Origin: Jiangella alkaliphila
GTDB taxonomy: Bacteria > Actinomycetota > Actinomycetes > Jiangellales > Jiangellaceae
Assembly (NCBI RefSeq): GCF_900105925.1
Contig: NZ_LT629791.1
Span: 2,081,278 to 2,145,277, forward strand
Direction of reading: 5' to 3'
DNA length: 64,000 bases
Shown: positions 1 through 64,000 of the stretch, piece by piece
Position numbering within the stretch: the stretch's first letter is position 1
How the letters are laid out: each line of letters begins with the position of its first letter
The notes under the pieces: generated by a model
Told to the model about the DNA's origin: nothing
Databases searched by the model: none
The model's input: only the letters and a program-made list of their open reading frames with translations
Program-made: the position numbers and the translations under genes

Positions 1-2
1 AC

Positions 3-1352
3 ACCTATCAGCTCGACGACGCGGGCGGCTACCTCTACGTGCTGTTCGCCGGTGGCGTGGAACCGGCCGTCGGCTGGGTCTACGACGTCGGACGCCAGCA
101 GTGGAGCCGGCACGGCAGCCTGGGCGCCTACGCGGGCCAGTCCGTGACCAGCGCGGCTCGCAACGGCGAGGTGTACATGGTGCGGAACGGCGAGCTGACG
201 GCGTACCAGCCGCACGGCGGGCGGTTCCGGCCGACCGGGTTCGTCGGCAACGCCGACCTCGGCGGGCTCGGTGCGGCCAAGGGCATCGAGCGGGTGGTCG
301 ACCCCGCCACCGGCCACGAGATGATCGTCGGCGGACAGCCCACCGGCCTGGTCTTCCAGTACGACCTCGTGACCGGCGAGGGGTCCATCGGCCCCGTCGA
401 CGGGCTGACCGGCACGCCGACCGCTCCTCGGTCGCTCGCCGTCGGGCCGGACGACCGGGTCTACGGAGGCGGCTACTTCTCCGGCGGTCTCGTCGCGTGG
501 GACCCGGACACCACCGAGTGGTCGGTGTACGAGTTCCACCACCAGATCGAGGGCATGGCCACGCACGACGGCATCCTCTATCTGGGCGTGTACCCGAACG
601 CCGAGATCTACGCCTACGACCCCGCCCAGCCGTTCAGCGACACCAACCCGAAGCTGGTGTTCGATCTCAAGGCCTACGGACAGGAACGGCCGTGGACGCT
701 GGTCTCCGCGGGCGACTACCTGGCCATCGGCACGTCGCCGAAGAACAGCGAGACCGAGGGGGCGCTCGCCCTCTACGACCCCGGGAGCGGCACGCATCGC
801 GTCTTCAAGGGGATCGCCGGCCCGCAGGAGATCAGCGCCCTGACCTACCGCGACGGCGTCGTCTACGGCGGTTCGCTGGGCTGCTGCCCGTCGAAACAGG
901 ACGGACGGGTGTTCGCGCTCGACGCGGCCACCGGCGAGAAACTCTGGGACACCGTTCCGATGCCCGGTGAACACGGCGTCAACGGGCTCGCGTTCGACGA
1001 CCAGGGCCGGCTGTTCGGTCTCACCGCCGGCAAGAGCTTCGAGCTCGACCTGACCACCCACCAGGTCACCCGCTCGGCCGAATACGTCGCGTGGAACTGG
1101 CCGCCGACGGTCGGATTCCAACCGCGCGCCGTCAACCTCGTCTTCGATCCACACGACGGTTTCCTCTACGGCACCGTCGCGAGCAGGTTCGTGCGCATCG
1201 ACCCCGAAACTTTGGTCAACACGGCACCAGGCGTCCGCGCCCAGCCCAGCCTCTTCGCCACGTCGTCCACCGGCGTCGGTCCGAAGTACTTCCTCCAAGG
1301 CAACAACCGCCTGGTCGAGAGTCTCTGGTACCCCGAGGAGGAAGGTCCGTGA
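3..1352 (+). CDS. beta-propeller protein, 5' end outside window
   Basis: The frame is open from the first bases of the window, so the gene begins upstream and only its last ~450 codons are seen. The protein is built of repeated blade-like units (for example VYDVGRQQW, VFQYDLVTGEG, LVAWDPDTTEW, IYAYDPAQPF, VFALDAATGEKLWD), typical of PQQ-like or SMP-30-like beta-propellers. No catalytic motif is visible, so the substrate is unknown. It ends at a TGA just before the first tRNA-end-like repeat and may be the last undisturbed chromosomal gene on this side. Family class is fairly sure; function is not. Confidence 0.7.
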   Translation, partial: TYQLDDAGGYLYVLFAGGVEPAVGWVYDVGRQQWSRHGSLGAYAGQSVTSAARNGEVYMVRNGELTAYQPHGGRFRPTGFVGNADLGGLGAAKGIERVVDPATGHEMIVGGQPTGLVFQYDLVTGEGSIGPVDGLTGTPTAPRSLAVGPDDRVYGGGYFSGGLVAWDPDTTEWSVYEFHHQIEGMATHDGILYLGVYPNAEIYAYDPAQPFSDTNPKLVFDLKAYGQERPWTLVSAGDYLAIGTSPKNSETEGALALYDPGSGTHRVFKGIAGPQEISALTYRDGVVYGGSLGCCPSKQDGRVFALDAATGEKLWDTVPMPGEHGVNGLAFDDQGRLFGLTAGKSFELDLTTHQVTRSAEYVAWNWPPTVGFQPRAVNLVFDPHDGFLYGTVASRFVRIDPETLVNTAPGVRAQPSLFATSSTGVGPKYFLQGNNRLVESLWYPEEEGP

Positions 1353-1398
1353 GCGGCACCTTCGATGACGATCAACGGCGGCGGTGTGTTTCCTGCTT

Positions 1399-1478
1399 GG
1401 CGCCCCGGCAGGATTCGATGCAGGTGGGAATCTGCCAACCAGCAGGTTCTTGAGGGAAGACTGGTCATCGAGCGCCAA
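1399..1478 (+). repeat. tRNA-Arg-end-like repeat, copy 1
   Basis: This segment contains CCCCGGCAGGATTCGA, identical to the 3' T-arm/acceptor part of tRNA-Arg(CCU) read on this strand. It then continues with TGCAGGTGGGAATC and a block ending near TGGTCATCGAGCGCC. The same architecture recurs at 2797 and 4771. It looks like a diverged attachment-site scar or a dispersed non-coding repeat. It is not a functional tRNA, because the anticodon half is absent. Confidence 0.55.
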
Positions 1479-1524
1479 GCCTGCCTCGCTATGTGACGTC
1501 GCCCGCCACGAGCCGCGCCTCCCG

Positions 1525-1573
1525 TATGACAGTGCTACCAGTCATGTGACTGGCTCGCCGATCATATGACTGG
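1525..1573 (+). promoter_or_regulatory. operator-like direct repeats before MNT/HEPN pair
   Basis: Three copies of TATGAC/TGTGAC-type half sites lie exactly 20 bp apart (starting at 1525, 1545 and 1565). The central one is part of the perfect inverted repeat CCAGTCA-TG-TGACTGG (1538-1553). TATTCT at 1574-1579 lies 7 nt before the ATG at 1587 and could be the -10 box of a leaderless transcript. The arrangement suggests autoregulation by the toxin-antitoxin complex; this is inferred from position and symmetry only. Confidence 0.45.
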
Positions 1574-1586
1574 TATTCTGGTCACC

Positions 1587-2177
1587 ATGTTCTTCAATGA
1601 GCCGTTCGGCGGGGTCGTCCCAGGCGCTCGCGGTGCGGTGCTGGCGACGCTACTGCGCACCGGCATGCCTCTGACCGGGCGACAGATCCACGGGCTGGTC
1701 AGCGACGACTACAGCCTCTGGACGGTCCAGGAGGCGTTGAAGGTACTGGTCAAGCTTGGTCTGGTCGAGACGCAGACGATTGGTCGGGCTGGCGTGCACA
1801 TCATTAATGAGGACCACGTGGCGGTGGGTCCGTTGCGCATGCTCCTCGACCCGATCGCGGTTCTGCGGGAGGCCGTCACGGCGATCACCGGTTCGGACGT
1901 GTCGGCGGTGATCCTGTTCGGGTCGATCGGACGCGGTGAGGCGATGGACGACAGTGACGTCGATCTGGCAGTGATCGCTCCCCGGGGCTGGGACAAGCGT
2001 GTCGAGCTCGAGGACAGCGTCCGCGCGCGGCTCGGCAACGACTGCGATGTGCTCGTGTTCACCAGGGCCGAGTTCGACCAGCTTGCCGCCGACGGTGAGC
2101 CCGTTGTCAGCGACATCCTCCGTGACGGCGTCGCCCTGATCGGCGCGATGCCGCGGGGCAAGCGCGGAGTGGTCTGA
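1587..2177 (+). CDS. MNT-type nucleotidyltransferase antitoxin with winged-helix N-terminus
   Basis: About 196 aa. Residues ~10-75 look like a winged helix-turn-helix. The C-terminal half carries the minimal nucleotidyltransferase signature FGSIGRGEAMDDSDVDLAV (the GS...DxD pattern that binds Mg-NTP). In known MNT/HEPN modules this protein modifies (AMPylates) and neutralises its HEPN partner, which here is the next gene, overlapping by one base (TGATG). The ATG at 1587 is preferred to the ATG at 1566 because the latter lies inside the repeat operator and upstream of a -10-like TATTCT. The pair sits between two tRNA-Arg-end-like repeats, consistent with mobile cargo. Confidence 0.75.
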   Translation: MFFNEPFGGVVPGARGAVLATLLRTGMPLTGRQIHGLVSDDYSLWTVQEALKVLVKLGLVETQTIGRAGVHIINEDHVAVGPLRMLLDPIAVLREAVTAITGSDVSAVILFGSIGRGEAMDDSDVDLAVIAPRGWDKRVELEDSVRARLGNDCDVLVFTRAEFDQLAADGEPVVSDILRDGVALIGAMPRGKRGVV

Positions 2178-2578
2178 TGGCGACGGCTGAGCAGCGCAAC
2201 CACGCGAGGAGCTACCTCAAGAAATCGATGGAGTACCTCGAATCCGCCGAAGCCAACGTGGTCGCCGAGCGCTACACACCGGCAGCCGGCGATGCGATCC
2301 ACGCCGGCATCAGCGCGAAGGACGCCATCGTCACAGTGCTGACCGGGTCGACGGGCAAGAGCAGAGACCACGCGGCGGCCGCCAAGGAACTGCGGCAGGC
2401 GCTGGCGAGGCGATCAGAAGCGGCCACAGCTGAGCGGGCGCTACGCGAGTTGATCGCGGCCAAAGGCGACGTCGAGTATGGGACCAACGTGGTGACCGCA
2501 ACCAGAGCAGAACCGCTCGTCCGCCGAGCACGGACACTGGTCGAGCTCGCGATCGCGATCGTCCGTCTGGGTAGCTGA
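2177..2578 (+). CDS. HEPN-domain protein (toxin partner of MNT)
   Basis: 133 aa, nearly all helical. It has the HEPN-like pattern of an Ala-rich helix with aromatic and Lys residues (YLKKSMEYLESAEAN) followed by DAIHAGISAKDAIV and the basic SRDHAAAAKEL. HEPN proteins paired with MNT enzymes are RNases or NTP-dependent toxins held off by their partner. The classical R-x4-6-H motif is not clear here, so ribonuclease activity is uncertain. Its start overlaps the MNT stop codon, so the two genes are translationally coupled. Confidence 0.7.
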   Translation: MATAEQRNHARSYLKKSMEYLESAEANVVAERYTPAAGDAIHAGISAKDAIVTVLTGSTGKSRDHAAAAKELRQALARRSEAATAERALRELIAAKGDVEYGTNVVTATRAEPLVRRARTLVELAIAIVRLGS

Positions 2579-3048
2579 AGGATCTGTCTGGCAGGGGTCC
2601 GCCCTCGTTCGGACTCGCGTATGTCGCGCGTCAGATTCGTCGCAGGACCCGTAGTGCGTGTGGGCTCGGGCCGAGAAGGATCACCACCAGCCGACGGTGT
2701 CTCTCGCCGCCTGGCGTGCAACATACGTACAACTTGCGACGGCGAAACTCGGCACCTCGCGGGTTAACCGGCGCCGGCGAATGCGCTGTTCAGCGGGTGC
2801 CCCCGGCAGGGTTCAACGCAGATGGGAATCGGGACGACCAGCGGGTTCTCGCTGAACAGGCTGGTCGTTGAGTGCCGAGTTGGTCTGGCTACTGACAGCC
2901 GCGAGGCCCGATAGTGCAGCATCCGACATCGTCCGCGTTGATCGGCACACGGTCGGTCAGACGGCGCGTGTGCGGGTACGCGTTCAGCGGCATTCGATCG
3001 TGCGGTACGTCGGTACTGGACGGTGTGGGAGAGAGGTATCGCACTGTC
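2579..3048. other. non-coding stretch with tRNA-end-like repeat
   Basis: No convincing gene. From about 2715 the sequence (TGCAACATACGTACAACTTG and the following ~80 bases) resembles the DNA just left of the AICE attL (10115-10206). It runs into the second tRNA-Arg-end-like repeat at 2797. The homology beyond the tRNA-like part supports an origin from the same attachment locus. Confidence 0.5.
2797..2880 (+). repeat. tRNA-Arg-end-like repeat, copy 2
   Basis: It begins GTGCCCCCGGCAGG, exactly like attL and attR, then diverges into AACGCAGATGGGAATC and an imperfect stem GACCAGC...GCTGGTC. Its left flank GAATGCGCTGTTCAG matches the attL flank GAATGCGCTGGTCAG. This is the best preserved of the three scars. 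Confidence 0.6.
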
Positions 3049-3274
3049 GTGGACGCATACCTACCTCGGCTCGTCGACCCCTTGATCGAGCAGCTTTCGG
3101 CTGGGTTCCCAGCTGTTCTGGTCGTGGGTTCCCGGGCGTGCGGAAAGACGACGACCACAGCCTGGCACGTACGTACGATCGTGCGGCTGGACCGAGAGTC
3201 GGAGGCGGCGGCCGTTTCGCGCCGTTCCTGATGGCGCGTTCGAAGTCGCGAGGCCAGTGCTGTTGGACGAGTGA
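3049..3274 (+). pseudogene. remnant of DUF4143-type AAA ATPase
   Basis: The start encodes the N-terminus of the predicted AAA ATPases with a DUF4143 tail: YLPRLVDPLIEQLSAGFPA, then Walker A VGSRACGKTTT and ARTIVRLD-like TIVRLDRESEAAAV. The frame then ends, but the neighbouring frame continues FRAVPDGAF and RPVLLDE, followed by TGA where these proteins have DEW(Q). There is therefore at least one frameshift plus a stop, and the rest of the ~400-residue protein is missing. A decayed cargo gene. Confidence 0.65.
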
Positions 3275-3505
3275 CAGTTGACACCTGAGGGTGCTGGCTG
3301 CGGTCAAGCGGGCGGTCGATTGACCGACCCAGGACGGTTCAATGCGACAGCGAACCCACCCTGTATCACCTGCGGACCCAGCAAGGCCGGCCGGCCCAGC
3401 GGGCGGCGGTTCGGCACCCGGCCGAGATCCTCACTGGCGGCCGCTCGGACAACGACCCAAAGCGCCTCACCTGACGAACGTGGCGCTGGCTCTAGGCTGG
3501 ATGGC

Positions 3506-3970
3506 GTGACGGTGACAGTGGGACGGCGCGCGGCACGGGCGATCCTGATCGATGATCGCGGTCGGTTGGTGTTGATCAAGCGATCGAAGCCGGGGCAGGC
3601 ACCGTACTGGACCGCGCCGGGTGGCGGCGTCGAGGACACGGACGCCTCGGTGGAGGTGGCGCTGTATCGGGAGCTGGCGGAGGAGTTGGGCGCACTGGCC
3701 ACGGACGCCTCACAGGTGTTTCTGTTCAGCTCTCCGTCGGATGCCGGGGTCACGGTGCAGTATTTCTTCGTTGCGCGGCTGGCCGGCCTGGACGAGTCGG
3801 CCCGTAGCGGTCCGGAGTTCAGCGATCCGTCGCGGGGCACGTACGACCTGGACCGGGTCGACCTTCTCGGAGATGATCTAGTAGCGATCGACTTGAGGCC
3901 GGCCCCGTTGAAGGAGTTCATTCTGGCCAACCGGGAAGCGTTGCTGGTCCGGGCTGGCGTGTCCACCTGA
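3506..3970 (+). CDS. Nudix hydrolase
   Basis: 154 aa from the GTG at 3506, which lies 7 nt after TAGGCT (3493-3498) and is probably leaderless. The Nudix region reads APGGGVEDTDASVEVALY followed by RELAEELGA, close to the Gx5Ex7REUxEExGU box; the first conserved Glu position is shifted or replaced by Ala. The family hydrolyses nucleoside diphosphates linked to other groups; the substrate is not predictable. It stands alone between a dead ATPase gene and a convergent methyltransferase gene. Confidence 0.8.
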   Translation: MTVTVGRRAARAILIDDRGRLVLIKRSKPGQAPYWTAPGGGVEDTDASVEVALYRELAEELGALATDASQVFLFSSPSDAGVTVQYFFVARLAGLDESARSGPEFSDPSRGTYDLDRVDLLGDDLVAIDLRPAPLKEFILANREALLVRAGVST

Positions 3971-4121
3971 GCTGCTGCTTATGTGCCCAGCGGAGGTCAG
4001 CGGGAAGGTCGGCGCGGCTGGGTGCGGAGTCAGGCTGAGGCACATGGCCGGGACGGAGGCGATCGCTGAGGCCAGGGTGGGGTCCGCGTGGGTTCGCGTG
4101 ATCGTCCGCTGAGTCCCCCGG

Positions 4122-4640
4122 TCATGAGAGTCCCGCGAGCCGGTAGGCGACGAGGCTGGCCGCCACAGCGACGTTGAGGCTGGCGCCCCAGCCAATCATG
4201 GGGATCTCGACGCACTCGTCCACACCGGCGAGCACCTCGTCGGGCACGCCGTTGTGCTCGTGGCCGAGCAGGAGCACGGTGGGCTCGCGGGCTGGTGCGA
4301 GCCGGGCTAGCGATGTCGCACCGTCAGCGAGCTCGACCGCGACGATGCGCTTGCCCGCCGCGCGTTGCTCATCGAGCCACGCCTCCTTGCTGGGTGCGAC
4401 CCAGTGGACGCAGGGCCGCCGGCCGCGCAGCGTGTCACCGATCTGCAGCGCATCCCGGTAGTGCCTGGTGCGGGGCGCCGCGAGGCACGCACCGATCGCG
4501 TCGCAGGTCCGTAGCAAGGTGCCGAGGTTGGCGTCGTAGGCCACCCACAGGGGAGCGATGATGAGGTGGTCCCAGCACCCGTGCCGGGATTGACGGCGTT
4601 GGGCCCGTAGCTCGCGGGGCTTGGTCTTCGCGCCGCTCAT
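4122..4640 (-). CDS. SpoU/TrmH-family RNA 2'-O-methyltransferase
   Basis: 172 aa, compact single-domain member of the SPOUT class. The three family motifs are present in order: NLGTLLRTCDAIGA (motif 1, ~residue 38), LLLGHEHNGVPDEVL (motif 2, ~125) and IPMIGWGASLNVAVAASLV (motif 3, ~145), which forms the SAM-binding knot. It would methylate the ribose 2'-OH of a tRNA or rRNA nucleotide. The target (such as TrmH G18 or TrmL position 34) cannot be read from the sequence. Confidence 0.85.
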   Translation of the reverse strand: MSGAKTKPRELRAQRRQSRHGCWDHLIIAPLWVAYDANLGTLLRTCDAIGACLAAPRTRHYRDALQIGDTLRGRRPCVHWVAPSKEAWLDEQRAAGKRIVAVELADGATSLARLAPAREPTVLLLGHEHNGVPDEVLAGVDECVEIPMIGWGASLNVAVAASLVAYRLAGLS

Positions 4641-5317
4641 GGGCGCGTGGCGAGTCCTCCGGAAACGGTCATGCGGTTGGCGCCCTTCAGCGGCGGCGCC
4701 GGTCCATCGACGTAGGTCTGAGAGAGGATACCGGACGACGTCGTCCAGGAGAGCCCTGAGACCTCACGTGGTGCCCCCGGCCGGGTTTCGATGCAGATGG
4801 GAATCATCGTGACCACCGGTTTCTTGGTGGCGGATTAGTCGTCGAGCAGAACATGCGGCTCGATCGATCGTGATGCCTGGGCAGCGTCGGCCGTCGTATC
4901 GTCGACCTACGCACACAATCTTCTCCCCTACGACGGCTGACATTGTCACGCGACGGTTGTTCTGATATCCCCGGCGGCGGGGAACCGGAACGGCGGTCCG
5001 ATGCGGTCGATCTGCGAGCAGATCGACCGCATCGCTCGGCACACGTACTACGGGACACTGATCGAGCTTGAACTGCAGCCCGCCGCGTGGCGCGTCATGG
5101 ACGGCTGATGAGCGGATCAACGTTCGTCCGGGTGTATTGATTGATCCGACGAGCATTCTCACGCGGCAGGTCAAGCAGGGTGTGGTGGGGCGTTACGCGC
5201 TGGATATACTCACGCGCGCCCGGGACGGGGCTCGACGCGCATGCCGAAGCACTGCTTCAACGTCGGGAACGTGCTACGGCTTCCGCGTGGAAGAGGTCCG
5301 CGTTGACCAGCTCGATC
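4641..5317. other. non-coding stretch with third scar and a hairpin
   Basis: It contains tRNA-end-like repeat copy 3 (4771-4850) and a perfect 16-bp inverted repeat, GATGCGGTCGATCTGC / GCAGATCGACCGCATC, at 5000-5033 with a 2-nt loop. A 35-codon reading frame starting at 5001 (MRSICEQIDRIARHTYYG...) and ending at 5108 overlaps the hairpin. It may be the tail of a lost gene, since the frame is open back to 4941 without a better start. Nothing else is supportable. Confidence 0.4.
4771..4850 (+). repeat. tRNA-Arg-end-like repeat, copy 3
   Basis: GTGCCCCCGG and GATGCAGATGGGAATC are shared with the other copies, followed by a weaker GACCACCGG...TAGTCGTCGAGCA block. It is more diverged than copy 2. 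Confidence 0.5.
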
Positions 5318-6721
5318 TCAGGTGTCAATGCGGGCGACCCTACGACCCACCTTGAGATACAGGTCGGCACCGTCCAGCGCGCCGATCTCGCTGACGATTG
5401 CGCCGAGCGTTTGCTGAACAGCGGCCTCCGTGAGGGGCATCGGTTGCTGGCCTCCGTTCCATTCGCGGATCAGGCGGAGGCCCTTCTGCTGGGCCACACG
5501 ACGCACCGCGGAGATGCTGGGAGCGAAGTCCAAGGTGTGGCTGACCAAGGCTCCAATTGTGTCTTCGGCGTGGTCCTTCAGGGAGACTGCGGGGAGGTTA
5601 AGGGTGTCCGCGAAGGAGCGCTTGGAGAAGCGCGCCGTGAACTCCGCGCGGGCGGCGGCGGCAGCGTCGAGGCCGTGGAGAGTGGCCACCACCTCGCCGG
5701 CCAGGATCCGCTTGATTGCCATTGGGTGCGCGGTGCCTGCCTCCAGGAGCTTGGTGACAACTCGGATCTCGGCGTCCGTCCATTCAGTGAGCAATTGGAG
5801 GTACGGCTCGGTCAGGTGATCGGGGATGGACATCAGCCGGCCGTAGACCTCGTCTGGCGAGGCTGTCAGGCCCACGTAGTTACCCTTGCTCTTGCTCATC
5901 TTGGCGCCCGTGCCGTCGGTGCCCTCGATGAGCGGGGTGGTGATGACGACCTCGGGGGCCTGGTCCGAGATCTCCATGACCTTGCGGCACATCTGGAGGT
6001 TCAGCAGCTGATCCACGCCTCCGAGCTCGACATCGGCGTCGATGGCCACCGAGTCCCACGCCATGACGACGGAGTACACGAACTCGGCGACGGACAGGCC
6101 ATGACCCTCGGCGAGTCGGGTGCGGAAGTCCTCGCGCTGGAGCGACATGGAGACCGGTACCCGGGCAAGGACACCGACGAGCTCCGGCAGTGTGACCTTG
6201 TTCAGCCACTCGCCGTTGAAACGCAGGTCGGCGCGCTCGAAGTCGATGAACGGCGTGACCTGCTGCTGGTAGCCGCTCAGGTTGCGCGCGATGTCGTCGT
6301 CAGTGAGGGACGGGCGCTCGGAGGAGCGTCCGGACGGGTCGCCGATCTTGGCCGTGACGTCGCCGATGATGAAAACCACGTGGTGGCCCATCCGCTGGAA
6401 CCTGCTGGCGATGATGATCGGCACCGCGTGGCCGAGGTGGACGTCGGGCGAGGTCGGGTCGATGCCGTACTTGACAACGAACGGACGTCCCGCGGCCTGC
6501 GCGGCTTCGATCTTCTCGGCGAGCACCGCGGCCGAGGGAATCAGGTGATTCGCGCGACCCTCGACCAGCGCGGCCTGCTCAAGGGGCGAGAGGTCGGAGA
6601 GGTCTAGAGAACGCCTAGCTGTTGTCTCGCCGAGGAGCTGCGCGACCGTATAGTCCGCACCCAGGTCAGCGCCCTCGAGGAGGTGCATGACACGGGTGAC
6701 AGACTCGCTCAAACGGCTCAT
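5318..6721 (-). CDS. tyrS: tyrosyl-tRNA synthetase
   Basis: 467 aa from the ATG at 6721 (a TTG 18 nt upstream is possible). Class I signature motifs are present: DPTSPDVHLGHAVP (HIGH-like) and GAKMSKSKGNYVGL (KMSKS). The C-terminus ends in an S4-like RNA-binding region (ISAVRRVAQQKGLRLIREW). The KMSKS spelling and the DPT-HLGH form resemble the TyrZ-type branch rather than the E. coli KFGKT type. It charges tRNA-Tyr with tyrosine. The gene stands in an accessory stretch between integration scars beside glycosyltransferases, so it may be a second, acquired copy. A TATAGG box lies just before the ATG. Confidence 0.9.
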   Translation of the reverse strand: MSRLSESVTRVMHLLEGADLGADYTVAQLLGETTARRSLDLSDLSPLEQAALVEGRANHLIPSAAVLAEKIEAAQAAGRPFVVKYGIDPTSPDVHLGHAVPIIIASRFQRMGHHVVFIIGDVTAKIGDPSGRSSERPSLTDDDIARNLSGYQQQVTPFIDFERADLRFNGEWLNKVTLPELVGVLARVPVSMSLQREDFRTRLAEGHGLSVAEFVYSVVMAWDSVAIDADVELGGVDQLLNLQMCRKVMEISDQAPEVVITTPLIEGTDGTGAKMSKSKGNYVGLTASPDEVYGRLMSIPDHLTEPYLQLLTEWTDAEIRVVTKLLEAGTAHPMAIKRILAGEVVATLHGLDAAAAARAEFTARFSKRSFADTLNLPAVSLKDHAEDTIGALVSHTLDFAPSISAVRRVAQQKGLRLIREWNGGQQPMPLTEAAVQQTLGAIVSEIGALDGADLYLKVGRRVARIDT

Positions 6722-6818
6722 GGCGCCTATACGCTCCAAGGGTCGGGCAACTGGCCTGACCAGTAGGGATTGGGAGCGGCCATTTTATCATCGCCGCCCC
6801 GTTGCATCGTCGGATTGA

Positions 6819-7730
6819 TCATGAATGAGCCTGTTGTCCCTCACCCCTCGTCAGCCGCACCAGCGGCCGTCCCGCGACCGTGCTGGAGAGGGATCGGCGC
6901 CACGCCGCTATTGGGTCACGGGCACGGAGCGTGCCCATGAGCATTCCTGGGATCAGGAGCATCTCGGAGAGGCGCTTCTTCCGCTGTAAGGCAGATTCCA
7001 CCCGGTGGCCGAAAGCGAGTGTGCGGAAGTGCCAGGAGATCTTCTGGAGCTGGCGAGTGGTGGCCCAGCCGGGAGGATTTTCACGCATTGCGCGGAGATG
7101 ATCCGAGATCGCGATGCACACTTCAGCCCGATAGTCCTGGGAGACACCCGGCGTACTGCGATCGGTCATGCTGCGGGGATGGACCCGATAGAAGGTCAGC
7201 GGGTCCCGGAGGGCAACCCCTCGGCCGGCCTCACGCAACGCGTGGAAGAAGATCTCGTTGCTCGCCGGAAGGAGGCTGAGGGCGGCATCGTGGTGGACCG
7301 CCAGCGTGCTCGTGTTTCCACCCGGATGCGGCTCCTTCAACATCAGGTTCCCGTTGGAGTCGACCACGTTTTCCCAGTGCTCGATGAACAGCGTCTCACC
7401 CGTTATCGCCTCGGCGCAGGTACGTAGCTTTGACGGGTGGAACCAGTCGTCGGCGTCGAGCGGAGTCACCCAGTCACCGGTGCTGACGAGAAAAGCGTCG
7501 GTCAGGGTTTGTCCGAAACCCTGCTGATTCCTGCGGATGACCTTGATGTTGCCCTTGTGGCGCAGGCACACCTCTTCGGTTTCGTCGCTGGAACCGTCGT
7601 TGATGACGATCACTTCATGAAGGGAGTAGTTTCCGGGTTCCTGTTCCAGGCAACTGGTTATGGCCCGGTCGAGATAGCGGCCGTAGTTGTGGCACAGGAT
7701 CACGCACGAAATACGAGGGGAGCCGCTCAC
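6819..7730 (-). CDS. family 2 glycosyltransferase
   Basis: 303 aa. The N-terminal GT-A fold is clear: ISCVILCHNYGRYLDRAI at ~residue 6, VIVINDGSSDETEEV with the nucleotide-binding region at ~40, and the DxD-like metal site TPLDADDWFHP at ~90. It transfers a sugar from a nucleotide-sugar donor; acceptor unknown. The GTG start overlaps the stop of the upstream glycosyltransferase (GTGA), so the two are one unit. No membrane segment is evident. Confidence 0.85.
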   Translation of the reverse strand: MSGSPRISCVILCHNYGRYLDRAITSCLEQEPGNYSLHEVIVINDGSSDETEEVCLRHKGNIKVIRRNQQGFGQTLTDAFLVSTGDWVTPLDADDWFHPSKLRTCAEAITGETLFIEHWENVVDSNGNLMLKEPHPGGNTSTLAVHHDAALSLLPASNEIFFHALREAGRGVALRDPLTFYRVHPRSMTDRSTPGVSQDYRAEVCIAISDHLRAMRENPPGWATTRQLQKISWHFRTLAFGHRVESALQRKKRLSEMLLIPGMLMGTLRARDPIAAWRRSLSSTVAGRPLVRLTRGEGQQAHS

Positions 7731-8788
7731 CGGTCACCTCCGTACACGTGAGCGTATTGCTCCAGAATCACCTGGTGTTCCTGAGCCCTGTAGTCGAGGA
7801 ACTCACGGTCCAGGGGGCCGGCCCTGGAGCCCAGCCGTGCAACCGCGTTCTCCAGTGCGGTCAGGAATCTCTCTCCGAAGAGGTTGGGGTGCCCCTGCGA
7901 CCAGTCGAACCACTCGGGTTCCTCAACGAGCCCTTTGTGTAGTTCGTACTGCTCGGGCAGGTGCCCCGTGCGGGAGCAGATCGGAAGCAGGTTCAGATCG
8001 AAAGCCAGCTCCAGCTGGCCGGAGTGGCTGCTCCAGAGGTAGGGGAGCAGCAGCGCGTCCGTAGCCAGACCGGCTCGGACCACTTCCTCGTCCGTGGGAT
8101 ACGGGCGCATGGTCAGGCGGATACGGGGATCGCGCCGGGCCGTCTCCAGCAGCAGCGGAGCGCGCCCTCCGTCGGCGAAGTCGGCAGGGCTGAACGCGCG
8201 CAGAAGGAGGTGGAGGGTGCTCTGGGGATCCGTGATCCCCAGACTCCAGTTGGCCATGGTGGACAGCTGGTCCCGGCTGGCCCGTGAAGCCCCGAACATG
8301 AGGTACCGGGGCGAGTAGCTCGTCTCGCGCTCCAGGCCGGCCAGCATCTCCGGGGCAGCCACATACCCGTGGGGAATGACCGCTGCGTGGGGGCGCTCGG
8401 CGAGGACCTCGGTCAGCTGGGCTACTGAGCCTTCGGTGAGACAGACCCAGCTGATCTCGGCCGAGTGGAGCATCCGCAGGCGCGCGGTGAAGTCTTCGGA
8501 GTTGCCGATCATGTGCCGCGTATCGTGGGCGGTGAAGACCACGGTGACTCCGTTGCCGAGGCACGCGTCGAGAAGGCGCTCCAGGGTGGCGAGGTTCTCG
8601 AAGTCGATGTGGTGCAGGTGTAGGACATCAAGCCATGTGAGAGGGCGGTGCTCGAGAAGCCAGGCGGCGTCGACCGCTGCAGGCAGCGTGTCGCCGCTCG
8701 GAATCTCGGTCCCGTTCAGGATGCGGAACTCACGGCTCTGCAGCTTCCACGCATACGGTGTGCGCGCCGGCAGATGGACGACGCGCAT
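7727..8788 (-). CDS. GT-B-like glycosyltransferase
   Basis: About 353 aa from the ATG at 8788 (MRVVHLPARTPYAWK); a GTG at 8815 is an alternative. The middle reads DVLHLHHIDFENLATLERLL and GVTVVFTAHDTRHM, the usual acceptor-domain strands of group-1-like glycosyltransferases. A later segment, TDALLLPYLWSSHSGQLELA, resembles the donor-side motif in which such enzymes bind nucleotide sugar. It is coupled to the GT2 gene downstream. Its start lies only ~30 bp from a regulator gene that has lost its 5' end, so the block probably arrived by a rearrangement that cut that gene. Confidence 0.7.
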   Translation of the reverse strand: MRVVHLPARTPYAWKLQSREFRILNGTEIPSGDTLPAAVDAAWLLEHRPLTWLDVLHLHHIDFENLATLERLLDACLGNGVTVVFTAHDTRHMIGNSEDFTARLRMLHSAEISWVCLTEGSVAQLTEVLAERPHAAVIPHGYVAAPEMLAGLERETSYSPRYLMFGASRASRDQLSTMANWSLGITDPQSTLHLLLRAFSPADFADGGRAPLLLETARRDPRIRLTMRPYPTDEEVVRAGLATDALLLPYLWSSHSGQLELAFDLNLLPICSRTGHLPEQYELHKGLVEEPEWFDWSQGHPNLFGERFLTALENAVARLGSRAGPLDREFLDYRAQEHQVILEQYAHVYGGDR

Positions 8789-8821
8789 GCCTTCAGCCTG
8801 AGGAATCACTCTCACCGTTGT

Positions 8822-9388
8822 TCGCTCGCGCTCGCTGACCCGCGACAGGCCATCGCCCTTGCGCAGGCCGCTCTGCGCACGGCGGGCGGGGCCGTCTCGC
8901 CCGCGCTCAACGCCGATCTCCACGTGATGCAGGCCAAGGGCTACGCGCTCATCGGTGATGCGTCGGCGGCGCGCCTAGCGATGCACGAGGCAGAACGTGC
9001 CACCGGCCTCATCGGCAGCGGATTCGAGCTGGCCGAGACGAGCTACGTGCAGCCTGGCCTGATCGAAGCGCAGATGACTGAGGCCCTGATCAGCCTCGGC
9101 GACCTCAAGGCAGCATCTGGGCTCTCTGCGGCATCGCTCGACGCGCCGACGCACGCACGAGGCCGTGTGAACCGTCTCGCGACAGCCGCCACCTTGGCGC
9201 TCCGGGCCGGCGACGCAGACCGAGCGGCGGGTCTAGTCGTCGATATGCTCGACCACGCTCAGGGCATGGAATCCGGACGGCTGACTCACCGGTTCCGCAA
9301 GCTGCGCCACGCGTTGGCCGACCACCAGTCGGTGGCCACTCGTGATGCCATCGACCGACTCGACCGGACACTAGAGCTGCTCGCCTGA
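8822..9388 (+). pseudogene. 5'-truncated TPR regulator (XRE-type C-terminal part)
   Basis: Reads as the TPR-rich C-terminal half of actinobacterial helix-turn-helix/TPR regulators: DPRQAIALAQAALRTA, ADLHVMQAKGYALIGDASAA, SLGDLKAASGLSAASL, TAATLALRAGDADRAAGL, ending TLELLA. No HTH part or start codon precedes it; upstream DNA belongs to the divergent glycosyltransferase. Such genes often precede a Nudix gene, as here. Judged a fragment. Confidence 0.65.
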
Positions 9389-9416
9389 CACCGGCTCCCT
9401 ATGGAAGGCTCGCACC

Positions 9417-9951
9417 ATGCAATGGAAGAATCTCGGCGAACACACGGTCTACGAGAACCGCTGGTTCACCCGTGAACCTCGCGGACGTCGAGCTTCCAGA
9501 CGGCCGGCACCTGGACCACTACCTGATCCGGCAACGCCCGGTCGTCCTCACTGCCGCGGTTGCCGACGGCGAGGCCCTGCTCCTCTGGCGGCACCGCTTC
9601 ATCACCGACACGTGGGGGTGGGAGCTGCCCGCGGGCGTCGTCGACGACGGCGAGACACTCGAGGAAGCTGCCGCACGTGAGGCCCTCGAAGAGACTGGGT
9701 GGCAGCCAGGGCCACTCCACCACCTGATGACTCTTGAGCCTGCCAACGGCCTATCCGACTCGCTTCACCACGTCTACTGGGCCGAGGGCGCAGAGTACGT
9801 CGGCCACCCCGAGGATGACTTCGAGTCCTCGCGGCGCGAGTGGGTCTCTCTCACACAAGTTCCCGAACTCGTACGCAAGGGCGAAATTCCTGCCGCCAAC
9901 ACTGCGGCCGCACTAATGTTGCTGTTCCATATGAGTAGGGAAGCGTCTTAG
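9417..9951 (+). CDS. Nudix hydrolase, N-terminal frameshift
   Basis: A perfect Nudix box is visible: GVVDDGETLEEAAAREALEE then TGW. The natural start is the ATG at 9417 (MQWKNLGEHTVYENRWFT), but the frame must gain one base near 9471 to reach NLADVELPDGRHLDHY. A GTG at 9472 gives an intact 159-aa version lacking ~18 residues. It resembles ADP-ribose pyrophosphatase-like Nudix enzymes. It could be a recent mutation in a decaying region, a sequencing error, or a truncated but working enzyme. Confidence 0.7.
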
Positions 9952-10206
9952 ATTTGCCGTCGCGGAGTCCTTCATGAATCTGAGTGGCGACGAAGCCAGC
10001 CTTCGAGCATCGCGCGCCCCGGGCGCAATCGAGGGTGAAGCTACCCACAGAGGTGCCACCTCCACCACCGAGGCCGACGGCGGGAGTGGGCGGACGGGTG
10101 AGCGTGGCGGCAGTCGTGCAATATACGAGCAACTTCGGATGGCGATTCCCGGTCATTGCCGGTATCCCACGGTCAACCAGCGCGGAGTGAATGCGCTGGT
10201 CAGTGG

Positions 10207-10249
10207 GTGCCCCCGGCAGGATTCGAACCTGCGACCCTCCGCTTAGGAG
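10207..10249. repeat. attL of the AICE
   Basis: The 43 bp from GTGCCCCCGG to CTTAGGAG are identical to 27269-27311, the 3' half of tRNA-Arg(CCU). An inverted repeat ACCAGCGC...GCGCTGGT just outside (10177-10200) would be the original terminator of the tRNA gene. This marks the far end of the integrated element. Confidence 0.92.
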
Positions 10250-10308
10250 ACGCATCCGAAACCGCAGGTAGATGACCATGATCAGGGTCATCGCGCCCTT
10301 CGCGTGTC

Positions 10309-11433
10309 TCACGATGCTTGATCCTCCGGGGCATCCTGGCCGATCGCTGCCCGTCGAGCAAGGTCGCTCAGAGCCTTGGCGACTTCGGCGTCACGACCGT
10401 CCAAAGCGTGAAGGTACCGGTTGGCCGCCGCCGTCGACGAGTGGCCGAGCCGCTTCTTGAGGTCCGCGAGCGTAGCGCCGGCGGCCGCCGCCAGACTCTG
10501 CCCGGTGTGGCGCAGGTCGTGAAAGGCGATGTCGACGCCCACCTTGATGCGGGCACGCTTGAACGCCAGGTACACGGCGTTCCCGCGCATCCGCGAACCA
10601 TCGCGGCCGACGAAGAAGAACTCAGGGCCAGACCACTTCTCGGCGTGCTCGACCAGGAAGACCAGGACGTGCGGGGGCACCGAGATCTCACGCTTGCCAG
10701 CCTCGGTCTTGGGGTCCTTGTCGTAGCGGACCCTCGACTCCAGCAGCTCGACGTGGTTGTTCCGCACCCACACCGTGCCCTTCTCCAAGTCGACGTCCTC
10801 CCGACGCAGGCCACAGACCTCACCGCGCCGCAGCGCACACCAGGCGGCGAGTACCACGGCGGCGCGGTAGCGCTCCGGAGTGATCGTGGTGATCAGCTCG
10901 GCCACCTGCTGGGGCGTGGCGATCTTGCGCTCGCGGGCCTTGACGGAGCCGGCTCCGGGGATCATGCACGGGTTACGCGTGATCGCCTCATCTCGGACGG
11001 CCGCGTTCATGACCGTACGAAGGAACCGGTACGACTGCGCGATTGAGGTCTTGCCGCCCGTGCCCCGGAGGGCATCCGCGTACCACGACCGCACGACCGG
11101 CGGCGTGATCGCGACCAACGGTACGTCGAGCAGCTTGCTCAGGTGCAGTCGCATATTCCGCCGGCACGTCTCTGCCCAGCGCCGCCCGACATCCGGGTTC
11201 TCGTCGAGGTAGCTCTCGGCGTACTCGCCGAACGTCTGCCGGCCGAGGTGCTGATCCAGCCAGGTACCGCGGCTGAGGTCGGCCTCGACGCGCGCCAACC
11301 ACTGGCCGGCGTCGGTCTTGGTGCGGAACGTGTCGGGCGCGTTCTGCCGCTGGCCGTTCGGGCCGATGAACGACGCCTGATAGCGACCGGACGGCAGCTT
11401 GCGGATCTTGCCGAACCGGCGACGGCCGGCCAT
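10309..11433 (-). CDS. int: site-specific tyrosine integrase
   Basis: 374 aa. It has an AP2-like N-terminal arm-binding part, a SAM-like core-binding domain (~70-150) and the catalytic domain with R202 (ALRRGE), H305-xx-R308 (HDLRHTG), H331 (LGHSS) and the nucleophile Y340 (ANRYLHA). It recombines attP with the tRNA-Arg 3' end. Its ATG overlaps the xis stop by one base. The gene ends about 60 bp inside attL, the usual position. Confidence 0.95.
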   Translation of the reverse strand: MAGRRRFGKIRKLPSGRYQASFIGPNGQRQNAPDTFRTKTDAGQWLARVEADLSRGTWLDQHLGRQTFGEYAESYLDENPDVGRRWAETCRRNMRLHLSKLLDVPLVAITPPVVRSWYADALRGTGGKTSIAQSYRFLRTVMNAAVRDEAITRNPCMIPGAGSVKARERKIATPQQVAELITTITPERYRAAVVLAAWCALRRGEVCGLRREDVDLEKGTVWVRNNHVELLESRVRYDKDPKTEAGKREISVPPHVLVFLVEHAEKWSGPEFFFVGRDGSRMRGNAVYLAFKRARIKVGVDIAFHDLRHTGQSLAAAAGATLADLKKRLGHSSTAAANRYLHALDGRDAEVAKALSDLARRAAIGQDAPEDQAS

Positions 11434-11699
11434 CAGCGCACCACCTGGCCGCCATGCCAGCGAATCTCCATTGGCTCGACGGTGGAGTCGGCGATGAACG
11501 CGGCGAGCACGGATGAGGGGATCCGGACGTGCCGGCCGACCTTGACGAAGCGGATGCGCCGTTCGGCGATCAGCCGCCGGGGGAACCTGGATGTGGTGCC
11601 GAGAACTTCGGCGGCCTCATCGACGGTCAACAGCCGATCCATGAGTGTGTCCTTCCGTGAGACTGCGGATCTCTTGCCCGGTGTGGTGGCCTCGCTCAT
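11433..11699 (-). CDS. xis: excisionase / MerR-like HTH protein
   Basis: 88 aa. The C-terminal two thirds are an excisionase-type helix-turn-helix: LLTVDEAAEVLGTTSRFPRR, then LIAERRIRFVKVGRHVRIPS. It would direct the integrase towards excision. The ATG at 11699 overlaps the rep stop (ATGA), which favours this start over the internal Met at 11642. Confidence 0.88.
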   Translation of the reverse strand: MSEATTPGKRSAVSRKDTLMDRLLTVDEAAEVLGTTSRFPRRLIAERRIRFVKVGRHVRIPSSVLAAFIADSTVEPMEIRWHGGQVVR

Positions 11700-13123
11700 A
11701 CCGTCGTGGCCTCATCGGCACGGCGGATGCGGGCGAGGTTGGCTGAGCGGGTGGCGTTGGCGGCGGCTGCGGTGTCGAGGTAGCCGCGTCCGGCGTAGTG
11801 CCAGTCGCCGACGACGATGAGCGTGGTGGTGTCGTCGGCCGCCTCCTGGTCGAGGTCGAGGACGTCTCGTACGTCGGCGTCGGCGGGGAGTTGGGCGCGC
11901 TTCTGTCGCCAGTGCCGGCGGGCGGAGCGGAGTGCGCCGAAGGTCACGCTGTAGGCGCGGCTCTTGGTGATGGGGTGGCCGCGGTAGCCGAGGGTGGCGT
12001 AGCGGTCCCTGAGCCGGGCGTAGTCCTCGTCGACGGGAACCAACTGCTGTGCCGCCTTGATGAGCCGGACGGCGTGCGGGGTCGCGCCGCGTTTGGCCGC
12101 GTGACCGGCGCTGTAGAGCTTACCGGCGACGGGCAGCCCGAAGTCCTCGGTCGACTTCGTCAAGTACTTCGCGAGGTAGGCGGCGACCTGGTGCGGATGT
12201 GCTGGCCCGTCGGAGTTGTCGCGCCCGGCGCCGGGGGTGATGGTGCGCAGGTCGAGCTGCTTCCCCCACCGCAGCCGTAGCGTCTGCCCGCCGATGATCG
12301 GCACGTCCTTGTGCGCCTGGGCGGCGGCATGCCGTACCGCGTCCTCGAGGTCCGTCACCGAGAGGCCCAGCTGCGGCGGCGTGGCCGGGCCGTCGGGGCC
12401 GTCGAGACGGATGACGACGTGGAAGTGCACGACGCCACGGGCCTGGAACTCGGTCACCTTCGTGTAGGAGACCTTGACCGCCTTCGTGAACGCCTTCATC
12501 GACAGGCCGACAGCGCGGGCGAGGCGGCGGCGCAGCGCCATGGTGAAGTAGCGCCACAGCTGCGGCGCCCACCACTGCCACGCGGCGTGCGCGGTGTAGT
12601 CGTAGCACTCGAAGCACAGCGGCTGCCCTACCTGCGGGTCATCGGCGTCATGCCGCCGCACACATGACAGCGGCCGGCTGTGCGGGCAGCGCGGCCTGTC
12701 CCGCCTGGCCCGGCACGGCGCGGTGCGGCCGTTGGTGGGCCGGGTGTGGCGGTGCACGGCCCCGAACGACGGCGCGGTGAAGGTGGCGAACGTCGCCGGA
12801 TGCTCGGCCACCGTCTCCGGGACCGTCTTGCCGCCGGCCAGCCCGCAGGACAGCAGGTGCCACGCGTCGCCCTTGTACTCCCGCGAGCAGGACGGGCAGA
12901 CGGCGGCGCGGCGATTCCCGCAGCGCACGTAGATGTGCCCATCCGGTTCGTCGTTCGAGGAGTAGCTGCGCACGACCTCACCCGTGGCCGCGTGGACGGT
13001 GGTCGACGAGCCGGTGAGCCGGATCGGGTTGACGCAGCCACGGGCCAGCTCGGCCGCGCGAGCGTGGGACAGCGATGCCAGCTGGAACACCAACTCCGTG
13101 TGGTCGAGGGTCCGCATGCTCAC
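11696..13123 (-). CDS. rolling-circle replication initiator (RepSA-like)
   Basis: 475 aa from the GTG at 13123, which overlaps the tra stop (GTGA). HUH endonuclease motifs are plain: VVHFHVVIRL with H233-x-H235 (metal site) and AYLAKYLTKS with Y316/Y320 (nicking tyrosines). Several Cys pairs near the N-terminus (C68, C76, C79) suggest zinc binding. In pSAM2-type elements this protein nicks the origin and drives autonomous replication of the excised circle. Confidence 0.92.
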   Translation of the reverse strand: MSMRTLDHTELVFQLASLSHARAAELARGCVNPIRLTGSSTTVHAATGEVVRSYSSNDEPDGHIYVRCGNRRAAVCPSCSREYKGDAWHLLSCGLAGGKTVPETVAEHPATFATFTAPSFGAVHRHTRPTNGRTAPCRARRDRPRCPHSRPLSCVRRHDADDPQVGQPLCFECYDYTAHAAWQWWAPQLWRYFTMALRRRLARAVGLSMKAFTKAVKVSYTKVTEFQARGVVHFHVVIRLDGPDGPATPPQLGLSVTDLEDAVRHAAAQAHKDVPIIGGQTLRLRWGKQLDLRTITPGAGRDNSDGPAHPHQVAAYLAKYLTKSTEDFGLPVAGKLYSAGHAAKRGATPHAVRLIKAAQQLVPVDEDYARLRDRYATLGYRGHPITKSRAYSVTFGALRSARRHWRQKRAQLPADADVRDVLDLDQEAADDTTTLIVVGDWHYAGRGYLDTAAAANATRSANLARIRRADEATTV

Positions 13124-14601
13124 GCGACCACCCCTGAGGCATCGCCGTCCTGGTCGTCGGTGTCGGTGACGACGGTGAACCCGTGACGCGGCGGGGCCGG
13201 CGGCGCGGCCGGGCAATCGCGGGCCATGGCGCGGATGTCGTCGTCGGTGACCCACGTGAACCGGATCCGGACCGGCGTGGGGTCGCCGTCGACGAGCACA
13301 TACCCGGTGCCGGGCAGAGCCTCGGGAATCGACTCAGCGTGCGCGCCGCGTTCCCAGGCGTCCTTACCGAGGACCATCTCGACCTCGGACGCGGTGTCCA
13401 GCCGGAGTGCGACCTTGGTGGGGAACAGGTTGCGGGCGTCGACCACGGACTTGCGCGGGTCCTGCACGAACGCCAGCACCGAGACCCCGGCGGCGCGGCC
13501 CTGAGACAGGACGACCTTGAGCGCCTTGTTGAACTGGTGCTTGAGCTTGGTGTCGTCCTGGTACTCCGTCAGGTAGGCCAGCTCGTCGATGATCAGCACG
13601 ACGAAAGGCTCCTCCGCGGTCGGGACGTGTTTGCGGCTGTGCCCGCGCAGTCGCTTCGAGCGTTCGCGGACCAGCTCGGCGGCGTCGGTGAGGAGGCCGA
13701 CCATGTCGCCGGGCTCGTCGTCGGCGGTGAACCGGGAGAACAGCGCCCGACCCATCGCCAGCTCGATCCCGCCCTTCGGGTCCGCACCCCACAGCTCGAC
13801 GACACCGGACGGGACGGCAGGCGCGAGGGCACGCACGGTCGACCACAGCGCAGAGCCCTTCCCGGACCCGGTCGCGCCGGCCGTCAGCACGTGGCTGTAG
13901 AGCAGCCGTAGCCGATACGGGCTGCCGTCCTCGGTGAACCCGACCGGTAGCGCCTCGAAGTCCACGTCCTGCGCATCCAGTGTCATCGCCGGGATCGGGT
14001 CGGTGAGCATGTCGCCAGTGCTGAACAGCAACGTGACTGTGCCGGGCTGGTCGGAGCGGACGCGCACCTGCGTCGTGCCGAACGCGTGGGCGATGGCGTC
14101 GGCGCGGTCCGCGTAGTCGGCGGGCGACTGGCCGGCGAACAGCCGCACGACCACGGCGTCGGCGGCCGGATGCGCCGTCACGCCGATCAGCTCGGGCGCG
14201 ACCTGGCGGCCGAACGAGCCAGGGACCGTGAGGCCGCAGCCGGCGGCGACGGTGGGCCAGTGCTTGCGGTAGATCCGCCGGTACCGCCACCGTCCCCGCA
14301 CCTGCGCGGCGACCCGTTCGGCGGACTCGGGGTGGCCGAGCCGCCACATGACCCACGTGATGAGCGGCAGCACCACGAGCAGGACCAGGCCGCCCGTGCC
14401 CAGCGCGCCGTAGGCGAGCAGCAGGACGCAGCCGGCAGCGAATACCAGGGGGAGCTTACGCAGCAGCATCAGCGGCGTCAGCGTCACCCAGCCGAGGCCG
14501 CGCAGCAGCTTCCGGATCAGCGAGTCGTGGTCGAACAGGTTCTGTACGAACGTCGCGAGGGTCTTGACGTTCTTCGCGGTCAGCAGGGGTCGGGGCGTCA
14601 T
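13120..14601 (-). CDS. FtsK/SpoIIIE-like conjugative DNA translocase (TraSA-like)
   Basis: 493 aa from the ATG at 14601. Two membrane helices lie near residues 50-67 and 70-87. The motor domain has Walker A GATGSGKGS (242-250) and Walker B VVLIIDELAYL (ends ~344). It pumps double-stranded DNA from donor to recipient hypha in one step; it is the only transfer protein such elements need. The start overlaps the stop of the preceding small CxxC gene (ATGA), and its end overlaps rep, so the operon is coupled. Confidence 0.92.
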   Translation of the reverse strand: MTPRPLLTAKNVKTLATFVQNLFDHDSLIRKLLRGLGWVTLTPLMLLRKLPLVFAAGCVLLLAYGALGTGGLVLLVVLPLITWVMWRLGHPESAERVAAQVRGRWRYRRIYRKHWPTVAAGCGLTVPGSFGRQVAPELIGVTAHPAADAVVVRLFAGQSPADYADRADAIAHAFGTTQVRVRSDQPGTVTLLFSTGDMLTDPIPAMTLDAQDVDFEALPVGFTEDGSPYRLRLLYSHVLTAGATGSGKGSALWSTVRALAPAVPSGVVELWGADPKGGIELAMGRALFSRFTADDEPGDMVGLLTDAAELVRERSKRLRGHSRKHVPTAEEPFVVLIIDELAYLTEYQDDTKLKHQFNKALKVVLSQGRAAGVSVLAFVQDPRKSVVDARNLFPTKVALRLDTASEVEMVLGKDAWERGAHAESIPEALPGTGYVLVDGDPTPVRIRFTWVTDDDIRAMARDCPAAPPAPPRHGFTVVTDTDDQDGDASGVVA

Positions 14602-14771
14602 CGAACCAGTCCTTGGGAAGCTGTCAGGGCCGCGTGCCGCAAGTGGGCGGCGATGTGGCAGAGGTCGCAGATGGTGTCGCCGGTACCGGGGTGGAACCAC
14701 GCGGCAACAGCGGCCACCGATCGTCCGCAGCCGGAACACGCAACCATCGCGGCGGCCGGGTGCGCGGTCAC
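14598..14771 (-). CDS. small zinc-finger-like AICE protein
   Basis: 57 aa starting at GTG 14771 (GTGA overlap with the gene upstream) and ending in an ATGA overlap with tra. Two CxxC knuckles, CSGCGRS and CDLCHIAAH, spaced ~22 residues apart suggest a zinc ribbon. The role is unknown, but double coupling ties it to transfer. Its size puts it below usual gene-calling limits. Confidence 0.7.
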   Translation of the reverse strand: MTAHPAAAMVACSGCGRSVAAVAAWFHPGTGDTICDLCHIAAHLRHAALTASQGLVR

Positions 14772-14947
14772 GGGCGATCACCGCAACGGGTCACCGCAGC
14801 GTCGCGGACGGTGTCTAACCGTTCGGCCTTGACCTCGTCGGCGCCGATCATGAGGACGGCGACGGTCAGCAGTTGCGCGAGGACGACGCCGAGAGCGGCG
14901 AGCGGGAGCCGCCAGGTCGTAGGGTTGGACACACCGATCCCCTCCAT
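14768..14947 (-). CDS. small single-span membrane protein, first gene of tra operon
   Basis: 59 aa. One hydrophobic stretch (LPLAALGVVLAQLLTVAVLM) follows a short N-terminus; the C-terminus is charged. It is translationally coupled to the CxxC gene (GTGA at 14768-14771). Position and size recall the small Spd-like spread proteins of actinomycete plasmids, but no family is recognised. Confidence 0.65.
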   Translation of the reverse strand: MEGIGVSNPTTWRLPLAALGVVLAQLLTVAVLMIGADEVKAERLDTVRDAAVTRCGDRP

Positions 14948-14966
14948 TCGGGGGTGTTGATTGGGG

Positions 14967-15012
14967 CCACCGGGGACGGGCGGTTTCCTAGGCCATGACC
15001 CGTCCCCGGTGG
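14967..15012. terminator. 14-bp-stem inverted repeat upstream of the tra operon
   Basis: CCACCGGGGACGGG (14967-14980) pairs perfectly with CCCGTCCCCGGTGG (14999-15012). It lies between the end of the 15017 gene and the start of the tra operon on the same strand, so it could terminate or regulate read-through. Confidence 0.5.
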
Positions 15013-15016
15013 GGTC

Positions 15017-15541
15017 TCATCGCGAGACGGCGCGAACCTCGCCGTTCGTCGCGTCGCTCACCGCGGCCAGCCGCACGATCAGCGCGTCATCACTGGCCGC
15101 CGGATACGCCGACGCCGGGAGCTGGGCGTGCACGATCGCGAGCCAGTCCGCGAGCACCGCTGCGCCGCGCTGGTCGAAGGACACCTCGGCCGGTGACCAG
15201 GGCACCCGGCTGCCGAGGGTGGCGACCAGACGGATCAGCCTCTTCTCGCCGCCGGACATGACGCCGAACGCTCGGACGGGCGGTGCGGGCTGCGGACCCT
15301 GCGCGTGCCACTCCCAGAACGCCTCATCGTCGGCCGGTGCCGGGTGCCGGCGCTCGTACTCCACCCACGCGGCACTATCGCCGTCACTCTCATTCACGGC
15401 CTGGGTGAGGACGTCGAGCCAGTCCTCCCGCCGGTCAATCTGGCCGGCGATCCGTTCGACCAGCTCCCGCACCCACGGATGCCGGGCCGCGAGCCAGTCG
15501 GCGGCCGCGTAGGCGTCGGTGGGGATCTCGATGACGGTCAT
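15017..15541 (-). CDS. conserved AICE-type hypothetical protein
   Basis: 174 aa (MTVIEIPTDAYAAADWLA...), acidic and tryptophan-rich, no transmembrane segment or known motif. It starts 2 nt after the stop of the upstream gene, forming a pair. Paired small genes upstream of tra are common in these elements. Function not recognised. Confidence 0.6.
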   Translation of the reverse strand: MTVIEIPTDAYAAADWLAARHPWVRELVERIAGQIDRREDWLDVLTQAVNESDGDSAAWVEYERRHPAPADDEAFWEWHAQGPQPAPPVRAFGVMSGGEKRLIRLVATLGSRVPWSPAEVSFDQRGAAVLADWLAIVHAQLPASAYPAASDDALIVRLAAVSDATNGEVRAVSR

Positions 15542-15543
15542 GG

Positions 15544-15948
15544 TCAGGCCGCCTTGTCGCCGCTGCCGGAGGTGGTCTTGCCGGCGTCCTTGCGCGGCGG
15601 CGTGTGCGACGCGATGCCGCCGGCCCGCCACGACTCGACCAGCTGGCCGGCCTTCGTCGCCCGCGGCGACGCCACCAGGTCGCCGAACTCGATCGAGGAG
15701 AACTCGGCGATCTCCGGCTTCAACGGCGCTGGCACGATCACCTGCGCCCGAGCCGACAGCTCGTTCCCGAACGACACCGTCCGGTAGATGACCTCCACAC
15801 CCCACAACGGCATCCGCGTCTCCTCATCGAGCGCCTGCCGCTCCGACTGCCGACGTCCCTCCGCGGTGTCCTCCCACTCATGCACCGCGTTGACCACACC
15901 GGTCGCCGTCATCCTCTGCCGCTTGCTGTCCACTGCATAGGTCGCCAT
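15544..15948 (-). CDS. conserved AICE-type hypothetical protein
   Basis: 134 aa (MATYAVDSKRQRMTATG...). It contains a beta-rich middle (PLWGVEVIYRTVSFGNELSA) and a charged, Gly/Ser/Lys-rich tail. It is the first gene of the leftward AICE transcription, facing the GntR regulator across 130 bp, so it is a likely target of that regulator. Function not recognised. Confidence 0.6.
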   Translation of the reverse strand: MATYAVDSKRQRMTATGVVNAVHEWEDTAEGRRQSERQALDEETRMPLWGVEVIYRTVSFGNELSARAQVIVPAPLKPEIAEFSSIEFGDLVASPRATKAGQLVESWRAGGIASHTPPRKDAGKTTSGSGDKAA

Positions 15949-16009
15949 GACCTCTTGGCCTCCCTGGGCTCCGTGCGCCGCGCTCTACGACACAACCAAC
16001 ATGGCCAGG

Positions 16010-16026
16010 CTAACTAGGCAGGTTAG
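16010..16026. promoter_or_regulatory. inverted repeat in the divergent AICE control region
   Basis: CTAAC-TAGGCAG-GTTAG, followed by a further GTCTAGGTTGGC, lies between the divergent 15948 and 16079 genes. It is a plausible GntR-type operator; inference from symmetry and place. Confidence 0.4.
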
Positions 16027-16078
16027 GCAAGTCAAGGTATTTGTCTAGGTTGGCTGACTTACCGATATCCTGAAAGGC

Positions 16079-16921
16079 ATGGCACTTGACCCGGACGACC
16101 CGCGCCCGCCGTACATCCAGGTCGCGAACGCGCTGCGTGCGGCGATCTTGACCCGCAAGTACGCGCCCGGCGAGAAGCTGCCGTCCGGGAGCAAGCTCGC
16201 CGAGACCTACGGCGTGGCCCGCCAGACGGTGCAGAACGCGTTGGACATCCTGCGCGACGAGAAGCTGATCGTGTCCCGTCAGGGGAGCGGGGTGTTCGTG
16301 CGCGAGCGCACCGAGAAGCCGGTCGGCCTGCGCCCGCACCTGGAGCAGGCGTTCGAAGGCGGCACTGTCCGGGTCGACTTCTCGGGCTACACGGCGGAGA
16401 CGCTGCACGGGGCGATGCAGGAGCCGTTGGACAACATCAGGTCCGGCCGGCTCACGCCCCAGGAGATCAGCATCCGCATCCTGGTCGCCGACACCACCAT
16501 GCAGTGGACGCTGCCGCGCCGGGTCGACGAACCGGGCGACTATCCGCCGATCCGCGAGCGGATGGCCGACATCGCCGTGCGCCACATCGAGGCGCTACGC
16601 CACTCGGTCAACGAGCTGGCCGAGATCGGCCTCGTCAAGAAGGCCAGCGTCGAGATGCGTGTGCACGGCACGCCACCGATGTTCAAGCTGTACATCATCA
16701 ACGACGCCCAGGTGTTCTTCGGCTTCTACCCCGTCTACGAGCACCAGGTCAGCCTTGCCGACGAGCCGACGACCATCCTCGACCTCGGCGGCAAGGACGC
16801 CGTCCTGTTCCATCACGCCGCCACCGACGACGACGAATCCATGGGATCCCAGTACGTCGCCCAGGCCCGCCGCTGGTTCGACAGCATCTGGACCACCGTC
16901 GGCCGCGAGAAGACCCAATGA
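16079..16921 (+). CDS. GntR-family regulator (KorSA-like AICE repressor)
   Basis: 280 aa. The N-terminal winged HTH is typical GntR: PPYIQVANALRAAILTRKYA, PGEKLPSGSKLAETYGVARQ, TVQNALDILRDEKLIVSRQG, SGVFV. The C-terminal ~180 residues are not the usual UTRA domain. In pSAM2-type elements a GntR protein holds replication and transfer genes silent. It faces the leftward core operon and overlaps the HAD gene by 4 nt (ATGA). Confidence 0.85.
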   Translation: MALDPDDPRPPYIQVANALRAAILTRKYAPGEKLPSGSKLAETYGVARQTVQNALDILRDEKLIVSRQGSGVFVRERTEKPVGLRPHLEQAFEGGTVRVDFSGYTAETLHGAMQEPLDNIRSGRLTPQEISIRILVADTTMQWTLPRRVDEPGDYPPIRERMADIAVRHIEALRHSVNELAEIGLVKKASVEMRVHGTPPMFKLYIINDAQVFFGFYPVYEHQVSLADEPTTILDLGGKDAVLFHHAATDDDESMGSQYVAQARRWFDSIWTTVGREKTQ

Positions 16922-17634
16922 CCGCCAGCACCAGCGAACAACTCGCCAAGCTCATGGCCGGTGTCGAACTCTTGATGCTCGACTTCGACGGCCCCATTTG
17001 CAGCGTCTTCGCCGGCGTCCCGGCACCCGAGGTCGCAAACCGGCTCCGGGAGTCACTCCGTCGGCTCGGTGTGGAGATCACCGCTCAGCTTGAACGCGAC
17101 GACGACCCACTTTCCATCTACCGCAAAGGCGCGAACTATGGGCCAGCGGTCACAGCAGAACTCTTCGCACGACTGGTTGCGGCCGAGGTCGGCGCCATCG
17201 CCTCGGCCGTCCCCACACCAGGCGCAATCGACGTCGTCAAGGCTGCACGGGCGACTGGTTTGAAAACGGCTGTCGTGAGCAACAACGCCGCCGCCGCCGT
17301 GGAGAGCTACTTAGTCGAGCACGACCTAGAGGGGTTGATCGACTACGTGGCCGCGCGACGCTCGCCTGAGCCCAGACTCATGAAGCCCAACCCCGCCTAC
17401 CTGATTGAGACCGCAACCGAGCTTGGTGTCCCTGCAGCAAGGTGCGTTCTAGTGGGCGACTCAGTGACCGATATTGAAGCCGCACGAAGAGCCGGGGTGC
17501 GGGCCATCGGCTATGCCAACAAGCCAGGTAAAGTCGCTCGGCTGATGGGAGCCGGGGCCTATGCACTTGTCACAAGTATGGCTGATATAGGTCGTGCGCT
17601 CGCGAACCGGCCTGATGAAGCACGCGGGAAGTAG
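16918..17634 (+). CDS. HAD-superfamily hydrolase
   Basis: 238 aa. HAD motifs: LLMLDFDGPICS (motif I, nucleophile Asp), AVVSNNAAAA (II), MKPNPAYL (III Lys) and VLVGDSVTDIEAARRAG (IV). It resembles phosphoglycolate-phosphatase-like enzymes with a helical cap. It is coupled to the GntR gene, so it may dephosphorylate a signal or serve element maintenance; the substrate is unknown. Confidence 0.85.
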   Translation: MTASTSEQLAKLMAGVELLMLDFDGPICSVFAGVPAPEVANRLRESLRRLGVEITAQLERDDDPLSIYRKGANYGPAVTAELFARLVAAEVGAIASAVPTPGAIDVVKAARATGLKTAVVSNNAAAAVESYLVEHDLEGLIDYVAARRSPEPRLMKPNPAYLIETATELGVPAARCVLVGDSVTDIEAARRAGVRAIGYANKPGKVARLMGAGAYALVTSMADIGRALANRPDEARGK

Positions 17635-17662
17635 AAGCGCGGCGAACCTGTATTGTGGAGCG

Positions 17663-18373
17663 ATGGTCGTTTCGCGAGGCTCCGGCGAGCACTACCCCGT
17701 TCGGAGCATGCGGCTGGTCGTGCGGAGGTCTGACGGTTCGTTCAGAAAGCTAGCGCGCATTTACTGGACATCCAGAGACGCCAGCTTGTACATCCAGCCG
17801 TACGCCCCAACCTCAAGGGGGCGAGCATATGCCGGAGTATCAAGCACCGAAGTGGGCCAGGTCGACCTTACTGCACAAGGTTCTGGCGCCGAGGCCTACC
17901 TCTCGCTACACGCGAGCGGGGCAACTCATGCTTCATGCAGGCGCCCTTCCTGGCGAACACCGGACATCGCCGGCCCGTCGCTCTTCTCTACACAGCGCTC
18001 TCATGTCGCCACCGTGCAGTGTTTCGATGTGCAATCGCTGCCCCTGTTAGGGGGAGAACCAAAGGGTCCGCCCGACGTCGACATTGTCCTCGTCCAGCGT
18101 GATGAGTATCCAACTGTCGTGGTGGCCGTATTCGTATCGGCCGATGCATCTAGAGTTGCCGGTGACCACATCACGATCACCATGAGAAGACCAGGTATGG
18201 AGGGACCATTGCACTTTGGCTTTCGCGTACGTGGAGCGAACCTCCCGCACGACGGTGCAGCCGGCGGAGCGATGGTCATCGGGGGGTGGGGTGTAGATGC
18301 GGACGAGGCGTCCGGCGATCCACTGCCCTTCGTGTACGCGGGCACTGGTGAGAACGCGACATCTTCGCCCTAG
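17663..18373 (+). CDS. hypothetical protein
   Basis: 236 aa from ATG 17663, which lies 6 nt after TATTGT (17651-17656) and is likely leaderless. Mostly beta-strand pattern (VRSMRLVVRRSDG, IYWTSRDASLYIQPY, FDVQSLPLLGGEP, PDVDIVLVQRDE). No known domain. Lower GC than the AICE core. It opens the presumed defence cargo and may act with the AbiTii gene 40 bp downstream, but that is conjecture. Confidence 0.55.
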   Translation: MVVSRGSGEHYPVRSMRLVVRRSDGSFRKLARIYWTSRDASLYIQPYAPTSRGRAYAGVSSTEVGQVDLTAQGSGAEAYLSLHASGATHASCRRPSWRTPDIAGPSLFSTQRSHVATVQCFDVQSLPLLGGEPKGPPDVDIVLVQRDEYPTVVVAVFVSADASRVAGDHITITMRRPGMEGPLHFGFRVRGANLPHDGAAGGAMVIGGWGVDADEASGDPLPFVYAGTGENATSSP

Positions 18374-18413
18374 TTGAGAGCGATGTGTCCGAGGTTGGTC
18401 GTACGATGGCGGC

Positions 18414-19211
18414 ATGTCTGACGAGAACGCCCTGCGACTCCTCCGACGTCGCGTGCTCGATGAATCCGAGTCGTTGGGAGGATTGCTGCGCGCGTGCCTC
18501 ATGCTTGGAGCCGAAACCGGCTCGTCAGACCTCAAGGCTTGGGCCAATCGGGAACTGAATGGTTATGACGTCGACGACGAGTTGCCGAAATATCGAATTG
18601 TTGAGGGCGCACCTCTTTTCATCGATAGCATCTCTGGCAACAACTGGATGAGAGGACAGCAGATTAGCCATCTGCAGTTGCCCAAGTTCGCGCAGGGCAA
18701 GCTGCCCGAAGACCTTCAATTCCGGCAGCCGATTGAAGAGCTGGAACTTATGGCCGGAAGGTCGGATAGTATCTCGCTGGGCATTCCGGGTTTTGCTGAG
18801 CTAGCAGCACTCTGGACAAACGAGCTAGGCGCTTTTCAAAGCATCGAACGCATTTATTACCAGGTAATGCCGGTAACCGTCGCCGGAATGGTGGGACGCG
18901 TGCGCACGGTGCTGGTCGAACTGGTCGGTGACCTTGTTTCGAATGTCACGCTCGATGAGCTGCCGTCCACTGAGCAAGTCGACGCTGCGGTTCATTTTCA
19001 TGTAGAAGGGAAACGCAACGTCGTTACCTTCACAAGTGACAGCCCGGCCTCGATTTCGGGCGCCAATCAGGTGTCAAGCACCACGTCCACCTCCACTGGA
19101 CAACAAGGCGACGGATGGTGGACGTGGCCACGACGAATTGGCGCGGCCATTGTTGGCGTGGCTGTAATCGGTGGAGTAATTGTGCAAATCGTAAAGGACT
19201 GGCCATTCTGA
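18414..19211 (+). CDS. AbiTii-domain protein with C-terminal membrane anchor
   Basis: 265 aa. The first ~60 residues (LRLLRRRVLDESESLGGLLR, ACLMLGAETGSSDLKAWANR, ELNGY) match the AbiTii domain, known from abortive-infection toxins. A Ser/Thr-rich linker then leads to one transmembrane helix near the end (IGAAIVGVAVIGGVIVQIV). A domain that senses or poisons plus a membrane anchor suggests a growth-arrest effector. It is probably leaderless (TACGAT a few bases before the ATG). It stands beside an oppositely directed AAA-TOPRIM gene. Confidence 0.75.
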   Translation: MSDENALRLLRRRVLDESESLGGLLRACLMLGAETGSSDLKAWANRELNGYDVDDELPKYRIVEGAPLFIDSISGNNWMRGQQISHLQLPKFAQGKLPEDLQFRQPIEELELMAGRSDSISLGIPGFAELAALWTNELGAFQSIERIYYQVMPVTVAGMVGRVRTVLVELVGDLVSNVTLDELPSTEQVDAAVHFHVEGKRNVVTFTSDSPASISGANQVSSTTSTSTGQQGDGWWTWPRRIGAAIVGVAVIGGVIVQIVKDWPF

Positions 19212-19244
19212 CGTGCGAGCAAACACGCTGTAGGTCACGAGCGC

Positions 19245-21074
19245 TCAATCAGCTGTCAGCTGCTTGACGGCTGGAATTCTAGATGATGCGAGTACGCGAA
19301 GTGGCGATATCCCGCTAAGCGCAGGTTGACGAGCAGCAACTGCCTGAAGAAGCGATTCACCGTTATTGAAGTTGCTCACCTCGACCGCGAACCGATTCAC
19401 GAGCCACTTTCCTCGGACCATCTTCCAAAGATTCGATGAAGAAGCTTCCCAAAGGGCAGCGGCATCGGAAATCGCAGCTTCTATTGCCTCGGCCGACAGA
19501 CTAGTGGATGCTCCACTGAGGTGCCGTAGGCGGCCAATCGGATCATCGCCCCTCGGGCTGGGCCAAGCGACCCGCAGACTTCTTCGCAAGACTCTCTGCG
19601 CCGCCTCGGATATTGCGCTCTCACGGAATTCGAGCAACAGGCGATCCAGCACTTCCCGGAGAGAGTGGGCATCGCCGTAGCTGCTCTTGGATAGTCTCCC
19701 GTCAATCATTTCTTGTAGAGCCGTGTCGTCGCTGAGGATGACCCCCTCTAGGTCAGCGGCTGGCCAGACGATGCAAGACTCGCCTATTTCGACACCTGGT
19801 TCGTCCGCAAGCACATCGCCGTCGACGATGCCGATTACTGGAAGATCATACGGCGCTAGCGATTGCACTGTCTTGAGCACCTGGTCGCGACCGCCAACTG
19901 CCGTTATGCTGGCCACGCCAAGCTCTGGGACCAACTGCGGCAGCATTGTTGAATCAAATGCGCCTTCAGTGATCACGAGGAGGTCGGATTGCGTAAGTGC
20001 ACTTGCTCGAAACCCTGCGTCCCGATAAAGGCGCAGGCGGTCGCCCTCCGATTGAGTGATCACAGGCGCAGAGTCGTGTGAGAGCTTGAGAATTGAGTCT
20101 GGTGACAGGGAATCGAGGATCGCAGGACTGTGCGTAGCGACGATCATTCGACTGGAGTCCTGCAACCCTGGCCGCAGGGCAAGCATGAGCCGAGAACTAA
20201 GTGAAGGATGTAGGTACGCGTCCGGTTCGTCGATTGCGATGAGGCTCTGCCCTTCACCTGCACGAAAAACGCGGCTTATAATAATGAGCGCTTGGCGCTC
20301 GCCACTGGACAACTGGCTGACTGGGTGGAAGCTGCCGTCCGGAAGGCTAACGCGCAATTCATTGGAGTGCTCACGCGTTAGAGGGGCAAGCGCCTTCGGA
20401 AAGAGGAGGTCGTCGACGGACTCTTTGAACTGTTCCCAGCGACTTCGGCTGGCGCCGTCATCATCGCCTGCCTCGGATGGCAGCGTCCCCTGTATGCAAA
20501 GTGCTATAGCGTACTGTTCAAATTCGCGGTCGTCGAGCTGGCCGCTGCTAAGGCCTGAGTTCCGCGCTTCAGCAAGCGCCCTAAAGGACGCATCGTCGCT
20601 GAGCTTATTGAGATCGATCTCCATGCTACGCGGCTGAACTAGACGGCGTTCGGCGGGGAGATATACCAGGCTGAGCGACGGGTACTGCTGCAGAAATTGG
20701 CGATTCTGCATGGCGCTCATGATTGTCGTATCCGGGGGATCGGTTCTAGTTACTGCGCCTGAGAACGGGGTTCGCGTAGTATTGAACCGCGCTTCCTTAT
20801 GGCCCGTGTAGGCCGACCGTGACTCTCGCGAGAAATGCATGAGCGCCGCGATATCGTCGTCATCGAACATTACCGTGACGACCACATGCGCCTCGCGTGT
20901 TGGATCCCGCGGCTCAGGGATCGTTCTTGTCCAGGGGCTGATTATGCATGCGAGAAGCTTGGACTTACCGGTCCCATTCGCCCCAGCAACGGCAAGTAGT
21001 TGGCGGTCGGGCAACTGAATCTCGCAGTCCGTAAGGCCGCCTATGTTCACTGCGCTCAACGAGGCTATTCGCAC
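19245..21074 (-). CDS. AAA ATPase fused to TOPRIM (OLD/PARIS-like nuclease)
   Basis: 609 aa. ABC-type ATPase: Walker A AGANGTGKSKLL (31-38), signature LSSGERQAL (~256), Walker B SLIAIDEPDAYLHP (~278-290), H-loop VATHSPA (H315). A TOPRIM domain follows: LLVITEGAFDSTML (E370), VGGRDQ, and VIGIVDGDV (D418, D420). This is the layout of OLD-family nucleases; the region after the DxD (VWPAADLEGVIL) also recalls the DUF4435-type TOPRIM of PARIS systems. Such proteins act in phage defence. No UvrD-like GajB partner is present, so it is not Gabija. Confidence 0.85.
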   Translation of the reverse strand: MRIASLSAVNIGGLTDCEIQLPDRQLLAVAGANGTGKSKLLACIISPWTRTIPEPRDPTREAHVVVTVMFDDDDIAALMHFSRESRSAYTGHKEARFNTTRTPFSGAVTRTDPPDTTIMSAMQNRQFLQQYPSLSLVYLPAERRLVQPRSMEIDLNKLSDDASFRALAEARNSGLSSGQLDDREFEQYAIALCIQGTLPSEAGDDDGASRSRWEQFKESVDDLLFPKALAPLTREHSNELRVSLPDGSFHPVSQLSSGERQALIIISRVFRAGEGQSLIAIDEPDAYLHPSLSSRLMLALRPGLQDSSRMIVATHSPAILDSLSPDSILKLSHDSAPVITQSEGDRLRLYRDAGFRASALTQSDLLVITEGAFDSTMLPQLVPELGVASITAVGGRDQVLKTVQSLAPYDLPVIGIVDGDVLADEPGVEIGESCIVWPAADLEGVILSDDTALQEMIDGRLSKSSYGDAHSLREVLDRLLLEFRESAISEAAQRVLRRSLRVAWPSPRGDDPIGRLRHLSGASTSLSAEAIEAAISDAAALWEASSSNLWKMVRGKWLVNRFAVEVSNFNNGESLLQAVAARQPALSGISPLRVLASSRIPAVKQLTAD

Positions 21075-21483
21075 GGTAAGAGAGTAGCGGGATACGAAGG
21101 CTGCGCCTAGGTGGCCCGAGGCGCGACCTTGGCGAGCCTTGATGCAGGTGCGGGGATGGATGCCCTAGGCGCAGTTGATGATTGACGGATCTGTGTCGGC
21201 TGATCCTTGACGCTCGGCCGAGGTGCTTGTGGTTCTGGCCGCGGCCGTTGGCCCTTGATCCTGCGCATCGCGGGGATGGTGCCGCGCACGATGCGAGTTC
21301 CGTGCGACTTCGAGGCTTGGCCGGCTCCTCCTCGCTGGACGGGGCCCTGAGCCTCGGTAGGTCGGCGTGGCGTCGCCACCCCGTGGGGTTCCCAAGCCAT
21401 CCAACTGTCCGTGCTGTGTGGCAGCATCGAGCGAGGATGTGTTCCGCATTTGGCGCGCGCCGAACCACGCATCTGGAGGGCTG

Positions 21484-22971
21484 ATGAGCGGCGAAGAATT
21501 GATCCGAGGCAGCAAGTACGAGTGGCGCCCGGGGGAACACCTCGGCGGCGGCGGTTTCGGTCGCGTCATCGCAGTTTCGAGCGAGTGGGGCGACGGCGCC
21601 GCAAAGTTCGTTCCTAAGGCCCCTGGAGCTCAGCGGGAGCTGCTATTCGAGGAACTGAGCGACTGCCGCAACGTCATCCCCATTATCGATTCGAGCGAAA
21701 CTGATCGCCACTACATAATTATCATGCCTAGGGCGTCGCAATCGTTGCGAGAGTTCCTAAATTCGCGTGGCGAAGTCCTCGACGCCGGGGACATAGTGGC
21801 GATCCTTAATGACGTGGCGATAGCCCTCGCTGATATCGGTGGCAGAATTGTCCATCGGGACATTAAGCCCGAGAACATATTGCTACTTGACGGGGATTGG
21901 CAACTTGCAGATTTCGGAATCTCAAGGTACGCAGAAGCGACCACCGGAGACGATACTCGAAAGTACGCGTGGACACCTCAGTATGCGGCGCCCGAGCAAT
22001 GGCGAGCTGAACGAGCTAGCGCGGCGACTGATGTCTACGCCCTAGGCGTGATCGCGTTTGAAATGCTCACCGGATCTCGGCCGTTCCCAGGGCCGGACGT
22101 TCACGATTATAGGAACCAGCATCTTCACGATCAGCCTCCCGCGCTAGATGGCGTCCCAGCCTCGCTGTCTGCACTGATCGAAGAGATGCTCTTCAAGGCC
22201 GCTGGCGCCCGGCCCGCGCCCTCAAACCTGCAAGCAAGACTGGCAAGGGTCTTGGAGTCACCTCCCCTGCAGGGCCTCCAGCGACTCCAGGACGCAAACA
22301 GAGCTGAGGTCCGCCGCCAGGCGGAACGTGAGCGGCAGACGAGCGCACAGAGATCCGAAGAAGAGCGGCGGGCCGACCTGGCTGCGAGCGCAAACTCCAG
22401 CCTCACGCGAATCTCAGAGGCGCTGCGAGTAGCGATCGTTGAGGCGGCGGCAGCAGCACATCAAACCGGACGGCCCGGAGGTGATTGGCATCTAGAGCTA
22501 GGTCCCGCGACGTTGAGCTTCCTACGTCGGTCCGCGCCAGTCCGCCCAACCTGGGGTGGCTGGGAGTCGCCAGCATTTGATTTGATTGCCACGGCGCAGA
22601 TGCGACTCTCTATCCCGAGGACTTCATACGGATATGACGGCAGATCTCATTCCATCTGGTTCTGTGACGCTCAGAGCGACGGCGAGTATAGGTGGTTTGA
22701 GACGGCCTTTATGGTTTCGCCGCTTATGCGTGCGTCGACCTCAGCTGAGAATCCATTCGCCCTCAACGACGGGGAAGAGTCAGCAAAGGCTCTCTGGGCA
22801 GGCATGGCCGAGTATCAGGCCGCGTGGCCGTTCACACCCCTTGTGGTTGGTGAACTGGACGAATTCCTAGATCGCTGGTCAACCTGGTTTGCGGAAGCGG
22901 CACAAGGAACGCTTTCGCATCCAACCACAATGCCCGAGCGCACTGCGCAAGGCAGTTGGCGAAGAGATTAG
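21484..22971 (+). CDS. serine/threonine protein kinase
   Basis: 495 aa from ATG 21484. Complete kinase: Gly-rich loop LGGGGFGRVI (20-29), Lys K41, catalytic loop HRDIKPENIL (124-133), DFG (143-145), APE (169-171). Residues ~265-300 are charged coiled coil (RRQAERERQTSAQRSEEERR), then a ~190-residue C-terminal domain of unknown type with many Trp. There is no transmembrane segment or PASTA repeat, unlike housekeeping PknB; it resembles free-standing defence kinases of the Stk2 type. Divergent from the AAA-TOPRIM gene with a 409-bp shared upstream region. Confidence 0.85.
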   Translation: MSGEELIRGSKYEWRPGEHLGGGGFGRVIAVSSEWGDGAAKFVPKAPGAQRELLFEELSDCRNVIPIIDSSETDRHYIIIMPRASQSLREFLNSRGEVLDAGDIVAILNDVAIALADIGGRIVHRDIKPENILLLDGDWQLADFGISRYAEATTGDDTRKYAWTPQYAAPEQWRAERASAATDVYALGVIAFEMLTGSRPFPGPDVHDYRNQHLHDQPPALDGVPASLSALIEEMLFKAAGARPAPSNLQARLARVLESPPLQGLQRLQDANRAEVRRQAERERQTSAQRSEEERRADLAASANSSLTRISEALRVAIVEAAAAAHQTGRPGGDWHLELGPATLSFLRRSAPVRPTWGGWESPAFDLIATAQMRLSIPRTSYGYDGRSHSIWFCDAQSDGEYRWFETAFMVSPLMRASTSAENPFALNDGEESAKALWAGMAEYQAAWPFTPLVVGELDEFLDRWSTWFAEAAQGTLSHPTTMPERTAQGSWRRD

Positions 22972-23409
22972 GCAGCTTCTTTCCTCCCGCCATGACGATG
23001 CCCGCGGAACATCGTCGACAACGACGGCCCGACAGCGGCCGGGGTCAAGCATCAGCTGATACGCGACTGTCAAGCATCACCCGCGACAGGACAATGCCAG
23101 GTGCCTAGTGTGATCCGATGCCTGATGTGCGACAGATCTCCGTCGGGTGATCTGCGACAGTCGGCCTAGTGAACTGCGCTATGCGCGGTCCGTGGCCGCT
23201 GGCCCTTGATGCTGCGCACGGCCGTACGCGCCGCATGTCGCGGCCGATCAACGAGCTGGTCGACAACTTGCGAGACCCGGACGGCTGGGGTTAGGTGCCG
23301 CACGTCCCGCAGATCCCGCTCGCGTCCTTCCAGGGCCACCCACCTATCAACGCATCGGGGCGGTGGCGGGCGTGACAGTCGTACCGGCACGTCGGCCGAG
23401 GGCTCCGCC
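22972..23409. other. intergenic, repeat copy A
   Basis: No gene recognised. It holds ATGCCAGGTGCCTAG (23094-23108) and an adjoining ~38-bp block (23123-23160). Both recur near 24.55 kb, the first directly and the second inverted. Confidence 0.5.
23094..23160. repeat. AICE internal repeat, copy A
   Basis: It contains ATGCCAGGTGCCTAG, identical to 24574-24588. The block 23123-23160, read on the minus strand, gives TGTCGCAGATCA, GACGGA and CTGTCGCACATCA in the same order and spacing as 24524-24560. Confidence 0.65.
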
Positions 23410-24162
23410 ATGTCGATAGTCTGTCCACCTATGGAGACCGGAAGCCCCCCATCGTCGGACGAATTCAGTTCCTTCGGCGTGTATGTACGGATCCCCATCG
23501 GCCGCCAACCGCCCTGTCGGCTGGACGCTACAGTCGATCGGCGTTGCCGCTTGGTCGTACTGGACAAGTCGGGACAGGAGAAGACCGTCTTCGACGTGCC
23601 GATCGTGGAGGTCGAGCACGCCCGTCTGCGTGTCGGTCAGCTGACGGTCGTGGTCGGTGGCCGCAGCTATCACGTCACACTGGCGACGCCGAGTGCTGCC
23701 ACTCGACTGGGCATGACGACGATAGGCCTGTCGGCGTTTCGGCAGGCGGCCGGCGGCGGGGCGGCAACCGGAGCAGGCATGCTCGCAGGAAGCGCCGTCG
23801 CCGGTTGGGGGATGGCTCGCCGGGAGAAGCAGGTCGACCCCGAAGGGCTCCGCTGGCTGCGGCTCTTTGCCGATCACGGCGTCGATGTCGAGGCGCCACA
23901 GCGCTGGAAGCCGCGCGTCCGCTACGCGCTGATGGGCGTGGCGGTGCTCCTGACTGTCGTTAGCCTGTTCGGATCCGTCATCGGGGTAGCCGAGGAAGGT
24001 GGATGGACCGCAGAGGCACGCAGCGGTGTATTCAGCCTGGCGACGTTCGTGGCGCTCGTCTGGGTCCTCTACCTGGTGACGATCTGGCTGCTGTGGAGGA
24101 CCGTGCCCCGCGACACCGTACGCCGGCTTGGCTCCGTCCCGGACCAACGGCCCGGTGACTGA
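23410..24162 (+). CDS. two-span membrane protein with PH-like N-terminus
   Basis: About 250 aa from ATG 23410 (ATG 23431 possible). The N-terminal ~120 residues are beta-rich (FGVYVRIPIGRQPPCRLDAT, VFDVPIVEVEHARLRVGQLT) and may be a bacterial PH-like fold. A Gly/Ala-rich segment follows, then two hydrophobic helices at the C-terminus (MGVAVLLTVVSLFGSVIGV; VFSLATFVALVWVLYLVTIW). Function unknown. The gene is flanked by the two copies of the internal repeat. Confidence 0.6.
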   Translation: MSIVCPPMETGSPPSSDEFSSFGVYVRIPIGRQPPCRLDATVDRRCRLVVLDKSGQEKTVFDVPIVEVEHARLRVGQLTVVVGGRSYHVTLATPSAATRLGMTTIGLSAFRQAAGGGAATGAGMLAGSAVAGWGMARREKQVDPEGLRWLRLFADHGVDVEAPQRWKPRVRYALMGVAVLLTVVSLFGSVIGVAEEGGWTAEARSGVFSLATFVALVWVLYLVTIWLLWRTVPRDTVRRLGSVPDQRPGD

Positions 24163-24523
24163 CACGCCCAGCTGGAGAACCCCAGGTCGGCCCCGGGAGT
24201 GGACTACGAACCCGCGCAGGATCAACAGTGCGGCGTCGGTCGTCACCAGTCGTGGACGGTGCCGTCGGTGAGTCGGCTGTAGGGCAGGTAGGCCTGCTCG
24301 TAGCGGTACTTCGCGGCGGCGTCGAGGTCGCCGAAGTCACGCCACCGCGTGCTCGCCAGCCCTCGCGCGAGGGTGACGCCGAGACCGGGCTGGTCGCCGG
24401 GGTGCCCGCACAGCGTCCAGGCGCTGCTCGACCACCGACAAGACAACCAATGCCAATCCCGGCCTCCCCGAGTCCGGGACGCCCCACGGAGACGCCCCAA
24501 ATCAGGGTACCGATCACGACCGA

Positions 24524-24588
24524 TGTCGCAGATCAACTGACGGACGCCTGTCGCACATCAACCGACGGAGCACATGCCAGGTGCCTAG
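24524..24588. repeat. AICE internal repeat, copy B
   Basis: Partner of the 23094-23160 repeat; one part direct and one part inverted, 1.4 kb apart. Confidence 0.65.
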
Positions 24589-24740
24589 GATCGGTGAGAA
24601 CTTTCTGTACTCCGTCAAGGCGGGCCGCTTCGCGGCCCGCGCTCCCGCTTCGACCTTGCGCCGGGCATGCGGCCTGGCGGCCGTTCCGGGCGCGGCGGCC
24701 GGCGGGAGCGTCGCCGGGTGCGGACGAGGCTTGCCCGGTT

Positions 24741-24754
24741 CGAACATACGTTCT
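24741..24754 (+). promoter_or_regulatory. LexA/SOS box-like site
   Basis: CGAACATACGTTCT differs from the actinobacterial SOS box CGAAC-N4-GTTCG in the last base only. It lies 12 bp before the ATG at 24767, overlapping where a promoter must be. It would link the next gene to DNA damage; inferred from the motif. Confidence 0.6.
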
Positions 24755-24766
24755 AGAATCGGAGGT

Positions 24767-25189
24767 ATGGTACGCGTTATCTGTACGATGGAACGCTGCT
24801 GGTTCCGCCTCTCGAACGATCTTGAGCCCGCGGAGATGGCCCGCCAGCTCTGCAAGCACATCGAGACGGCCCACGCGTTCCGGGGCGAAGAGATGATCAG
24901 CCACCTGGAACGCTTTCAGATCGATGACGGCCCGGTGAGCCTGGACGATCTCTTGATCGCCCTCGACCGGCCGGCGATCGCCGTGGACAGCTCGGGTCGC
25001 ACGCACGCGATGCCGGCGGGCCGAGCCTCGCGCGACGGCCAGGGGTCGGCGCTGTGTCGCTCGGTCTCGACCGTCGTGTTGCGACGACGTGATGATGGAA
25101 CGCCGCTCACCGCATCAGCTATCAAAGAACCGCGTTGCGGGGTGCCGCAGTGCACGAAGTGCCGAAGCAGGCTCCGTCGTCGTTGGTGA
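24767..25189 (+). CDS. putative SOS-controlled zinc-finger-like protein
   Basis: 140 aa from ATG 24767, preceded directly by GGAGGT and by the LexA-like box. The N-terminus VICTMERCWF ... QLCKHIETAHAF has a C-x4-C / C-x-H-x4-H spacing like a C2H2 finger. The middle is a normal soluble helical region. The C-terminus contains CGVPQCTKCRSR, another Cys cluster. A 13-bp-stem hairpin starts 6 nt after the stop, supporting the chosen end. The family is not recognised. In an AICE, an SOS-induced small protein might trigger excision or transfer. Confidence 0.55.
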   Translation: MVRVICTMERCWFRLSNDLEPAEMARQLCKHIETAHAFRGEEMISHLERFQIDDGPVSLDDLLIALDRPAIAVDSSGRTHAMPAGRASRDGQGSALCRSVSTVVLRRRDDGTPLTASAIKEPRCGVPQCTKCRSRLRRRW

Positions 25190-25194
25190 GACGT

Positions 25195-25232
25195 GTGCCG
25201 CCGACCCGACCGGGGACGTGGGTCGGCGGCAC
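25195..25232. terminator. strong inverted repeat after the SOS-boxed gene
   Basis: GTGCCGCCGACCC (25195-25207) pairs perfectly with GGGTCGGCGGCAC (25220-25232). Confidence 0.65.
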
Positions 25233-25474
25233 GCTCGACACCCGCTGGTGCGGATGACAACCACCGGCGCGCCTGCTGGCGTGGTTGCGGCTGCTACTGG
25301 CGGCCGTTCCCCTCTGCCGTGATTGTCCGGCCTCCACGGGACGCGTCAAGAGCGCCGTTGGCGTCACTACGTGATCGGCTTCGCCGACTCTTGACCCGCC
25401 CCGCTTCGGCCTTGGGGTGGGCAGTTATGAGGGGAACGGCGGGGTGTGGGAACCGCCGCTAGACGAGCGCCCGG

Positions 25475-25798
25475 TCATGCGGCGCCGTCGTGCTCGATGA
25501 AGCGGCGCAGCTCGTCGGCGTCGGAGATCAGCCGGTTCACCGCGTCCTTCAACGTGGCGTTCTCCCGAGCCGCCAGCGTGTTCAGCACCCATCCCCGGAT
25601 CAGCGCCGACACCGGCAGCTCAGCCTCACGAGCGATCTGCTCGATCTTCGCGAACTCCGCCGCCGGCAACCGCACCGACTGCACCACCGACCCGGCAAGG
25701 TTCGGCTGCGTCCCCACCGTCCCTTCGGGATAGGGATCGTCCCTGGTCGCCTCGGACTCGGTCTGGATCTCCTTGATCTTGTCTTCGATCCTGCTCAT
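25475..25798 (-). CDS. ribbon-helix-helix-type antitoxin (BrnA-like)
   Basis: 107 aa. The segment VVQSVRLPAAEFAKIEQIAR, EAELPVSALIRGWV is the beta-helix-helix of CopG/BrnA-like DNA-binding antitoxins; the N-terminus is charged. The ATG overlaps the stop of the upstream toxin gene (ATGA). Toxin-before-antitoxin order is the hallmark of BrnTA modules. Confidence 0.7.
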   Translation of the reverse strand: MSRIEDKIKEIQTESEATRDDPYPEGTVGTQPNLAGSVVQSVRLPAAEFAKIEQIAREAELPVSALIRGWVLNTLAARENATLKDAVNRLISDADELRRFIEHDGAA

Positions 25799-26082
25799 GC
25801 TCGCCTCCTTCGCATGTACTCACGCCGGTCGCTGCTGTTCGACGGCCACCCGTTCGCACCCCACAACCAGGACACGGCCGGGTCGCGGACCAGGATCACC
25901 GTCAACAGCTCCTCTCGTGACCGGCACAACCCGATGACCCGGATGCTGTCGCCGGACTTGCTCTTCGGGTCCGGGTCCAGCACCCACGCCAGCGGGTCGG
26001 CCAGCGCTTCGTTTGCCTCCTGAACACTGACCTGGTGGCGGTCCCACATGTGCGCGGCACCGTGCTTCCAGTCCACATTCAT
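25795..26082 (-). CDS. BrnT-like toxin
   Basis: 95 aa. WKHGAAHMWDRHQVSVQEAN, then ALADPLAWVLDPDP and IRVIGLCRSREELLTVILV follow the BrnT pattern (W/D near the start, H..V...EA.EAL.D, IG.....LLTV), a RelE-fold ribonuclease. The C-terminus is basic. It forms a two-gene toxin-antitoxin unit that could stabilise the AICE. Similarity is at the pattern level, so the exact family is less certain than the TA role. Confidence 0.65.
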   Translation of the reverse strand: MNVDWKHGAAHMWDRHQVSVQEANEALADPLAWVLDPDPKSKSGDSIRVIGLCRSREELLTVILVRDPAVSWLWGANGWPSNSSDRREYMRRRRA

Positions 26083-26095
26083 CTACTACAACCCT

Positions 26096-26107
26096 ACTAC
26101 GAGTAGT
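26096..26107. promoter_or_regulatory. palindrome upstream of the TA pair
   Basis: ACTAC-GA-GTAGT, 14 bp before the toxin start on the minus strand, with CTACTAC repeated nearby (26083-26100). A likely autoregulatory operator; inferred. Confidence 0.4.
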
Positions 26108-26115
26108 GACAGTCG

Positions 26116-26433
26116 TCATTCACCGTTCCGATGCCGTGCCGCGTCCAGCTCCGTCGCGCGTTCGGCGGCCTCGGTCAGCGCCGCCGCGATCTCAGGCACC
26201 GACGCAGCCGCGAACAGGTGCCCGGCCGTGGACGCCCACGGGGTGGTGACCGTCAGCTCGACACACACCGACGCCCGCGGCTGCTTGCGTTGGGCGAGGT
26301 TCACGCCGACCAGGCCGGCCCCACGGATCGCGCCGGGCACCGATGCCAGGTACTTGCGGTGCACGGCGTGGGTGCCGGTCTCGTCGCACCACTTCACCGG
26401 ACACCCCGCGTTGCGGCTCTCAACGCCGGTCAC
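26116..26433 (-). CDS. small conserved actinobacterial protein (DUF6907-like)
   Basis: 105 aa. The N-terminal NAGCPVKWCDETGTHAVHRK matches the CPxWC...H pattern seen in many small actinobacterial proteins, followed by a beta-sandwich-like stretch (ASVCVELTVTTPWASTAGHL). The Cys/His set could bind zinc. Function unknown. Two bases separate it from the gene upstream, so they are one operon. Confidence 0.55.
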   Translation of the reverse strand: MTGVESRNAGCPVKWCDETGTHAVHRKYLASVPGAIRGAGLVGVNLAQRKQPRASVCVELTVTTPWASTAGHLFAAASVPEIAAALTEAAERATELDAARHRNGE

Positions 26434-26435
26434 GG

Positions 26436-26981
26436 CTAGCGCTCCTGCTCAGCGACGTAGAGCTGGCGCACGTCCTCCAACGACGAACGCAGCTCGTCCA
26501 GCCGGTCCGCCATCTCCGGGATCCCGGACAGCGGCTCGGCGTACTCCTCGACCAGCGCGACCGAGCGATCCAGAGTCTCCATGTGGACCTCGACCGCGAG
26601 CGCACGACCGGCGGCACGATCCAGCCGACCGCGGAACCCGATCACGAGCCCACCCCACCGGCGGTAGAGCCGGTCAAGCCGCTCGATGATCTGCTCGTCG
26701 GTCATGCCGGGCAGGTATCTCCGGGCATCCGTGAGGATGGTCGGGGTCCAGCCGGCCCGCTGCGCCAGGTCGGCGATGCGGTGCATGTCGTCGGCCAGCT
26801 GGTGCGCCTCGCGCGGCGTGATGGCAAACTGCGCGCGCTGCTTGGTGTCCTCCAGCTCGATCGTGATGTCGATCGTCGGGCCTTCCTCGTCGTGGTAGAC
26901 GACGACCTCCCCGACCTCGTGATGGACGAACGGAGCGCGGGTGATGATCTCCCGCTGTTTCGGCTTCGGTACGGTGACCAT
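26436..26981 (-). CDS. hypothetical AICE protein
   Basis: 181 aa. A beta-rich N-terminus (VGEVVVYHDEEGPTIDITIE) is followed by helices with REAHQLADDMHRIADLAQRA, then a long charged helical tail. No motif recognised. First gene of a leftward four-gene run ending with the TA pair, close to attR. Confidence 0.55.
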   Translation of the reverse strand: MVTVPKPKQREIITRAPFVHHEVGEVVVYHDEEGPTIDITIELEDTKQRAQFAITPREAHQLADDMHRIADLAQRAGWTPTILTDARRYLPGMTDEQIIERLDRLYRRWGGLVIGFRGRLDRAAGRALAVEVHMETLDRSVALVEEYAEPLSGIPEMADRLDELRSSLEDVRQLYVAEQER

Positions 26982-27060
26982 GGGTCTCTCCCTGGTGTTG
27001 TCAGGTTGGGATCAAGTCCCCGGCCCGGTGTGTCCAGCACCGGCCGGGGGCGACTACGGG

Positions 27061-27213
27061 ATGAGGCCGATCCCGGCTCAAGGAGGGCCGCGCGCCCGCC
27101 GCACCACGACCGCGATGCGGCGTGACCCGTGGACGAGGCCCGCAGGCCGCTTCAAGCGCCGCGACCAGCGCAGTCGCCGTGCCCTCCGCGTGACCCAGGC
27201 ATTCGGGCTGTAA
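27061..27213 (+). CDS. possible small basic protein
   Basis: 50 codons from ATG 27061, very Arg-rich (FKRRDQRSRRALRVTQAFGL). It has a normal stop and sits between the hypothetical gene and attR. The composition could also arise by chance in GC-rich DNA, and no ribosome site is clear. Confidence 0.25.
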   Translation: MRPIPAQGGPRARRTTTAMRRDPWTRPAGRFKRRDQRSRRALRVTQAFGL

Positions 27214-27268
27214 GGAAAGCCACGGTCAGCCATGGCGACCAGCGGGTGAGATTCACGCTGGTCAGAGA

Positions 27269-27311
27269 GTGCCCCCGGCAGGATTCGAACCTGCGACCCT
27301 CCGCTTAGGAG
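27269..27311. repeat. attR of the AICE
   Basis: Exact 43-bp copy of attL inside the intact tRNA-Arg gene; the element brings a replacement 3' end so the tRNA stays functional. A GACCAGCG...CGCTGGTC stem (27237-27264) lies just inside and can act as tRNA terminator. Confidence 0.92.
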
Positions 27312-27342
27312 GCGGATGCTCTATCCCCTGAGCTACGAGGGC
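27270..27342 (-). tRNA. tRNA-Arg (anticodon CCU)
   Basis: 73-nt cloverleaf. Acceptor GCCCTCG pairs with CGGGGGC, the anticodon arm is CCGCC-TCCTAAG-GCGG with CCT as anticodon, the T-arm contains GGTTCGAATCC, and the discriminator is A. CCA is not encoded. This single-copy-type Arg tRNA is the integration target. Confidence 0.95.
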
Positions 27343-27407
27343 GGGCTGGGTCATTCTATCGGCCGCGCTCGGGCGGGCGCCGGGGGATGGCGTCTACGCT
27401 CGGCAGG

Positions 27408-28373
27408 GTGAGCAACCTCGACGCGCGGCCGGCGGAGACGCGGTGTCATGCGGCCGGGCAGGGCGGGCCGGCGAGCCGGCTGCTGGAGCCGCGTGACGTG
27501 CCGTTGGGCGGGATCCGGGCGATGCGGGTCAGCCGCACGCTGCCGCACCGCGAGCTGCCGACCGTCGGAGCCTGGTGCTTCCTCGACCAGTTCGGGCCGC
27601 AGCACACCGACATGGTGGTGCTGCCGCATCCGCACACCGGCCTGCAGACGGTGACCTGGCCGGTCCAGGGCGAGATCCACCACCGCGACAGCGTCGGCAG
27701 CGACGTCGTCGTGCGGCCGGGGCAGCTGAACCTGATGACGAGCGGGCCGGGCATCGCGCACTCGGAGATCTCGCTCGGCGACGCGCCGTTGCTGCACGGA
27801 TTGCAGCTGTGGGTCGCGCTCCCGGAGGCCGCGGCCGGCACCGCGACGCCTGGGTTCGAGCAGCACACCGACCTGCCGATATACGACGGCGACGGCGTGC
27901 GGGCCACGGTGGTCGTCGGGGAGCTGGCCGGGACGACGTCGCCGGCGACGACGTACAGCCCGCTGCTCGGCGCCCAGCTCGACGTGGACGGCGCGGCGAC
28001 GGTGCCGCTGCGGCCCGACTTCGAGCACGCCGTCCTGGTACTGACCGGTCGGGCGACGGTCGCCGGGACGCCGCTGGAGCCGGGGCCACTGCTGTACCTC
28101 GGCACCGGACGCTCCGAACTCACGCTGCGAGCGCACGACGACGACACGACGCTGTTCCTGCTCGGCGGCGAACCGTTCCCCGACGATCTGGTGATGTGGT
28201 GGAACTTCGTCGGCCGCAGCCACGAGGACATCGTCGCCGCGCGGGAGGAGTGGGAGCGGCCCGGCCAGGAGCGGTTCGGCACCGTCAGCGGGCACGGCAC
28301 CGACCGCATCCCCGCTCCGCCGCTGCCGCCACTGCGCCTCACCCCCCGGCGCCGCCGTCCGTCCACCGGCTGA
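27408..28373 (+). CDS. pirin-family protein
   Basis: 321 aa from GTG 27408, which lies 7 nt after TACGCT (27395-27400) and is likely leaderless. The N-terminal cupin has the Fe-binding pattern LPHPHTGLQTVTWPVQGEIH and HHRDSVGSD. A second pirin C-terminal domain follows (LLYLGTGRSELTL, LLGGEPFPDDLVMWWNFVG). Pirins are non-heme iron proteins, some with quercetinase activity; the substrate here is unknown. First gene beyond the AICE. Confidence 0.88.
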   Translation: MSNLDARPAETRCHAAGQGGPASRLLEPRDVPLGGIRAMRVSRTLPHRELPTVGAWCFLDQFGPQHTDMVVLPHPHTGLQTVTWPVQGEIHHRDSVGSDVVVRPGQLNLMTSGPGIAHSEISLGDAPLLHGLQLWVALPEAAAGTATPGFEQHTDLPIYDGDGVRATVVVGELAGTTSPATTYSPLLGAQLDVDGAATVPLRPDFEHAVLVLTGRATVAGTPLEPGPLLYLGTGRSELTLRAHDDDTTLFLLGGEPFPDDLVMWWNFVGRSHEDIVAAREEWERPGQERFGTVSGHGTDRIPAPPLPPLRLTPRRRRPSTG

Positions 28374-28425
28374 GCATCGGCCGTACCCTTCCCGCCGCTC
28401 CGTGCGATGACGCGGGTGAGGCCCC

Positions 28426-29001
28426 GTGCACATCCGGGAGGGGCAACTGTCCATCGGAGCCGACTTCGACGGCGTCCTCGCGGCTGCGCGCGAAGGTGCG
28501 CCGTGGGCGTTCGAGCGCCTGTACGCCGACCTCGCGCCGGTCGTCGCCGGCTACGCGCGCCTGCAGGGATCGCTGGAGCCCGACGACGTCGCCAGTGAGG
28601 TGTTTCTGGGCGTCTTCGCCGGCCTGTCGTCGTTCGCCGGCTCCGAGCAGCAGTTTCGGGTCCTGGGTCTTCACCATCGCGTACCGGCGGGTGACCGACG
28701 ATCGGCGGCGGTCCCGGCGTCCGGCGACGATGGACGCCGACCCGGAGATCTCAAGCAGGTCCTTGGCGGTGACGCCGAACACGACGCCCTGGCCGAGCTG
28801 GGCCGGCGCCGGGTGCACGAGCTGTGCGCGGGTCTGTCGGACGACCAACGCGAGGTGGTGCTCCTGCGCGTCCTCGGCGACCTGAGCGTCGAGGAGGCGG
28901 CCGCCATCGTGGGCAAGACCGCGGGAGCGGTCAAGGCGCTGCAGCGCCTGGGACTGAACGCGTTGCGGCGACAACTCGACCGGGAAGGCGTATCCACGTG
29001 A
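28426..29001 (+). CDS. sigma-70-like factor with a compensated double frameshift
   Basis: 191 aa as read. The N-terminus (AFERLYADLAPVVAGYARLQ, EPDDVASEVFLGVF) is sigma region 2.1-2.2; the C-terminus (GLSDDQREVVLLRVLGDLSV, EEAAAIVGKTAGAVKALQRL) is region 4. Between ~28658 and ~28750 the conserved FRSWVFTIAYRRVTDDRRRS (regions 2.3-2.4) is found only in the +1-shifted frame. One extra base near 28658 and one missing base near 28750 restore the frame. The product would lack the -10-recognition helix. Either sequence errors or a genuinely disabled sigma factor. It overlaps the next gene (GTGA). Confidence 0.7.
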   Translation: MHIREGQLSIGADFDGVLAAAREGAPWAFERLYADLAPVVAGYARLQGSLEPDDVASEVFLGVFAGLSSFAGSEQQFRVLGLHHRVPAGDRRSAAVPASGDDGRRPGDLKQVLGGDAEHDALAELGRRRVHELCAGLSDDQREVVLLRVLGDLSVEEAAAIVGKTAGAVKALQRLGLNALRRQLDREGVST

Positions 29002-29816
29002 GCGGCGCCGGCGATGGCAGGACTGACATGAACCGAACCACCGTTACTGACGACGCGACGGTCGAAGCGATCCTGCGCGGTGTGCGGATCCTGCCCGGCG
29101 GGCACGACCTGGCGGAGCTGACGGCGCTGTCGGAAGCGGTCGACGCCATCCGAGGGAGTGCCGATGAGGCCGTTCCCCCCACGGCCGAACTCGCCCGCCG
29201 TATCGTGCTGGGCGACTTCGCCGGTATCGCGCCGACGCCCCCACCGCGCCATCACACCGTCCGTGTCCGTCTCCGCAGGAGGGTGGCAGCGATGAGCCTG
29301 CGTACCAGGGCGGTCGTCGGGCTCGCGGCGATCTTCACCGGCTTCACCGGCGTGGCCGCCGCTGGTGCCCTTCCCGACACCGCCCAGCAGCGCGTCGAGT
29401 CGGTGATCGAGACGGTGACGCCGATCACGTTCGACGAACCCGACGAGTTCGGTCAGGACGTCGCCGAGGACGCCCAGGACGGCGGCGTCGATGGCCAGGA
29501 GGTCAGCGACGACGCGCAGGACCTGGGGAACAAGCCCGACGGCCCGGGCGAGGGCCACGAACCGGGGCTGCCCGGCCTTCCGACCACCGTTCCGACGACG
29601 CCAGGCGAGCACCGGCCGGACGATCCGGGCAAGCCCGACGACGTTCCCGGCACCGACCCCACGGTGCCGGAGCAGCGACCCACCGATCCGTCCGCCGACC
29701 ACGCGGACCCGCCCGTGACCCCTGACGAGCGGCCCGCCGATCCTGCTGATCCGCCGTCCGGAGCGGAGGATCAGCGGCGCGCCGAGCTGCCCGAGCCGGG
29801 TGAGCAGCGGCCCTGA
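28998..29816 (+). CDS. single-span protein with Asp/Pro-rich outer tail, partner of the sigma gene
   Basis: 272 aa from the GTG at 28998, overlapping the sigma stop; an ATG at 29028 is possible. The cytoplasmic ~100 residues are helical; a membrane helix follows (AVVGLAAIFTGFTGVAAAGA), then a long low-complexity Asp/Pro/Glu tail. The arrangement matches actinobacterial sigma-factor operons in which the second gene encodes a membrane-bound regulator, but no zinc-binding HxxxCxxC anti-sigma motif is seen. Confidence 0.65.
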   Translation: MSGAGDGRTDMNRTTVTDDATVEAILRGVRILPGGHDLAELTALSEAVDAIRGSADEAVPPTAELARRIVLGDFAGIAPTPPPRHHTVRVRLRRRVAAMSLRTRAVVGLAAIFTGFTGVAAAGALPDTAQQRVESVIETVTPITFDEPDEFGQDVAEDAQDGGVDGQEVSDDAQDLGNKPDGPGEGHEPGLPGLPTTVPTTPGEHRPDDPGKPDDVPGTDPTVPEQRPTDPSADHADPPVTPDERPADPADPPSGAEDQRRAELPEPGEQRP

Positions 29817-29901
29817 CGATCTGTCGGCCGCGCCGGGGGCGCGTCTGGTGATCCCACCCCTCACCAGACGCGCACACCCTCGGCACGGGATGACCGCCTC
29901 T

Positions 29902-30954
29902 TCAATAGGCGGTCATCCCGAGCGTCTCCTGCACGTCCGCCAGCGTCGACTCCGCGATCGACGACGCCCGCGCGGCGCCCGCGGACAGCAGCGACCCCAC
30001 GATCCCGGCGTCGGCCGCGAACGCCGCCCGCCGCTCCCGCACCGGCCGCAGCTCCTCGTTCACGACGTCGATGACCAGCGCCTTCAGCAGCGCCGACCCG
30101 CCGCCGCCGACCTGCGCCGCGACCTCCTCCGGCGCGACGCCCAGGCAGAGCGCCGCGATCTCGACCAGCGACGACACCCCCGGCCGCCCGGCCGGGTCGT
30201 AGGTGATGTCGCGACGAGGATCGGTGACGGCGCGCCGGATCAGCCGCGCCGTCTCGTCCGCGGTCGCCTTCAGCGCGATCGCGTTGCCGCGGCTCTTGCT
30301 CATCTTCCGGCCGTCGACGCCGAGCAGCCGCGGGGTGGGGGACAGCAGCGCCTGCGGCTCGCGGAACACCGCCCGTCCGCCGGCGTACCGCTCGTTGAAC
30401 CGCCGCGCGATCACCCGGGTCTGCTCGACGTGCGGCAGCTGGTCCTCGCCGACGGGGACCAGGTTCCCGTGGCAGAACAGGATGTCCGCCGCCTGGTGGA
30501 CGGGGTACGTCAGCAGCAGCCCGCTGACCGACGCCAGGCCCGACGCCGCCGCCTCGTCCTTCACCGTCGGGTTGCGCTGCAGTTCGGCCACCGTCGTCAG
30601 TGAGAGGAACGGCAGCAGCAGCTGGTTCAGCGCCGGAACCGCGCTGTGCGCGAATATCGTCGTCCGGTCCGGGTCGATGCCGGCGGCGAGGTTGTCGAGG
30701 ACCACCTCGCGCACGTTGGCGGCGATCTCGCCGGGCGACAGCCGGTCGGTGATCACCTGGTAGTCGCCGACCACGAGGAAGGTCTCCACGCCCTGACGCT
30801 GCAGGCGGACGCGGTTGAGCAACGTCCCGAAGTAGTGGCCGAGATGCAGCGGACCGGTCGGCCGGTCGCCGGTGAGGACGCGGTACCGCGCCGGCTGGGC
30901 CGCCACCTGGGCGGGATCGGCCAGCAGCGGGACGTCGAGAGTGGTGAGGGTCAT
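29902..30954 (-). CDS. trpS: tryptophanyl-tRNA synthetase, type II
   Basis: 350 aa from ATG 30954. Class I motifs TGDRPTGPLHLGHYFGTL (HIGH) and DGRKMSKSRGNAIAL (KMSKS). The wording around the HIGH motif and ADILFCHGNLVPVGEDQLPH fits the second bacterial TrpRS class (Deinococcus TrpRS-II type) rather than the housekeeping GxQPTG form. Such copies are often regulated or give resistance to tryptophan analogues. Expression appears to be controlled by the leader region 31002-31086. Convergent with the sigma-linked membrane protein gene. Confidence 0.92.
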   Translation of the reverse strand: MTLTTLDVPLLADPAQVAAQPARYRVLTGDRPTGPLHLGHYFGTLLNRVRLQRQGVETFLVVGDYQVITDRLSPGEIAANVREVVLDNLAAGIDPDRTTIFAHSAVPALNQLLLPFLSLTTVAELQRNPTVKDEAAASGLASVSGLLLTYPVHQAADILFCHGNLVPVGEDQLPHVEQTRVIARRFNERYAGGRAVFREPQALLSPTPRLLGVDGRKMSKSRGNAIALKATADETARLIRRAVTDPRRDITYDPAGRPGVSSLVEIAALCLGVAPEEVAAQVGGGGSALLKALVIDVVNEELRPVRERRAAFAADAGIVGSLLSAGAARASSIAESTLADVQETLGMTAY

Positions 30955-31001
30955 GACGCTCTCCGTTCGGTGGGCAGAGCCACCGCGAGAGCTGTCACCT
31001 G

Positions 31002-31086
31002 ATCGGCCGCCGTCGCGGCGGCCGATGAGCATGCTGAAGGGGGCCGCCTACGAAGGCAGCCACCACACCAGCACGAGGGACTTCAC
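31002..31086 (-). promoter_or_regulatory. tryptophan attenuator upstream of trpS
   Basis: On the minus strand a 12-codon leader starts with GTG (31086-31084), encodes VKSLVLVWWLPS with two tandem Trp codons (31060-31065), and stops with TAG at 31050-31048. Between it and trpS lies a perfect 11-bp stem ATCGGCCGCCG / CGGCGGCCGAT (31002-31026). TAGGCT ends 6 nt before the GTG, so the leader peptide is probably leaderless. This is the layout of ribosome-mediated attenuation: Trp starvation stalls the ribosome at WW and prevents the terminator. Confidence 0.72.
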
Positions 31087-31109
31087 CCCTCCAGCCTACC
31101 GTGCCGGGG

Positions 31110-31691
31110 TCAGCCGATCGGAGCGCAGTTCGCCCCGAGCTGCGTCATGCCGGCGACGAAGCCGGCGGTCAGCTCGGCGGCCTGGGCGACCTGCTCGGGC
31201 GTCGCCTCGGCGGAGCTGTCCGTCAGCGCCGTCCACGCCTGAGTGGCCTGGTCCCCGACGGCGACGGTGGCGCTGGCCTGCGCCTGCTCCGCCTCCTCGG
31301 CCGGCAGCGGCACGTCGTGGACGGCCGCGACCAGCGCGCTCGTCCCCGCCTGAACCGCGTCGAGGTTGACGACGTCCAGCCGGGCCTCGGCGCCCTGCGC
31401 CATGATCGGCTGCTCCGCCGCCACCGTCGTGCAGGCGTCGGTGATGCCGGTGGCCCAGTCCGCGAGCGTCCCGGACGGCCGCGGGTCGCGGTCGGCGGCC
31501 GAGTCCCCCGACCCGCCGCTGCTGGACGCGACGAGCATCGCGCCGGCAACCGCCGCCACCAGCAGGAACGCCGCGGCCACCGCGAGGGTGAGCTTGGTGC
31601 GGCGCGGCGGCGGGCGGTGGGCGACAGCCGAGGGGACGTCCTCGAGCAGCTTCACTCTCACACCTTTCGAGCTGACGTGGTTCCGGGCCAT
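31110..31691 (-). CDS. membrane-anchored secreted protein
   Basis: 193 aa from ATG 31691 (a GTG at 31655 with AAAGG before it is a good alternative). A basic N-terminus with PPPRRTK precedes one hydrophobic helix (LTLAVAAAFLLVAAVAGAML). The outer part is helical and Ala-rich with two Cys (TDACTTVA, GANCAPIG) that may form a disulfide. No family recognised. Confidence 0.6.
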   Translation of the reverse strand: MARNHVSSKGVRVKLLEDVPSAVAHRPPPRRTKLTLAVAAAFLLVAAVAGAMLVASSSGGSGDSAADRDPRPSGTLADWATGITDACTTVAAEQPIMAQGAEARLDVVNLDAVQAGTSALVAAVHDVPLPAEEAEQAQASATVAVGDQATQAWTALTDSSAEATPEQVAQAAELTAGFVAGMTQLGANCAPIG

Positions 31692-31914
31692 CACTCGTGC
31701 CGGAACCCCTCGCCCCCCGTGGACCGGCGCCACTTTAGGCCATGCGGCCGGCTGGCATGGCAGATACCCGTTTGTGCGCAGCGCATCGGGGCGGGACAAA
31801 CCGGACAGCCTGCGGTTAAACCTGCCGACGTGTTCGGCTTGCCTCCCCACGCGGGCGGGTTTCGGGAACTAACCTCCGAGGTGTGAGGCATCCGGTTCCC
31901 CTGCTCCCGATCAC

Positions 31915-34900
31915 GTGAGCGCGATGCGCAGCGACGCCGTCGCCGGCCCCGTTCCGACCCGGGCGGAGCTGGTCGCTCACGCCGTCGAACGGTGGAGTGG
32001 CGAGCTCGCCGCGCTCGGCGGGCGCGACCCGCTGCTGTCCTATCGCGACCTCAAGGTCGGGACGCTCGACCTCGCGGCGGCCGAGCCGGAGGCGCGCAAG
32101 CTGCTGCTCGAGGGCGAACCGGTCCTGGTCTCCAAGCTGTTCCCGTACGAGCCGCTGCGGACGTCGGCGCTGCGGTCGGTGCGGGCCATCCGCGACAAGA
32201 CCCGCGAACTGGCCGAAGATCGCGGCATCGCGGTCTGCTACCTCGCCGTCGGCATCGCGACCTGGGCGAACCCGTTCGCGGCGCGCCGGCCGACCGCGCC
32301 GGTCATGCTGCGCTCGGCGGTCGTCGAGGCGCGCGACCCGGCCGAGACCGACTTCGCCATCACCATCGCCGACGACCCCCTGGTCAACCCGGTCCTGCTG
32401 TGGGCGCTGGACTCCCAGCTCGGGCTGCGCTTCGCTACCGACGACCTGCGTGACCCGGCCGGCCGGATGCGGTACGCGACGGTGGTCGAGCGGCTGCGCG
32501 AGTTCGCCCCGCCGCACGTCGTCGACGGGTTCGCCATCGCGCACCGGGCGGTGCTCGCGACGTTCACCACGGTCCCGCTGGCGCTCACCCGCGACCTCGC
32601 CGCGCTCGGCGTCGACCTGCAGGCCAACGACGTCGTCGCCGCGCTGGCCGGCGACTCCGCCGCACTGTCCGCCGTCGCGCGCACCGGCGCGCCCGCCGAG
32701 CCGCGCTATCGCGTCTTCGACACCGACAGCGAGCAGGACGAAGTGGTCGCGGCCGCCGTCGGCGACGGTCACCTGCGGGTCGCCGCCGCACCCGGCACCG
32801 GCCGCACGCAGACCGTTGCGGCGCTGGTGTCCGAGCTGGTCGGACGGGGTCAGCGGGTGCTCGTCGTGGGCGAGAAGCGGGCCGTCCTCGACGACCTCGT
32901 CGCGCGGCTCGACTCCGTCGGCCTGCGCGATGTCGTGCTGGACGCGGGGCGCACGGCCCCCTCTGTCGCCGTCCAGCAGATCGCCGAGACCGCCCGCCGG
33001 CTGCGGCAGGCGCGGGCCGGCGAGTTCGAGCACATCACGCCCGGCACGGCCGCCACGCTGGCCGCGGACCTCGACGCCTATCGCGACGCGATCCACGCGA
33101 TCCGCCAGCCGTGGGGGTCGACGGCGCACGAGGCGATGGTGCTGGTCGCGACGGCACAGGAGTTCGCCCGGACCCCCGCCCGGGTCGACCCCGACGTGCT
33201 CGGCCGGGCGGGCAGCACGGCGCACGTCCGGCTGCAGTTGCGCGACTTCGCCAACATCGAAGGCCTGACGCTGACCGAGACCGGCTCGCCGTGGTTCGGC
33301 TCCGACGTCCCCGACATCCGGGCCGCCGACGCGCTGCTCGGCACCGTCACCGAGCTGCGTGAACGGGCGCTGCCGCGGCTGAAGAACGCCGCCACCCGGG
33401 CCGCCGTCGAGGTCGGCCTGGCCGGGCCGGGCACCGTCGCGGAATGCCTCGAGACCGTCGAGCTGCTCGCGTCGGTCGGGCGGACCGTCGAGACGCTCGG
33501 CGCGCAGATCTGGGACGAGCCGCTCGACGAGCTGGCCGCCGCCACCGGCGACCGCGCCTACCGCACGTCGCACGACTCCGCGACCGGCTTCTTCGCCCGC
33601 CGCAAGCTGCGCAAACGGCTCGCCGACCTGACCGGCAAGGCCGGCCGCCAGCACCGTCCGCGGCAGCACGAGGGCCTGATCGCCGCGCGGCAGCAGCTGG
33701 CGACGTGGCGCGAGCGGTCCCGCGACGGCAAGCCGCCGCGCACCGGGCCGCACCTGGCCAACGCCGTCGACGCCGCGAAGGGCGTCCGGCACGCGCTGGC
33801 CACGCTGGCCGACGGCAACCCGCGCACCGCCGACCTCGAGCACCTGTCCTTCGCCGACGTCGCGAAGCGGCTGGACGAGCTGATCGCCGACAGCGGTCAC
33901 CTGCGCTCGCTGCCGCGGCTGTACGAGCTGCAGGCGGAGCTGTCCGCGGCCGGGCTCGACGACCTGATCGCCGAGCTGCGGCGTCGCGGCATGGGCGCGG
34001 ACCAGGTCGAGGCGGTCTTCGACTACGCGTGGTACTCCTCGCTGCTGGACCTGTGGCGCTCCACCGACCCCGCGCTCGGCCGGTTCGACCGGTACGCGCA
34101 CGAGCGGCGGCTGGAGGAGTTCCGCGCCGCCGACATGGTCGAGGTGCGCTCCGCCGCCGGCCGGGTGCTCGAGGCGCGGCGGGCCCGGTTCGCCGCCGCC
34201 GCCGGGCAGCACGAGGGCCAGGCCGCCGTCCTCACGGAGTCGTCCGACAGCGCGCTGCCGGCCACGCCGCGCGCGCTGGTCGAAGAGGCGCCGGAGCTGG
34301 CTCTGGCGACGGTGCCGTGCTGGGTGACGTCGCCGCTGTCCGTCGCCGACCTGCTGCCGCCGCGGCCGCTGTTCGACGTGGTCGTCGTCGAGGACGCCGG
34401 CCGGCTCGCCGTCGCCGAGGCCGTCCCGGCGCTGGCCCGCGGCGCGCGCATCGTGCTCGTCGGCGACGACGACATCGCGCGGCCGCCGTTCACGACCGCC
34501 GTCGAGCCCGCGCCTGACCCCGACTCGCAGGAAGGCCCGTGGGCGCAGGACCCACCGCGCTCCGTCGTCGACCTGCTCCGTGACGCGCTGCCGGAACGGC
34601 TGCTCACCGGGCAGCACCGGGTGCGCGACGACCGCCTCGTCGGCTTCGCCGCCCGCACGACGCACGCCGCCCGGCTCACGACCGTCCCCGGCGTCGGCGG
34701 CGCGGACCGCGTCACCATGGAGCTCGTCGACTCCGACCCGATCGCCGACGACCCCGTCGACAGCTCGTCCGACGAGGTCAGCCGGGTCGTCGAGCTGATC
34801 CTCGACCACGTCCGCAAGCGCCCGCACGAGAGTCTCGGCGTCGTGACGCTCGGGCCGCGGCACGCCGAGCGGCTGGACGTCGCGCTGCGGCACGCGCTGA

Positions 34901-36273
34901 TCCGCGCCCCCGAGGTCGCGCCCCACCTGCGCGGCGACCGCGCCGAACCGTTCTTCATCAAGGACGTCGAGCGGGTCTCCGGCGACGTGCGCGACGCGAT
35001 CATCCTGACGCTGGGATACGGGCGGTCGGTCGACGGCCGCATCCTGTACCGGTTCGGGGCGCTGGGCCGTCCCGGCGGCGAGCGGCGGCTGAGCGCGGCG
35101 ACGTTGTGCTCGCGCGAGCGGCTCACCGTCGTCGCGACCTTCGGCGCCGACGACCTCAGCCCGCGGCGGCTGACGACGCCCGGCGCGCAGGCGCTGGGGC
35201 AGTTCCTGGCGTACGTGCAGCAGGGTCCGCAGCCCGACTGGGTCGAGGGGGCGACGGCGGCGCCCGGCCGCTCCGGCGTGCTGGCCGAGACCGTTGCCGA
35301 ACGCCTCCAGGAGGCCGGCGTCGAGGGCGAGATCGTGCTCGGCCACGGCGGGCCCGGCGGTGTCGCCGTCGCCGTCCGGCACCCCACGAGGCGGTCGCGG
35401 TTCGTGCTGGCGATCGACACCGACGGCGAGACCTACGCGGCCCGGCAGGGTGCGCGCGAGCGGGAGCGGCTGCGGCAGGAGCAGTTGACGCGGCTGGGCT
35501 GGGCGGTGCACCGCATCTGGTCGGCGGCGTGGGCGGCCGACCCGGATGCCGAGACTGAGCGGCTGCTGGCCGCCTACGAGCAGGCCGTCAAGGACGCCGA
35601 CGCCTACGACTGGGCGGTCGCGGCGGCCGAGGCCGACATCGTCGCCGGGATGCCTGAGGACGAGCCGGTGCCCGCCCAGGGCGCGGTCGGCGCTCAGCGG
35701 CCGCCGGTCGGTCAGCGCTCGGTCGCCGGCCGAGGGTCGAAGGGCAAGGGCTCGCCGGGCTCGCAGGCGTCCGGCCAGGTCGAGCCACTGACCGCGGGCT
35801 CGTCGGCTGCTCAGGGGTCGGCAGCGTCCGGCAAGGCCGCGGCTGCGGGCTCGTCAACGGCGCAGGCCTCGGCCTCCGGCCAGGGGACGTCGCCGGCTGG
35901 GCAGGACCCGGCGTCCGGCCGTGCCGAGGCCGCGGAATCGGCGGCTGGCGCTCCGTCCAGCGACGACGCCGCTGCGGACGCCCCCACGGACGCCGGCTCG
36001 CCGCTCGTCGCGGCGGCTGACGAGGCGGAGCCCGAGCCGGAGCGTCAGGGCAACCGCCCGCTGATCGTCAGCGGGCGCTCGGTCAGCGACTACACCGGCC
36101 GCGAACTGGCCGCCCTGGCTCGCTGGACCGAGTCCGACGGCATCGCCCGTCGTGTGGACGACGTGGTCGCGATGCTCGCCACGGACCTCCACCTCGACAC
36201 CACCGACGCCCGCACCTCCGACGTCCTCCGCCACGCCGTCCGGGTCGCACGCGCCGGTTCACCCGCCGCGTAG
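31915..36273 (+). CDS. large SF1 helicase-like protein with MTES_1575-type nuclease domain
   Basis: 1452 aa. Architecture: N-terminal DUF4011-like region, helicase core with Walker A AAPGTGRTQTVAAL (~residue 285) and Walker-B-like FDVVVVEDAGRL (~820), later helicase motifs (GDVRDAIILTLGYGRSVDG). Then comes a Vsr/MTES_1575-like fold, FVLAIDTDGETYAARQGARE, LRQEQLTRLGWAVHRIWS. A ~150-residue Ala/Ser/Gly/Gln-rich linker and a short helical tail close it. The P-loop Lys is Arg and the DE of Walker B is ED, so ATP hydrolysis may be weak or lost. Related proteins are suspected in DNA repair or defence. Confidence 0.75.
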   Translation: MSAMRSDAVAGPVPTRAELVAHAVERWSGELAALGGRDPLLSYRDLKVGTLDLAAAEPEARKLLLEGEPVLVSKLFPYEPLRTSALRSVRAIRDKTRELAEDRGIAVCYLAVGIATWANPFAARRPTAPVMLRSAVVEARDPAETDFAITIADDPLVNPVLLWALDSQLGLRFATDDLRDPAGRMRYATVVERLREFAPPHVVDGFAIAHRAVLATFTTVPLALTRDLAALGVDLQANDVVAALAGDSAALSAVARTGAPAEPRYRVFDTDSEQDEVVAAAVGDGHLRVAAAPGTGRTQTVAALVSELVGRGQRVLVVGEKRAVLDDLVARLDSVGLRDVVLDAGRTAPSVAVQQIAETARRLRQARAGEFEHITPGTAATLAADLDAYRDAIHAIRQPWGSTAHEAMVLVATAQEFARTPARVDPDVLGRAGSTAHVRLQLRDFANIEGLTLTETGSPWFGSDVPDIRAADALLGTVTELRERALPRLKNAATRAAVEVGLAGPGTVAECLETVELLASVGRTVETLGAQIWDEPLDELAAATGDRAYRTSHDSATGFFARRKLRKRLADLTGKAGRQHRPRQHEGLIAARQQLATWRERSRDGKPPRTGPHLANAVDAAKGVRHALATLADGNPRTADLEHLSFADVAKRLDELIADSGHLRSLPRLYELQAELSAAGLDDLIAELRRRGMGADQVEAVFDYAWYSSLLDLWRSTDPALGRFDRYAHERRLEEFRAADMVEVRSAAGRVLEARRARFAAAAGQHEGQAAVLTESSDSALPATPRALVEEAPELALATVPCWVTSPLSVADLLPPRPLFDVVVVEDAGRLAVAEAVPALARGARIVLVGDDDIARPPFTTAVEPAPDPDSQEGPWAQDPPRSVVDLLRDALPERLLTGQHRVRDDRLVGFAARTTHAARLTTVPGVGGADRVTMELVDSDPIADDPVDSSSDEVSRVVELILDHVRKRPHESLGVVTLGPRHAERLDVALRHALIRAPEVAPHLRGDRAEPFFIKDVERVSGDVRDAIILTLGYGRSVDGRILYRFGALGRPGGERRLSAATLCSRERLTVVATFGADDLSPRRLTTPGAQALGQFLAYVQQGPQPDWVEGATAAPGRSGVLAETVAERLQEAGVEGEIVLGHGGPGGVAVAVRHPTRRSRFVLAIDTDGETYAARQGARERERLRQEQLTRLGWAVHRIWSAAWAADPDAETERLLAAYEQAVKDADAYDWAVAAAEADIVAGMPEDEPVPAQGAVGAQRPPVGQRSVAGRGSKGKGSPGSQASGQVEPLTAGSSAAQGSAASGKAAAAGSSTAQASASGQGTSPAGQDPASGRAEAAESAAGAPSSDDAAADAPTDAGSPLVAAADEAEPEPERQGNRPLIVSGRSVSDYTGRELAALARWTESDGIARRVDDVVAMLATDLHLDTTDARTSDVLRHAVRVARAGSPAA

Positions 36274-36279
36274 CTGCCT

Positions 36280-36574
36280 CTCATGATCATCAACCGTTGG
36301 CGACTCTATGGCGCCCGTTGCGGAATGGCGTGCGGTGCGTGCGTTGCCGAAGAATCTTCGGCAGCCGCCGTTCTCACCGCGACGCTCGATCGCCTTGGCT
36401 AGCCTGGTCGTCGCAGGAGGCCGGGCATATCGGGCGCTGTCGCGACGACCAGCCTTGCCAAGGCGGCGCCGAGCTGTCAGCGCGTAACGCGGGCAGGAAG
36501 ATCTCCCGCTCCGGCGCGGCGACCGCCGAAGCGCAACAGGCTCTATGACGTCGCCAACGGTTTGATGATCATGA
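36280..36574. repeat. ~295-bp palindromic (MITE-like) element
   Basis: Outer arms CTCATGATCATCAA and CCGTTGGCGAC (36280-36304) recur inverted at 36549-36574 with one 1-nt indel. An inner pair, CCTTGGCTAGCCTGGTCGTC (from 36393) and its near-complement ending at 36463, and a perfect TGCCGAAGA-A-TCTTCGGCA (36345-36363) nest inside. The whole can fold into one long hairpin. No coding capacity. Confidence 0.7.
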
Positions 36575-37024
36575 GGCGTGATCGCGGTGCCGGACGTGGT
36601 CGGCCCAGGCGGAGTCCATCCGCTGCAGGTGGCCGTCCAGCCAGACGAGCCGATCCTGCAACCGCGTGAGTCGCCGGCGCGGTCCGTCCTCGTCCGGGCC
36701 GAGGCCGGCCAGCAGTTCGGCGACGATCGCGGCCGACCGGAGCAGCTGCGCCCCGTCATGCACGACCGCGCCGTCGCCGAGATCGTCCGCCGCCCGGAAC
36801 CAGTGCCGCCGCGACCCCGGCACCCGCAGCTCCCGGACGTCGCCGCGACCGGTCAGCTCGCGGATCGCCGTCGACACGGACCCGGCGCTGGCGCGCAGCT
36901 CCGCGGCCAGATCGGCGCTGGACAGCGGCTCGTCCGTCAGCATGAGGACGGCCAGCACCCGGGCGGCCACGCGGCTCCAGCCGGACCGGGCCAGGACGGC
37001 GGCCAGGTCATCCGCCGGCGTCAT
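36569..37024 (-). CDS. MarR/GbsR-type transcriptional regulator
   Basis: 151 aa. wHTH: GWSRVAARVLAVLMLTDEPL, SSADLAAELRASAGSVSTAI, RELTGRGDVRELRVPGSRRH, a typical GbsR/MarR DNA-binding domain, followed by a helical dimerisation tail. The gene overlaps the upstream regulator gene by 17 nt, so the two are coupled. Target unknown, possibly an exporter as is common for this class. Confidence 0.8.
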   Translation of the reverse strand: MTPADDLAAVLARSGWSRVAARVLAVLMLTDEPLSSADLAAELRASAGSVSTAIRELTGRGDVRELRVPGSRRHWFRAADDLGDGAVVHDGAQLLRSAAIVAELLAGLGPDEDGPRRRLTRLQDRLVWLDGHLQRMDSAWADHVRHRDHAS

Positions 37025-37559
37025 GAGGCGGCCGGTCCGTGGGGAAGAACCAGGTCAGCACCCGGACCGGACGGCTGCCGGCGGGCCGGTCCGGGGCGTG
37101 CGCGCGCTGGGAACGGGGGAGTATGTGCTCGTCCAGGAGCTGCAGGTAGGCCGCCTGGAACTCCGCGGCCTCCTCGGCCGTGAGCCAGGTCCAGCAGTCG
37201 CTCTCGAGGCTCGCCTCGGCCCAGGCCGGCGGTTCGTCGTGACGGCCGGCTCGCCAGGTGCGGATCGTCCAGGCCTGGCGATCCAACTGCACGTCGTGGA
37301 CGGCGTCGAGGGCGCGCTCCAGTTCGGCCGTCATGCCCTCGATCCGGCGAGACTCGAGGACGAGTCGCCAGCGCCGGGTGCGCCCGGGGCCGGTGCCGGC
37401 CTCCTCGACGTAGCCGTACCGGGCCAGCTGCCGCAGATGCCACGAGCAGTTCGCCGGCGACTCGTTCAGGCGCGCGGACACCTCGGTCGCCGTCGCCGTC
37501 CCGAGCTCGGCCAGCAGGTCCAGCAGCGCCAGCCGCAGCGGATGCGCGAGCGCGCGCAG
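37008..37559 (-). CDS. ArsR-type HTH regulator with doubtful start
   Basis: The HTH LRALAHPLRLALLDLLAELG, TATATEVSARLNESPANCSW, HLRQLARYGYVEEAG is complete only if translation begins at a CTG (37559). A TAG codon lies directly upstream in frame, and the first GTG (37481) would remove the first HTH helices. The C-terminal part is tryptophan-rich (WTIRTWRAGRHDEPPAWAEA). Either a non-standard start is used or the 5' end has been lost to mutation. Coupled to the next regulator. Confidence 0.6.
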   Translation of the reverse strand: MRALAHPLRLALLDLLAELGTATATEVSARLNESPANCSWHLRQLARYGYVEEAGTGPGRTRRWRLVLESRRIEGMTAELERALDAVHDVQLDRQAWTIRTWRAGRHDEPPAWAEASLESDCWTWLTAEEAAEFQAAYLQLLDEHILPRSQRAHAPDRPAGSRPVRVLTWFFPTDRPPHDAGG

Positions 37560-37723
37560 CTAGCCGTCGAAGGAATCCTTTCGCAAGAGTCCTTTCGAGG
37601 TAGCGGCCAAGCGCGACCCGGCCGCTGACCGCCGGATCCGGAAATCCGTCGCCGGGCTCACAGGAACGTGTTCTACGCTGGTGATCTTCCAGCAGAAGAG
37701 TCGTTCAGGGGGAGCCGAGAACA

Positions 37724-38182
37724 GTGCGCGTCGCCGAGATCATGACCAGTGCCACCATCACCGATTCCACGACGGGGACGCTGCGCAGCGCCGCCGAGCA
37801 GATGTGGAAGCAGCAGACCGGGTCGGTGGTCATCGTCGAGGGCGACACGATCGTCGGCATCGTCACCGAGCGCGACGTCATGCGGGCGGTCGGGCGGGGC
37901 GCCGATCCCGACGAGGCCTTGATCGCCGAGGTCATGACCCGCGACGTCGTCACCGCCGAGCCTGACACGCACGTGCGCGAGGCGGCGCGGCTGATGGCGC
38001 AGCACTGGATCCGGCACCTGCCGATCGTCGACGACGGCAAGCTGGCCGGCATCCTGAGCCAGCGCGACGTCATCGGCGTCTTCGCGGCGCTCTGGTACGA
38101 GACCGGCGTGCCGGAGATCGACGTCGACAACCTGGTCCGGCAGCGCCGACTGGCCCGCGTCGAGGCGGGCGACCTGGACTGA
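37724..38182 (+). CDS. CBS-domain pair protein
   Basis: 152 aa with two CBS repeats: VAEIMTSATITDSTTGTLRS, GSVVIVEGDTIVGIVTERDV and IAEVMTRDVVTAEPDTHVRE, HLPIVDDGKLAGILSQRDVI. Stand-alone CBS pairs bind adenosine nucleotides and act as energy or signal sensors. GTG start with GGGGGAG ~10 nt upstream. Confidence 0.88.
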   Translation: MRVAEIMTSATITDSTTGTLRSAAEQMWKQQTGSVVIVEGDTIVGIVTERDVMRAVGRGADPDEALIAEVMTRDVVTAEPDTHVREAARLMAQHWIRHLPIVDDGKLAGILSQRDVIGVFAALWYETGVPEIDVDNLVRQRRLARVEAGDLD

Positions 38183-38246
38183 CAGGCAGATCGAACGGCC
38201 GGCAGCGGCGCCGGCCCGGAGGTTTCGAGCGAGAGGAACGACGCGC

Positions 38247-38384
38247 ATGAGCAGCGCATCCGGGTGGGAGGACGACCTCGAGGTCCTGCCCGACACCACC
38301 ACCGACGAACGCCCCACCGGCTGGGGCGACGACGACGCCTCCAACGACGCGCGGCTGGTCGAGGAGCGCCCGCCGCACTGGTGA
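38247..38384 (+). CDS. small acidic actinobacterial protein
   Basis: 45 aa (MSSASGWEDDLEVLP ... RLVEERPPHW) with GAGAGGAA before the ATG. Repeated W-x-D-D and the end PPHW match a short conserved actinobacterial protein often near mscL. Unstructured; role unknown. Followed by a strong hairpin. Confidence 0.6.
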   Translation: MSSASGWEDDLEVLPDTTTDERPTGWGDDDASNDARLVEERPPHW

Positions 38385-38402
38385 GCGCCGTGGTCGCCTG
38401 GT

Positions 38403-38445
38403 CGTCAGGGGCCGCCGCCGCGAGCGAGCGACGGAGCCCCTGACG
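38403..38445. terminator. bidirectional terminator
   Basis: CGTCAGGGGC (38403-38412) and GCCCCTGACG (38436-38445) form a 10-bp stem between two converging genes. Confidence 0.7.
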
Positions 38446-38453
38446 ATCGCTGG

Positions 38454-38843
38454 TCAGACGCGGTCGCGCAGTGCGTCGCGGATCTCGCGGAGCAGCAGGA
38501 TCTCCTCGGCCGGCACGGCCTCTTCCTCGGACTCCGGTTCCCTGGCCTTCAGCTCGCGCAGCTTGTTGATCGGCGTGACGATGAAGAAGTAGACGGCCGC
38601 CGCGACGCAGAGGAAGTTGAACAGCGCGTCGAGGATCAGCCCGATCGAGAACTCGGCCTCGTTGATGGTGAACGTCATCACCCGGGAGAGATCGGGCTCG
38701 CCGAAGATCGCCGCGATCAGCGGGCTGACGAACCCCTCGACGAGCGCGTTGATGACCAACGTGAACGCCGCGCCGATGACCACCGCGACGGCGAGGTCGA
38801 CGACGTTCCCTCTGCTGATGAAGTCTCTGAAACCCTTGAGCAT
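38454..38843 (-). CDS. mscL: large-conductance mechanosensitive channel
   Basis: 129 aa. The N-terminal MLKGFRDFISRGNVVDLAVA, VVIGAAFTLVINALV (TM1, pore-lining) and ALFNFLCVAAAVYFFIVTPI (TM2) are textbook MscL, with a charged C-terminal helix bundle. It opens under membrane tension to release solutes in hypo-osmotic shock. Confidence 0.96.
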   Translation of the reverse strand: MLKGFRDFISRGNVVDLAVAVVIGAAFTLVINALVEGFVSPLIAAIFGEPDLSRVMTFTINEAEFSIGLILDALFNFLCVAAAVYFFIVTPINKLRELKAREPESEEEAVPAEEILLLREIRDALRDRV

Positions 38844-38917
38844 CGGCTATCTCTTCTCCGTGCGAGGACGCTTGGCCGGGCACACCTTAGCCGCTCAAAC
38901 GCCGTGATCAGGGGACA

Positions 38918-39544
38918 TCACGACACACCGACGGTGAACGACAGCCGCGACGTGACGGCGGCGGCGGCCAGCCCGGCGGCCTGGTCGGGGCTCGCGGCGA
39001 CGAGGACCAACGCGCCCTCGGCGAGCGCGGCGTCGGCCGCCGACGGCACCGCCAGCACCGGGACCTCAGAAGCGACGACGTCCGTTCGCGCAGCGCCGTC
39101 GAGCGCCGTCGCCAGCAGGTCGATCCGGTCGCCGGGACGCAGGTAGCCGGCCGCGCCCGCGTCGGCCACCCGCACCGGCGCCGCGACCACGTCGGGCCCC
39201 CAGCCCTCGAGCAGGCCGGGGCCGAGTAATCGCCGGTCGGTGATCGGCTCGCCGGCCCGGACGGGCGCCGCGAGCAGCGCTCCCGCGGCCTCGGCCCGCG
39301 GCACCACGCCGGCCGGGACCGCGTCGGGTGGCAACGCCGCGACCCTCACGTCGTCGTCGGTGAGGACGGCGCCGCCGGCGAGGTCGCGCGCGGCGACGAC
39401 AACGTCGACGGTGGCCGGCGCGGCGGGTGACGCGGCCTGGATGGCGAACGCGACGGCGGCAGCCGCCAGCCCACCGGCGAGCAGCCGGCGATGCCAGCCG
39501 GCCGCGCGGATCAGGCGCTGGAGTGCGGAGCGGGGGTCGTCCAT
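38918..39544 (-). CDS. SAF-domain protein (CpaB/RcpC-like)
   Basis: 208 aa. One N-terminal membrane helix (LLAGGLAAAAVAFAIQAA), then an SAF domain (VDVVVAARDLAGGAVLTDDD, VRVAALPPDAVPAG) and the RcpC-like part (GYLRPGDRIDLLATALDG). Such proteins help assemble Flp/Tad pili; no other tad genes are in the window. Confidence 0.82.
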   Translation of the reverse strand: MDDPRSALQRLIRAAGWHRRLLAGGLAAAAVAFAIQAASPAAPATVDVVVAARDLAGGAVLTDDDVRVAALPPDAVPAGVVPRAEAAGALLAAPVRAGEPITDRRLLGPGLLEGWGPDVVAAPVRVADAGAAGYLRPGDRIDLLATALDGAARTDVVASEVPVLAVPSAADAALAEGALVLVAASPDQAAGLAAAAVTSRLSFTVGVS

Positions 39545-39625
39545 GCCGACGACGCTAAGTGCTCCGCAAGCCGCCGAGCGGGTTGTCCACAGGCCGACTT
39601 CGAGGAACCGCGGCCTGTGGACGGA

Positions 39626-39958
39626 TCAGGCCGCGGGGGAGGAGGCCTTCGAGCCGGACGAGTCCTTCGAACCGGAGCTGGAGGAGTCCTTCGAGGTCTT
39701 CGCCGACGAGTCGCCGTTGCTCTTGCTGGACTCGCTCGACGACGAGTCCTTGCTGGCCGCCGGCGTGCTGGACGTCGTGGTGGAGCGGCTGTCGTTGCGG
39801 TAGAACCCCGAGCCCTTGAACACGACGCCGACGGCGGAGAACACCTTGCGCAGGCGGCCGCCGCACACGGGGCACTCGGTGAGCGCGTCGTCGCTGAACT
39901 TCTGCACGGCTTCCAAGGGCTCGCCGCAGTCAGTGCAGACGTATTGATAGGTGGGCAC
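39626..39958 (-). CDS. ruc: FmdB-family zinc-ribbon protein, Ruc-like chaperone
   Basis: 110 aa. Zinc ribbon MPTYQYVCTDCGEPLEAVQK ... LTECPVCGGRLRK (two CxxC), then GVVFKGSGFYRND and a ~55-residue disordered Ser/Lys/Asp tail. It corresponds to mycobacterial Rv0991c (Ruc), a redox-regulated chaperone with a disordered C-terminus under HrcA control. The shared neighbourhood (mscL, 5-FTHF ligase, galU, moeA, rimJ) supports orthology. A CIRCE-like site lies ~40 bp upstream. Confidence 0.85.
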   Translation of the reverse strand: MPTYQYVCTDCGEPLEAVQKFSDDALTECPVCGGRLRKVFSAVGVVFKGSGFYRNDSRSTTTSSTPAASKDSSSSESSKSNGDSSAKTSKDSSSSGSKDSSGSKASSPAA

Positions 39959-39997
39959 GCGTGAATCCTCCTGGTCACCGTCGAAGGTCGACGGCTC

Positions 39998-40024
39998 TTA
40001 GCACTCTCAACCCTCGACTGCCAA
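39998..40024 (-). promoter_or_regulatory. CIRCE-like HrcA operator
   Basis: TTAGCACTC-N9-GACTGCCAA on the plus strand. The CIRCE consensus is TTAGCACTC-N9-GAGTGCTAA, so one arm is perfect and the other has two changes, with exact spacing. It fits HrcA regulation of the ruc gene. Confidence 0.7.
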
Positions 40025-40101
40025 GAATAATGCCCGCTCAGCGCGGCGTTTGTCCACGCGGGCCCGCCGCGGCGGCCCCGCGCGAAGCCGGCCCGGCCAC
40101 G

Positions 40102-40671
40102 TCACGGCTGGATCGTGTAGACCACGCCGACGACGCACGCCGCCCAGAGGATGCTGGCCAGGCTGCCGATGATGAAGCGCTCAGCCGCGACCGGCCGGCG
40201 CAGCGCCGGGTAACGGCCGATGCCCTTGATGCCCAGCACGACCGCGACCCCCTCCGGCCAGCCCGCCAGCAGCGTGATCGCGACGCCCAGCCGCTCCAGC
40301 GCTCCGATGGACGTGCCGCCGCGCAGGGTCTGCGGGTCGGACACGTGCGCGGACGCGTCGCCGGTGGTGTCGTCGTCATCGAGGACGCCCTCGTTGGGGT
40401 CGGCGACGAAGAGCAGCGCGGTCGCGACCAGGCTGCCGCCGGTGATCGCGGCGACGACGGCCGCGGCCCGCGCGACCGTCAGCAGCGCCTCGCCCGCGGG
40501 ATCGCCGGCGAGCCCGAACACGGCCGCCGCGCCGACGAGCGTCACCGGGATCGCGGCGGCCAGCAGCCAGGTGCGCATGGTGGCCCGGGAGCGACCACGT
40601 TCGACGAGATACCAGGCGATGCCGCCGCCCACGCCCGCCACGGCGAGCAGGACTACCGCCACCACAGTCAC
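40102..40671 (-). CDS. multi-span membrane protein
   Basis: 189 aa with about five hydrophobic helices (VVAVVLLAVAGVGGGIAWYL, TWLLAAAIPVTLVGAAAVFG, ITGGSLVATALLFV, FIIGSLASILWAACVVGVVY) and an acidic loop DDDDTTGDAS. No motif recognised. It overlaps the SatD-like gene by 4 nt, so they likely work together. Confidence 0.7.
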   Translation of the reverse strand: MTVVAVVLLAVAGVGGGIAWYLVERGRSRATMRTWLLAAAIPVTLVGAAAVFGLAGDPAGEALLTVARAAAVVAAITGGSLVATALLFVADPNEGVLDDDDTTGDASAHVSDPQTLRGGTSIGALERLGVAITLLAGWPEGVAVVLGIKGIGRYPALRRPVAAERFIIGSLASILWAACVVGVVYTIQP

Positions 40672-41255
40672 GCGGCCTCCTGCAGCAGCCGCGCCACGAC
40701 CGGCCGGGCGTCGCGTTCTTGCTGCCAGAGCGCGACGGTCAGCCGCTGCCCGACGGCCTGCCGGCTGACGCCCAGGATGTCGGCGGCCTCGGCGAACGTG
40801 TGCCCGGCCTCGACGAGGTCGATGGCGGCCCAGCCGGCGGTGCTGCGCCGCGCGATGACGGCCGCGATCAGCGTCAGGACGGCGTCGGCCTCACGCGCGC
40901 GCTCGGGGTGCGGCGCGGCGACGGCGACGTGCTGCGGCCGCAGTTTGGCGGCGTCGAGCGCCTCACGGGCGTAGACGAAGGCGGGACCGCGCGCCGACCG
41001 GGTGCTGCCGGGCAGTGGCTCTTCGACCGGCCCCGCGCCGATGCCGATGCGCCATGCGTCGATCCGCAGCAGGAGCCGCGCCGCGTCGACGACCGCGTCG
41101 GACTCGGCGAGCACGCCCTGGAACTCGTCGCCGGCGGTGCGCTCGAACGGCAGCAGCGGCTCGTGGACCAGCTGCTTCAAGGTGGACAGGGCATCCTCGA
41201 CCAGGTCGCGGCTGCGGCGGCTGCCGCGCTGGTCGACGGTCAGGACGAAAGGCAC
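40668..41255 (-). CDS. SatD-family protein
   Basis: 195 aa. The N-terminal LTVDQRGSRRSRDLVEDALS and FERTAGDEFQGVL with WRIGIGAGPVEEPLPGSTRS follow the SatD pattern (a cyclase-like ferredoxin fold). The C-terminus has an HTH: TFAEAADILGVSRQAVGQRL. Function unsettled; SatD-like genes pair with small membrane proteins, as here. Confidence 0.75.
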   Translation of the reverse strand: MPFVLTVDQRGSRRSRDLVEDALSTLKQLVHEPLLPFERTAGDEFQGVLAESDAVVDAARLLLRIDAWRIGIGAGPVEEPLPGSTRSARGPAFVYAREALDAAKLRPQHVAVAAPHPERAREADAVLTLIAAVIARRSTAGWAAIDLVEAGHTFAEAADILGVSRQAVGQRLTVALWQQERDARPVVARLLQEAA

Positions 41256-41369
41256 TCTGCAAGGCTACGGCCTGGCGTCCACCCGTGCAAGCCTGAAACC
41301 TTGCGCAGTGCCAAGGAAAGGCCAGTGGATTGCCCGGCCCGTTCAGATGCTGGTCCACATGCTGGAGAT

Positions 41370-41443
41370 GATCAGGTGACGAACCACCCGGCCGGAGGCG
41401 CCCTGATGTCACCTGATCGTTCCCACGAAAACGATCAGGTGAC
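41370..41443. repeat. GATCAGGTGAC repeats / hairpin
   Basis: GATCAGGTGAC occurs at 41370-41380. GTCACCTGATCGTT (41408-41421) and its exact complement (41430-41443) form a 14-bp stem with an 8-nt loop. The same GTCACCTGATC also occurs near 30.99 kb before trpS. Could be a REP-like element or terminator. The rest of this 265-bp gap shows no gene. Confidence 0.55.
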
Positions 41444-41520
41444 AGAGCGGAGATCGGACGTCCGGACGGAACGGGACTAGGGCAGTCGGGTGTCCTTGAT
41501 CGGTCGCCTACGCTGTCCCG

Positions 41521-44085
41521 GTGACTCGTCGCCGCATCGCCGCAGGACTCGCCGTCCTGGCCGGTCTGGTCGTGCTGGCGCTCGTCGCTTCGGCCTCCGT
41601 CGGCGTCTGGTCCGTGCGCCGCGCCTACCCCGACTACGACGGCACCGCCGAGATCCCGCGCCTGACGGCCGGCGTCGAGGTGATCCGCGACGAGAACGGC
41701 ATCCCGCACATCTACGCCGACACCCCCGAGGACCTGTTCCGGGCCCAGGCGTACGTGCACGCGCAGGACCGGTTCTGGCAGATGGACTTCCGCCGGCACG
41801 TCACGTCGGGCCGACTGTCGGAGCTGTTCGGCGAGGACCAGGTCGAGACCGACGCGTTCGTCCGGACCCTCGGCTGGACCGAGGTCGCACGGGCCGAACT
41901 GCCGCTGCTCAGCCCGGAGAGCCGCCGCTACTTCGACGCCTACGCCGACGGCGTCAACGCCTGGATGGATCAGACCGACGGCGGCGACCGCGGCCTCGCC
42001 TACACGCTGCTCGGCCTGACCGGCGGCGACGACGCGCCGAGCCGCTGGACGCCGGTCGACTCGCTGAGCTGGCTGAAGGCGATGGCGTGGGACCTGCGCG
42101 GCAACATGCAGGACGAGCTCAGCCGGTCGCTGATCGCGGCCAGTGGGCTGACGACGGACCAGGTCGAGCAGCTCTGGCCCGACTCGCCGGCCGACCTCAC
42201 GCCGCCCATCGTCCCCGACGAGTACGTGTCGCCACGGCTGCCCGACGCGTTGACCGGGACGGACGGCGCTCAGGTGCCGCTGCCGCCGGCCGCGGCCGAG
42301 GCGATCCAGGCCGCCGCCGACGGCCTCGACGCCGCGCCGGTCACGTTCGGCGACGGTGACGGCGTCGGCTCGAACTCGTGGGTGGTCGCCGGCGACCACA
42401 CCGAGTCGGGTGCGCCGCTGCTGGCCAACGACCCGCACCTGGCGCCGTCGATGCCGTCCATCTGGTACCAGGTCGGCTTGCACTGCCGCGACGTCGGCCC
42501 GGCCTGCCCGTTCGACGTCACCGGCTACTCGTTCGCCGGCCTGCCGGGCGTGATCATCGGCCACAACCAGGACGTCGCTTGGGGGTTCACCAACCTGAGC
42601 CCGGACGTCACCGACCTCTACGTCGAGCAGGTCCGCGGCAACTCCTACCGCGTCGGCGACGACTGGGTGCCGCTGGAGGTCCGCGAAGAGACCATCCGGG
42701 TGGCCGGCGGCGACGACGTCACCATCATGGTCCGCAGCACGCACCACGGCCCACTGCTGTCCGAACACGACGACGACCTCGAGGACCTCGGCGAGGAGGC
42801 CCAGGTCGAGGAGGAGCCGCCACCCGACGACGGGTACGAGGTCGCGCTGCGCTGGACGGCGCTCGACCCGGGCCGCACGGCGGACGCGATCTTCGCGCTG
42901 AACCGGGCCACCGACTGGGACACCTTCCGGGCCGCCGCGGCGCTGTTCGACGTCCCGTCGCAGAACCTCGTCTACGCCGACACCGAGGGCAACATCGGCT
43001 ACCAGGCGCCCGGGCGCGTCCCCGTCCGGACGACGTACGACGGCCGCTACCCGGTCCCCGGCTGGACCGGCACCTACGAGTGGGCCGGCTACATCCCGTT
43101 CGCCAGCATGCCCAGCGTCCTCAACCCGGCCCAGGGGTACGTCGTCACGGCGAATCAGCCGGTCACCAGCGACCGCTACCCGTTCCTGCTCACCGGCGAT
43201 TTCGACCCCGGGCACCGGGCCGGGCGCATCAACGACCTGCTGGCCGAGCGGATCGACAGCGCCGAGCCGTTGAACGTCGACGACATGGCGCAGATCCAGC
43301 TGGACGCGCACAGCGACGCCGCCGACATCCTGGTGCCGTATCTGCTGGAGCTGGACGCGCCCGACGGCTACTACGGTGACGGGCTGCGGCTGCTGCGCGG
43401 CTGGGACCGGTCGATGACGGCGGACTCCGCGGCGGCCGCGTACTTCAACGCCGTCTGGCGCAACCTGCTCGAGCTGACCTTCCACGACGAGCTGCCCGAG
43501 GACGAGTGGCCCGACGGCGGTGGCCGCTGGTTCGAGGTCGTGCGCAACCTGCTCGAGGACACCGACGACCCGTTCTGGGACGACGTCGACAGCGAGGGCG
43601 GTACCGAGTCGCGCGACATCATCCTGGTCGAGGCGGCCCGCGACGCCCGCGACGAGATGACGATGGAGCAGGGCAAGGACGCGTCGAAGTGGGAGTGGGG
43701 CCGGCTGCACGAGCTGGAGCTGACCGAGCAGACGTTCGGCACGTCCGGCATCGGGCTGGTCGAGTGGATGTTCAACCGCGGCCCGGTCGAGGTCGGCGGC
43801 GGCGGCTCGATCGTGCTGGCCAACGCCTGGGACGCCGCCGAGGGCTACGAGACGGTGTGGTCGCCGTCCATGCGGATGATCGCCGACCTCGGCGACCTCG
43901 ACGCGTCGCGCTGGATCGACCTCACCGGCGTCAGCGGCCACCCGTTCCACGACCACTACTGGGACCAGACCGAGCTCTGGCGCGACGGCGAGACGCTGCC
44001 GATGCGCTCGGACGAGGACTCCGTCCGCGAGGCCGGCGAGCACACGTTCACGTTCCGGCCGCCGGAGCCGTCGGCGTCGCCGTAG
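41521..44085 (+). CDS. penicillin acylase-family amidohydrolase
   Basis: 854 aa. A signal/anchor helix (residues 8-28), the alpha-chain region with YVHAQDRFWQMDFRRHVTSG, the self-processing site GDGVG|SNSWVV (Ser284, N-terminal nucleophile of the beta chain) followed by LLANDPHL, and beta-chain motifs IGHNQDVAWGFTNLSPDVTD. It cleaves amide bonds of acylated substrates outside the membrane (beta-lactams, homoserine lactones or other amides). GTG start 6 nt after TACGCT (41509-41514), probably leaderless. Confidence 0.9.
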   Translation: MTRRRIAAGLAVLAGLVVLALVASASVGVWSVRRAYPDYDGTAEIPRLTAGVEVIRDENGIPHIYADTPEDLFRAQAYVHAQDRFWQMDFRRHVTSGRLSELFGEDQVETDAFVRTLGWTEVARAELPLLSPESRRYFDAYADGVNAWMDQTDGGDRGLAYTLLGLTGGDDAPSRWTPVDSLSWLKAMAWDLRGNMQDELSRSLIAASGLTTDQVEQLWPDSPADLTPPIVPDEYVSPRLPDALTGTDGAQVPLPPAAAEAIQAAADGLDAAPVTFGDGDGVGSNSWVVAGDHTESGAPLLANDPHLAPSMPSIWYQVGLHCRDVGPACPFDVTGYSFAGLPGVIIGHNQDVAWGFTNLSPDVTDLYVEQVRGNSYRVGDDWVPLEVREETIRVAGGDDVTIMVRSTHHGPLLSEHDDDLEDLGEEAQVEEEPPPDDGYEVALRWTALDPGRTADAIFALNRATDWDTFRAAAALFDVPSQNLVYADTEGNIGYQAPGRVPVRTTYDGRYPVPGWTGTYEWAGYIPFASMPSVLNPAQGYVVTANQPVTSDRYPFLLTGDFDPGHRAGRINDLLAERIDSAEPLNVDDMAQIQLDAHSDAADILVPYLLELDAPDGYYGDGLRLLRGWDRSMTADSAAAAYFNAVWRNLLELTFHDELPEDEWPDGGGRWFEVVRNLLEDTDDPFWDDVDSEGGTESRDIILVEAARDARDEMTMEQGKDASKWEWGRLHELELTEQTFGTSGIGLVEWMFNRGPVEVGGGGSIVLANAWDAAEGYETVWSPSMRMIADLGDLDASRWIDLTGVSGHPFHDHYWDQTELWRDGETLPMRSDEDSVREAGEHTFTFRPPEPSASP

Positions 44086-44094
44086 CCGGCCGGC

Positions 44095-44691
44095 TCAGCG
44101 CAGCCGGTGCACCCCGCCCGGCGTCGCGGCGGCGTCGACGGGGACATCGTGCGGCTCGGTGGGGACGGGGATGTCCAGCACCTCGCCGTCGTGCAGCAGC
44201 ACACAGGTGAACGACGGCGGTGACACCGCGAGCTGCCGGGCCAGCACGCGGTCGTAGGATCCGCCGCCCCGGCCCAGCCGGTGCCCGCGCCGGTCGACCG
44301 CCAGACCGGGCACCAGCAGCACCGTCGCCGCCGTCACCGCCGCCTGGCCGAGCCGGTCGCCGTCGGGCTCCAGCAGCCCGCGCGTGGCCGGCACCAGGTG
44401 CTGCGGTCCGGTGTAACGCGCCCAGTCCAGGTCGCCGCCGGGCAGCAGCACCGGCAGCAGCACGTCGACGCCGTCGTCGCTGAGCGCCTCGACCAGCGGG
44501 CCGGTGCCGGGCTCGCGGCCGACTGCGACATAGGCGGCGACGGTCGAGGCGGCGGCCACCTCGGGCAGCGCCCGGACGACGTCGCGCAACCCGCCCGCCG
44601 CGTGGGCGAGCGCCGTCGCGTCGAGCTCGCGGCGGCGGGCCTGGATGCGGTCCCGCAAGGCCCGCTTGGCCTCTCGCACAGTGGTCGGCAT
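44095..44691 (-). CDS. 5-formyltetrahydrofolate cyclo-ligase
   Basis: 198 aa from ATG 44691. Family marks: REAKRALRDRIQARRREL at the start, VLLPVLLPGGDLDWARY, and the ATP/folate site VDRRGHRLGRGGGSYDRVLA. It converts 5-formyl-THF to 5,10-methenyl-THF with ATP. Divergent from galU, as in many actinobacteria. Confidence 0.92.
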   Translation of the reverse strand: MPTTVREAKRALRDRIQARRRELDATALAHAAGGLRDVVRALPEVAAASTVAAYVAVGREPGTGPLVEALSDDGVDVLLPVLLPGGDLDWARYTGPQHLVPATRGLLEPDGDRLGQAAVTAATVLLVPGLAVDRRGHRLGRGGGSYDRVLARQLAVSPPSFTCVLLHDGEVLDIPVPTEPHDVPVDAAATPGGVHRLR

Positions 44692-44759
44692 ACCGCAAAC
44701 GTACGGCCGACCGCACGTCGCCCTTCTGCCTGTCCGCCCGTCTTTGTAGGGTGACGCCC

Positions 44760-45692
44760 ATGACTGCAGCGGGAACGGCACAGGACGGCGCGGTGACGAA
44801 GGTCGTCATCCCGGTCGCGGGCCTCGGCACGAGGTTCCTGCCGGCCACCAAGGCGACGCCGAAGGAGATGCTGCCGGTCGTCGACAAACCGGCCATCCAG
44901 TACGTCGTCGAAGAGGCGGTCGCGGCCGGGCTGTCCGACGTGCTGCTGGTCACCGGGCGCAACAAGGACGCCATCGAGAACCACTTCGACCGCGCCTGGG
45001 AGCTGGAGAAGGCGCTCGAGGCGAAGGGCGACCAGGAGCGGCTGCGACGGGTCATGAAGTCGCAGATCCTCGGTGACATCCACTACGTCCGCCAGGGCGA
45101 CCCGCGCGGCCTCGGCCACGCCGTCCTCTGTGGCGCGCTGCACGTCGGCGACGAGCCGTTCGCCGTCATGCTCGGCGACGACCTCATCGACCCGCGCGAC
45201 CCCCTGTTGCCGCACATGCTCGACGTCCAGAAGCGCTACGGCGGCAGCGTCATCGCGCTCATCGAGGTCCCGCCCGAGCTGGCCCACCTCTACGGCTGCG
45301 CGTCGGTCGAGCCGGCCGAGGACGACGTCATGCGGGTCACCGACCTCGTCGAGAAGCCCGAACCCGGCACCGCACCCAGCAACCTCGCCGTCATCGGCCG
45401 CTACGTGCTGAACCCGGCCGTCTTCGAGGTGCTGCGGCACACCGAGCCGGGCCGCGGCAACGAGATCCAGCTCACCGACGCGCTCAAGACGCTCGCCGGC
45501 ATGCCTGCTGACCAGGGCGGCGGCGTGCACGCGGTCGTGTTCCGCGGCCGCCGCTACGACACCGGCGACCGCCTCGACTACCTGCGCACCATCGTCAGCC
45601 TGGCCAGCGAGCGCGACGACCTCGGCAAGGACTTCCGGGCCTTCCTGCGAGAGTTCGTTGCGCAGCTTCCGCCCGAGGTCGAGGATGACTGA
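44760..45692 (+). CDS. galU: UTP-glucose-1-phosphate uridylyltransferase
   Basis: 310 aa from ATG 44760, 7 nt after TAGGGT (44747-44752), so likely leaderless. Signature VVIPVAGLGTRFLPATKATP, KEMLPVVDKPAIQYVVEEAV, LGDDLIDP and VEKPEPGTAPSNLAVIGRYV. Makes UDP-glucose for cell-wall and capsule sugars. The next gene begins directly at its stop. Confidence 0.95.
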   Translation: MTAAGTAQDGAVTKVVIPVAGLGTRFLPATKATPKEMLPVVDKPAIQYVVEEAVAAGLSDVLLVTGRNKDAIENHFDRAWELEKALEAKGDQERLRRVMKSQILGDIHYVRQGDPRGLGHAVLCGALHVGDEPFAVMLGDDLIDPRDPLLPHMLDVQKRYGGSVIALIEVPPELAHLYGCASVEPAEDDVMRVTDLVEKPEPGTAPSNLAVIGRYVLNPAVFEVLRHTEPGRGNEIQLTDALKTLAGMPADQGGGVHAVVFRGRRYDTGDRLDYLRTIVSLASERDDLGKDFRAFLREFVAQLPPEVEDD

Positions 45693-46919
45693 GTGAAGCG
45701 TGTCGCTGACCATCTCTCGGACATCCTCGCTGCGGTCCGGCCGCTGAGCGAGCTGGACTTCCAGCTGCTCGACGCGCACGGCTGCGTCCTCACCGAGGAC
45801 GTGATCGCGCCATGGTCTCTGCCGCAGTTCGACAACACCGCCATGGACGGCTACGCGGTCGTGGCCGATGACGTCGCCGCCGCGTCCGCGGACGAGCCGG
45901 TCGAGCTGCCCGTCGTCGTGGACATCCCGGCCGGCGACACCCGGCTCAACTCCATCGGGCCGGGGCTGGCCGCGCGCATCATGACCGGTGCGCCGATGCC
46001 GTCCGGCGCCGACGCCATTGTGCCGGTCGAGGACACCGACGGCGGCACCGCGCGGGTCCGCATCACCGTCCCGGCCAAGCCGGGCGCGCACATCAGGCGC
46101 ACGGGCGGCGACGTCCAGGTGGGCGACGTCGTGCTGGGCGCCGGGACGTACCTCGGCGCCGCGCAGATCGGGCTGCTCGCCGCCGTCGGCCGCGACCGCA
46201 TCGTCGTCCGGCCGCGGCCGCGCGTCGTCGTCATCTCCACCGGCAGCGAGCTGGTCGAGCCCGGATACCCGCTGACCACCGGGCAGATCTCCGACTCCAA
46301 CTCGTTCACGCTGACCGCCGCCGCGCGCGAGGCCGGCGCCGTCGCCTACCGCGTCCCGCCCGTCCCCGACGACAAGGACCGGCTGCTCGGGCTGATCGAG
46401 GACCAGCTGATCCGCGCCGACATGGTCATCACCACCGGCGGCGTCAGTGCGGGCGCGTACGACATCGTCAAAGAGGTGCTCTCCGGCCTCGGCACAGTGA
46501 AGTTCGACAGCGTCGCCATGCAGCCGGGCAAACCGCAGGGCTTCGGCACCATCGGCGACGACCAGACGCCGATCTTCGCGCTCCCCGGCAACCCGGTCAG
46601 CGCGTTCGTCTCGTTCGAGGTGTTCGTGCGGCCGGCCATCCGCAAGATGCTCGGCTCGCCGCGGCTGCACCGGCCCAGCGTCAAGGCCGTGCTGCAAGAG
46701 CGGCTGCGCTCGCCCGAGGGCCGGCGGCAGTTCGCCCGGGCCCGCGTCCAAACGGCGCAGGACGGCTCGCACCAGGTGCGTCCCGTCGGCGCGCAGCACT
46801 CGCACCTCATGGGCGACCTCGCCTACGCCAACGCGCTGATCGTCGTGCCCGAGCACGTCACCGAGGTCGCGGCGGGCCAGGTCGTCGACACCGTCCTGCT
46901 CGAACGGCGGCGGGAATGA
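45693..46919 (+). CDS. glp: gephyrin-like molybdotransferase Glp (MoeA family)
   Basis: 408 aa. MoeA domains: N-terminal LPQFDNTAMDGYAVVADDVA, RIMTGAPMPSGADAIVPVED; the MoCF-binding domain PRVVVISTGSELVEPGYPLT, MVITTGGVSAGAYDIVKEVL, FALPGNPVSAFVSFEVFVRP. MoeA inserts molybdate into molybdopterin. In actinobacteria this gene (Glp) is also a division protein that binds its membrane receptor GlpR, encoded at 49367. GTG start at the galU stop. Confidence 0.92.
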   Translation: MKRVADHLSDILAAVRPLSELDFQLLDAHGCVLTEDVIAPWSLPQFDNTAMDGYAVVADDVAAASADEPVELPVVVDIPAGDTRLNSIGPGLAARIMTGAPMPSGADAIVPVEDTDGGTARVRITVPAKPGAHIRRTGGDVQVGDVVLGAGTYLGAAQIGLLAAVGRDRIVVRPRPRVVVISTGSELVEPGYPLTTGQISDSNSFTLTAAAREAGAVAYRVPPVPDDKDRLLGLIEDQLIRADMVITTGGVSAGAYDIVKEVLSGLGTVKFDSVAMQPGKPQGFGTIGDDQTPIFALPGNPVSAFVSFEVFVRPAIRKMLGSPRLHRPSVKAVLQERLRSPEGRRQFARARVQTAQDGSHQVRPVGAQHSHLMGDLAYANALIVVPEHVTEVAAGQVVDTVLLERRRE

Positions 46920-47389
46920 GCTCTGGCTTCACGCACCTGGACGACCAGGGTGCGGCGCGCATGGTGGACGTGTCGGCGAAGGACGTGACGGTCCGGACGG
47001 CGACGGCGTCGGGCCGCGTGCTGGTGTCTGCCCGGGTTGTGGCGGCGTTACGGGCCGGGGACGTGCCGAAGGGCGACGCGCTCGCCGTCGCGCGGCTGGC
47101 CGGCATCATGGGCGCGAAGAAGACGCCTGACCTCATTCCGCTGTGTCACCCGCTGGCGCTGCACGGGGTGGACGTGTCGTTGACGGTTCTCGATGACGCC
47201 GTGGGTGTGGTCGCTGTGGTGCGGACGGCCGACCGGACCGGCGTCGAGATGGAGGCGCTGACCGCCGTCGCGACCGCCGCGCTCACCGTCGTCGACATGG
47301 TGAAGTCGATCGACAAGGGCGCCGTCATCTCCGACGTCCGGCTCGAGGAGAAGACCGGGGGCAAGTCCGGAACCTGGCGGCGAGCATGA
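46916..47389 (+). CDS. moaC: cyclic pyranopterin monophosphate synthase
   Basis: 157 aa. GAARMVDVSAKDVTVRTATA, AGIMGAKKTPDLIPLCHPLA, DRTGVEMEALTAVATAALTV, DMVKSIDKGAVISDVRLEEK TGG are the canonical MoaC sequence. Works after MoaA in molybdenum cofactor synthesis. ATGA overlap with glp. Confidence 0.97.
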   Translation: MSSGFTHLDDQGAARMVDVSAKDVTVRTATASGRVLVSARVVAALRAGDVPKGDALAVARLAGIMGAKKTPDLIPLCHPLALHGVDVSLTVLDDAVGVVAVVRTADRTGVEMEALTAVATAALTVVDMVKSIDKGAVISDVRLEEKTGGKSGTWRRA

Positions 47390-47877
47390 AAGCGCTGGTC
47401 GTGACGGTGTCGACGCGCGCGGCCACGGGGGTGTACGAGGACCGCGGCGGGCCGCTGATCGTGGCCGGGCTGGCCGCTCTGGGGTTCGACGTGGCCGACC
47501 CGACCGTCGTGCCCGACGGCGACGAGGTCGAGGCGGTGCTGCGATCCGCGGTCGCCGACGACTACGACGTCGTCGTCACCACCGGCGGCACGGGCCTCAG
47601 CCCCACCGACCACACGCCCGAGCAGACCCGTCGCGTCCTCGACGCCGAGGTGCCCGGGCTGGCGGAGGCGATCCGCGCCTACGGCGTGGCCGCCGGGGTG
47701 CCGACCGCCGCCCTGTCGCGCGGGGTGGCCGGCCGGGCGGGCCGCACGCTCATCGTCAACCTCCCGGGCTCGCCCGGCGGGGTGCGCGACGGTCTCGCCG
47801 TCCTCGCGCCGGTCCTCCCGCACGCGGTCGACCAGCTCCGCGGCGGCGACCATCCCCGTCCGGGAGGTGCGTCGTGA
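47386..47877 (+). CDS. molybdenum cofactor protein MoaB/Mog family
   Basis: 163 aa. ALVVTVSTRAATGVYEDRGG, VVVTTGGTGLSPTDHTPEQT and LIVNLPGSPGGVRDGLAVL are the MPT-binding motifs of MogA/MoaB adenylyltransferases. It activates molybdopterin before MoeA. Overlaps moaC by 4 nt and the acetyltransferase by 4 nt. Confidence 0.92.
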   Translation: MKALVVTVSTRAATGVYEDRGGPLIVAGLAALGFDVADPTVVPDGDEVEAVLRSAVADDYDVVVTTGGTGLSPTDHTPEQTRRVLDAEVPGLAEAIRAYGVAAGVPTAALSRGVAGRAGRTLIVNLPGSPGGVRDGLAVLAPVLPHAVDQLRGGDHPRPGGAS

Positions 47878-48491
47878 GGGCGCGGTCGACCCGGCTCGGC
47901 TGGCCGGTCGAGCTGCACGAAGGCCCCGTCGGGCTGCGGCCGCTGCACGCCCGCGACCTGCGCGTGTGGTCCGAGGTGCGGCAGCGCAGCGAGTCGTGGC
48001 TGCGGCCGTGGGAGGCGACGCCCCCGCCGCCGGCCGACCCGTACACCATGTCGTTCCGGCAGATGGTGCGCCTGCACGCCGCCCAGGGCCGCTCCGACGA
48101 GTCGCTGCCGTGGGCCGTCACGTACCACGGGCGGCTGGCCGGGCAGCTCAACGTCTCGAACATCATCTGGGGCTCGGCCCGCATGGGCACCGTCGGCTAC
48201 TGGCTCGACGTCGACCTCGCCGGCCACGGCATCATGCCCACCGCCGTCGCGATGGCGGTCGACTACTGCTTCTTCGTGTGTGGGTTGCACCGGCTCGAGG
48301 TGAACATCCGGCCCGAGAATCGCGCCTCCCTCCGCGTCGTCGAGAAGCTCGGCTTCCGCGAGGAGGGGCTGCGGCCGAAGCTGCTGCACATCGACGGCGA
48401 ATGGCGCGACCACCGCTCGTTCGCTCTCACCGCCGAGGACGTCCCCGAGGGCCTGCTGCGACGGTGGCGTTCGTCGCGTCTGGCGCCCTGA
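47874..48491 (+). CDS. rimJ: GNAT acetyltransferase, RimJ-like
   Basis: 205 aa. The GNAT core is clear: GTVGYWLDVDLAGHGIMPTA (acetyl-CoA strand and loop), LHRLEVNIRPENRASLRVVE, KLGFREEGLRPKLLHIDGEW. RimJ-type enzymes acetylate N-terminal amines of ribosomal or other proteins. Same locus order as mycobacterial rimJ after moeA. Confidence 0.88.
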   Translation: MRARSTRLGWPVELHEGPVGLRPLHARDLRVWSEVRQRSESWLRPWEATPPPPADPYTMSFRQMVRLHAAQGRSDESLPWAVTYHGRLAGQLNVSNIIWGSARMGTVGYWLDVDLAGHGIMPTAVAMAVDYCFFVCGLHRLEVNIRPENRASLRVVEKLGFREEGLRPKLLHIDGEWRDHRSFALTAEDVPEGLLRRWRSSRLAP

Positions 48492-48639
48492 CTTCTGTCG
48501 AGCTCGCGTCGCTGAGCTGCGGCGATGACCCTGAGCGACCGTTTGACGGTGTTCGTCACGGTCTGTGGTTGGTTGATTGTGCGACTATTGATGAGTACCG
48601 CAATGGGGCGGCGTCGAATCGATGCTTTCGGGGGATTGC

Positions 48640-49272
48640 ATGAACGACTCTGCTGGTGTGCGGCTGTGGAACGGGGCGATGCTTCCGACGCCCGGCGTCT
48701 TCCAGATCGATCCCGCCCACACCACCGCCGGTTTCGTCGCCCGGCACCTCATGGTCACGCAGGTCCGTGGCCGGTTCGAGCAGGTCGAGGGCACCGTTCA
48801 TATTGCCGACGACCCGCTGGACTCGTCCGCGAACGCCGTCATCGACACCGGCTCGATCACCACGGGCGCCGCCGAACGCGACGCTCACCTGCGCAGCGCC
48901 GACTTCCTGGACGTCGAGGCGTTCCCGCAGATGAGCTTCCTGTCCCGCGAGGTCCACGGTGGCGACTCCGGCCCCAAGTGGTCCGTCGTCAACGGCCAGA
49001 TGGTCCGCCGTCGCCGCGGCGGCGCCGGCAAGTTCGTGTGTGTCGGCGATTTGACGATCCGCGGGGTGACGCGGCCGATCGAGCTGGATGTCTCGATCGA
49101 CGGTGTCAAGGGCGACCCCTGGGGTGGCGAGCGGCTCGCCCTGTCCGCGACGGGTGAGATCGACCGCGAGGCGTATGGGATGACCTGGAACGTGGCGCTC
49201 GAGGCCGGCGGCTGGCTGGTGTCGCAGAAGGTGCAACTGGAGATCCGGGCACAAGCGATCAGGATGACCTGA
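48640..49272 (+). CDS. YceI-family lipid-binding protein
   Basis: 210 aa from ATG 48640, with GGGGGAT upstream. Lipocalin-like YceI pattern: FQIDPAHTTAGFVARHLMVT, VRGRFEQVEGTVHIAD, TGAAERDAHLRSADFLDVEA, DLTIRGVTRPIELDVSIDG. No signal peptide, so cytoplasmic; binds polyprenoid-like ligands in related proteins. Confidence 0.9.
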   Translation: MNDSAGVRLWNGAMLPTPGVFQIDPAHTTAGFVARHLMVTQVRGRFEQVEGTVHIADDPLDSSANAVIDTGSITTGAAERDAHLRSADFLDVEAFPQMSFLSREVHGGDSGPKWSVVNGQMVRRRRGGAGKFVCVGDLTIRGVTRPIELDVSIDGVKGDPWGGERLALSATGEIDREAYGMTWNVALEAGGWLVSQKVQLEIRAQAIRMT

Positions 49273-49366
49273 CGCCCCTCTCGTCACACCCGTCACGCCT
49301 GTTGCGGGCGACACACCGGGGCAGGGTCCAACGAGTGAGTTGCCTTGCACCGTAGCGTTTTGTGGC

Positions 49367-50206
49367 ATGGGGTACAGCGGTCTCATCTATGCGGCGATCG
49401 TCGCAGCGTGGGCCGCTTTTCTCGTGCCCAAGTGGGTCCGCCGCAATGAAGAGGTCGAGCACGCTCGCGAAACCGACATGGAGCGCCGAGTGCGCGTCCT
49501 GTCGCGCCGCGCCGGCCCGCCGCAGGCTCCGCACGGCGTTGTAACGGTGCCCGCGACCTCAGGCGCGCCCGCTGTGTCGTCGCCCGCAGCCCGCCCCGCC
49601 GAGCCCGACGTCTTCGCCGTCGCCGCCCAGCGCCGCCGGCGCATGCTGAGCCTTCTCCTGGTCCTATTGATCGTGTCGGTGGCCCTGGTCGTCATGGGCC
49701 GAGCGCCCGCCTGGGCGCCCGCCGGCCCCGGAGTGCTGCTGTTCCTCTTCCTGTTCGTCGCCCGCCGCGCCGCTGTTCTCCAAGCCCGCCGCCGACGGGT
49801 CGAGGCTCGCCGCCGCGCCTCCTCGCGTCAGCGAGAGGCCCGTCAGGCCGCCGTCGTCTGGGCCTCGGACACAGAGTCGTCCGAGGCTGAGGAAGGGACA
49901 CCCCGCCGCCTCGTCCTGCCGGATGAGCTCGTGGCCGAAGCGCCGGTTGAGGATCCCAACGCCTGGTCGCCCGTCTCGGTGCCGCTGCCGACCTATCTCA
50001 CCAAGGCCAAGGCCACCCGCCCCGCGGCCCGGAAGATCGACCTCGGCCAGCCGGGCGCCTGGACCTCCGGCCGCCTCGACCCCGCCAGCTCCATCGAACT
50101 GCCCCGCCGTGACCCTGCGGAGCGCCCTGCCGCGTCGTCGGAACCTGTCGACGCCACGGACGCCGAGGACGTGGTCGAGGAGCGCCGCCGCGCCGTCGGC
50201 GACTAG
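49367..50206 (+). CDS. glpR: GlpR/SepX, membrane receptor of Glp
   Basis: 279 aa from ATG 49367. An N-terminal helix SGLIYAAIVAAWAAFLVPKW is followed by RRNEEVEHARETDMERRVRV, a cytoplasmic basic linker, a pair of helices (MLSLLLVLLIVSVALVVMGR, PGVLLFLFLFVARRAAVL) and a basic/acidic C-tail. This matches the actinobacterial GlpR (SepX) that recruits the gephyrin-like Glp to the divisome. Both partners occur in this window 2.4 kb apart. Confidence 0.85.
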   Translation: MGYSGLIYAAIVAAWAAFLVPKWVRRNEEVEHARETDMERRVRVLSRRAGPPQAPHGVVTVPATSGAPAVSSPAARPAEPDVFAVAAQRRRRMLSLLLVLLIVSVALVVMGRAPAWAPAGPGVLLFLFLFVARRAAVLQARRRRVEARRRASSRQREARQAAVVWASDTESSEAEEGTPRRLVLPDELVAEAPVEDPNAWSPVSVPLPTYLTKAKATRPAARKIDLGQPGAWTSGRLDPASSIELPRRDPAERPAASSEPVDATDAEDVVEERRRAVGD

Positions 50207-50257
50207 CGACCGATTGGGTCGCGGGCCGGTCCGGATGGTAAAGTCGCGGGGGTTCCA

Positions 50258-50330
50258 GGGGCTGTGGCGCAGCTGGTAGCGCACCTCGTTCGCAACGAGG
50301 GGGTCAGGGGTTCGAGTCCCCTCAGCTCCA
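50258..50330 (+). tRNA. tRNA-Ala (anticodon CGC)
   Basis: Acceptor GGGGCTG pairs with CAGCTCC, anticodon arm CCTCG-TTCGCAA-CGAGG with anticodon CGC, T-arm GGGGTTCGAGTCCCC, discriminator A. CCA not encoded. Its 3' end CCCTCAGCTCCA is repeated directly downstream. Confidence 0.95.
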
Positions 50331-50342
50331 CCCTCAGCTCCA
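50319..50342. repeat. tandem 12-bp duplication of the tRNA-Ala 3' end
   Basis: CCCTCAGCTCCA occurs at 50319-50330 (in the tRNA) and again at 50331-50342. It could be an attachment-site trace marking the boundary of the second island, or simple slippage. Confidence 0.5.
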
Positions 50343-51042
50343 CTATGTGATGAGTCGGGACATCGTTCATGCGAGGCGAGAGCTCGGCCAGGGGCCGGGC
50401 TCTCGTTGCGTTTCGCGCCAAGAGCGCTTCCGCGGTTCGGGGAGCACGAGGCCGGCGGCGGTGATGATCCGTCGGATGGTCAAGATGGCTGGGGGCGGGT
50501 CGATGCCCTCGGCGACCAGGTGTCACGCGATGGGGGCCGCCCGCGGCGTCCAACGCCCTTCGATGATGAGCTTCTCGCGCAGCTCGAGGGTCCGGGCCTG
50601 CAGCGGCTCGGGGGCGTCCGTGGGCGTTGCGGGGCCGTCGCGACCGCGGCTCGAGCCCGTCCAGGATGTCAGCCGCCGCTGGAGATTGCGACGTTGGCCT
50701 CACCGAGGATGCCGATGATGCATGGTCGGGGTGGCCGAGTGCCGTAGGGGCGGTGGCAGTGCCGCCGCGCTTGGCACGTCTGCGTGTCCCGCCTGGCTCG
50801 CTGGAGGTCACGTGTCGCGCCGGGAATGCCCTGTTTGCGGTTCCCCAAGACGAACCAGGCAGCGACGCTAGCCGCGACTGCGGCGGCGGGTACTCGCCGA
50901 TACATGGCGGTGCCACGCCGGTACCAAGCCCGTCGGTCGGTACGGCGACGCTGCCGACCCGACCGGGAAGCCGTCGAGCCGCTCGTCGTCACCTCCAGCG
51001 ACGCCGACGTCGTCGTCTCCCGTACCGCCTGGGGCCTGTCAA
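50343..51042. other. decayed region left of the IS256-family element
   Basis: Apart from the IS481-like fragment below no gene is supported. The part 50720-51042 is open in several frames and rich in Arg codons but shows no recognisable protein. Confidence 0.4.
50405..50670 (-). pseudogene. IS481-family transposase fragment (middle part)
   Basis: On the minus strand the frames give GLEPRSRRPRN, then ARTLELREKLIIEGRWTPRA, then a TGA where the family has Trp, followed by HLVAEGIDPPPAILTIRRII and TAAGLVLPEPRKRSW. This is the HTH-to-catalytic-domain junction of IS481-type integrases. One frameshift and one stop; the DDE part is gone. Confidence 0.6.
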
Positions 51043-52442
51043 GTTTTTCGTGTAAGACAGGGCAAACCTTTACCTTGATGTGACTTTTCTAGGTGAGTCT
51101 TCCGGGGAATTCCACGACCAGGAAGTTTAGTGCTTTCTTCCATCCATGGGTTCCGGTGCCTGATGCTCCTCCTCGTTTCCGGCTGATGTTACGGATCCCG
51201 AGAAAGAGCAGCTTCATGGCGGCGTCATCGTCGGGGAAGTGGCCGCGGGTCTTGGTGATCTTCCGTAGCTGGTAGTTGATTGATTCGATCAGGTTCGTCG
51301 TGTAGACGATTCGGCGTAGCTCGGCCGGGTAATCCAGGAACGGGATGAACTCGTTCCACGCATTCTTCCACACCTCGATCGCGCCGGGATACTGCTGCCC
51401 GAAATTCTGCTCGAATTCTTTCAACGCGATCTCGGCCGCCGCGACGCCGGGAGCGGTGTAGATGTGACGCATCGCCGTGGCGACCTTTTTCCGGTCGCCG
51501 TAGGAGATGAACCGCATCGTATTGCGGATCACGTGCACCACACAGGTTTGCACGGTGACCTTGTCGAACACGCTGCGCGCGGCGTCAGGCAGCCCGGTCA
51601 GCCCGTCGCAGCACAGGATGAGGACGTCGCGCAGGCCCCGGTTGCGCAGCTGCGTGAGCACGTGCGCCCAGAACTTCGCGCCCTCCTCCGCGGCGATCCA
51701 GATCCCCAGCACGTCCTTCAACCCGTCGACGTCGACGCCCACGACCAGGTGTGCGGACTTCAGCGTGACCGAGCCGCGGTCGCGGACCCGGATCCGGATG
51801 GCGTCGACGTAGACGATCGGGTAGACCTCGTCGACCGGCCGGTTCTGCCACAGTGTGATCTCGTCCACGACCACGTCGGTGATCTTGGAGATCAGCGCCG
51901 GCGACGTGTTGATGTCGTAGATCTCCTTCAGGTGCGCCTCGATCTCCCGGGTCGATAGCCCGCGCGCATACAACGACAGAATGATGTCCTCGATCGCGCC
52001 GACACGCCGGGAGTGTTTCGGCACGATCTGCGGGGCGAATGTCGAATTCCGGTCTCGTGGCACGGTCACGTTCACCGGGCCGGCCGTCGTCGCGACCGTC
52101 TTGGCCGAACGCCCATTCCGGGAGTTCCCCGATCCGCGCCCAGCCGGATCACCGGGCTCATAACCGAGATGATCGGTCATCTCGGTCTCCAACGCCCGCT
52201 CCAGAACTCTCGACGTCAACCGATTCAACAACCCATGAACACCATCAACCGGTGTCCCGGACGACTCGGCATCCGCCAACAGATTATCAATCGCCTCATC
52301 CGACAACACCGCCGCCAACCGACGAGCTGCCTCATCCGAGGAATCGACAACCTTCTCCTGCTCCGACACAAAGAATCCTCTCGCGGCCACGACGCAAACA
52401 CGCCCGGACCAATCCTGGCCCACCCGGCCTTACACGAAAGAT
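51043..52442. mobile_element. IS256-family insertion sequence
   Basis: Terminal inverted repeats GTTTTTCGTGTAAGACAGGG (51043-51062) and, inverted, TCTTTCGTGTAAGGCCGGG at the right end (16 of 20 match) bracket a single transposase gene. A target-site duplication is not clear. It lies between the two halves of the IS481-like gene. Confidence 0.85.
51089..52369 (-). CDS. IS256-family transposase
   Basis: 426 aa from GTG 52369, with AGAGGATT 7 nt upstream; a longer GTG start at 52423 is less likely. Mutator/IS256 features: GLLNRLTSRVLERALETEMT, DHLGYEPGD, GNSRNGRSAKTV, YPIVYVDAIRIRVRD (first catalytic Asp), DVLILCCDGLTGLPDAA (second Asp) and YTTNLIESINYQLRKIT (Glu). Full length, no stop, so probably active. 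Confidence 0.95.
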   Translation of the reverse strand: MSEQEKVVDSSDEAARRLAAVLSDEAIDNLLADAESSGTPVDGVHGLLNRLTSRVLERALETEMTDHLGYEPGDPAGRGSGNSRNGRSAKTVATTAGPVNVTVPRDRNSTFAPQIVPKHSRRVGAIEDIILSLYARGLSTREIEAHLKEIYDINTSPALISKITDVVVDEITLWQNRPVDEVYPIVYVDAIRIRVRDRGSVTLKSAHLVVGVDVDGLKDVLGIWIAAEEGAKFWAHVLTQLRNRGLRDVLILCCDGLTGLPDAARSVFDKVTVQTCVVHVIRNTMRFISYGDRKKVATAMRHIYTAPGVAAAEIALKEFEQNFGQQYPGAIEVWKNAWNEFIPFLDYPAELRRIVYTTNLIESINYQLRKITKTRGHFPDDDAAMKLLFLGIRNISRKRGGASGTGTHGWKKALNFLVVEFPGRLT

Positions 52443-52448
52443 TCAACA

Positions 52449-52595
52449 CGCCCACCGCCTGATCCAGGCCGTCGGTCCCGCATCGGCCACGAGGGTGTGC
52501 ACCCACCGCCACGACACATTGAACCGGCGGTCCGCTTCTGCCTTGGTCAAGCCGTGCTCCAGGACGGACAGCGCGATGACCTTGATCTTCGACAT
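52449..52595 (-). pseudogene. IS481-family transposase fragment (N-terminus)
   Basis: Begins ATG at 52595: MSKIKVIALSVLEHGLTKAE, ADRRFNVSWRWVHTLVADAG, the first HTH of IS481-type transposases. It is interrupted by the IS256-family end. Matches the fragment at 50405 in strand and order. Confidence 0.55.
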
Positions 52596-52689
52596 GCCCG
52601 AACCGTCCGGCCCGCCAGGTCGGCGATGGCTGCGGCACGCAGGGCTATCAACGATGCCTCTGGCGCGCGACAACCAAACCTCGCCGAAA

Positions 52690-52985
52690 TGGCCGACGGC
52701 ACTCATGACCAGCGGGTCATGCTCGACGACGTGGCCGACGACACCATCGCTGTCCCGCGCGACTCCATGTACCAAGAGGGCAAGGGCACCTGGTACAACG
52801 GCACCCTCATCGTCAGCGACGGAGGCAAACTCGACGCCACCTTCGATTACGACAGTCGGCCCTTCGAGGGCATGGCGGGCGACCCGAGCAACGACGGCAG
52901 CGCTTCGCGCGAACACCTCCTTGAGGACCACCGCACACCCCCGCGATGTGGCGCACCTGCCTCAGTGGCATCCGGCACGTCAGGG
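52690..52985 (+). pseudogene. remnant of YezG/DUF600-like immunity gene
   Basis: GKGTWYNGTLIVSDGGKLDA, TFDYDSRPF resembles the WY...G...FDYD core of DUF600-type immunity proteins; LLEDHRT then needs a frame change near 52940 to read PRDVAHLPQWHP, the usual end of that family. No start codon or complete frame. A relic of a toxin-immunity locus. Confidence 0.5.
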
Positions 52986-53008
52986 TCTACCTGAACGCGG
53001 GTTCAGAT

Positions 53009-54202
53009 CTACCGTGCCAAACGGCCCAACCGTCCGGCGACCTCAGCCCATGGCACCTCTGGCGTGAGGTGACTCCATGACACTCGGATGGCGCCGGCAA
53101 TCTGAGCGTCGGGCAGATTCGCCGCTGCCAGCACATGGCTCGGATCGTAGCTCTGTGAGGTGCACGCCGACCCGTTGGAGATCGCGACGACGTCCTTGAG
53201 AGCGACGATCGCTGCCTCGGAGTCAACGCCGGGCACAGTGAAGTTCAGCGTGTGCGGCACCGCTCGCTCAAGGTCGCCGTTCATCACCACGCCAAGGGGC
53301 TCGAGGGCGCTCAGCGCCTCCTTCCGGATCGCCTCACATTGCCGCCGCCAATCCTCATGCTCGCGAATGGCGATGGACGATGCGAGCCCCAGCCCTGCGA
53401 TGAGGGCGACAGGAAGCGTGCCAGGTCGAAGCCCTCGCTCTTGGCCGCCCCCGAACATGATCGGGCTGAGTGGCGGTCGGCTGTACCGCCGCCGGCGGGT
53501 GACGAGCGCGCCGATGCCTTTCGGGGCGAAGATCTTGTGTCCTGATGCGCTTAGCAAGTCGATGCGAATGTTCCGTAAGGGCTCGAGGACCTTGCCGAAC
53601 GCCTGAGCGGCGTCGACGTGGAAGTAGGCATCGTGCTTAGCCAGCACCTGGGCGATCTCGTCAATCGGTTGGATGACGCCGGTCTCGTTGTTGACTGCCA
53701 TCGCTGATACGAGCAGCGTGTCTGGCCGGAGCGCGCGTCGGATCTCGTCCGGATCTATCCAGCCGCCTGGTGTAGGCGGAACCAGCGTCACGTCGAAGCC
53801 GCCGTGCGCGAGCTGCTCTAGAGGTTCGAGGACAGCCTTGTGCTCGATCTGCGTGGAGATGATGTGCTTCCTGCCGGTCTCGCGACCATGCGCCTCAAGA
53901 CCAAGTATCGAGATGTTGTTGCTCTCGGTCGCGCCGCTCGTAAAGATGATCTCGTCGGGCGCGGCAGCCACCGCAGCGGCGACTTCCTGCCGCGCTCGGT
54001 TCACCCGCTCCTTGGCTACTTGGCCGTAGCTATGGGTGCGACTGCCCGCATTGCCGAACTCGTGCTCCATGTACGTAAGAACTTCAGCCCGGATGCGCGG
54101 ATCGACGGGCGTTGTCGCGTTGGAGTCGAGATAAACCGGCTGGTCAGAGCGGACCGCAGCGTCTGAGGACCCGACCTTGTCGGTGGGCGCGCCTACCGTC
54201 AT
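53009..54202 (-). CDS. dndA: cysteine desulfurase for DNA phosphorothioation
   Basis: 397 aa. PLP enzyme of the IscS/NifS class: VYLDSNATTPVDPRIRAEVL, SGATESNNISILGLEAHGRE, FHVDAAQAFGKV, PLP-Lys K223 in SASGHKIFAPKG, RPGTLPVALIAGL, catalytic Cys C347 in NGSACTSQSYDPSHVLAA. It removes sulfur from cysteine and, in dnd systems, supplies it to DndC and builds its Fe-S cluster. Divergent from dndB, as in Streptomyces lividans. Confidence 0.93.
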   Translation of the reverse strand: MTVGAPTDKVGSSDAAVRSDQPVYLDSNATTPVDPRIRAEVLTYMEHEFGNAGSRTHSYGQVAKERVNRARQEVAAAVAAAPDEIIFTSGATESNNISILGLEAHGRETGRKHIISTQIEHKAVLEPLEQLAHGGFDVTLVPPTPGGWIDPDEIRRALRPDTLLVSAMAVNNETGVIQPIDEIAQVLAKHDAYFHVDAAQAFGKVLEPLRNIRIDLLSASGHKIFAPKGIGALVTRRRRYSRPPLSPIMFGGGQERGLRPGTLPVALIAGLGLASSIAIREHEDWRRQCEAIRKEALSALEPLGVVMNGDLERAVPHTLNFTVPGVDSEAAIVALKDVVAISNGSACTSQSYDPSHVLAAANLPDAQIAGAIRVSWSHLTPEVPWAEVAGRLGRLAR

Positions 54203-54227
54203 GTACGTGATCGTACACGTAGATTTG

Positions 54228-54280
54228 ACGAACGTTCGTTATGAGGGCGACGCTTGTACGGATCGATCGGTCCGTACAAG
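54228..54280. promoter_or_regulatory. palindromes in the dndA-dndB divergent region
   Basis: ACGAACGTTCGT (54228-54239) is a perfect palindrome. CTTGTACGGA (54253-54262) and TCCGTACAAG (54271-54280) form perfect 10-bp arms around 8 bp. They lie in the 120 bp between two divergent starts, where an operator for dnd expression is expected; the binding protein may be DndB or an unlinked regulator. Confidence 0.55.
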
Positions 54281-54322
54281 CTCCGCTCCCGTGCGGGGCC
54301 GATTCAGCGGTAAGGGTGGACG

Positions 54323-55474
54323 GTGGGACGGGACAAGATCAAAGATGCGCCTGTGGCGCGGCCTCCGGCACGGTCCGTACAGACCGGCTTCGAGTACGTC
54401 TTCCCATCGATCCGGGGCGTCCAGGCCGGGCGCGAGTACTACGTCACCATGTGCCCTCTGAGACTCATCCCGCGCCTCTTTGTTTTTGATGAGGAGGAGC
54501 TGCCGCTAGAGATGCGCGCCCAGCGCAGTCTCAACAAGGCGCGCGTGCCCGAGATCGCCCGGTACGTGCTCGACAACGTCGACAGCTACGTCTTCTCCGC
54601 GCTGACAGCGTCTGTGGACGCGGACGTGACCTTTACGCCGATCGAGATGGGCGGGCCAAACGAGCGAGTAGGCACGCTCACCATCCCCATGTCAGCCAAG
54701 TTTGTGATCAACGACGGACAGCATCGTCGGGCCGGCATCCAGCAGGCGCTGTCGGAGAACCCCGAGCTCGGCGACGAGAGCATCGCCATCGTCATGTTTC
54801 TCGACGTCGGCCTCGAACGTTGCCAGCAGATGTTCGCGGACCTGAACCGATACGCGATCCGGCCGGCCAAGTCCATCGGTGTCCTCTACGACTACCGCGA
54901 CGATATGTCGGCCGTCACCAGGCTCGTGGTGTCGCGCTCGCCGCTCCTACGCGACCTGACCGAGATGGAAACGAGCAACCTTGCGCAGCGCTCGCGCAAG
55001 CTATTCACCCTGTCGGCTCTGTATAACGCGACCAAGACCTTACTCGACGGCCTCAATGACCAATCGCTGGAACGACAGGTCGACCTTGCTGCCGCGTACT
55101 GGCAACTCGTCGCGGAGCAGTTTCCAGAGTGGGAACAGGTTTACAACCGCGAGACGACGGCGGGCGACATCCGCAGCGACTTCATCCACACCTACGGTCT
55201 GGTGCTCCAGGCTCTGGGCAGGGTTGGGCGCAGCCTGATTGCGGAGTCGAAGAGCCAAGGGAAGTGGGCCGCGAAGCTGCGCCTGCTGAAACAGATCGAC
55301 TGGCATCGGTCGAACGATGCGCTGTGGGAGGGGAGGGCGATGACGGGCGGCCGGGTGTCGAAGTCCTCATCCCATGTCCTACTCACTACCGCCGCCATCC
55401 GCACCGCGCTCAACTTGCCGTTGCCGCCCGATGAGCAACGGGCCGAAGACGCATTTACTGGGGGAAACAAATGA
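54323..55474 (+). CDS. dndB: DNA phosphorothioation regulator DndB
   Basis: 383 aa, GTG start. The DGQHR-domain hallmark DGQHRRAGI is at 131-139, preceded by RVPEIARYVLDNVDSYVFSA and followed by IVMFLDVGLERCQQMFADLN and YAIRPAKSIGVLYD. DndB is known to bind DNA, use ATP, and hold down the dnd genes and modification frequency. It overlaps dndC by 4 nt (ATGA). Confidence 0.93.
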   Translation: MGRDKIKDAPVARPPARSVQTGFEYVFPSIRGVQAGREYYVTMCPLRLIPRLFVFDEEELPLEMRAQRSLNKARVPEIARYVLDNVDSYVFSALTASVDADVTFTPIEMGGPNERVGTLTIPMSAKFVINDGQHRRAGIQQALSENPELGDESIAIVMFLDVGLERCQQMFADLNRYAIRPAKSIGVLYDYRDDMSAVTRLVVSRSPLLRDLTEMETSNLAQRSRKLFTLSALYNATKTLLDGLNDQSLERQVDLAAAYWQLVAEQFPEWEQVYNRETTAGDIRSDFIHTYGLVLQALGRVGRSLIAESKSQGKWAAKLRLLKQIDWHRSNDALWEGRAMTGGRVSKSSSHVLLTTAAIRTALNLPLPPDEQRAEDAFTGGNK

Positions 55475-57006
55475 CGCGCAATCTTCCGATCCGACCGGTG
55501 ACGCGGTCCGCCTTTGATGAGCAGGGCTTCGCCGGCACCATCGAAGCGCTCGTCGCTCAGACCCAACGGCTCTACCTCGCTGACCAAGTCCCGTGGGTAG
55601 TCGGTTACTCGGGCGGCAAGGACTCGACCGCGGTACTGCAGCTGGTCTGGATGGCACTGGCCGGACTGGCACCGGAGGAGCGGATCAAACCCGTTCATGT
55701 CATCAGCACCGACACACTGGTCGAGAACCCGGTGGTAGCGGCTTGGGTCGCACACTCCCTTGAGGTGCTCCAGGGGGCGGCGGAACGCGAAGGCCTGCCG
55801 ATCCGGCCACACCGCCTTACGCCGGCGGTTGCCGACACTTTCTGGGTCAATCTCATCGGTCGCGGCTACCCGGCGCCTCGGCCGAAATTCCGCTGGTGCA
55901 CCGAGCGCCTGAAGATCAAGCCATCTAACGCCTTCATCCGTGACATGGTCCGCGCCCACGGCGAAGCCATCCTCGTGCTCGGCACCCGGAAGGCTGAGAG
56001 TTCGGGACGATCCCATCGCATGACTGCATTGGAGGCTCGCCGTGTCAGGGACCTACTCAGCCCGAACGGCTCGCTGCCGAACTGCCTGGTCTACTCCCCA
56101 GTTGAGAACTGGTCGAACGACGACGTCTGGACGTTCTTGATGCAGCGCCCCAACCCGTGGGGGTACTCCAACAAGGAGCTGCTCACGATGTACCAGGGTG
56201 CCTCTCCTGACGGTGAATGCCCCTTGGTCGTCGACGCCAGCACACCGAGCTGCGGCGACAGCCGCTTCGGCTGCTGGACCTGTACGCTCGTTGAGCAGGA
56301 CAAGTCCATGGCTGCCATGATCCAGAACGACGACGAGAAAGAGTGGATGCTGCCGCTGCTGGAGCTGCGCAACGAGCTTGATGTCGCCGACGACCGGCAC
56401 CTGCGCGACTTCCGTCGCATGAACGGCTCGGTCCAGCTCTTCAACGGCAAGTCCATTCCCGGCCCCTACACCCAGGAGTCACGTGAGCGCTGGCTGCGGC
56501 GGTTGCTGGAGGCGCAGGCATGGATTCGCCGGAATGGCCCGGACTATGTGCGTTCCCTCCACCTGGTCACGGTCGCCGAGCTCGAGGAAATTCGCCGGCT
56601 CTGGGTGGTGGAGAAGCACGAGTTCGAAGACAACCTTCCCAGCCTCTACGAGGCGGCCATCGGCGAACCGTATCCCGGCCGCCCGCTCGACGAGCACATG
56701 CCGCTGGGACCGGAAACGGTCGACGTGCTGCGTGAGGTGATCGGTGATGATCGGTTGCACTTCGAGATGGTGCGCGAGCTCTTGGACGTCGAGCAGCGTC
56801 ACCGAACCCAGGCCCGTAGGGCTGGCCTCTTTGAATCGCTGGAGAAGGCGATGCGGCGAGGCTTCTTCGAGGATGAGGCCGACGCCACCGCACGCGCAGA
56901 GCAGCGCAAGGCTGCAATGGAACGCACCCCAGCGGAGGACGAACCAGACCCCATCGATCTCGCAGACGGCTACGTCAGGCGAGTTGATGCAGGAGCCAAC
57001 ACGTGA
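55471..57006 (+). CDS. dndC: sulfurtransferase DndC (PP-loop, Fe-S)
   Basis: 511 aa. PP-loop VVGYSGGKDSTAVLQ (47-52) for ATP pyrophosphatase activity, as in PAPS reductases. Candidate [4Fe-4S] ligands are C143 (RWCTERLKIKP), C261, C268 and C271 (SCGDSRFGCWTCTLV). It activates the DNA or sulfur for incorporation. Overlaps dndD by 4 nt (GTGA). Confidence 0.95.
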   Translation: MTRNLPIRPVTRSAFDEQGFAGTIEALVAQTQRLYLADQVPWVVGYSGGKDSTAVLQLVWMALAGLAPEERIKPVHVISTDTLVENPVVAAWVAHSLEVLQGAAEREGLPIRPHRLTPAVADTFWVNLIGRGYPAPRPKFRWCTERLKIKPSNAFIRDMVRAHGEAILVLGTRKAESSGRSHRMTALEARRVRDLLSPNGSLPNCLVYSPVENWSNDDVWTFLMQRPNPWGYSNKELLTMYQGASPDGECPLVVDASTPSCGDSRFGCWTCTLVEQDKSMAAMIQNDDEKEWMLPLLELRNELDVADDRHLRDFRRMNGSVQLFNGKSIPGPYTQESRERWLRRLLEAQAWIRRNGPDYVRSLHLVTVAELEEIRRLWVVEKHEFEDNLPSLYEAAIGEPYPGRPLDEHMPLGPETVDVLREVIGDDRLHFEMVRELLDVEQRHRTQARRAGLFESLEKAMRRGFFEDEADATARAEQRKAAMERTPAEDEPDPIDLADGYVRRVDAGANT

Positions 57007-58976
57007 TTCTTGACAAGCTCGTACTCAACAACGTCGGCACGTTCGCGGGTCGTCATGAGTTGGTGTTGACACCAGACTCGACGCGAGGACCGATCGTGCT
57101 CATCGGCGGCCTCAACGGCGCGGGCAAGACCACCGTCCTCGAGACCATCCACCTTGCCCTTTACGGCTCACTGGCCCGATCGTCCACTCGTCGATCAGGT
57201 GGTTACGAATGGTACCTTAGAAGTCTTATCCACAATGGCGTACCCCGCAACGAGGGCGCCATGGTTGAGCTCACGTTCCACACACATCAGCATGGGGACG
57301 TGCATGAATACCGGGTTCGCCGCAGCTGGCGCAGCGCTGGCAGCTCCACCCGCGAGGATCTGCAAGTTTGGCTCGACGGACAGCCCGACGACGCCCTGAC
57401 TTCCACCTGGGGTCAATACGTCGAGACCTTCCTGCCACGTGGCATCGCCGGTCTGTTCTTCTTCGACGGTGAGCAAATCGAGGCGCTCGCGGACATGGAT
57501 CGGTCACAGCAAGTGCTTAGCTCTGCGCTGGCCGCCTTGCTCGGGCTTGACCTCATCGATCGCTTGGCGACCGACCTGTCCGTTCTTCGCCGACGGCACC
57601 GTGGCAGGCAGGTGCCCGAAGAGCTCCGAAAAGCCATCGAGGACCGTCAGCGCGTGGCTACGTCGGCTCGTCAGGCAGAGGAAAGCGCCGCCGGGGGCGT
57701 GGCGGCCACGCGGGTTGAGGACGAACGGGCCAGCAAGCGGCTGTTCGAGGTGAGGGAGCGCTATCGCTCCGCTGGCGGTGATCTTCTAGATCAACGAGAG
57801 GCCGCAGAGACTAAGGTCAACCTGCTTCGTGGCCAGCTGACGGAACTCGAGGACGAGCTACGTGAGGAGGCTGCGGGTATCGCGCCTCTCCTGCAGGCTC
57901 AGACTCTGCTGGCCGGGCTGGTGACCCAGGCAGGCCGTGAGACGAAGGCGCAGCAGGCGCGCTTGCTCGCAGATGTCGTCGCTAAGCGCGATCAAGCCTT
58001 GCTGGATGTACTGAAGTCGACGCTCGCGAACGCCAGAACGGTAGAGGCCGTCGAGCAGTTCCTGACCCGGGACCGAATGGACTGGCAATCATCCACTGAA
58101 GCTCCGTCCATTGTCGCTGTTCGCGACAACGCGCACGTTGAGTTCCTACACAGTTCAGCTTTACCGACTGCCCAGCGTCGATTGGCCAGTGTGCTTGAGC
58201 GGCGTCAGGCTCTGCACAGCGCTCTCGATCAAGCAGAGCGCCTCCTGATCGCCATCCCAGATCCCGAGTCCTTGGCGACACTCCGGGCGGAGCTTGACGC
58301 AGCCGCCACGCGCACCAACCATACGCGCGCCGCGCTTGCGCAAGCTGAAGAACGCCTCGCCGCGCTGCGCCACGAACGCGCGAAAGCCGACACCGCCTAC
58401 GAGGCGGCCATGGACAAGGCGGCAGACGCCAACCTGGCGGCGGATGACGATCGGCGCCTCGTCGAGCACGTGGATCGTGTCCAACGAACGCTTGATGCAC
58501 TGCGTGCCGCGGCGGCACGACGCCATGTTGATCGGATCTCGGACCTCATCCACGAGGCCCTCACGCGGCTCCTTCGCAAGGACCGGCTTATCACCGCTGT
58601 CAAGATTGATGCGACAACACAGACCGTTGAGCTCACTGGACGTAACGGACAGGCGCTCCAAGCGCAGCTGTTGTCGGCCGGTGAACGGCAGCTGCTCGCG
58701 GTCGCGCTGCTGTGGGGCCTCGCCAGGGCTGCGGCGCGGCCGCTGCCCGTGATCATCGATACCCCGCTGGGCCGTCTGGACGGCTCGCATCGGGAGCATC
58801 TCCTGGACCGGTACTTCCCCCACGCCAGCCACCAGGTCATCCTGCTCTCGACCGACACCGAGATCGACGAGGAAGCCTACAAACGGATTCGCCCGCACGT
58901 CGGCCGCTCGTACCGCCTCGACTTCGATCGCGCCGCGAACTCGACATCCGTTAGCGCCGGCTACTTCTGGGAGTAA
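57003..58976 (+). CDS. dndD: SMC/RecF-like ATPase DndD
   Basis: 657 aa. Walker A IGGLNGAGKTTVLE (36-44), FFFDGEQIEALAD (~residue 155), long coiled coils (~200-500), ABC signature LLSAGERQLLAVAL (~556), Walker B VIIDTPLGRLDGSHRE (~583). DndD is thought to open or shape DNA for DndC/E. The DNA-sulfur-modification DndD family match is strong. Confidence 0.95.
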   Translation: MILDKLVLNNVGTFAGRHELVLTPDSTRGPIVLIGGLNGAGKTTVLETIHLALYGSLARSSTRRSGGYEWYLRSLIHNGVPRNEGAMVELTFHTHQHGDVHEYRVRRSWRSAGSSTREDLQVWLDGQPDDALTSTWGQYVETFLPRGIAGLFFFDGEQIEALADMDRSQQVLSSALAALLGLDLIDRLATDLSVLRRRHRGRQVPEELRKAIEDRQRVATSARQAEESAAGGVAATRVEDERASKRLFEVRERYRSAGGDLLDQREAAETKVNLLRGQLTELEDELREEAAGIAPLLQAQTLLAGLVTQAGRETKAQQARLLADVVAKRDQALLDVLKSTLANARTVEAVEQFLTRDRMDWQSSTEAPSIVAVRDNAHVEFLHSSALPTAQRRLASVLERRQALHSALDQAERLLIAIPDPESLATLRAELDAAATRTNHTRAALAQAEERLAALRHERAKADTAYEAAMDKAADANLAADDDRRLVEHVDRVQRTLDALRAAAARRHVDRISDLIHEALTRLLRKDRLITAVKIDATTQTVELTGRNGQALQAQLLSAGERQLLAVALLWGLARAAARPLPVIIDTPLGRLDGSHREHLLDRYFPHASHQVILLSTDTEIDEEAYKRIRPHVGRSYRLDFDRAANSTSVSAGYFWE

Positions 58977-58980
58977 CGAC

Positions 58981-59373
58981 ATGCCCGTCGAACACATCAG
59001 TCTGTCCCAGACTGCACGCGACCAGTTAGTCACCCTAAAGCGCCGGACGGGCGTCGCCCATTGGAACGTGTTGTGCCGTTGGGCGTTCTGCCGGTCCCTG
59101 GCAGAACCGGCGCCCCCGCCCGCAGCCAAGCTCGTGCTCGACAGCAATGTTGAGATGACCTGGCGTGTCTTTGCCGGACCGCTCGATGAGGAGCTCTGGG
59201 CGTTGCTGCGCTATCGCTGCCACCAGGATGGGTTGCCGCTCGACGACGAAACCCTTGCCCAACAGTTTCGCCTTCACCTCCACCGCGGTATCGGATACGT
59301 CGTCGGTGACCCTCGCGTGTCCGACATCAGTGGCCTCGCCAGCCTTGCGCTCGACGAGCCACCTGCAATCTGA
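58981..59373 (+). CDS. dndE: DNA-binding protein DndE
   Basis: 130 aa, starting 4 nt after dndD. HISLSQTARDQLVTLKRRTG, VAHWNVLCRWAFCRSL is the conserved DndE start; basic residues there bind nicked DNA in known tetrameric DndE. Slightly longer than the usual ~110-125 aa. Confidence 0.92.
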   Translation: MPVEHISLSQTARDQLVTLKRRTGVAHWNVLCRWAFCRSLAEPAPPPAAKLVLDSNVEMTWRVFAGPLDEELWALLRYRCHQDGLPLDDETLAQQFRLHLHRGIGYVVGDPRVSDISGLASLALDEPPAI

Positions 59374-59375
59374 CG

Positions 59376-60827
59376 ATGGAAGTCGCCCGGCATCGCACCG
59401 CTATGACGCGGTCCGACCTGTCTCGCCCGATCTCGACGGCACTCGTGGACGGGCTACTGGACCCGGCGCAAAGCATCTTCGATTACGGCTGCGGGCGGGG
59501 AGACGATGTCCGCAGCCTTCGCGATCTGGGCTATGCGGCTGACGGCTGGGATCCGAATCACAACCCGGAGGTGACGCGCACTCCAGCAGAAGTCGTTAAC
59601 CTCGGCTACGTCGTCAACGTCATAGAACACCCTACCGAGCGAGCCGACACACTACGGTCCGCGTGGAAGCTCGCGCGACGGCTTCTGATCGTCTCAGCCC
59701 GGCTGACATGGGAGGCGCGAGACCTCATTGGCGTTCCGCATGCCGACGGCATGATCACTCGGGCGGGTACCTTTCAGCGGTTCTACGACCAGAACGAGCT
59801 GGCCATCTGGATCGAGGACACCATCGGCGTGAGGCCCCTTGCCGCGGCGCCCGGCATCTTCTACGTGTTCCGTGACCCCGTCGATGCTCAGCAGTTCCTG
59901 GCGACCCGCGTCTACACATACCGCCCACGGGTGCACGTCGACCCCCATCAGACATACGAAGCTCATCGGGAGCTTCTCGCCCCGCTGTTTGCCTTCGTCA
60001 CCGAGCATGCGCGACCGCCCCGACCCGGCGAGCTGGGGGACTCCACTGAGGACACCGTCAGGCAGGTCTTCGGCAGCCTGAGCCGCGGACATCGCCTCAT
60101 ACGACAGGTGACCGATGACGCTCACTGGGATCGGGTGTCGGTCCAGCGGCGCGCGGAGCTGCTGATCTACGTCGCTCTGTCGAGATTTGGGGGACGCCCA
60201 CGGCTCGGCGAGCTGCCGACCCCGCTCGCGCGCGACATCCGCGCGCTCTTCGGCACGTACAGGAAAGCCTGCACCCAGGCAGACCGCCTACTGCTCGCCT
60301 GTGGCGACCCGGCCATCGTGCTCGTCACCGCCCGGAGCTCCAAGATCGGCAAGCAGACCCCGAGTGCGCTCTATGTTCATCGGTCGGCGTTGGCTGAGCT
60401 GCCGCCAGTCCTCCAGGTCTATGAGGGCTGCGCCCGCGCCCTAGCCGGCACCGTCGTGCAGGCGAACATGATCAAGCTATCTGTCGCCCAGCCGCAGGTC
60501 TCGTATCTCTCCTATCCAAGCTTCGACCACGACGCGCACCCGACGTTGGACACTGCGATCACGGTCAACCTCCGGCGCCTCACTGTCGAGCATCGAGGCT
60601 ACGGGCGTTCCGCGAACCCGCCCCTCCTACATCGCAAGGAAGAGTTCCTGGGCCTAGACCACCCGCGCCGCGCGCTCTACGAACGGCTCACTCGGGCCGA
60701 GCAACGTGCGGGTCTCTATCGAGCGCCCGAACGGATCGGGACCCTTGTTGGATGGTTGACCACTCTGGAGGAGTCTGGGTACGAGGTCCGAGGTCACCGC
60801 CTCCAGCGGATGGCTGGGTCGCTGTAG
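59376..60827 (+). CDS. DNA phosphorothioation-associated putative methyltransferase
   Basis: 483 aa, 2 nt after dndE. The SAM-binding motif SIFDYGCGRGDDVRSL (34-47) begins a Rossmann-type methyltransferase domain. The C-terminal ~300 residues (LFAFVTEHARPPRPGELGDS, RAELLIYVALSRFGGRPRLG) are typical of a family found only beside dnd genes. It may methylate DNA, or protect or modulate the sulfur-modified site; its role is unproven. Confidence 0.88.
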   Translation: MEVARHRTAMTRSDLSRPISTALVDGLLDPAQSIFDYGCGRGDDVRSLRDLGYAADGWDPNHNPEVTRTPAEVVNLGYVVNVIEHPTERADTLRSAWKLARRLLIVSARLTWEARDLIGVPHADGMITRAGTFQRFYDQNELAIWIEDTIGVRPLAAAPGIFYVFRDPVDAQQFLATRVYTYRPRVHVDPHQTYEAHRELLAPLFAFVTEHARPPRPGELGDSTEDTVRQVFGSLSRGHRLIRQVTDDAHWDRVSVQRRAELLIYVALSRFGGRPRLGELPTPLARDIRALFGTYRKACTQADRLLLACGDPAIVLVTARSSKIGKQTPSALYVHRSALAELPPVLQVYEGCARALAGTVVQANMIKLSVAQPQVSYLSYPSFDHDAHPTLDTAITVNLRRLTVEHRGYGRSANPPLLHRKEEFLGLDHPRRALYERLTRAEQRAGLYRAPERIGTLVGWLTTLEESGYEVRGHRLQRMAGSL

Positions 60828-60927
60828 GAGCTCATTCCGGCGGCGATGGCTATCGATTCCCTACGACAGCCCCCTCCAATGTGCCGAGGTCGCTTCGCCC
60901 GGCCTACTCCAAACCCACCGCACGCTA

Positions 60928-61824
60928 TTAACCTGGTTCTGCGGCTGGAGGAGACGCATCAATTCGCTGCTCTTCAACGTCGCGGGCCGCATCATCGCTC
61001 GGTGTCTCCAACGCGCGAACGACTTCGGTGGCAAATCTTTCAAGATCCCATACGTCGAAAGGCACGCCAAATAGCGCACCTACCTCGGCAGAAAGAACCG
61101 GGTGCGGCACGCCACCTGTGCTCCAATCGGGCTTCTGGTCATTCGTTAGCAACACGATAGACCTGAACGTCTTTTCTCCCTCAAGTACGGAGACCAATAG
61201 CCCAAAGAGGAAGTCGACCCAGATGAAGAAGTCGCCGTCACCTGGGTCTTTGAAGCCCGGAGGTGTTTTTGTGGTATGGCGTATCGCCACGAGCTTGCTA
61301 AAGCGAACTCTGGGCGCAAAGGGGCAGGTGGCCCGCTCCTGAAGGATCGTCAGCATCCCCCCGACGTTCTTTAGCGTGTTCTCGTCGTATACATGCCCAT
61401 AGCTTTCCTGGAAACGATCCAAAAGCGACTGCATCTGCGCCTCGAAATCACCGAACTCAGGATCTAACTTATGGACGTCCTGAGCGAGCTGCTCAAATCT
61501 CTTTTTCAGTGACGTGGCCACCGTGTCGATTACCTTGAAGTGATTGTTCCAGAACTCTTGGATCGCCTGCCCTGGAATTATCAGTGGCGCCTCATGGCGT
61601 GGAAGATAGTCGAGAATGTCGGCGCTACGGCGATGGACCGCCAAGCGCATAAATACACTTGAGTCGAAGCCGAAAGCTATTTGACCGAGAACGGCTTGCG
61701 GCGCGGGCCGACGGTCAAGGCTTCGACGTAACTCGTCGAGAGGTGCGATCGGAACAGTTCGATCGAGCACCGCCTGCAGGCGGTCGAGGGCTTCGGCGGC
61801 AGGCTCGGGCTCAGTACCAGACAT
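60928..61824 (-). CDS. PIN-like (DUF4935-type) putative nuclease
   Basis: 298 aa from ATG 61824, overlapping the DUF262 gene by 14 nt. PIN-like acidic residues: FGFDSSVFMRLA (Asp, ~residue 52), IIPGQAIQEFWNNH (Glu), PPGFKDPGDGDFFIWVDFLF (Asp) and IVLLTNDQKPDW (Asp). That order is the DUF4935 PIN-like pattern. PIN domains cleave RNA or single-stranded DNA with metal ions. Transcribed toward the dnd operon (100 bp between the two stops). Probably the effector of the two-gene unit. Confidence 0.75.
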   Translation of the reverse strand: MSGTEPEPAAEALDRLQAVLDRTVPIAPLDELRRSLDRRPAPQAVLGQIAFGFDSSVFMRLAVHRRSADILDYLPRHEAPLIIPGQAIQEFWNNHFKVIDTVATSLKKRFEQLAQDVHKLDPEFGDFEAQMQSLLDRFQESYGHVYDENTLKNVGGMLTILQERATCPFAPRVRFSKLVAIRHTTKTPPGFKDPGDGDFFIWVDFLFGLLVSVLEGEKTFRSIVLLTNDQKPDWSTGGVPHPVLSAEVGALFGVPFDVWDLERFATEVVRALETPSDDAARDVEEQRIDASPPAAEPG

Positions 61825-63430
61825 CAGCCGCCGCCTCAGCAAGCAGTCCGCCAACGCGAGCCACAACTTCGGCTGTCCATTCCGGCTCAGCGCTCAGCAG
61901 GTCGGTGAACTCACCGGGTATAGCGTGAGGCAGTAGGAGGCGCTCCTTCGCGCCGGTCCACGATCCCGCCCCAGGTGGACGTCTATCGACGTCAACTAGA
62001 ATTGTATTTCCTAGCGTGGAGGCCCAGAATGTTGCCTCTTCGTCGGTGAATGAGGACCATGCTGCGCTCTCCGCCTTGCGCGGGCGGATATATTGGAGGG
62101 TCCCGATAGACGCCGGTGTAATGGACCTGGTAACGATCGACCGACGGATAAAGGTGAGGACCGCACGGTTGTAGCTGCGGCGAACAAGCTGGTCCACGAA
62201 ATCTTGGCGCGGGTGATCCATGTCTCTCAACATGTCGACGCCCGGTTGCCACGAGCCGGCGGCTTGGACAGTGGCAGCTGCATCTGCAAACCTGCGCTCG
62301 ACGCTTCCAGCACCGAGGTTGCCTACGGCCATCCGCTTAACGATCAAGCGAAGAACCTCGGTCATTCCGACGACGGGATCTGGCGTCGATTCAATCGCTA
62401 GCATAAGCGGGCGGACCGCTGCGATCCCGAGTTCATTGAGGGCAACGAAGATGCCAAGCGCCTCAGGATCGGCGGGACCATCGAAGGTCGGGTCGAGAAG
62501 CTGCAGGTAGAGTGGCAGGTAAGCGTCAAGGGCTGCCATTAAATCATTGACCGTCGTGTCGGGATTGCGATCGCTGACTTGAGCGATGTGCCTATAGAGG
62601 TCTTTCGGCAGTACATAGCCAGCGCTCAGGTTGACGACATGCCGAATGTACGGGACGAACCCTTGGCCGCCGCCGACCTGTTCAAATTCGCGGGCTATCG
62701 CTGACCATTGCAAGTAGCGGTCCATCCTAGCCGCAGGTTCTGTGTGACGCAGGACGTAGTTCTTAAGCAGATCCGCGGTGGTCAGCTCGCGCCCACGCGT
62801 GTTAACGACTTCGAACACGCTATAGGCTGTGGCTTCGTCGGGATGCTCGAAGACGGCCACGTAGAGCCTCTCACTGATGAACTCTGCCCACAGTCCAAGC
62901 GTTCTGAATGTTTCCACCTCACTGCCCTGTGCGATCTGAGCGGCGAGGTACTCGTAGGCCTTCCAGAGACGCTCAGATGAAGATCTTTTCTCGAGCGATG
63001 CGGGGTCAATGCGGCCCACATCGATGATTGCCTGAAGAGTCTTGTCAGCTCGATCGTCGGTCAAGCGAATTCGAGCGACGACATCATCGGTTGTGTAATC
63101 CATCGATCGAAGGAGAGTGGCTGCGATTCTATCGGCCAGCGCCGATCGTCCAATTTCGATCGCCTTGTGGCGCAGGGCGGCGGCCAGCAATTCGACCGTG
63201 AGCAGCCGCTGTTGGCCGTCGACGACGTGTTTACGCTTCTCTTCTCCCGTTATTATGATCAGCCCTAGAAAGTACTCGTCTTCTTCGAGAGCTCCAGAGA
63301 GATCGCGCCAGAAGTCCTGAACCTCGCTGGTTTCCCAAGCGTACTCACGCTGATATGCGGGAATCTCAAATGTCGAGCCGGAGAGCAGAGCGCCGACAGT
63401 CGTGGCGGACGCGTTTAGCGGTGCAGACAT
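61811..63430 (-). CDS. DUF262/DUF1524 protein (SspE/GmrSD-like)
   Basis: 539 aa. The DUF262 ParB-like NTPase part has FEIPAYQREYAWETSEVQDF (22-41), EYFLGLIIITGEE and VVDGQQRLLTVELL (69-82, DGQQR motif). A helical middle precedes a DUF1524-like C-terminus (GTLQYIRPRKAESAAW ... FWASTLGNTILVDV ... GAKERLLLP). In SspE and GmrSD the DUF1524 part is an HNH nuclease with (E)H-x-x-P; here that place reads LQYIRP, so the catalytic His seems lost. Adjacent to dnd genes, it may sense phosphorothioate and signal to the PIN protein. Confidence 0.8.
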   Translation of the reverse strand: MSAPLNASATTVGALLSGSTFEIPAYQREYAWETSEVQDFWRDLSGALEEDEYFLGLIIITGEEKRKHVVDGQQRLLTVELLAAALRHKAIEIGRSALADRIAATLLRSMDYTTDDVVARIRLTDDRADKTLQAIIDVGRIDPASLEKRSSSERLWKAYEYLAAQIAQGSEVETFRTLGLWAEFISERLYVAVFEHPDEATAYSVFEVVNTRGRELTTADLLKNYVLRHTEPAARMDRYLQWSAIAREFEQVGGGQGFVPYIRHVVNLSAGYVLPKDLYRHIAQVSDRNPDTTVNDLMAALDAYLPLYLQLLDPTFDGPADPEALGIFVALNELGIAAVRPLMLAIESTPDPVVGMTEVLRLIVKRMAVGNLGAGSVERRFADAAATVQAAGSWQPGVDMLRDMDHPRQDFVDQLVRRSYNRAVLTFIRRSIVTRSITPASIGTLQYIRPRKAESAAWSSFTDEEATFWASTLGNTILVDVDRRPPGAGSWTGAKERLLLPHAIPGEFTDLLSAEPEWTAEVVARVGGLLAEAAADVWY

Positions 63431-63665
63431 GAGACTCCGTTCGTGGTTGCGTCAGCGTGGGCGAGCCTTGGTTGCTGGATGCCGTGCGCGGCTCATACGT
63501 CCCTGCTAGGCAAGGGTAACGTCGATCGTTCTGTCGATGACCCAGGGGCGGCAGGTGCAGTTTGCCATAGCAGACTCGATACGAGTCCTCCCTTAGTGCG
63601 TGTTGGGAAAGTGGTTCGGCGTGCCTGCGTGACTGATGTGACGGACGTGGTGATTGTGGTGGTTC
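63431..63665. other. promoter region of the DUF262 gene and left end of an IS5-type element
   Basis: No gene. The IS left end is expected near 63600 (before GTGCGTGTTGGGAAAG), but the right end is outside the window so the inverted repeat cannot be confirmed. Confidence 0.35.
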
Positions 63666-64000
63666 ATGGACACGTTGTCGACACCGCGGTACCCGTCGGA
63701 CCTGACCGATGCGCAGTGGGAGTTGATCGCGCCGATGGTGCCGGTGAAGCCGGGTGGGCGTCCGGCCAAGCATGCCCGGCGCCGGATCGTGGACGCGATC
63801 TTGTACGTGAATCGGACGGGTTGTTCGTGGCGGCAGTTGCCGCACGACTTCGCGCCGTGGGACACGGTGTACTGGTACTTCAAGACCTGGAACGAGGCCG
63901 GGGTGACCGACCGGATCCACGACGCGCTGCGCGCTCAGGTTCGTGATGGGAACGGGCGTGACCCGATGGCCAGCGCAGGGATCGTGGACGCCCAGTCGGT
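63666..64000 (+). CDS. IS5-family transposase, 3' end outside window
   Basis: Open frame from ATG 63666 to the window end (111 codons): YPSDLTDAQWELIAPMVPVK, GCSWRQLPHDFAPWDTVYWY, FKTWNEAGVTDRIHDALR, and SAGIVDAQS, which holds the first Asp of the DDE triad. This is the DUF4096-plus-DDE layout of IS5/IS1182-like actinobacterial insertion sequences. Truncated only by the window edge. Confidence 0.9.
   Translation, partial: MDTLSTPRYPSDLTDAQWELIAPMVPVKPGGRPAKHARRRIVDAILYVNRTGCSWRQLPHDFAPWDTVYWYFKTWNEAGVTDRIHDALRAQVRDGNGRDPMASAGIVDAQS

Follow-up and report, generated by a model that had tools for sequence, protein, structure and literature searches.

The window, a 64-kb stretch of DNA from the soil bacterium Jiangella alkaliphila, carries on its minus strand a gene for a tryptophanyl-tRNA synthetase (trpS), which is preceded by a short open reading frame with two adjacent Trp codons and by a series of sequence segments (arms 2 to 5) with overlapping pairing possibilities. 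In the order of transcription, the features are:

31098-31093, minus strand: -10-like box TAGGCT, 6 nt upstream of the leader GTG (leaderless geometry)
31086-31048, minus strand: leader open reading frame MKSLVLVWWLPS followed by TAG; GTG start, 12 sense codons
31065-31060, minus strand: tandem Trp codons TGGTGG within the leader open reading frame (putative sensor)
31048-31042, minus strand: arm 2, GGCGGCC; pairs with arm 1 in the ribosome-free state and with arm 3 in the antiterminator
31026-31013, minus strand: arm 3 with loop, ATCGGCCGCCG(CGA); three possible partners, arms 2, 4 and 5
31012-31002, minus strand: arm 4, CGGCGGCCGAT; 3' half of a perfect 11-bp stem, no U-tract after it
30988-30978, minus strand: arm 5, TCGCGGTGGCT; complement of arm 3 plus loop (3:5); in addition forms the 5' strand of a hairpin that pairs the Shine-Dalgarno sequence
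30964-30961, minus strand: trpS Shine-Dalgarno (SD) sequence GGAG; predicted hairpin with an upstream CTCT, the pairing not being beyond chance in shuffles
30954-29902, minus strand: trpS, auxiliary type-II-like tryptophanyl-tRNA synthetase, 350 aa; ATG start

The leader codons read GTG AAG TCC CTC GTG CTG GTG TGG TGG CTG CCT TCG TAG, and GCGGCCCCCTTCAGCATGCTC lies between the TAG and the stem. The stem itself, ATCGGCCGCCG-CGA-CGGCGGCCGAT, spans 31026-31002 and is located 47 nt upstream of the trpS ATG (30954), with CAGGTGACAGCTCTCGCGGTGGCTCTGCCCACCGAACGGAGAGCGTC in between. Hence, the 12-codon leader with tandem Trp codons, its start just after a -10 box (with a gap of 6 nt) and the perfect 11-bp stem ahead of trpS, all described in an earlier note on this DNA, are present. 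Judged from the sequence, the predicted transcription start is the G of the leader GTG (31086); the promoter scan found no promoter with a -35 consensus at the leader. The gene upstream of the leader (31110-31850, minus strand) has no Pfam match, and since its 3' end lies approximately 11 nt before the -10 box its read-through would enter the attenuator.

The trpS product scores above the trpS equivalog cut-off (TIGR00233; Pfam PF00579) and its closest named relative is that of Jiangella anatolica (91% identity). Besides the leader-bearing gene the genome encodes a housekeeping trpS (35% identical to it), and a second trpS is also present in all 11 other Jiangella genomes searched. In the tree, which has long branches, the leader-bearing TrpRS groups with Deinococcus radiodurans TrpRS II and apart from the housekeeping TrpRS (100/100), and the same enzyme is the best match among solved structures (PDB 1yi8/2a4m, 255.8 bits). 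This places it among the actinobacterial auxiliary (TrpRS1/type-II-like) TrpRS, and its earlier designation as type II is thus fairly well supported by tree placement and structure match. Unlike these shared traits, the distance between the two enzymes (branch 2.1) and the absence of linkage between trpS and a nitric-oxide synthase (NOS) family gene set Jiangella apart from D. radiodurans. The NOS-family gene is found in the same genome (G000:C1:5528410-5529453; L113), approximately 3.4 Mb from the type-II-like trpS. A role of the Jiangella trpS in drug resistance or nitro-tryptophan metabolism, as had been suggested, would be a link by analogy, and the unlinked NOS-family gene speaks neither for nor against the nitro-tryptophan idea.

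To define the leader we used a signature consisting of a WW mini-ORF of ≤25 codons with an ATG or GTG 6-7 nt after TANNNT. When the two strands of the 64 kb were searched, exactly one leaderless-type WW mini-ORF was detected, and this is the trpS leader. Among 100 homologous loci the signature was detected upstream of trpS in 73; dinucleotide shuffles gave a mean of 0.03/100, and neither the reverse complements nor the interior of the genes contained it (0 each). In the wider scan the spacing between the -10 box and the leader start is 6 nt in 53/73 and 7 nt in 19/73 (TANNNT at 6-7 nt in 72/73), i.e. the geometry is shared by nearly all of these relatives, and four further Jiangellaceae loci have a like arrangement with a CATA-type -10 box. 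The leader is kept in all 12 Jiangella genomes, WWLPS being identical in 12/12, and the 161-nt leader folds better than 200/200 shuffles (z = -4.7). The WW leader and the stem before trpS are therefore more than chance, and the conservation of both in relatives, proposed in the earlier note as a check, is borne out by the 73 loci and by arms that covary across actinobacteria (see below).

Presence of the leader also follows the number of trpS genes. Another trpS was found in 30/30 tested genomes with a WW leader, while in genomes without it the leader-type TrpRS is the only trpS in 17/23, two copies being present in the other 6/23 (Fisher p about 3e-9 with phylogeny ignored, a significance that relatedness inflates, and with draft genomes in the count that could conceal a second trpS). 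In four of the six two-copy genomes without a WW leader there is instead a leaderless leader containing one Trp codon, e.g. MKRTACLCWRPS. Since the leader tracks spare status (30/30 vs 6/23), it belongs to the enzyme as a spare, and with the leader present on the spare TrpRS and absent on the sole TrpRS, attenuation looks like a silencer of the back-up until the housekeeping TrpRS fails. For Bifidobacterium, Collinsella and other single-trpS genomes our data suggest that the former spare has taken over the housekeeping role, with loss of its attenuator. A sole, type-II-like trpS without a Trp leader is present in Bifidobacterium (L102), Collinsella (L101) and Eggerthellaceae (L080), and likewise in Brachybacterium (L034), Luteimicrobium xylanilyticum (L068) and Georgenia (L071).

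The arms of the leader can be arranged as a classical mutually exclusive set, 1 to 4. Arm 1 lies in the leader near TGGTGGCTGCCT and forms a helix with arm 2 (AGGCGGCC plus CAGCATG); arm 2 (GGCGGCC) has arm 3 (GGCCGCC) as its alternative partner, and arm 3 alternatively pairs with arm 4. When partial transcripts of 72-80 nt were folded with a ribosome on the Trp codons (modelled by masking up to about nt 36), 2:3 forms with -14.5 to -16.2 kcal/mol, and 3:4 nucleates when the ribosome is placed at the stop codon or left out. For the full leader at equilibrium 3:4 wins in every ribosome state; the choice must consequently be kinetic, as in other attenuators. The 2:3 pairing beats shuffles at p ≤ 0.05 in 62/77 leaders, and arms 2, 3 and 4 change in concert across actinobacteria in at least four sequence classes (arm 2/3/4): GGCGGCC/GGCCGCC/GGCGGCC, GAGCGGCC/GGCCGTTC/GAACGGCC, GACGGCC/GGCCGTC/GGACGGCC and CAGCCCG/CGGGCTG/CAGCCCG. 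Native pairings were better than those of arms exchanged between loci, for 2:3 (p = 0.0024 in the Jiangella clade, 0.0002 in the other set) as well as for 3:4 (p = 0.0002 in both sets). The locus thus has a short open reading frame with Trp codons, MKSLVLVWWLPS, predicted to encode a leader peptide ahead of a Trp gene, and an antiterminator and an off-stem that exclude each other, the choice being set by ribosome position according to partial-transcript folding and covariation.

From the computed anatomy, exclusive pairings, covariation, leaderless geometry and association with a second trpS we infer a transcription start, ribosome stalling and a direction of control, and consider it very probable that leader-peptide attenuation responding to Trp-tRNA controls trpS. 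The transcript would begin at the leader GTG. With ample Trp-tRNA the ribosome would reach the UAG and cover arm 2, such that stem 3:4 forms and expression stays low; the 3:4 stem would presumably act by stopping transcription although it has no U-tract. With scarce Trp-tRNA the ribosome would stall on UGG UGG, cover arm 1 and leave arm 2 free to capture arm 3 on its emergence, 3:4 would come too late and trpS would be expressed. The spare TrpRS would accordingly be inducible by shortage of charged tRNA-Trp, caused by Trp starvation or by a poisoned housekeeping TrpRS.

How the off-state is brought about is less clear-cut. In an intrinsic-terminator attenuator the off-stem is followed by a U-tract; at the Jiangella trpS the stem is present with no U-run after it, and the terminator scan found 0 sites. 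The number of T residues in the 10 bases past the stem is 0-3 in 18/19 Jiangellaceae loci, and commonly 4-7 in relatives from Streptomyces, Actinomadura and Saccharopolyspora. With neither a U-tract nor a terminator-like site, intrinsic termination in Jiangella is doubtful. Of the transcription attenuation by Trp that the earlier note had proposed, Trp-codon-controlled attenuation with a leaderless leader and exclusive, covarying arms 1-4 thus stands, while termination by the 11-bp stem is not established. The loci that have no U-tract, which belong to Jiangellaceae, Oerskovia, Promicromonospora, Arthrobacter, Agreia, Cryobacterium, Nocardioides, Nocardia and Mycolicibacterium, sit in one supported branch of the tree.

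In this clade arm 5 is located 1-12 nt before the trpS SD (6-12 nt in 17/18 representatives) and is complementary to arm 3 plus the bases of the loop that separates arm 3 from arm 4. The native 3:5 pairing is stronger than the swapped one (-20.3 vs -15.6 kcal/mol, p = 0.0002, kinship inside families being uncorrected in the arm swap test), and the loop bases join the 3:5 pairing in 18/18 representatives. The 3:5 swap test was not significant for the loci with U-tracts (p = 0.08). Taken together, the 3:5 pairing is more than a side effect of the likeness between arms 5 and 4. Arm 5 may serve as a second off-hairpin or as a translational anti-sequestor. With respect to the SD, forcing 3:5 instead of 3:4 opens it by >0.1 in 14/23 loci of the clade (Oerskovia 0.00 to 0.52); in the Jiangella genus loci tested forced 3:5 does not open it (0.25 to 0.26 in the window), and equilibrium folding under ribosome masks leaves SD openness in the window unchanged. 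Selected sequestration of the SD in Jiangella was considered and set aside, as the value is not beyond dinucleotide shuffles (0.25 vs 0.21-0.34 in most genus loci). As a group the relatives have an SD value below that of their controls (0.17 vs 0.33).

Is the leader then needed for control at all, and if so, at which level would the stall be read? In high-GC sequences such as these stems and paired SDs are common, as our shuffle controls showed, and the leader peptide could be incidental, the stem an ordinary structured 5' UTR and trpS constitutive; given leader conservation, arm covariation and the tracking with trpS copy number we regard this as highly improbable. As a refinement of transcription attenuation rather than an alternative to it, arm 5 could form a second off-hairpin (3:5) behind 3:4, i.e. 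a back-up stop in an attenuator with poor terminators. Arm 3 is common to the two hairpins and 2:3 prevents either of them, which agrees with the direction of control; moreover, 3:5 is as strong as 3:4 in Jiangella (-22 to -25 kcal/mol) and the arms covary. However, no U-run is present past arm 5 either, and its constant position by the SD suggests translation; we consider a back-up stop somewhat unlikely.

That position leads to a form of leader-peptide attenuation acting on translation instead of transcription, where, in the clade without U-tracts, arm 5 would shut the SD unless captured by arm 3. A stall (2:3) would hold arm 3 off arm 4 as long as arm 5 has yet to emerge; thereafter arm 5 would invade via the loop bases as a toehold, giving 3:5 and an open SD. 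Consistent with this are the missing U-tract after the stem, the covariation of arm 5 with arm 3 plus loop (p = 0.0002) near the SD in 18/18 representatives (1-12 nt), and the >0.1 opening in 14/23 clade loci on forcing 3:5. Nevertheless, we find it unlikely, since forced 3:5 leaves the SD unchanged in the Jiangella genus loci tested and their SD is not closed beyond the level of shuffles. Furthermore, simple pairing order predicts a closed SD in the stalled state, because 2:3 frees arm 5 for the SD; a translational switch would hence require strand displacement by arm 5. Speculatively, and with still less confidence, the Trp attenuator in one clade of auxiliary trpS genes (Jiangellaceae, Nocardia, Nocardioides and Micrococcales) might have been rebuilt without an intrinsic terminator. 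Through its pairing with arm 3 plus loop, the SD-adjacent arm 5 would then have converted a transcription attenuator into a translational (or dual) switch that is kinetic, driven by a toehold and responsive to the same leader-peptide stall.

Regulators of other kinds were also looked for. The Rfam scan of the 64-kb window gave only tRNAs above threshold, the dauA RNA motif (RF04311) being rejected at 22.7 bits vs a gathering score of 45, and T-box matches were found neither in the window nor in 18 loci without a WW leader. No leader was seen before the Jiangella trpE-like gene, the start of which is uncertain. SCO3334 of Streptomyces coelicolor is activated by WblC (PMC7157823); a WblC/WhiB7 box is absent in Jiangella and present in 3/77 loci overall. 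The Jiangella leader resembles the enterobacterial trp leader (RF00513) in its tandem Trp codons and its 1:2 / 2:3 / 3:4 logic, but it has no Rfam match, precedes another gene, has a leaderless start and lacks a U-tract.

Attenuation of an auxiliary trpS is already known in Streptomyces. In 2010 Vecchione and Sello reportedly demonstrated it by experiment for trpRS1 (SCO3334 type), the indolmycin-resistant auxiliary gene of this genus. Attenuation has also been predicted for trpS2 of S. avermitilis (PMC1262725), and RNA-seq of S. lividans revealed leaderless leader-peptide starts, including that of trpL2 before trpS (PMC8079986). The Jiangella locus shares with the Streptomyces trpRS1 attenuator the gene type, the leaderless leader with Trp codons, arms 1-4 with competition of 2:3 and 3:4, and the second, housekeeping trpS; it differs in having WWLPS, another arm sequence, no U-tract and a covarying arm 5. 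Most of the Streptomyces-type loci carry a T-rich tail, and for these as a set the arm 5 signal does not reach significance. What is new here is therefore the different stem, the absence of a U-tract and the extra covarying arm. Our data widen the range of trpS attenuators from a few Streptomyces to many actinobacteria, and provide a concrete case for how high-GC attenuators might work without U-tracts, with an extra RNA arm that can be tested.

Other arrangements near the trpS SD were observed among the relatives. Pairing of arms 4 and 5 as a translational link was rejected, with p ≤ 0.05 in 13/77 loci, mostly of Actinoplanes or Streptomyces type, and absence in Jiangella. In 20/58 non-Jiangella loci (e.g. 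L039, L044, L093 and L105) the trpS SD is paired with sequence past the attenuator stem beyond most shuffles. Finally, Actinoplanes-type loci and one Streptomyces group have a second copy of arm 3, GGGCCGTCC, near the SD that is complementary to arm 4 (p 0.003-0.013); this arm lies between the terminator and the SD in L046, L049, L050, L082, L083, L086, L091, L092, L103 and L109, and it differs from arm 5 of the Jiangella clade.
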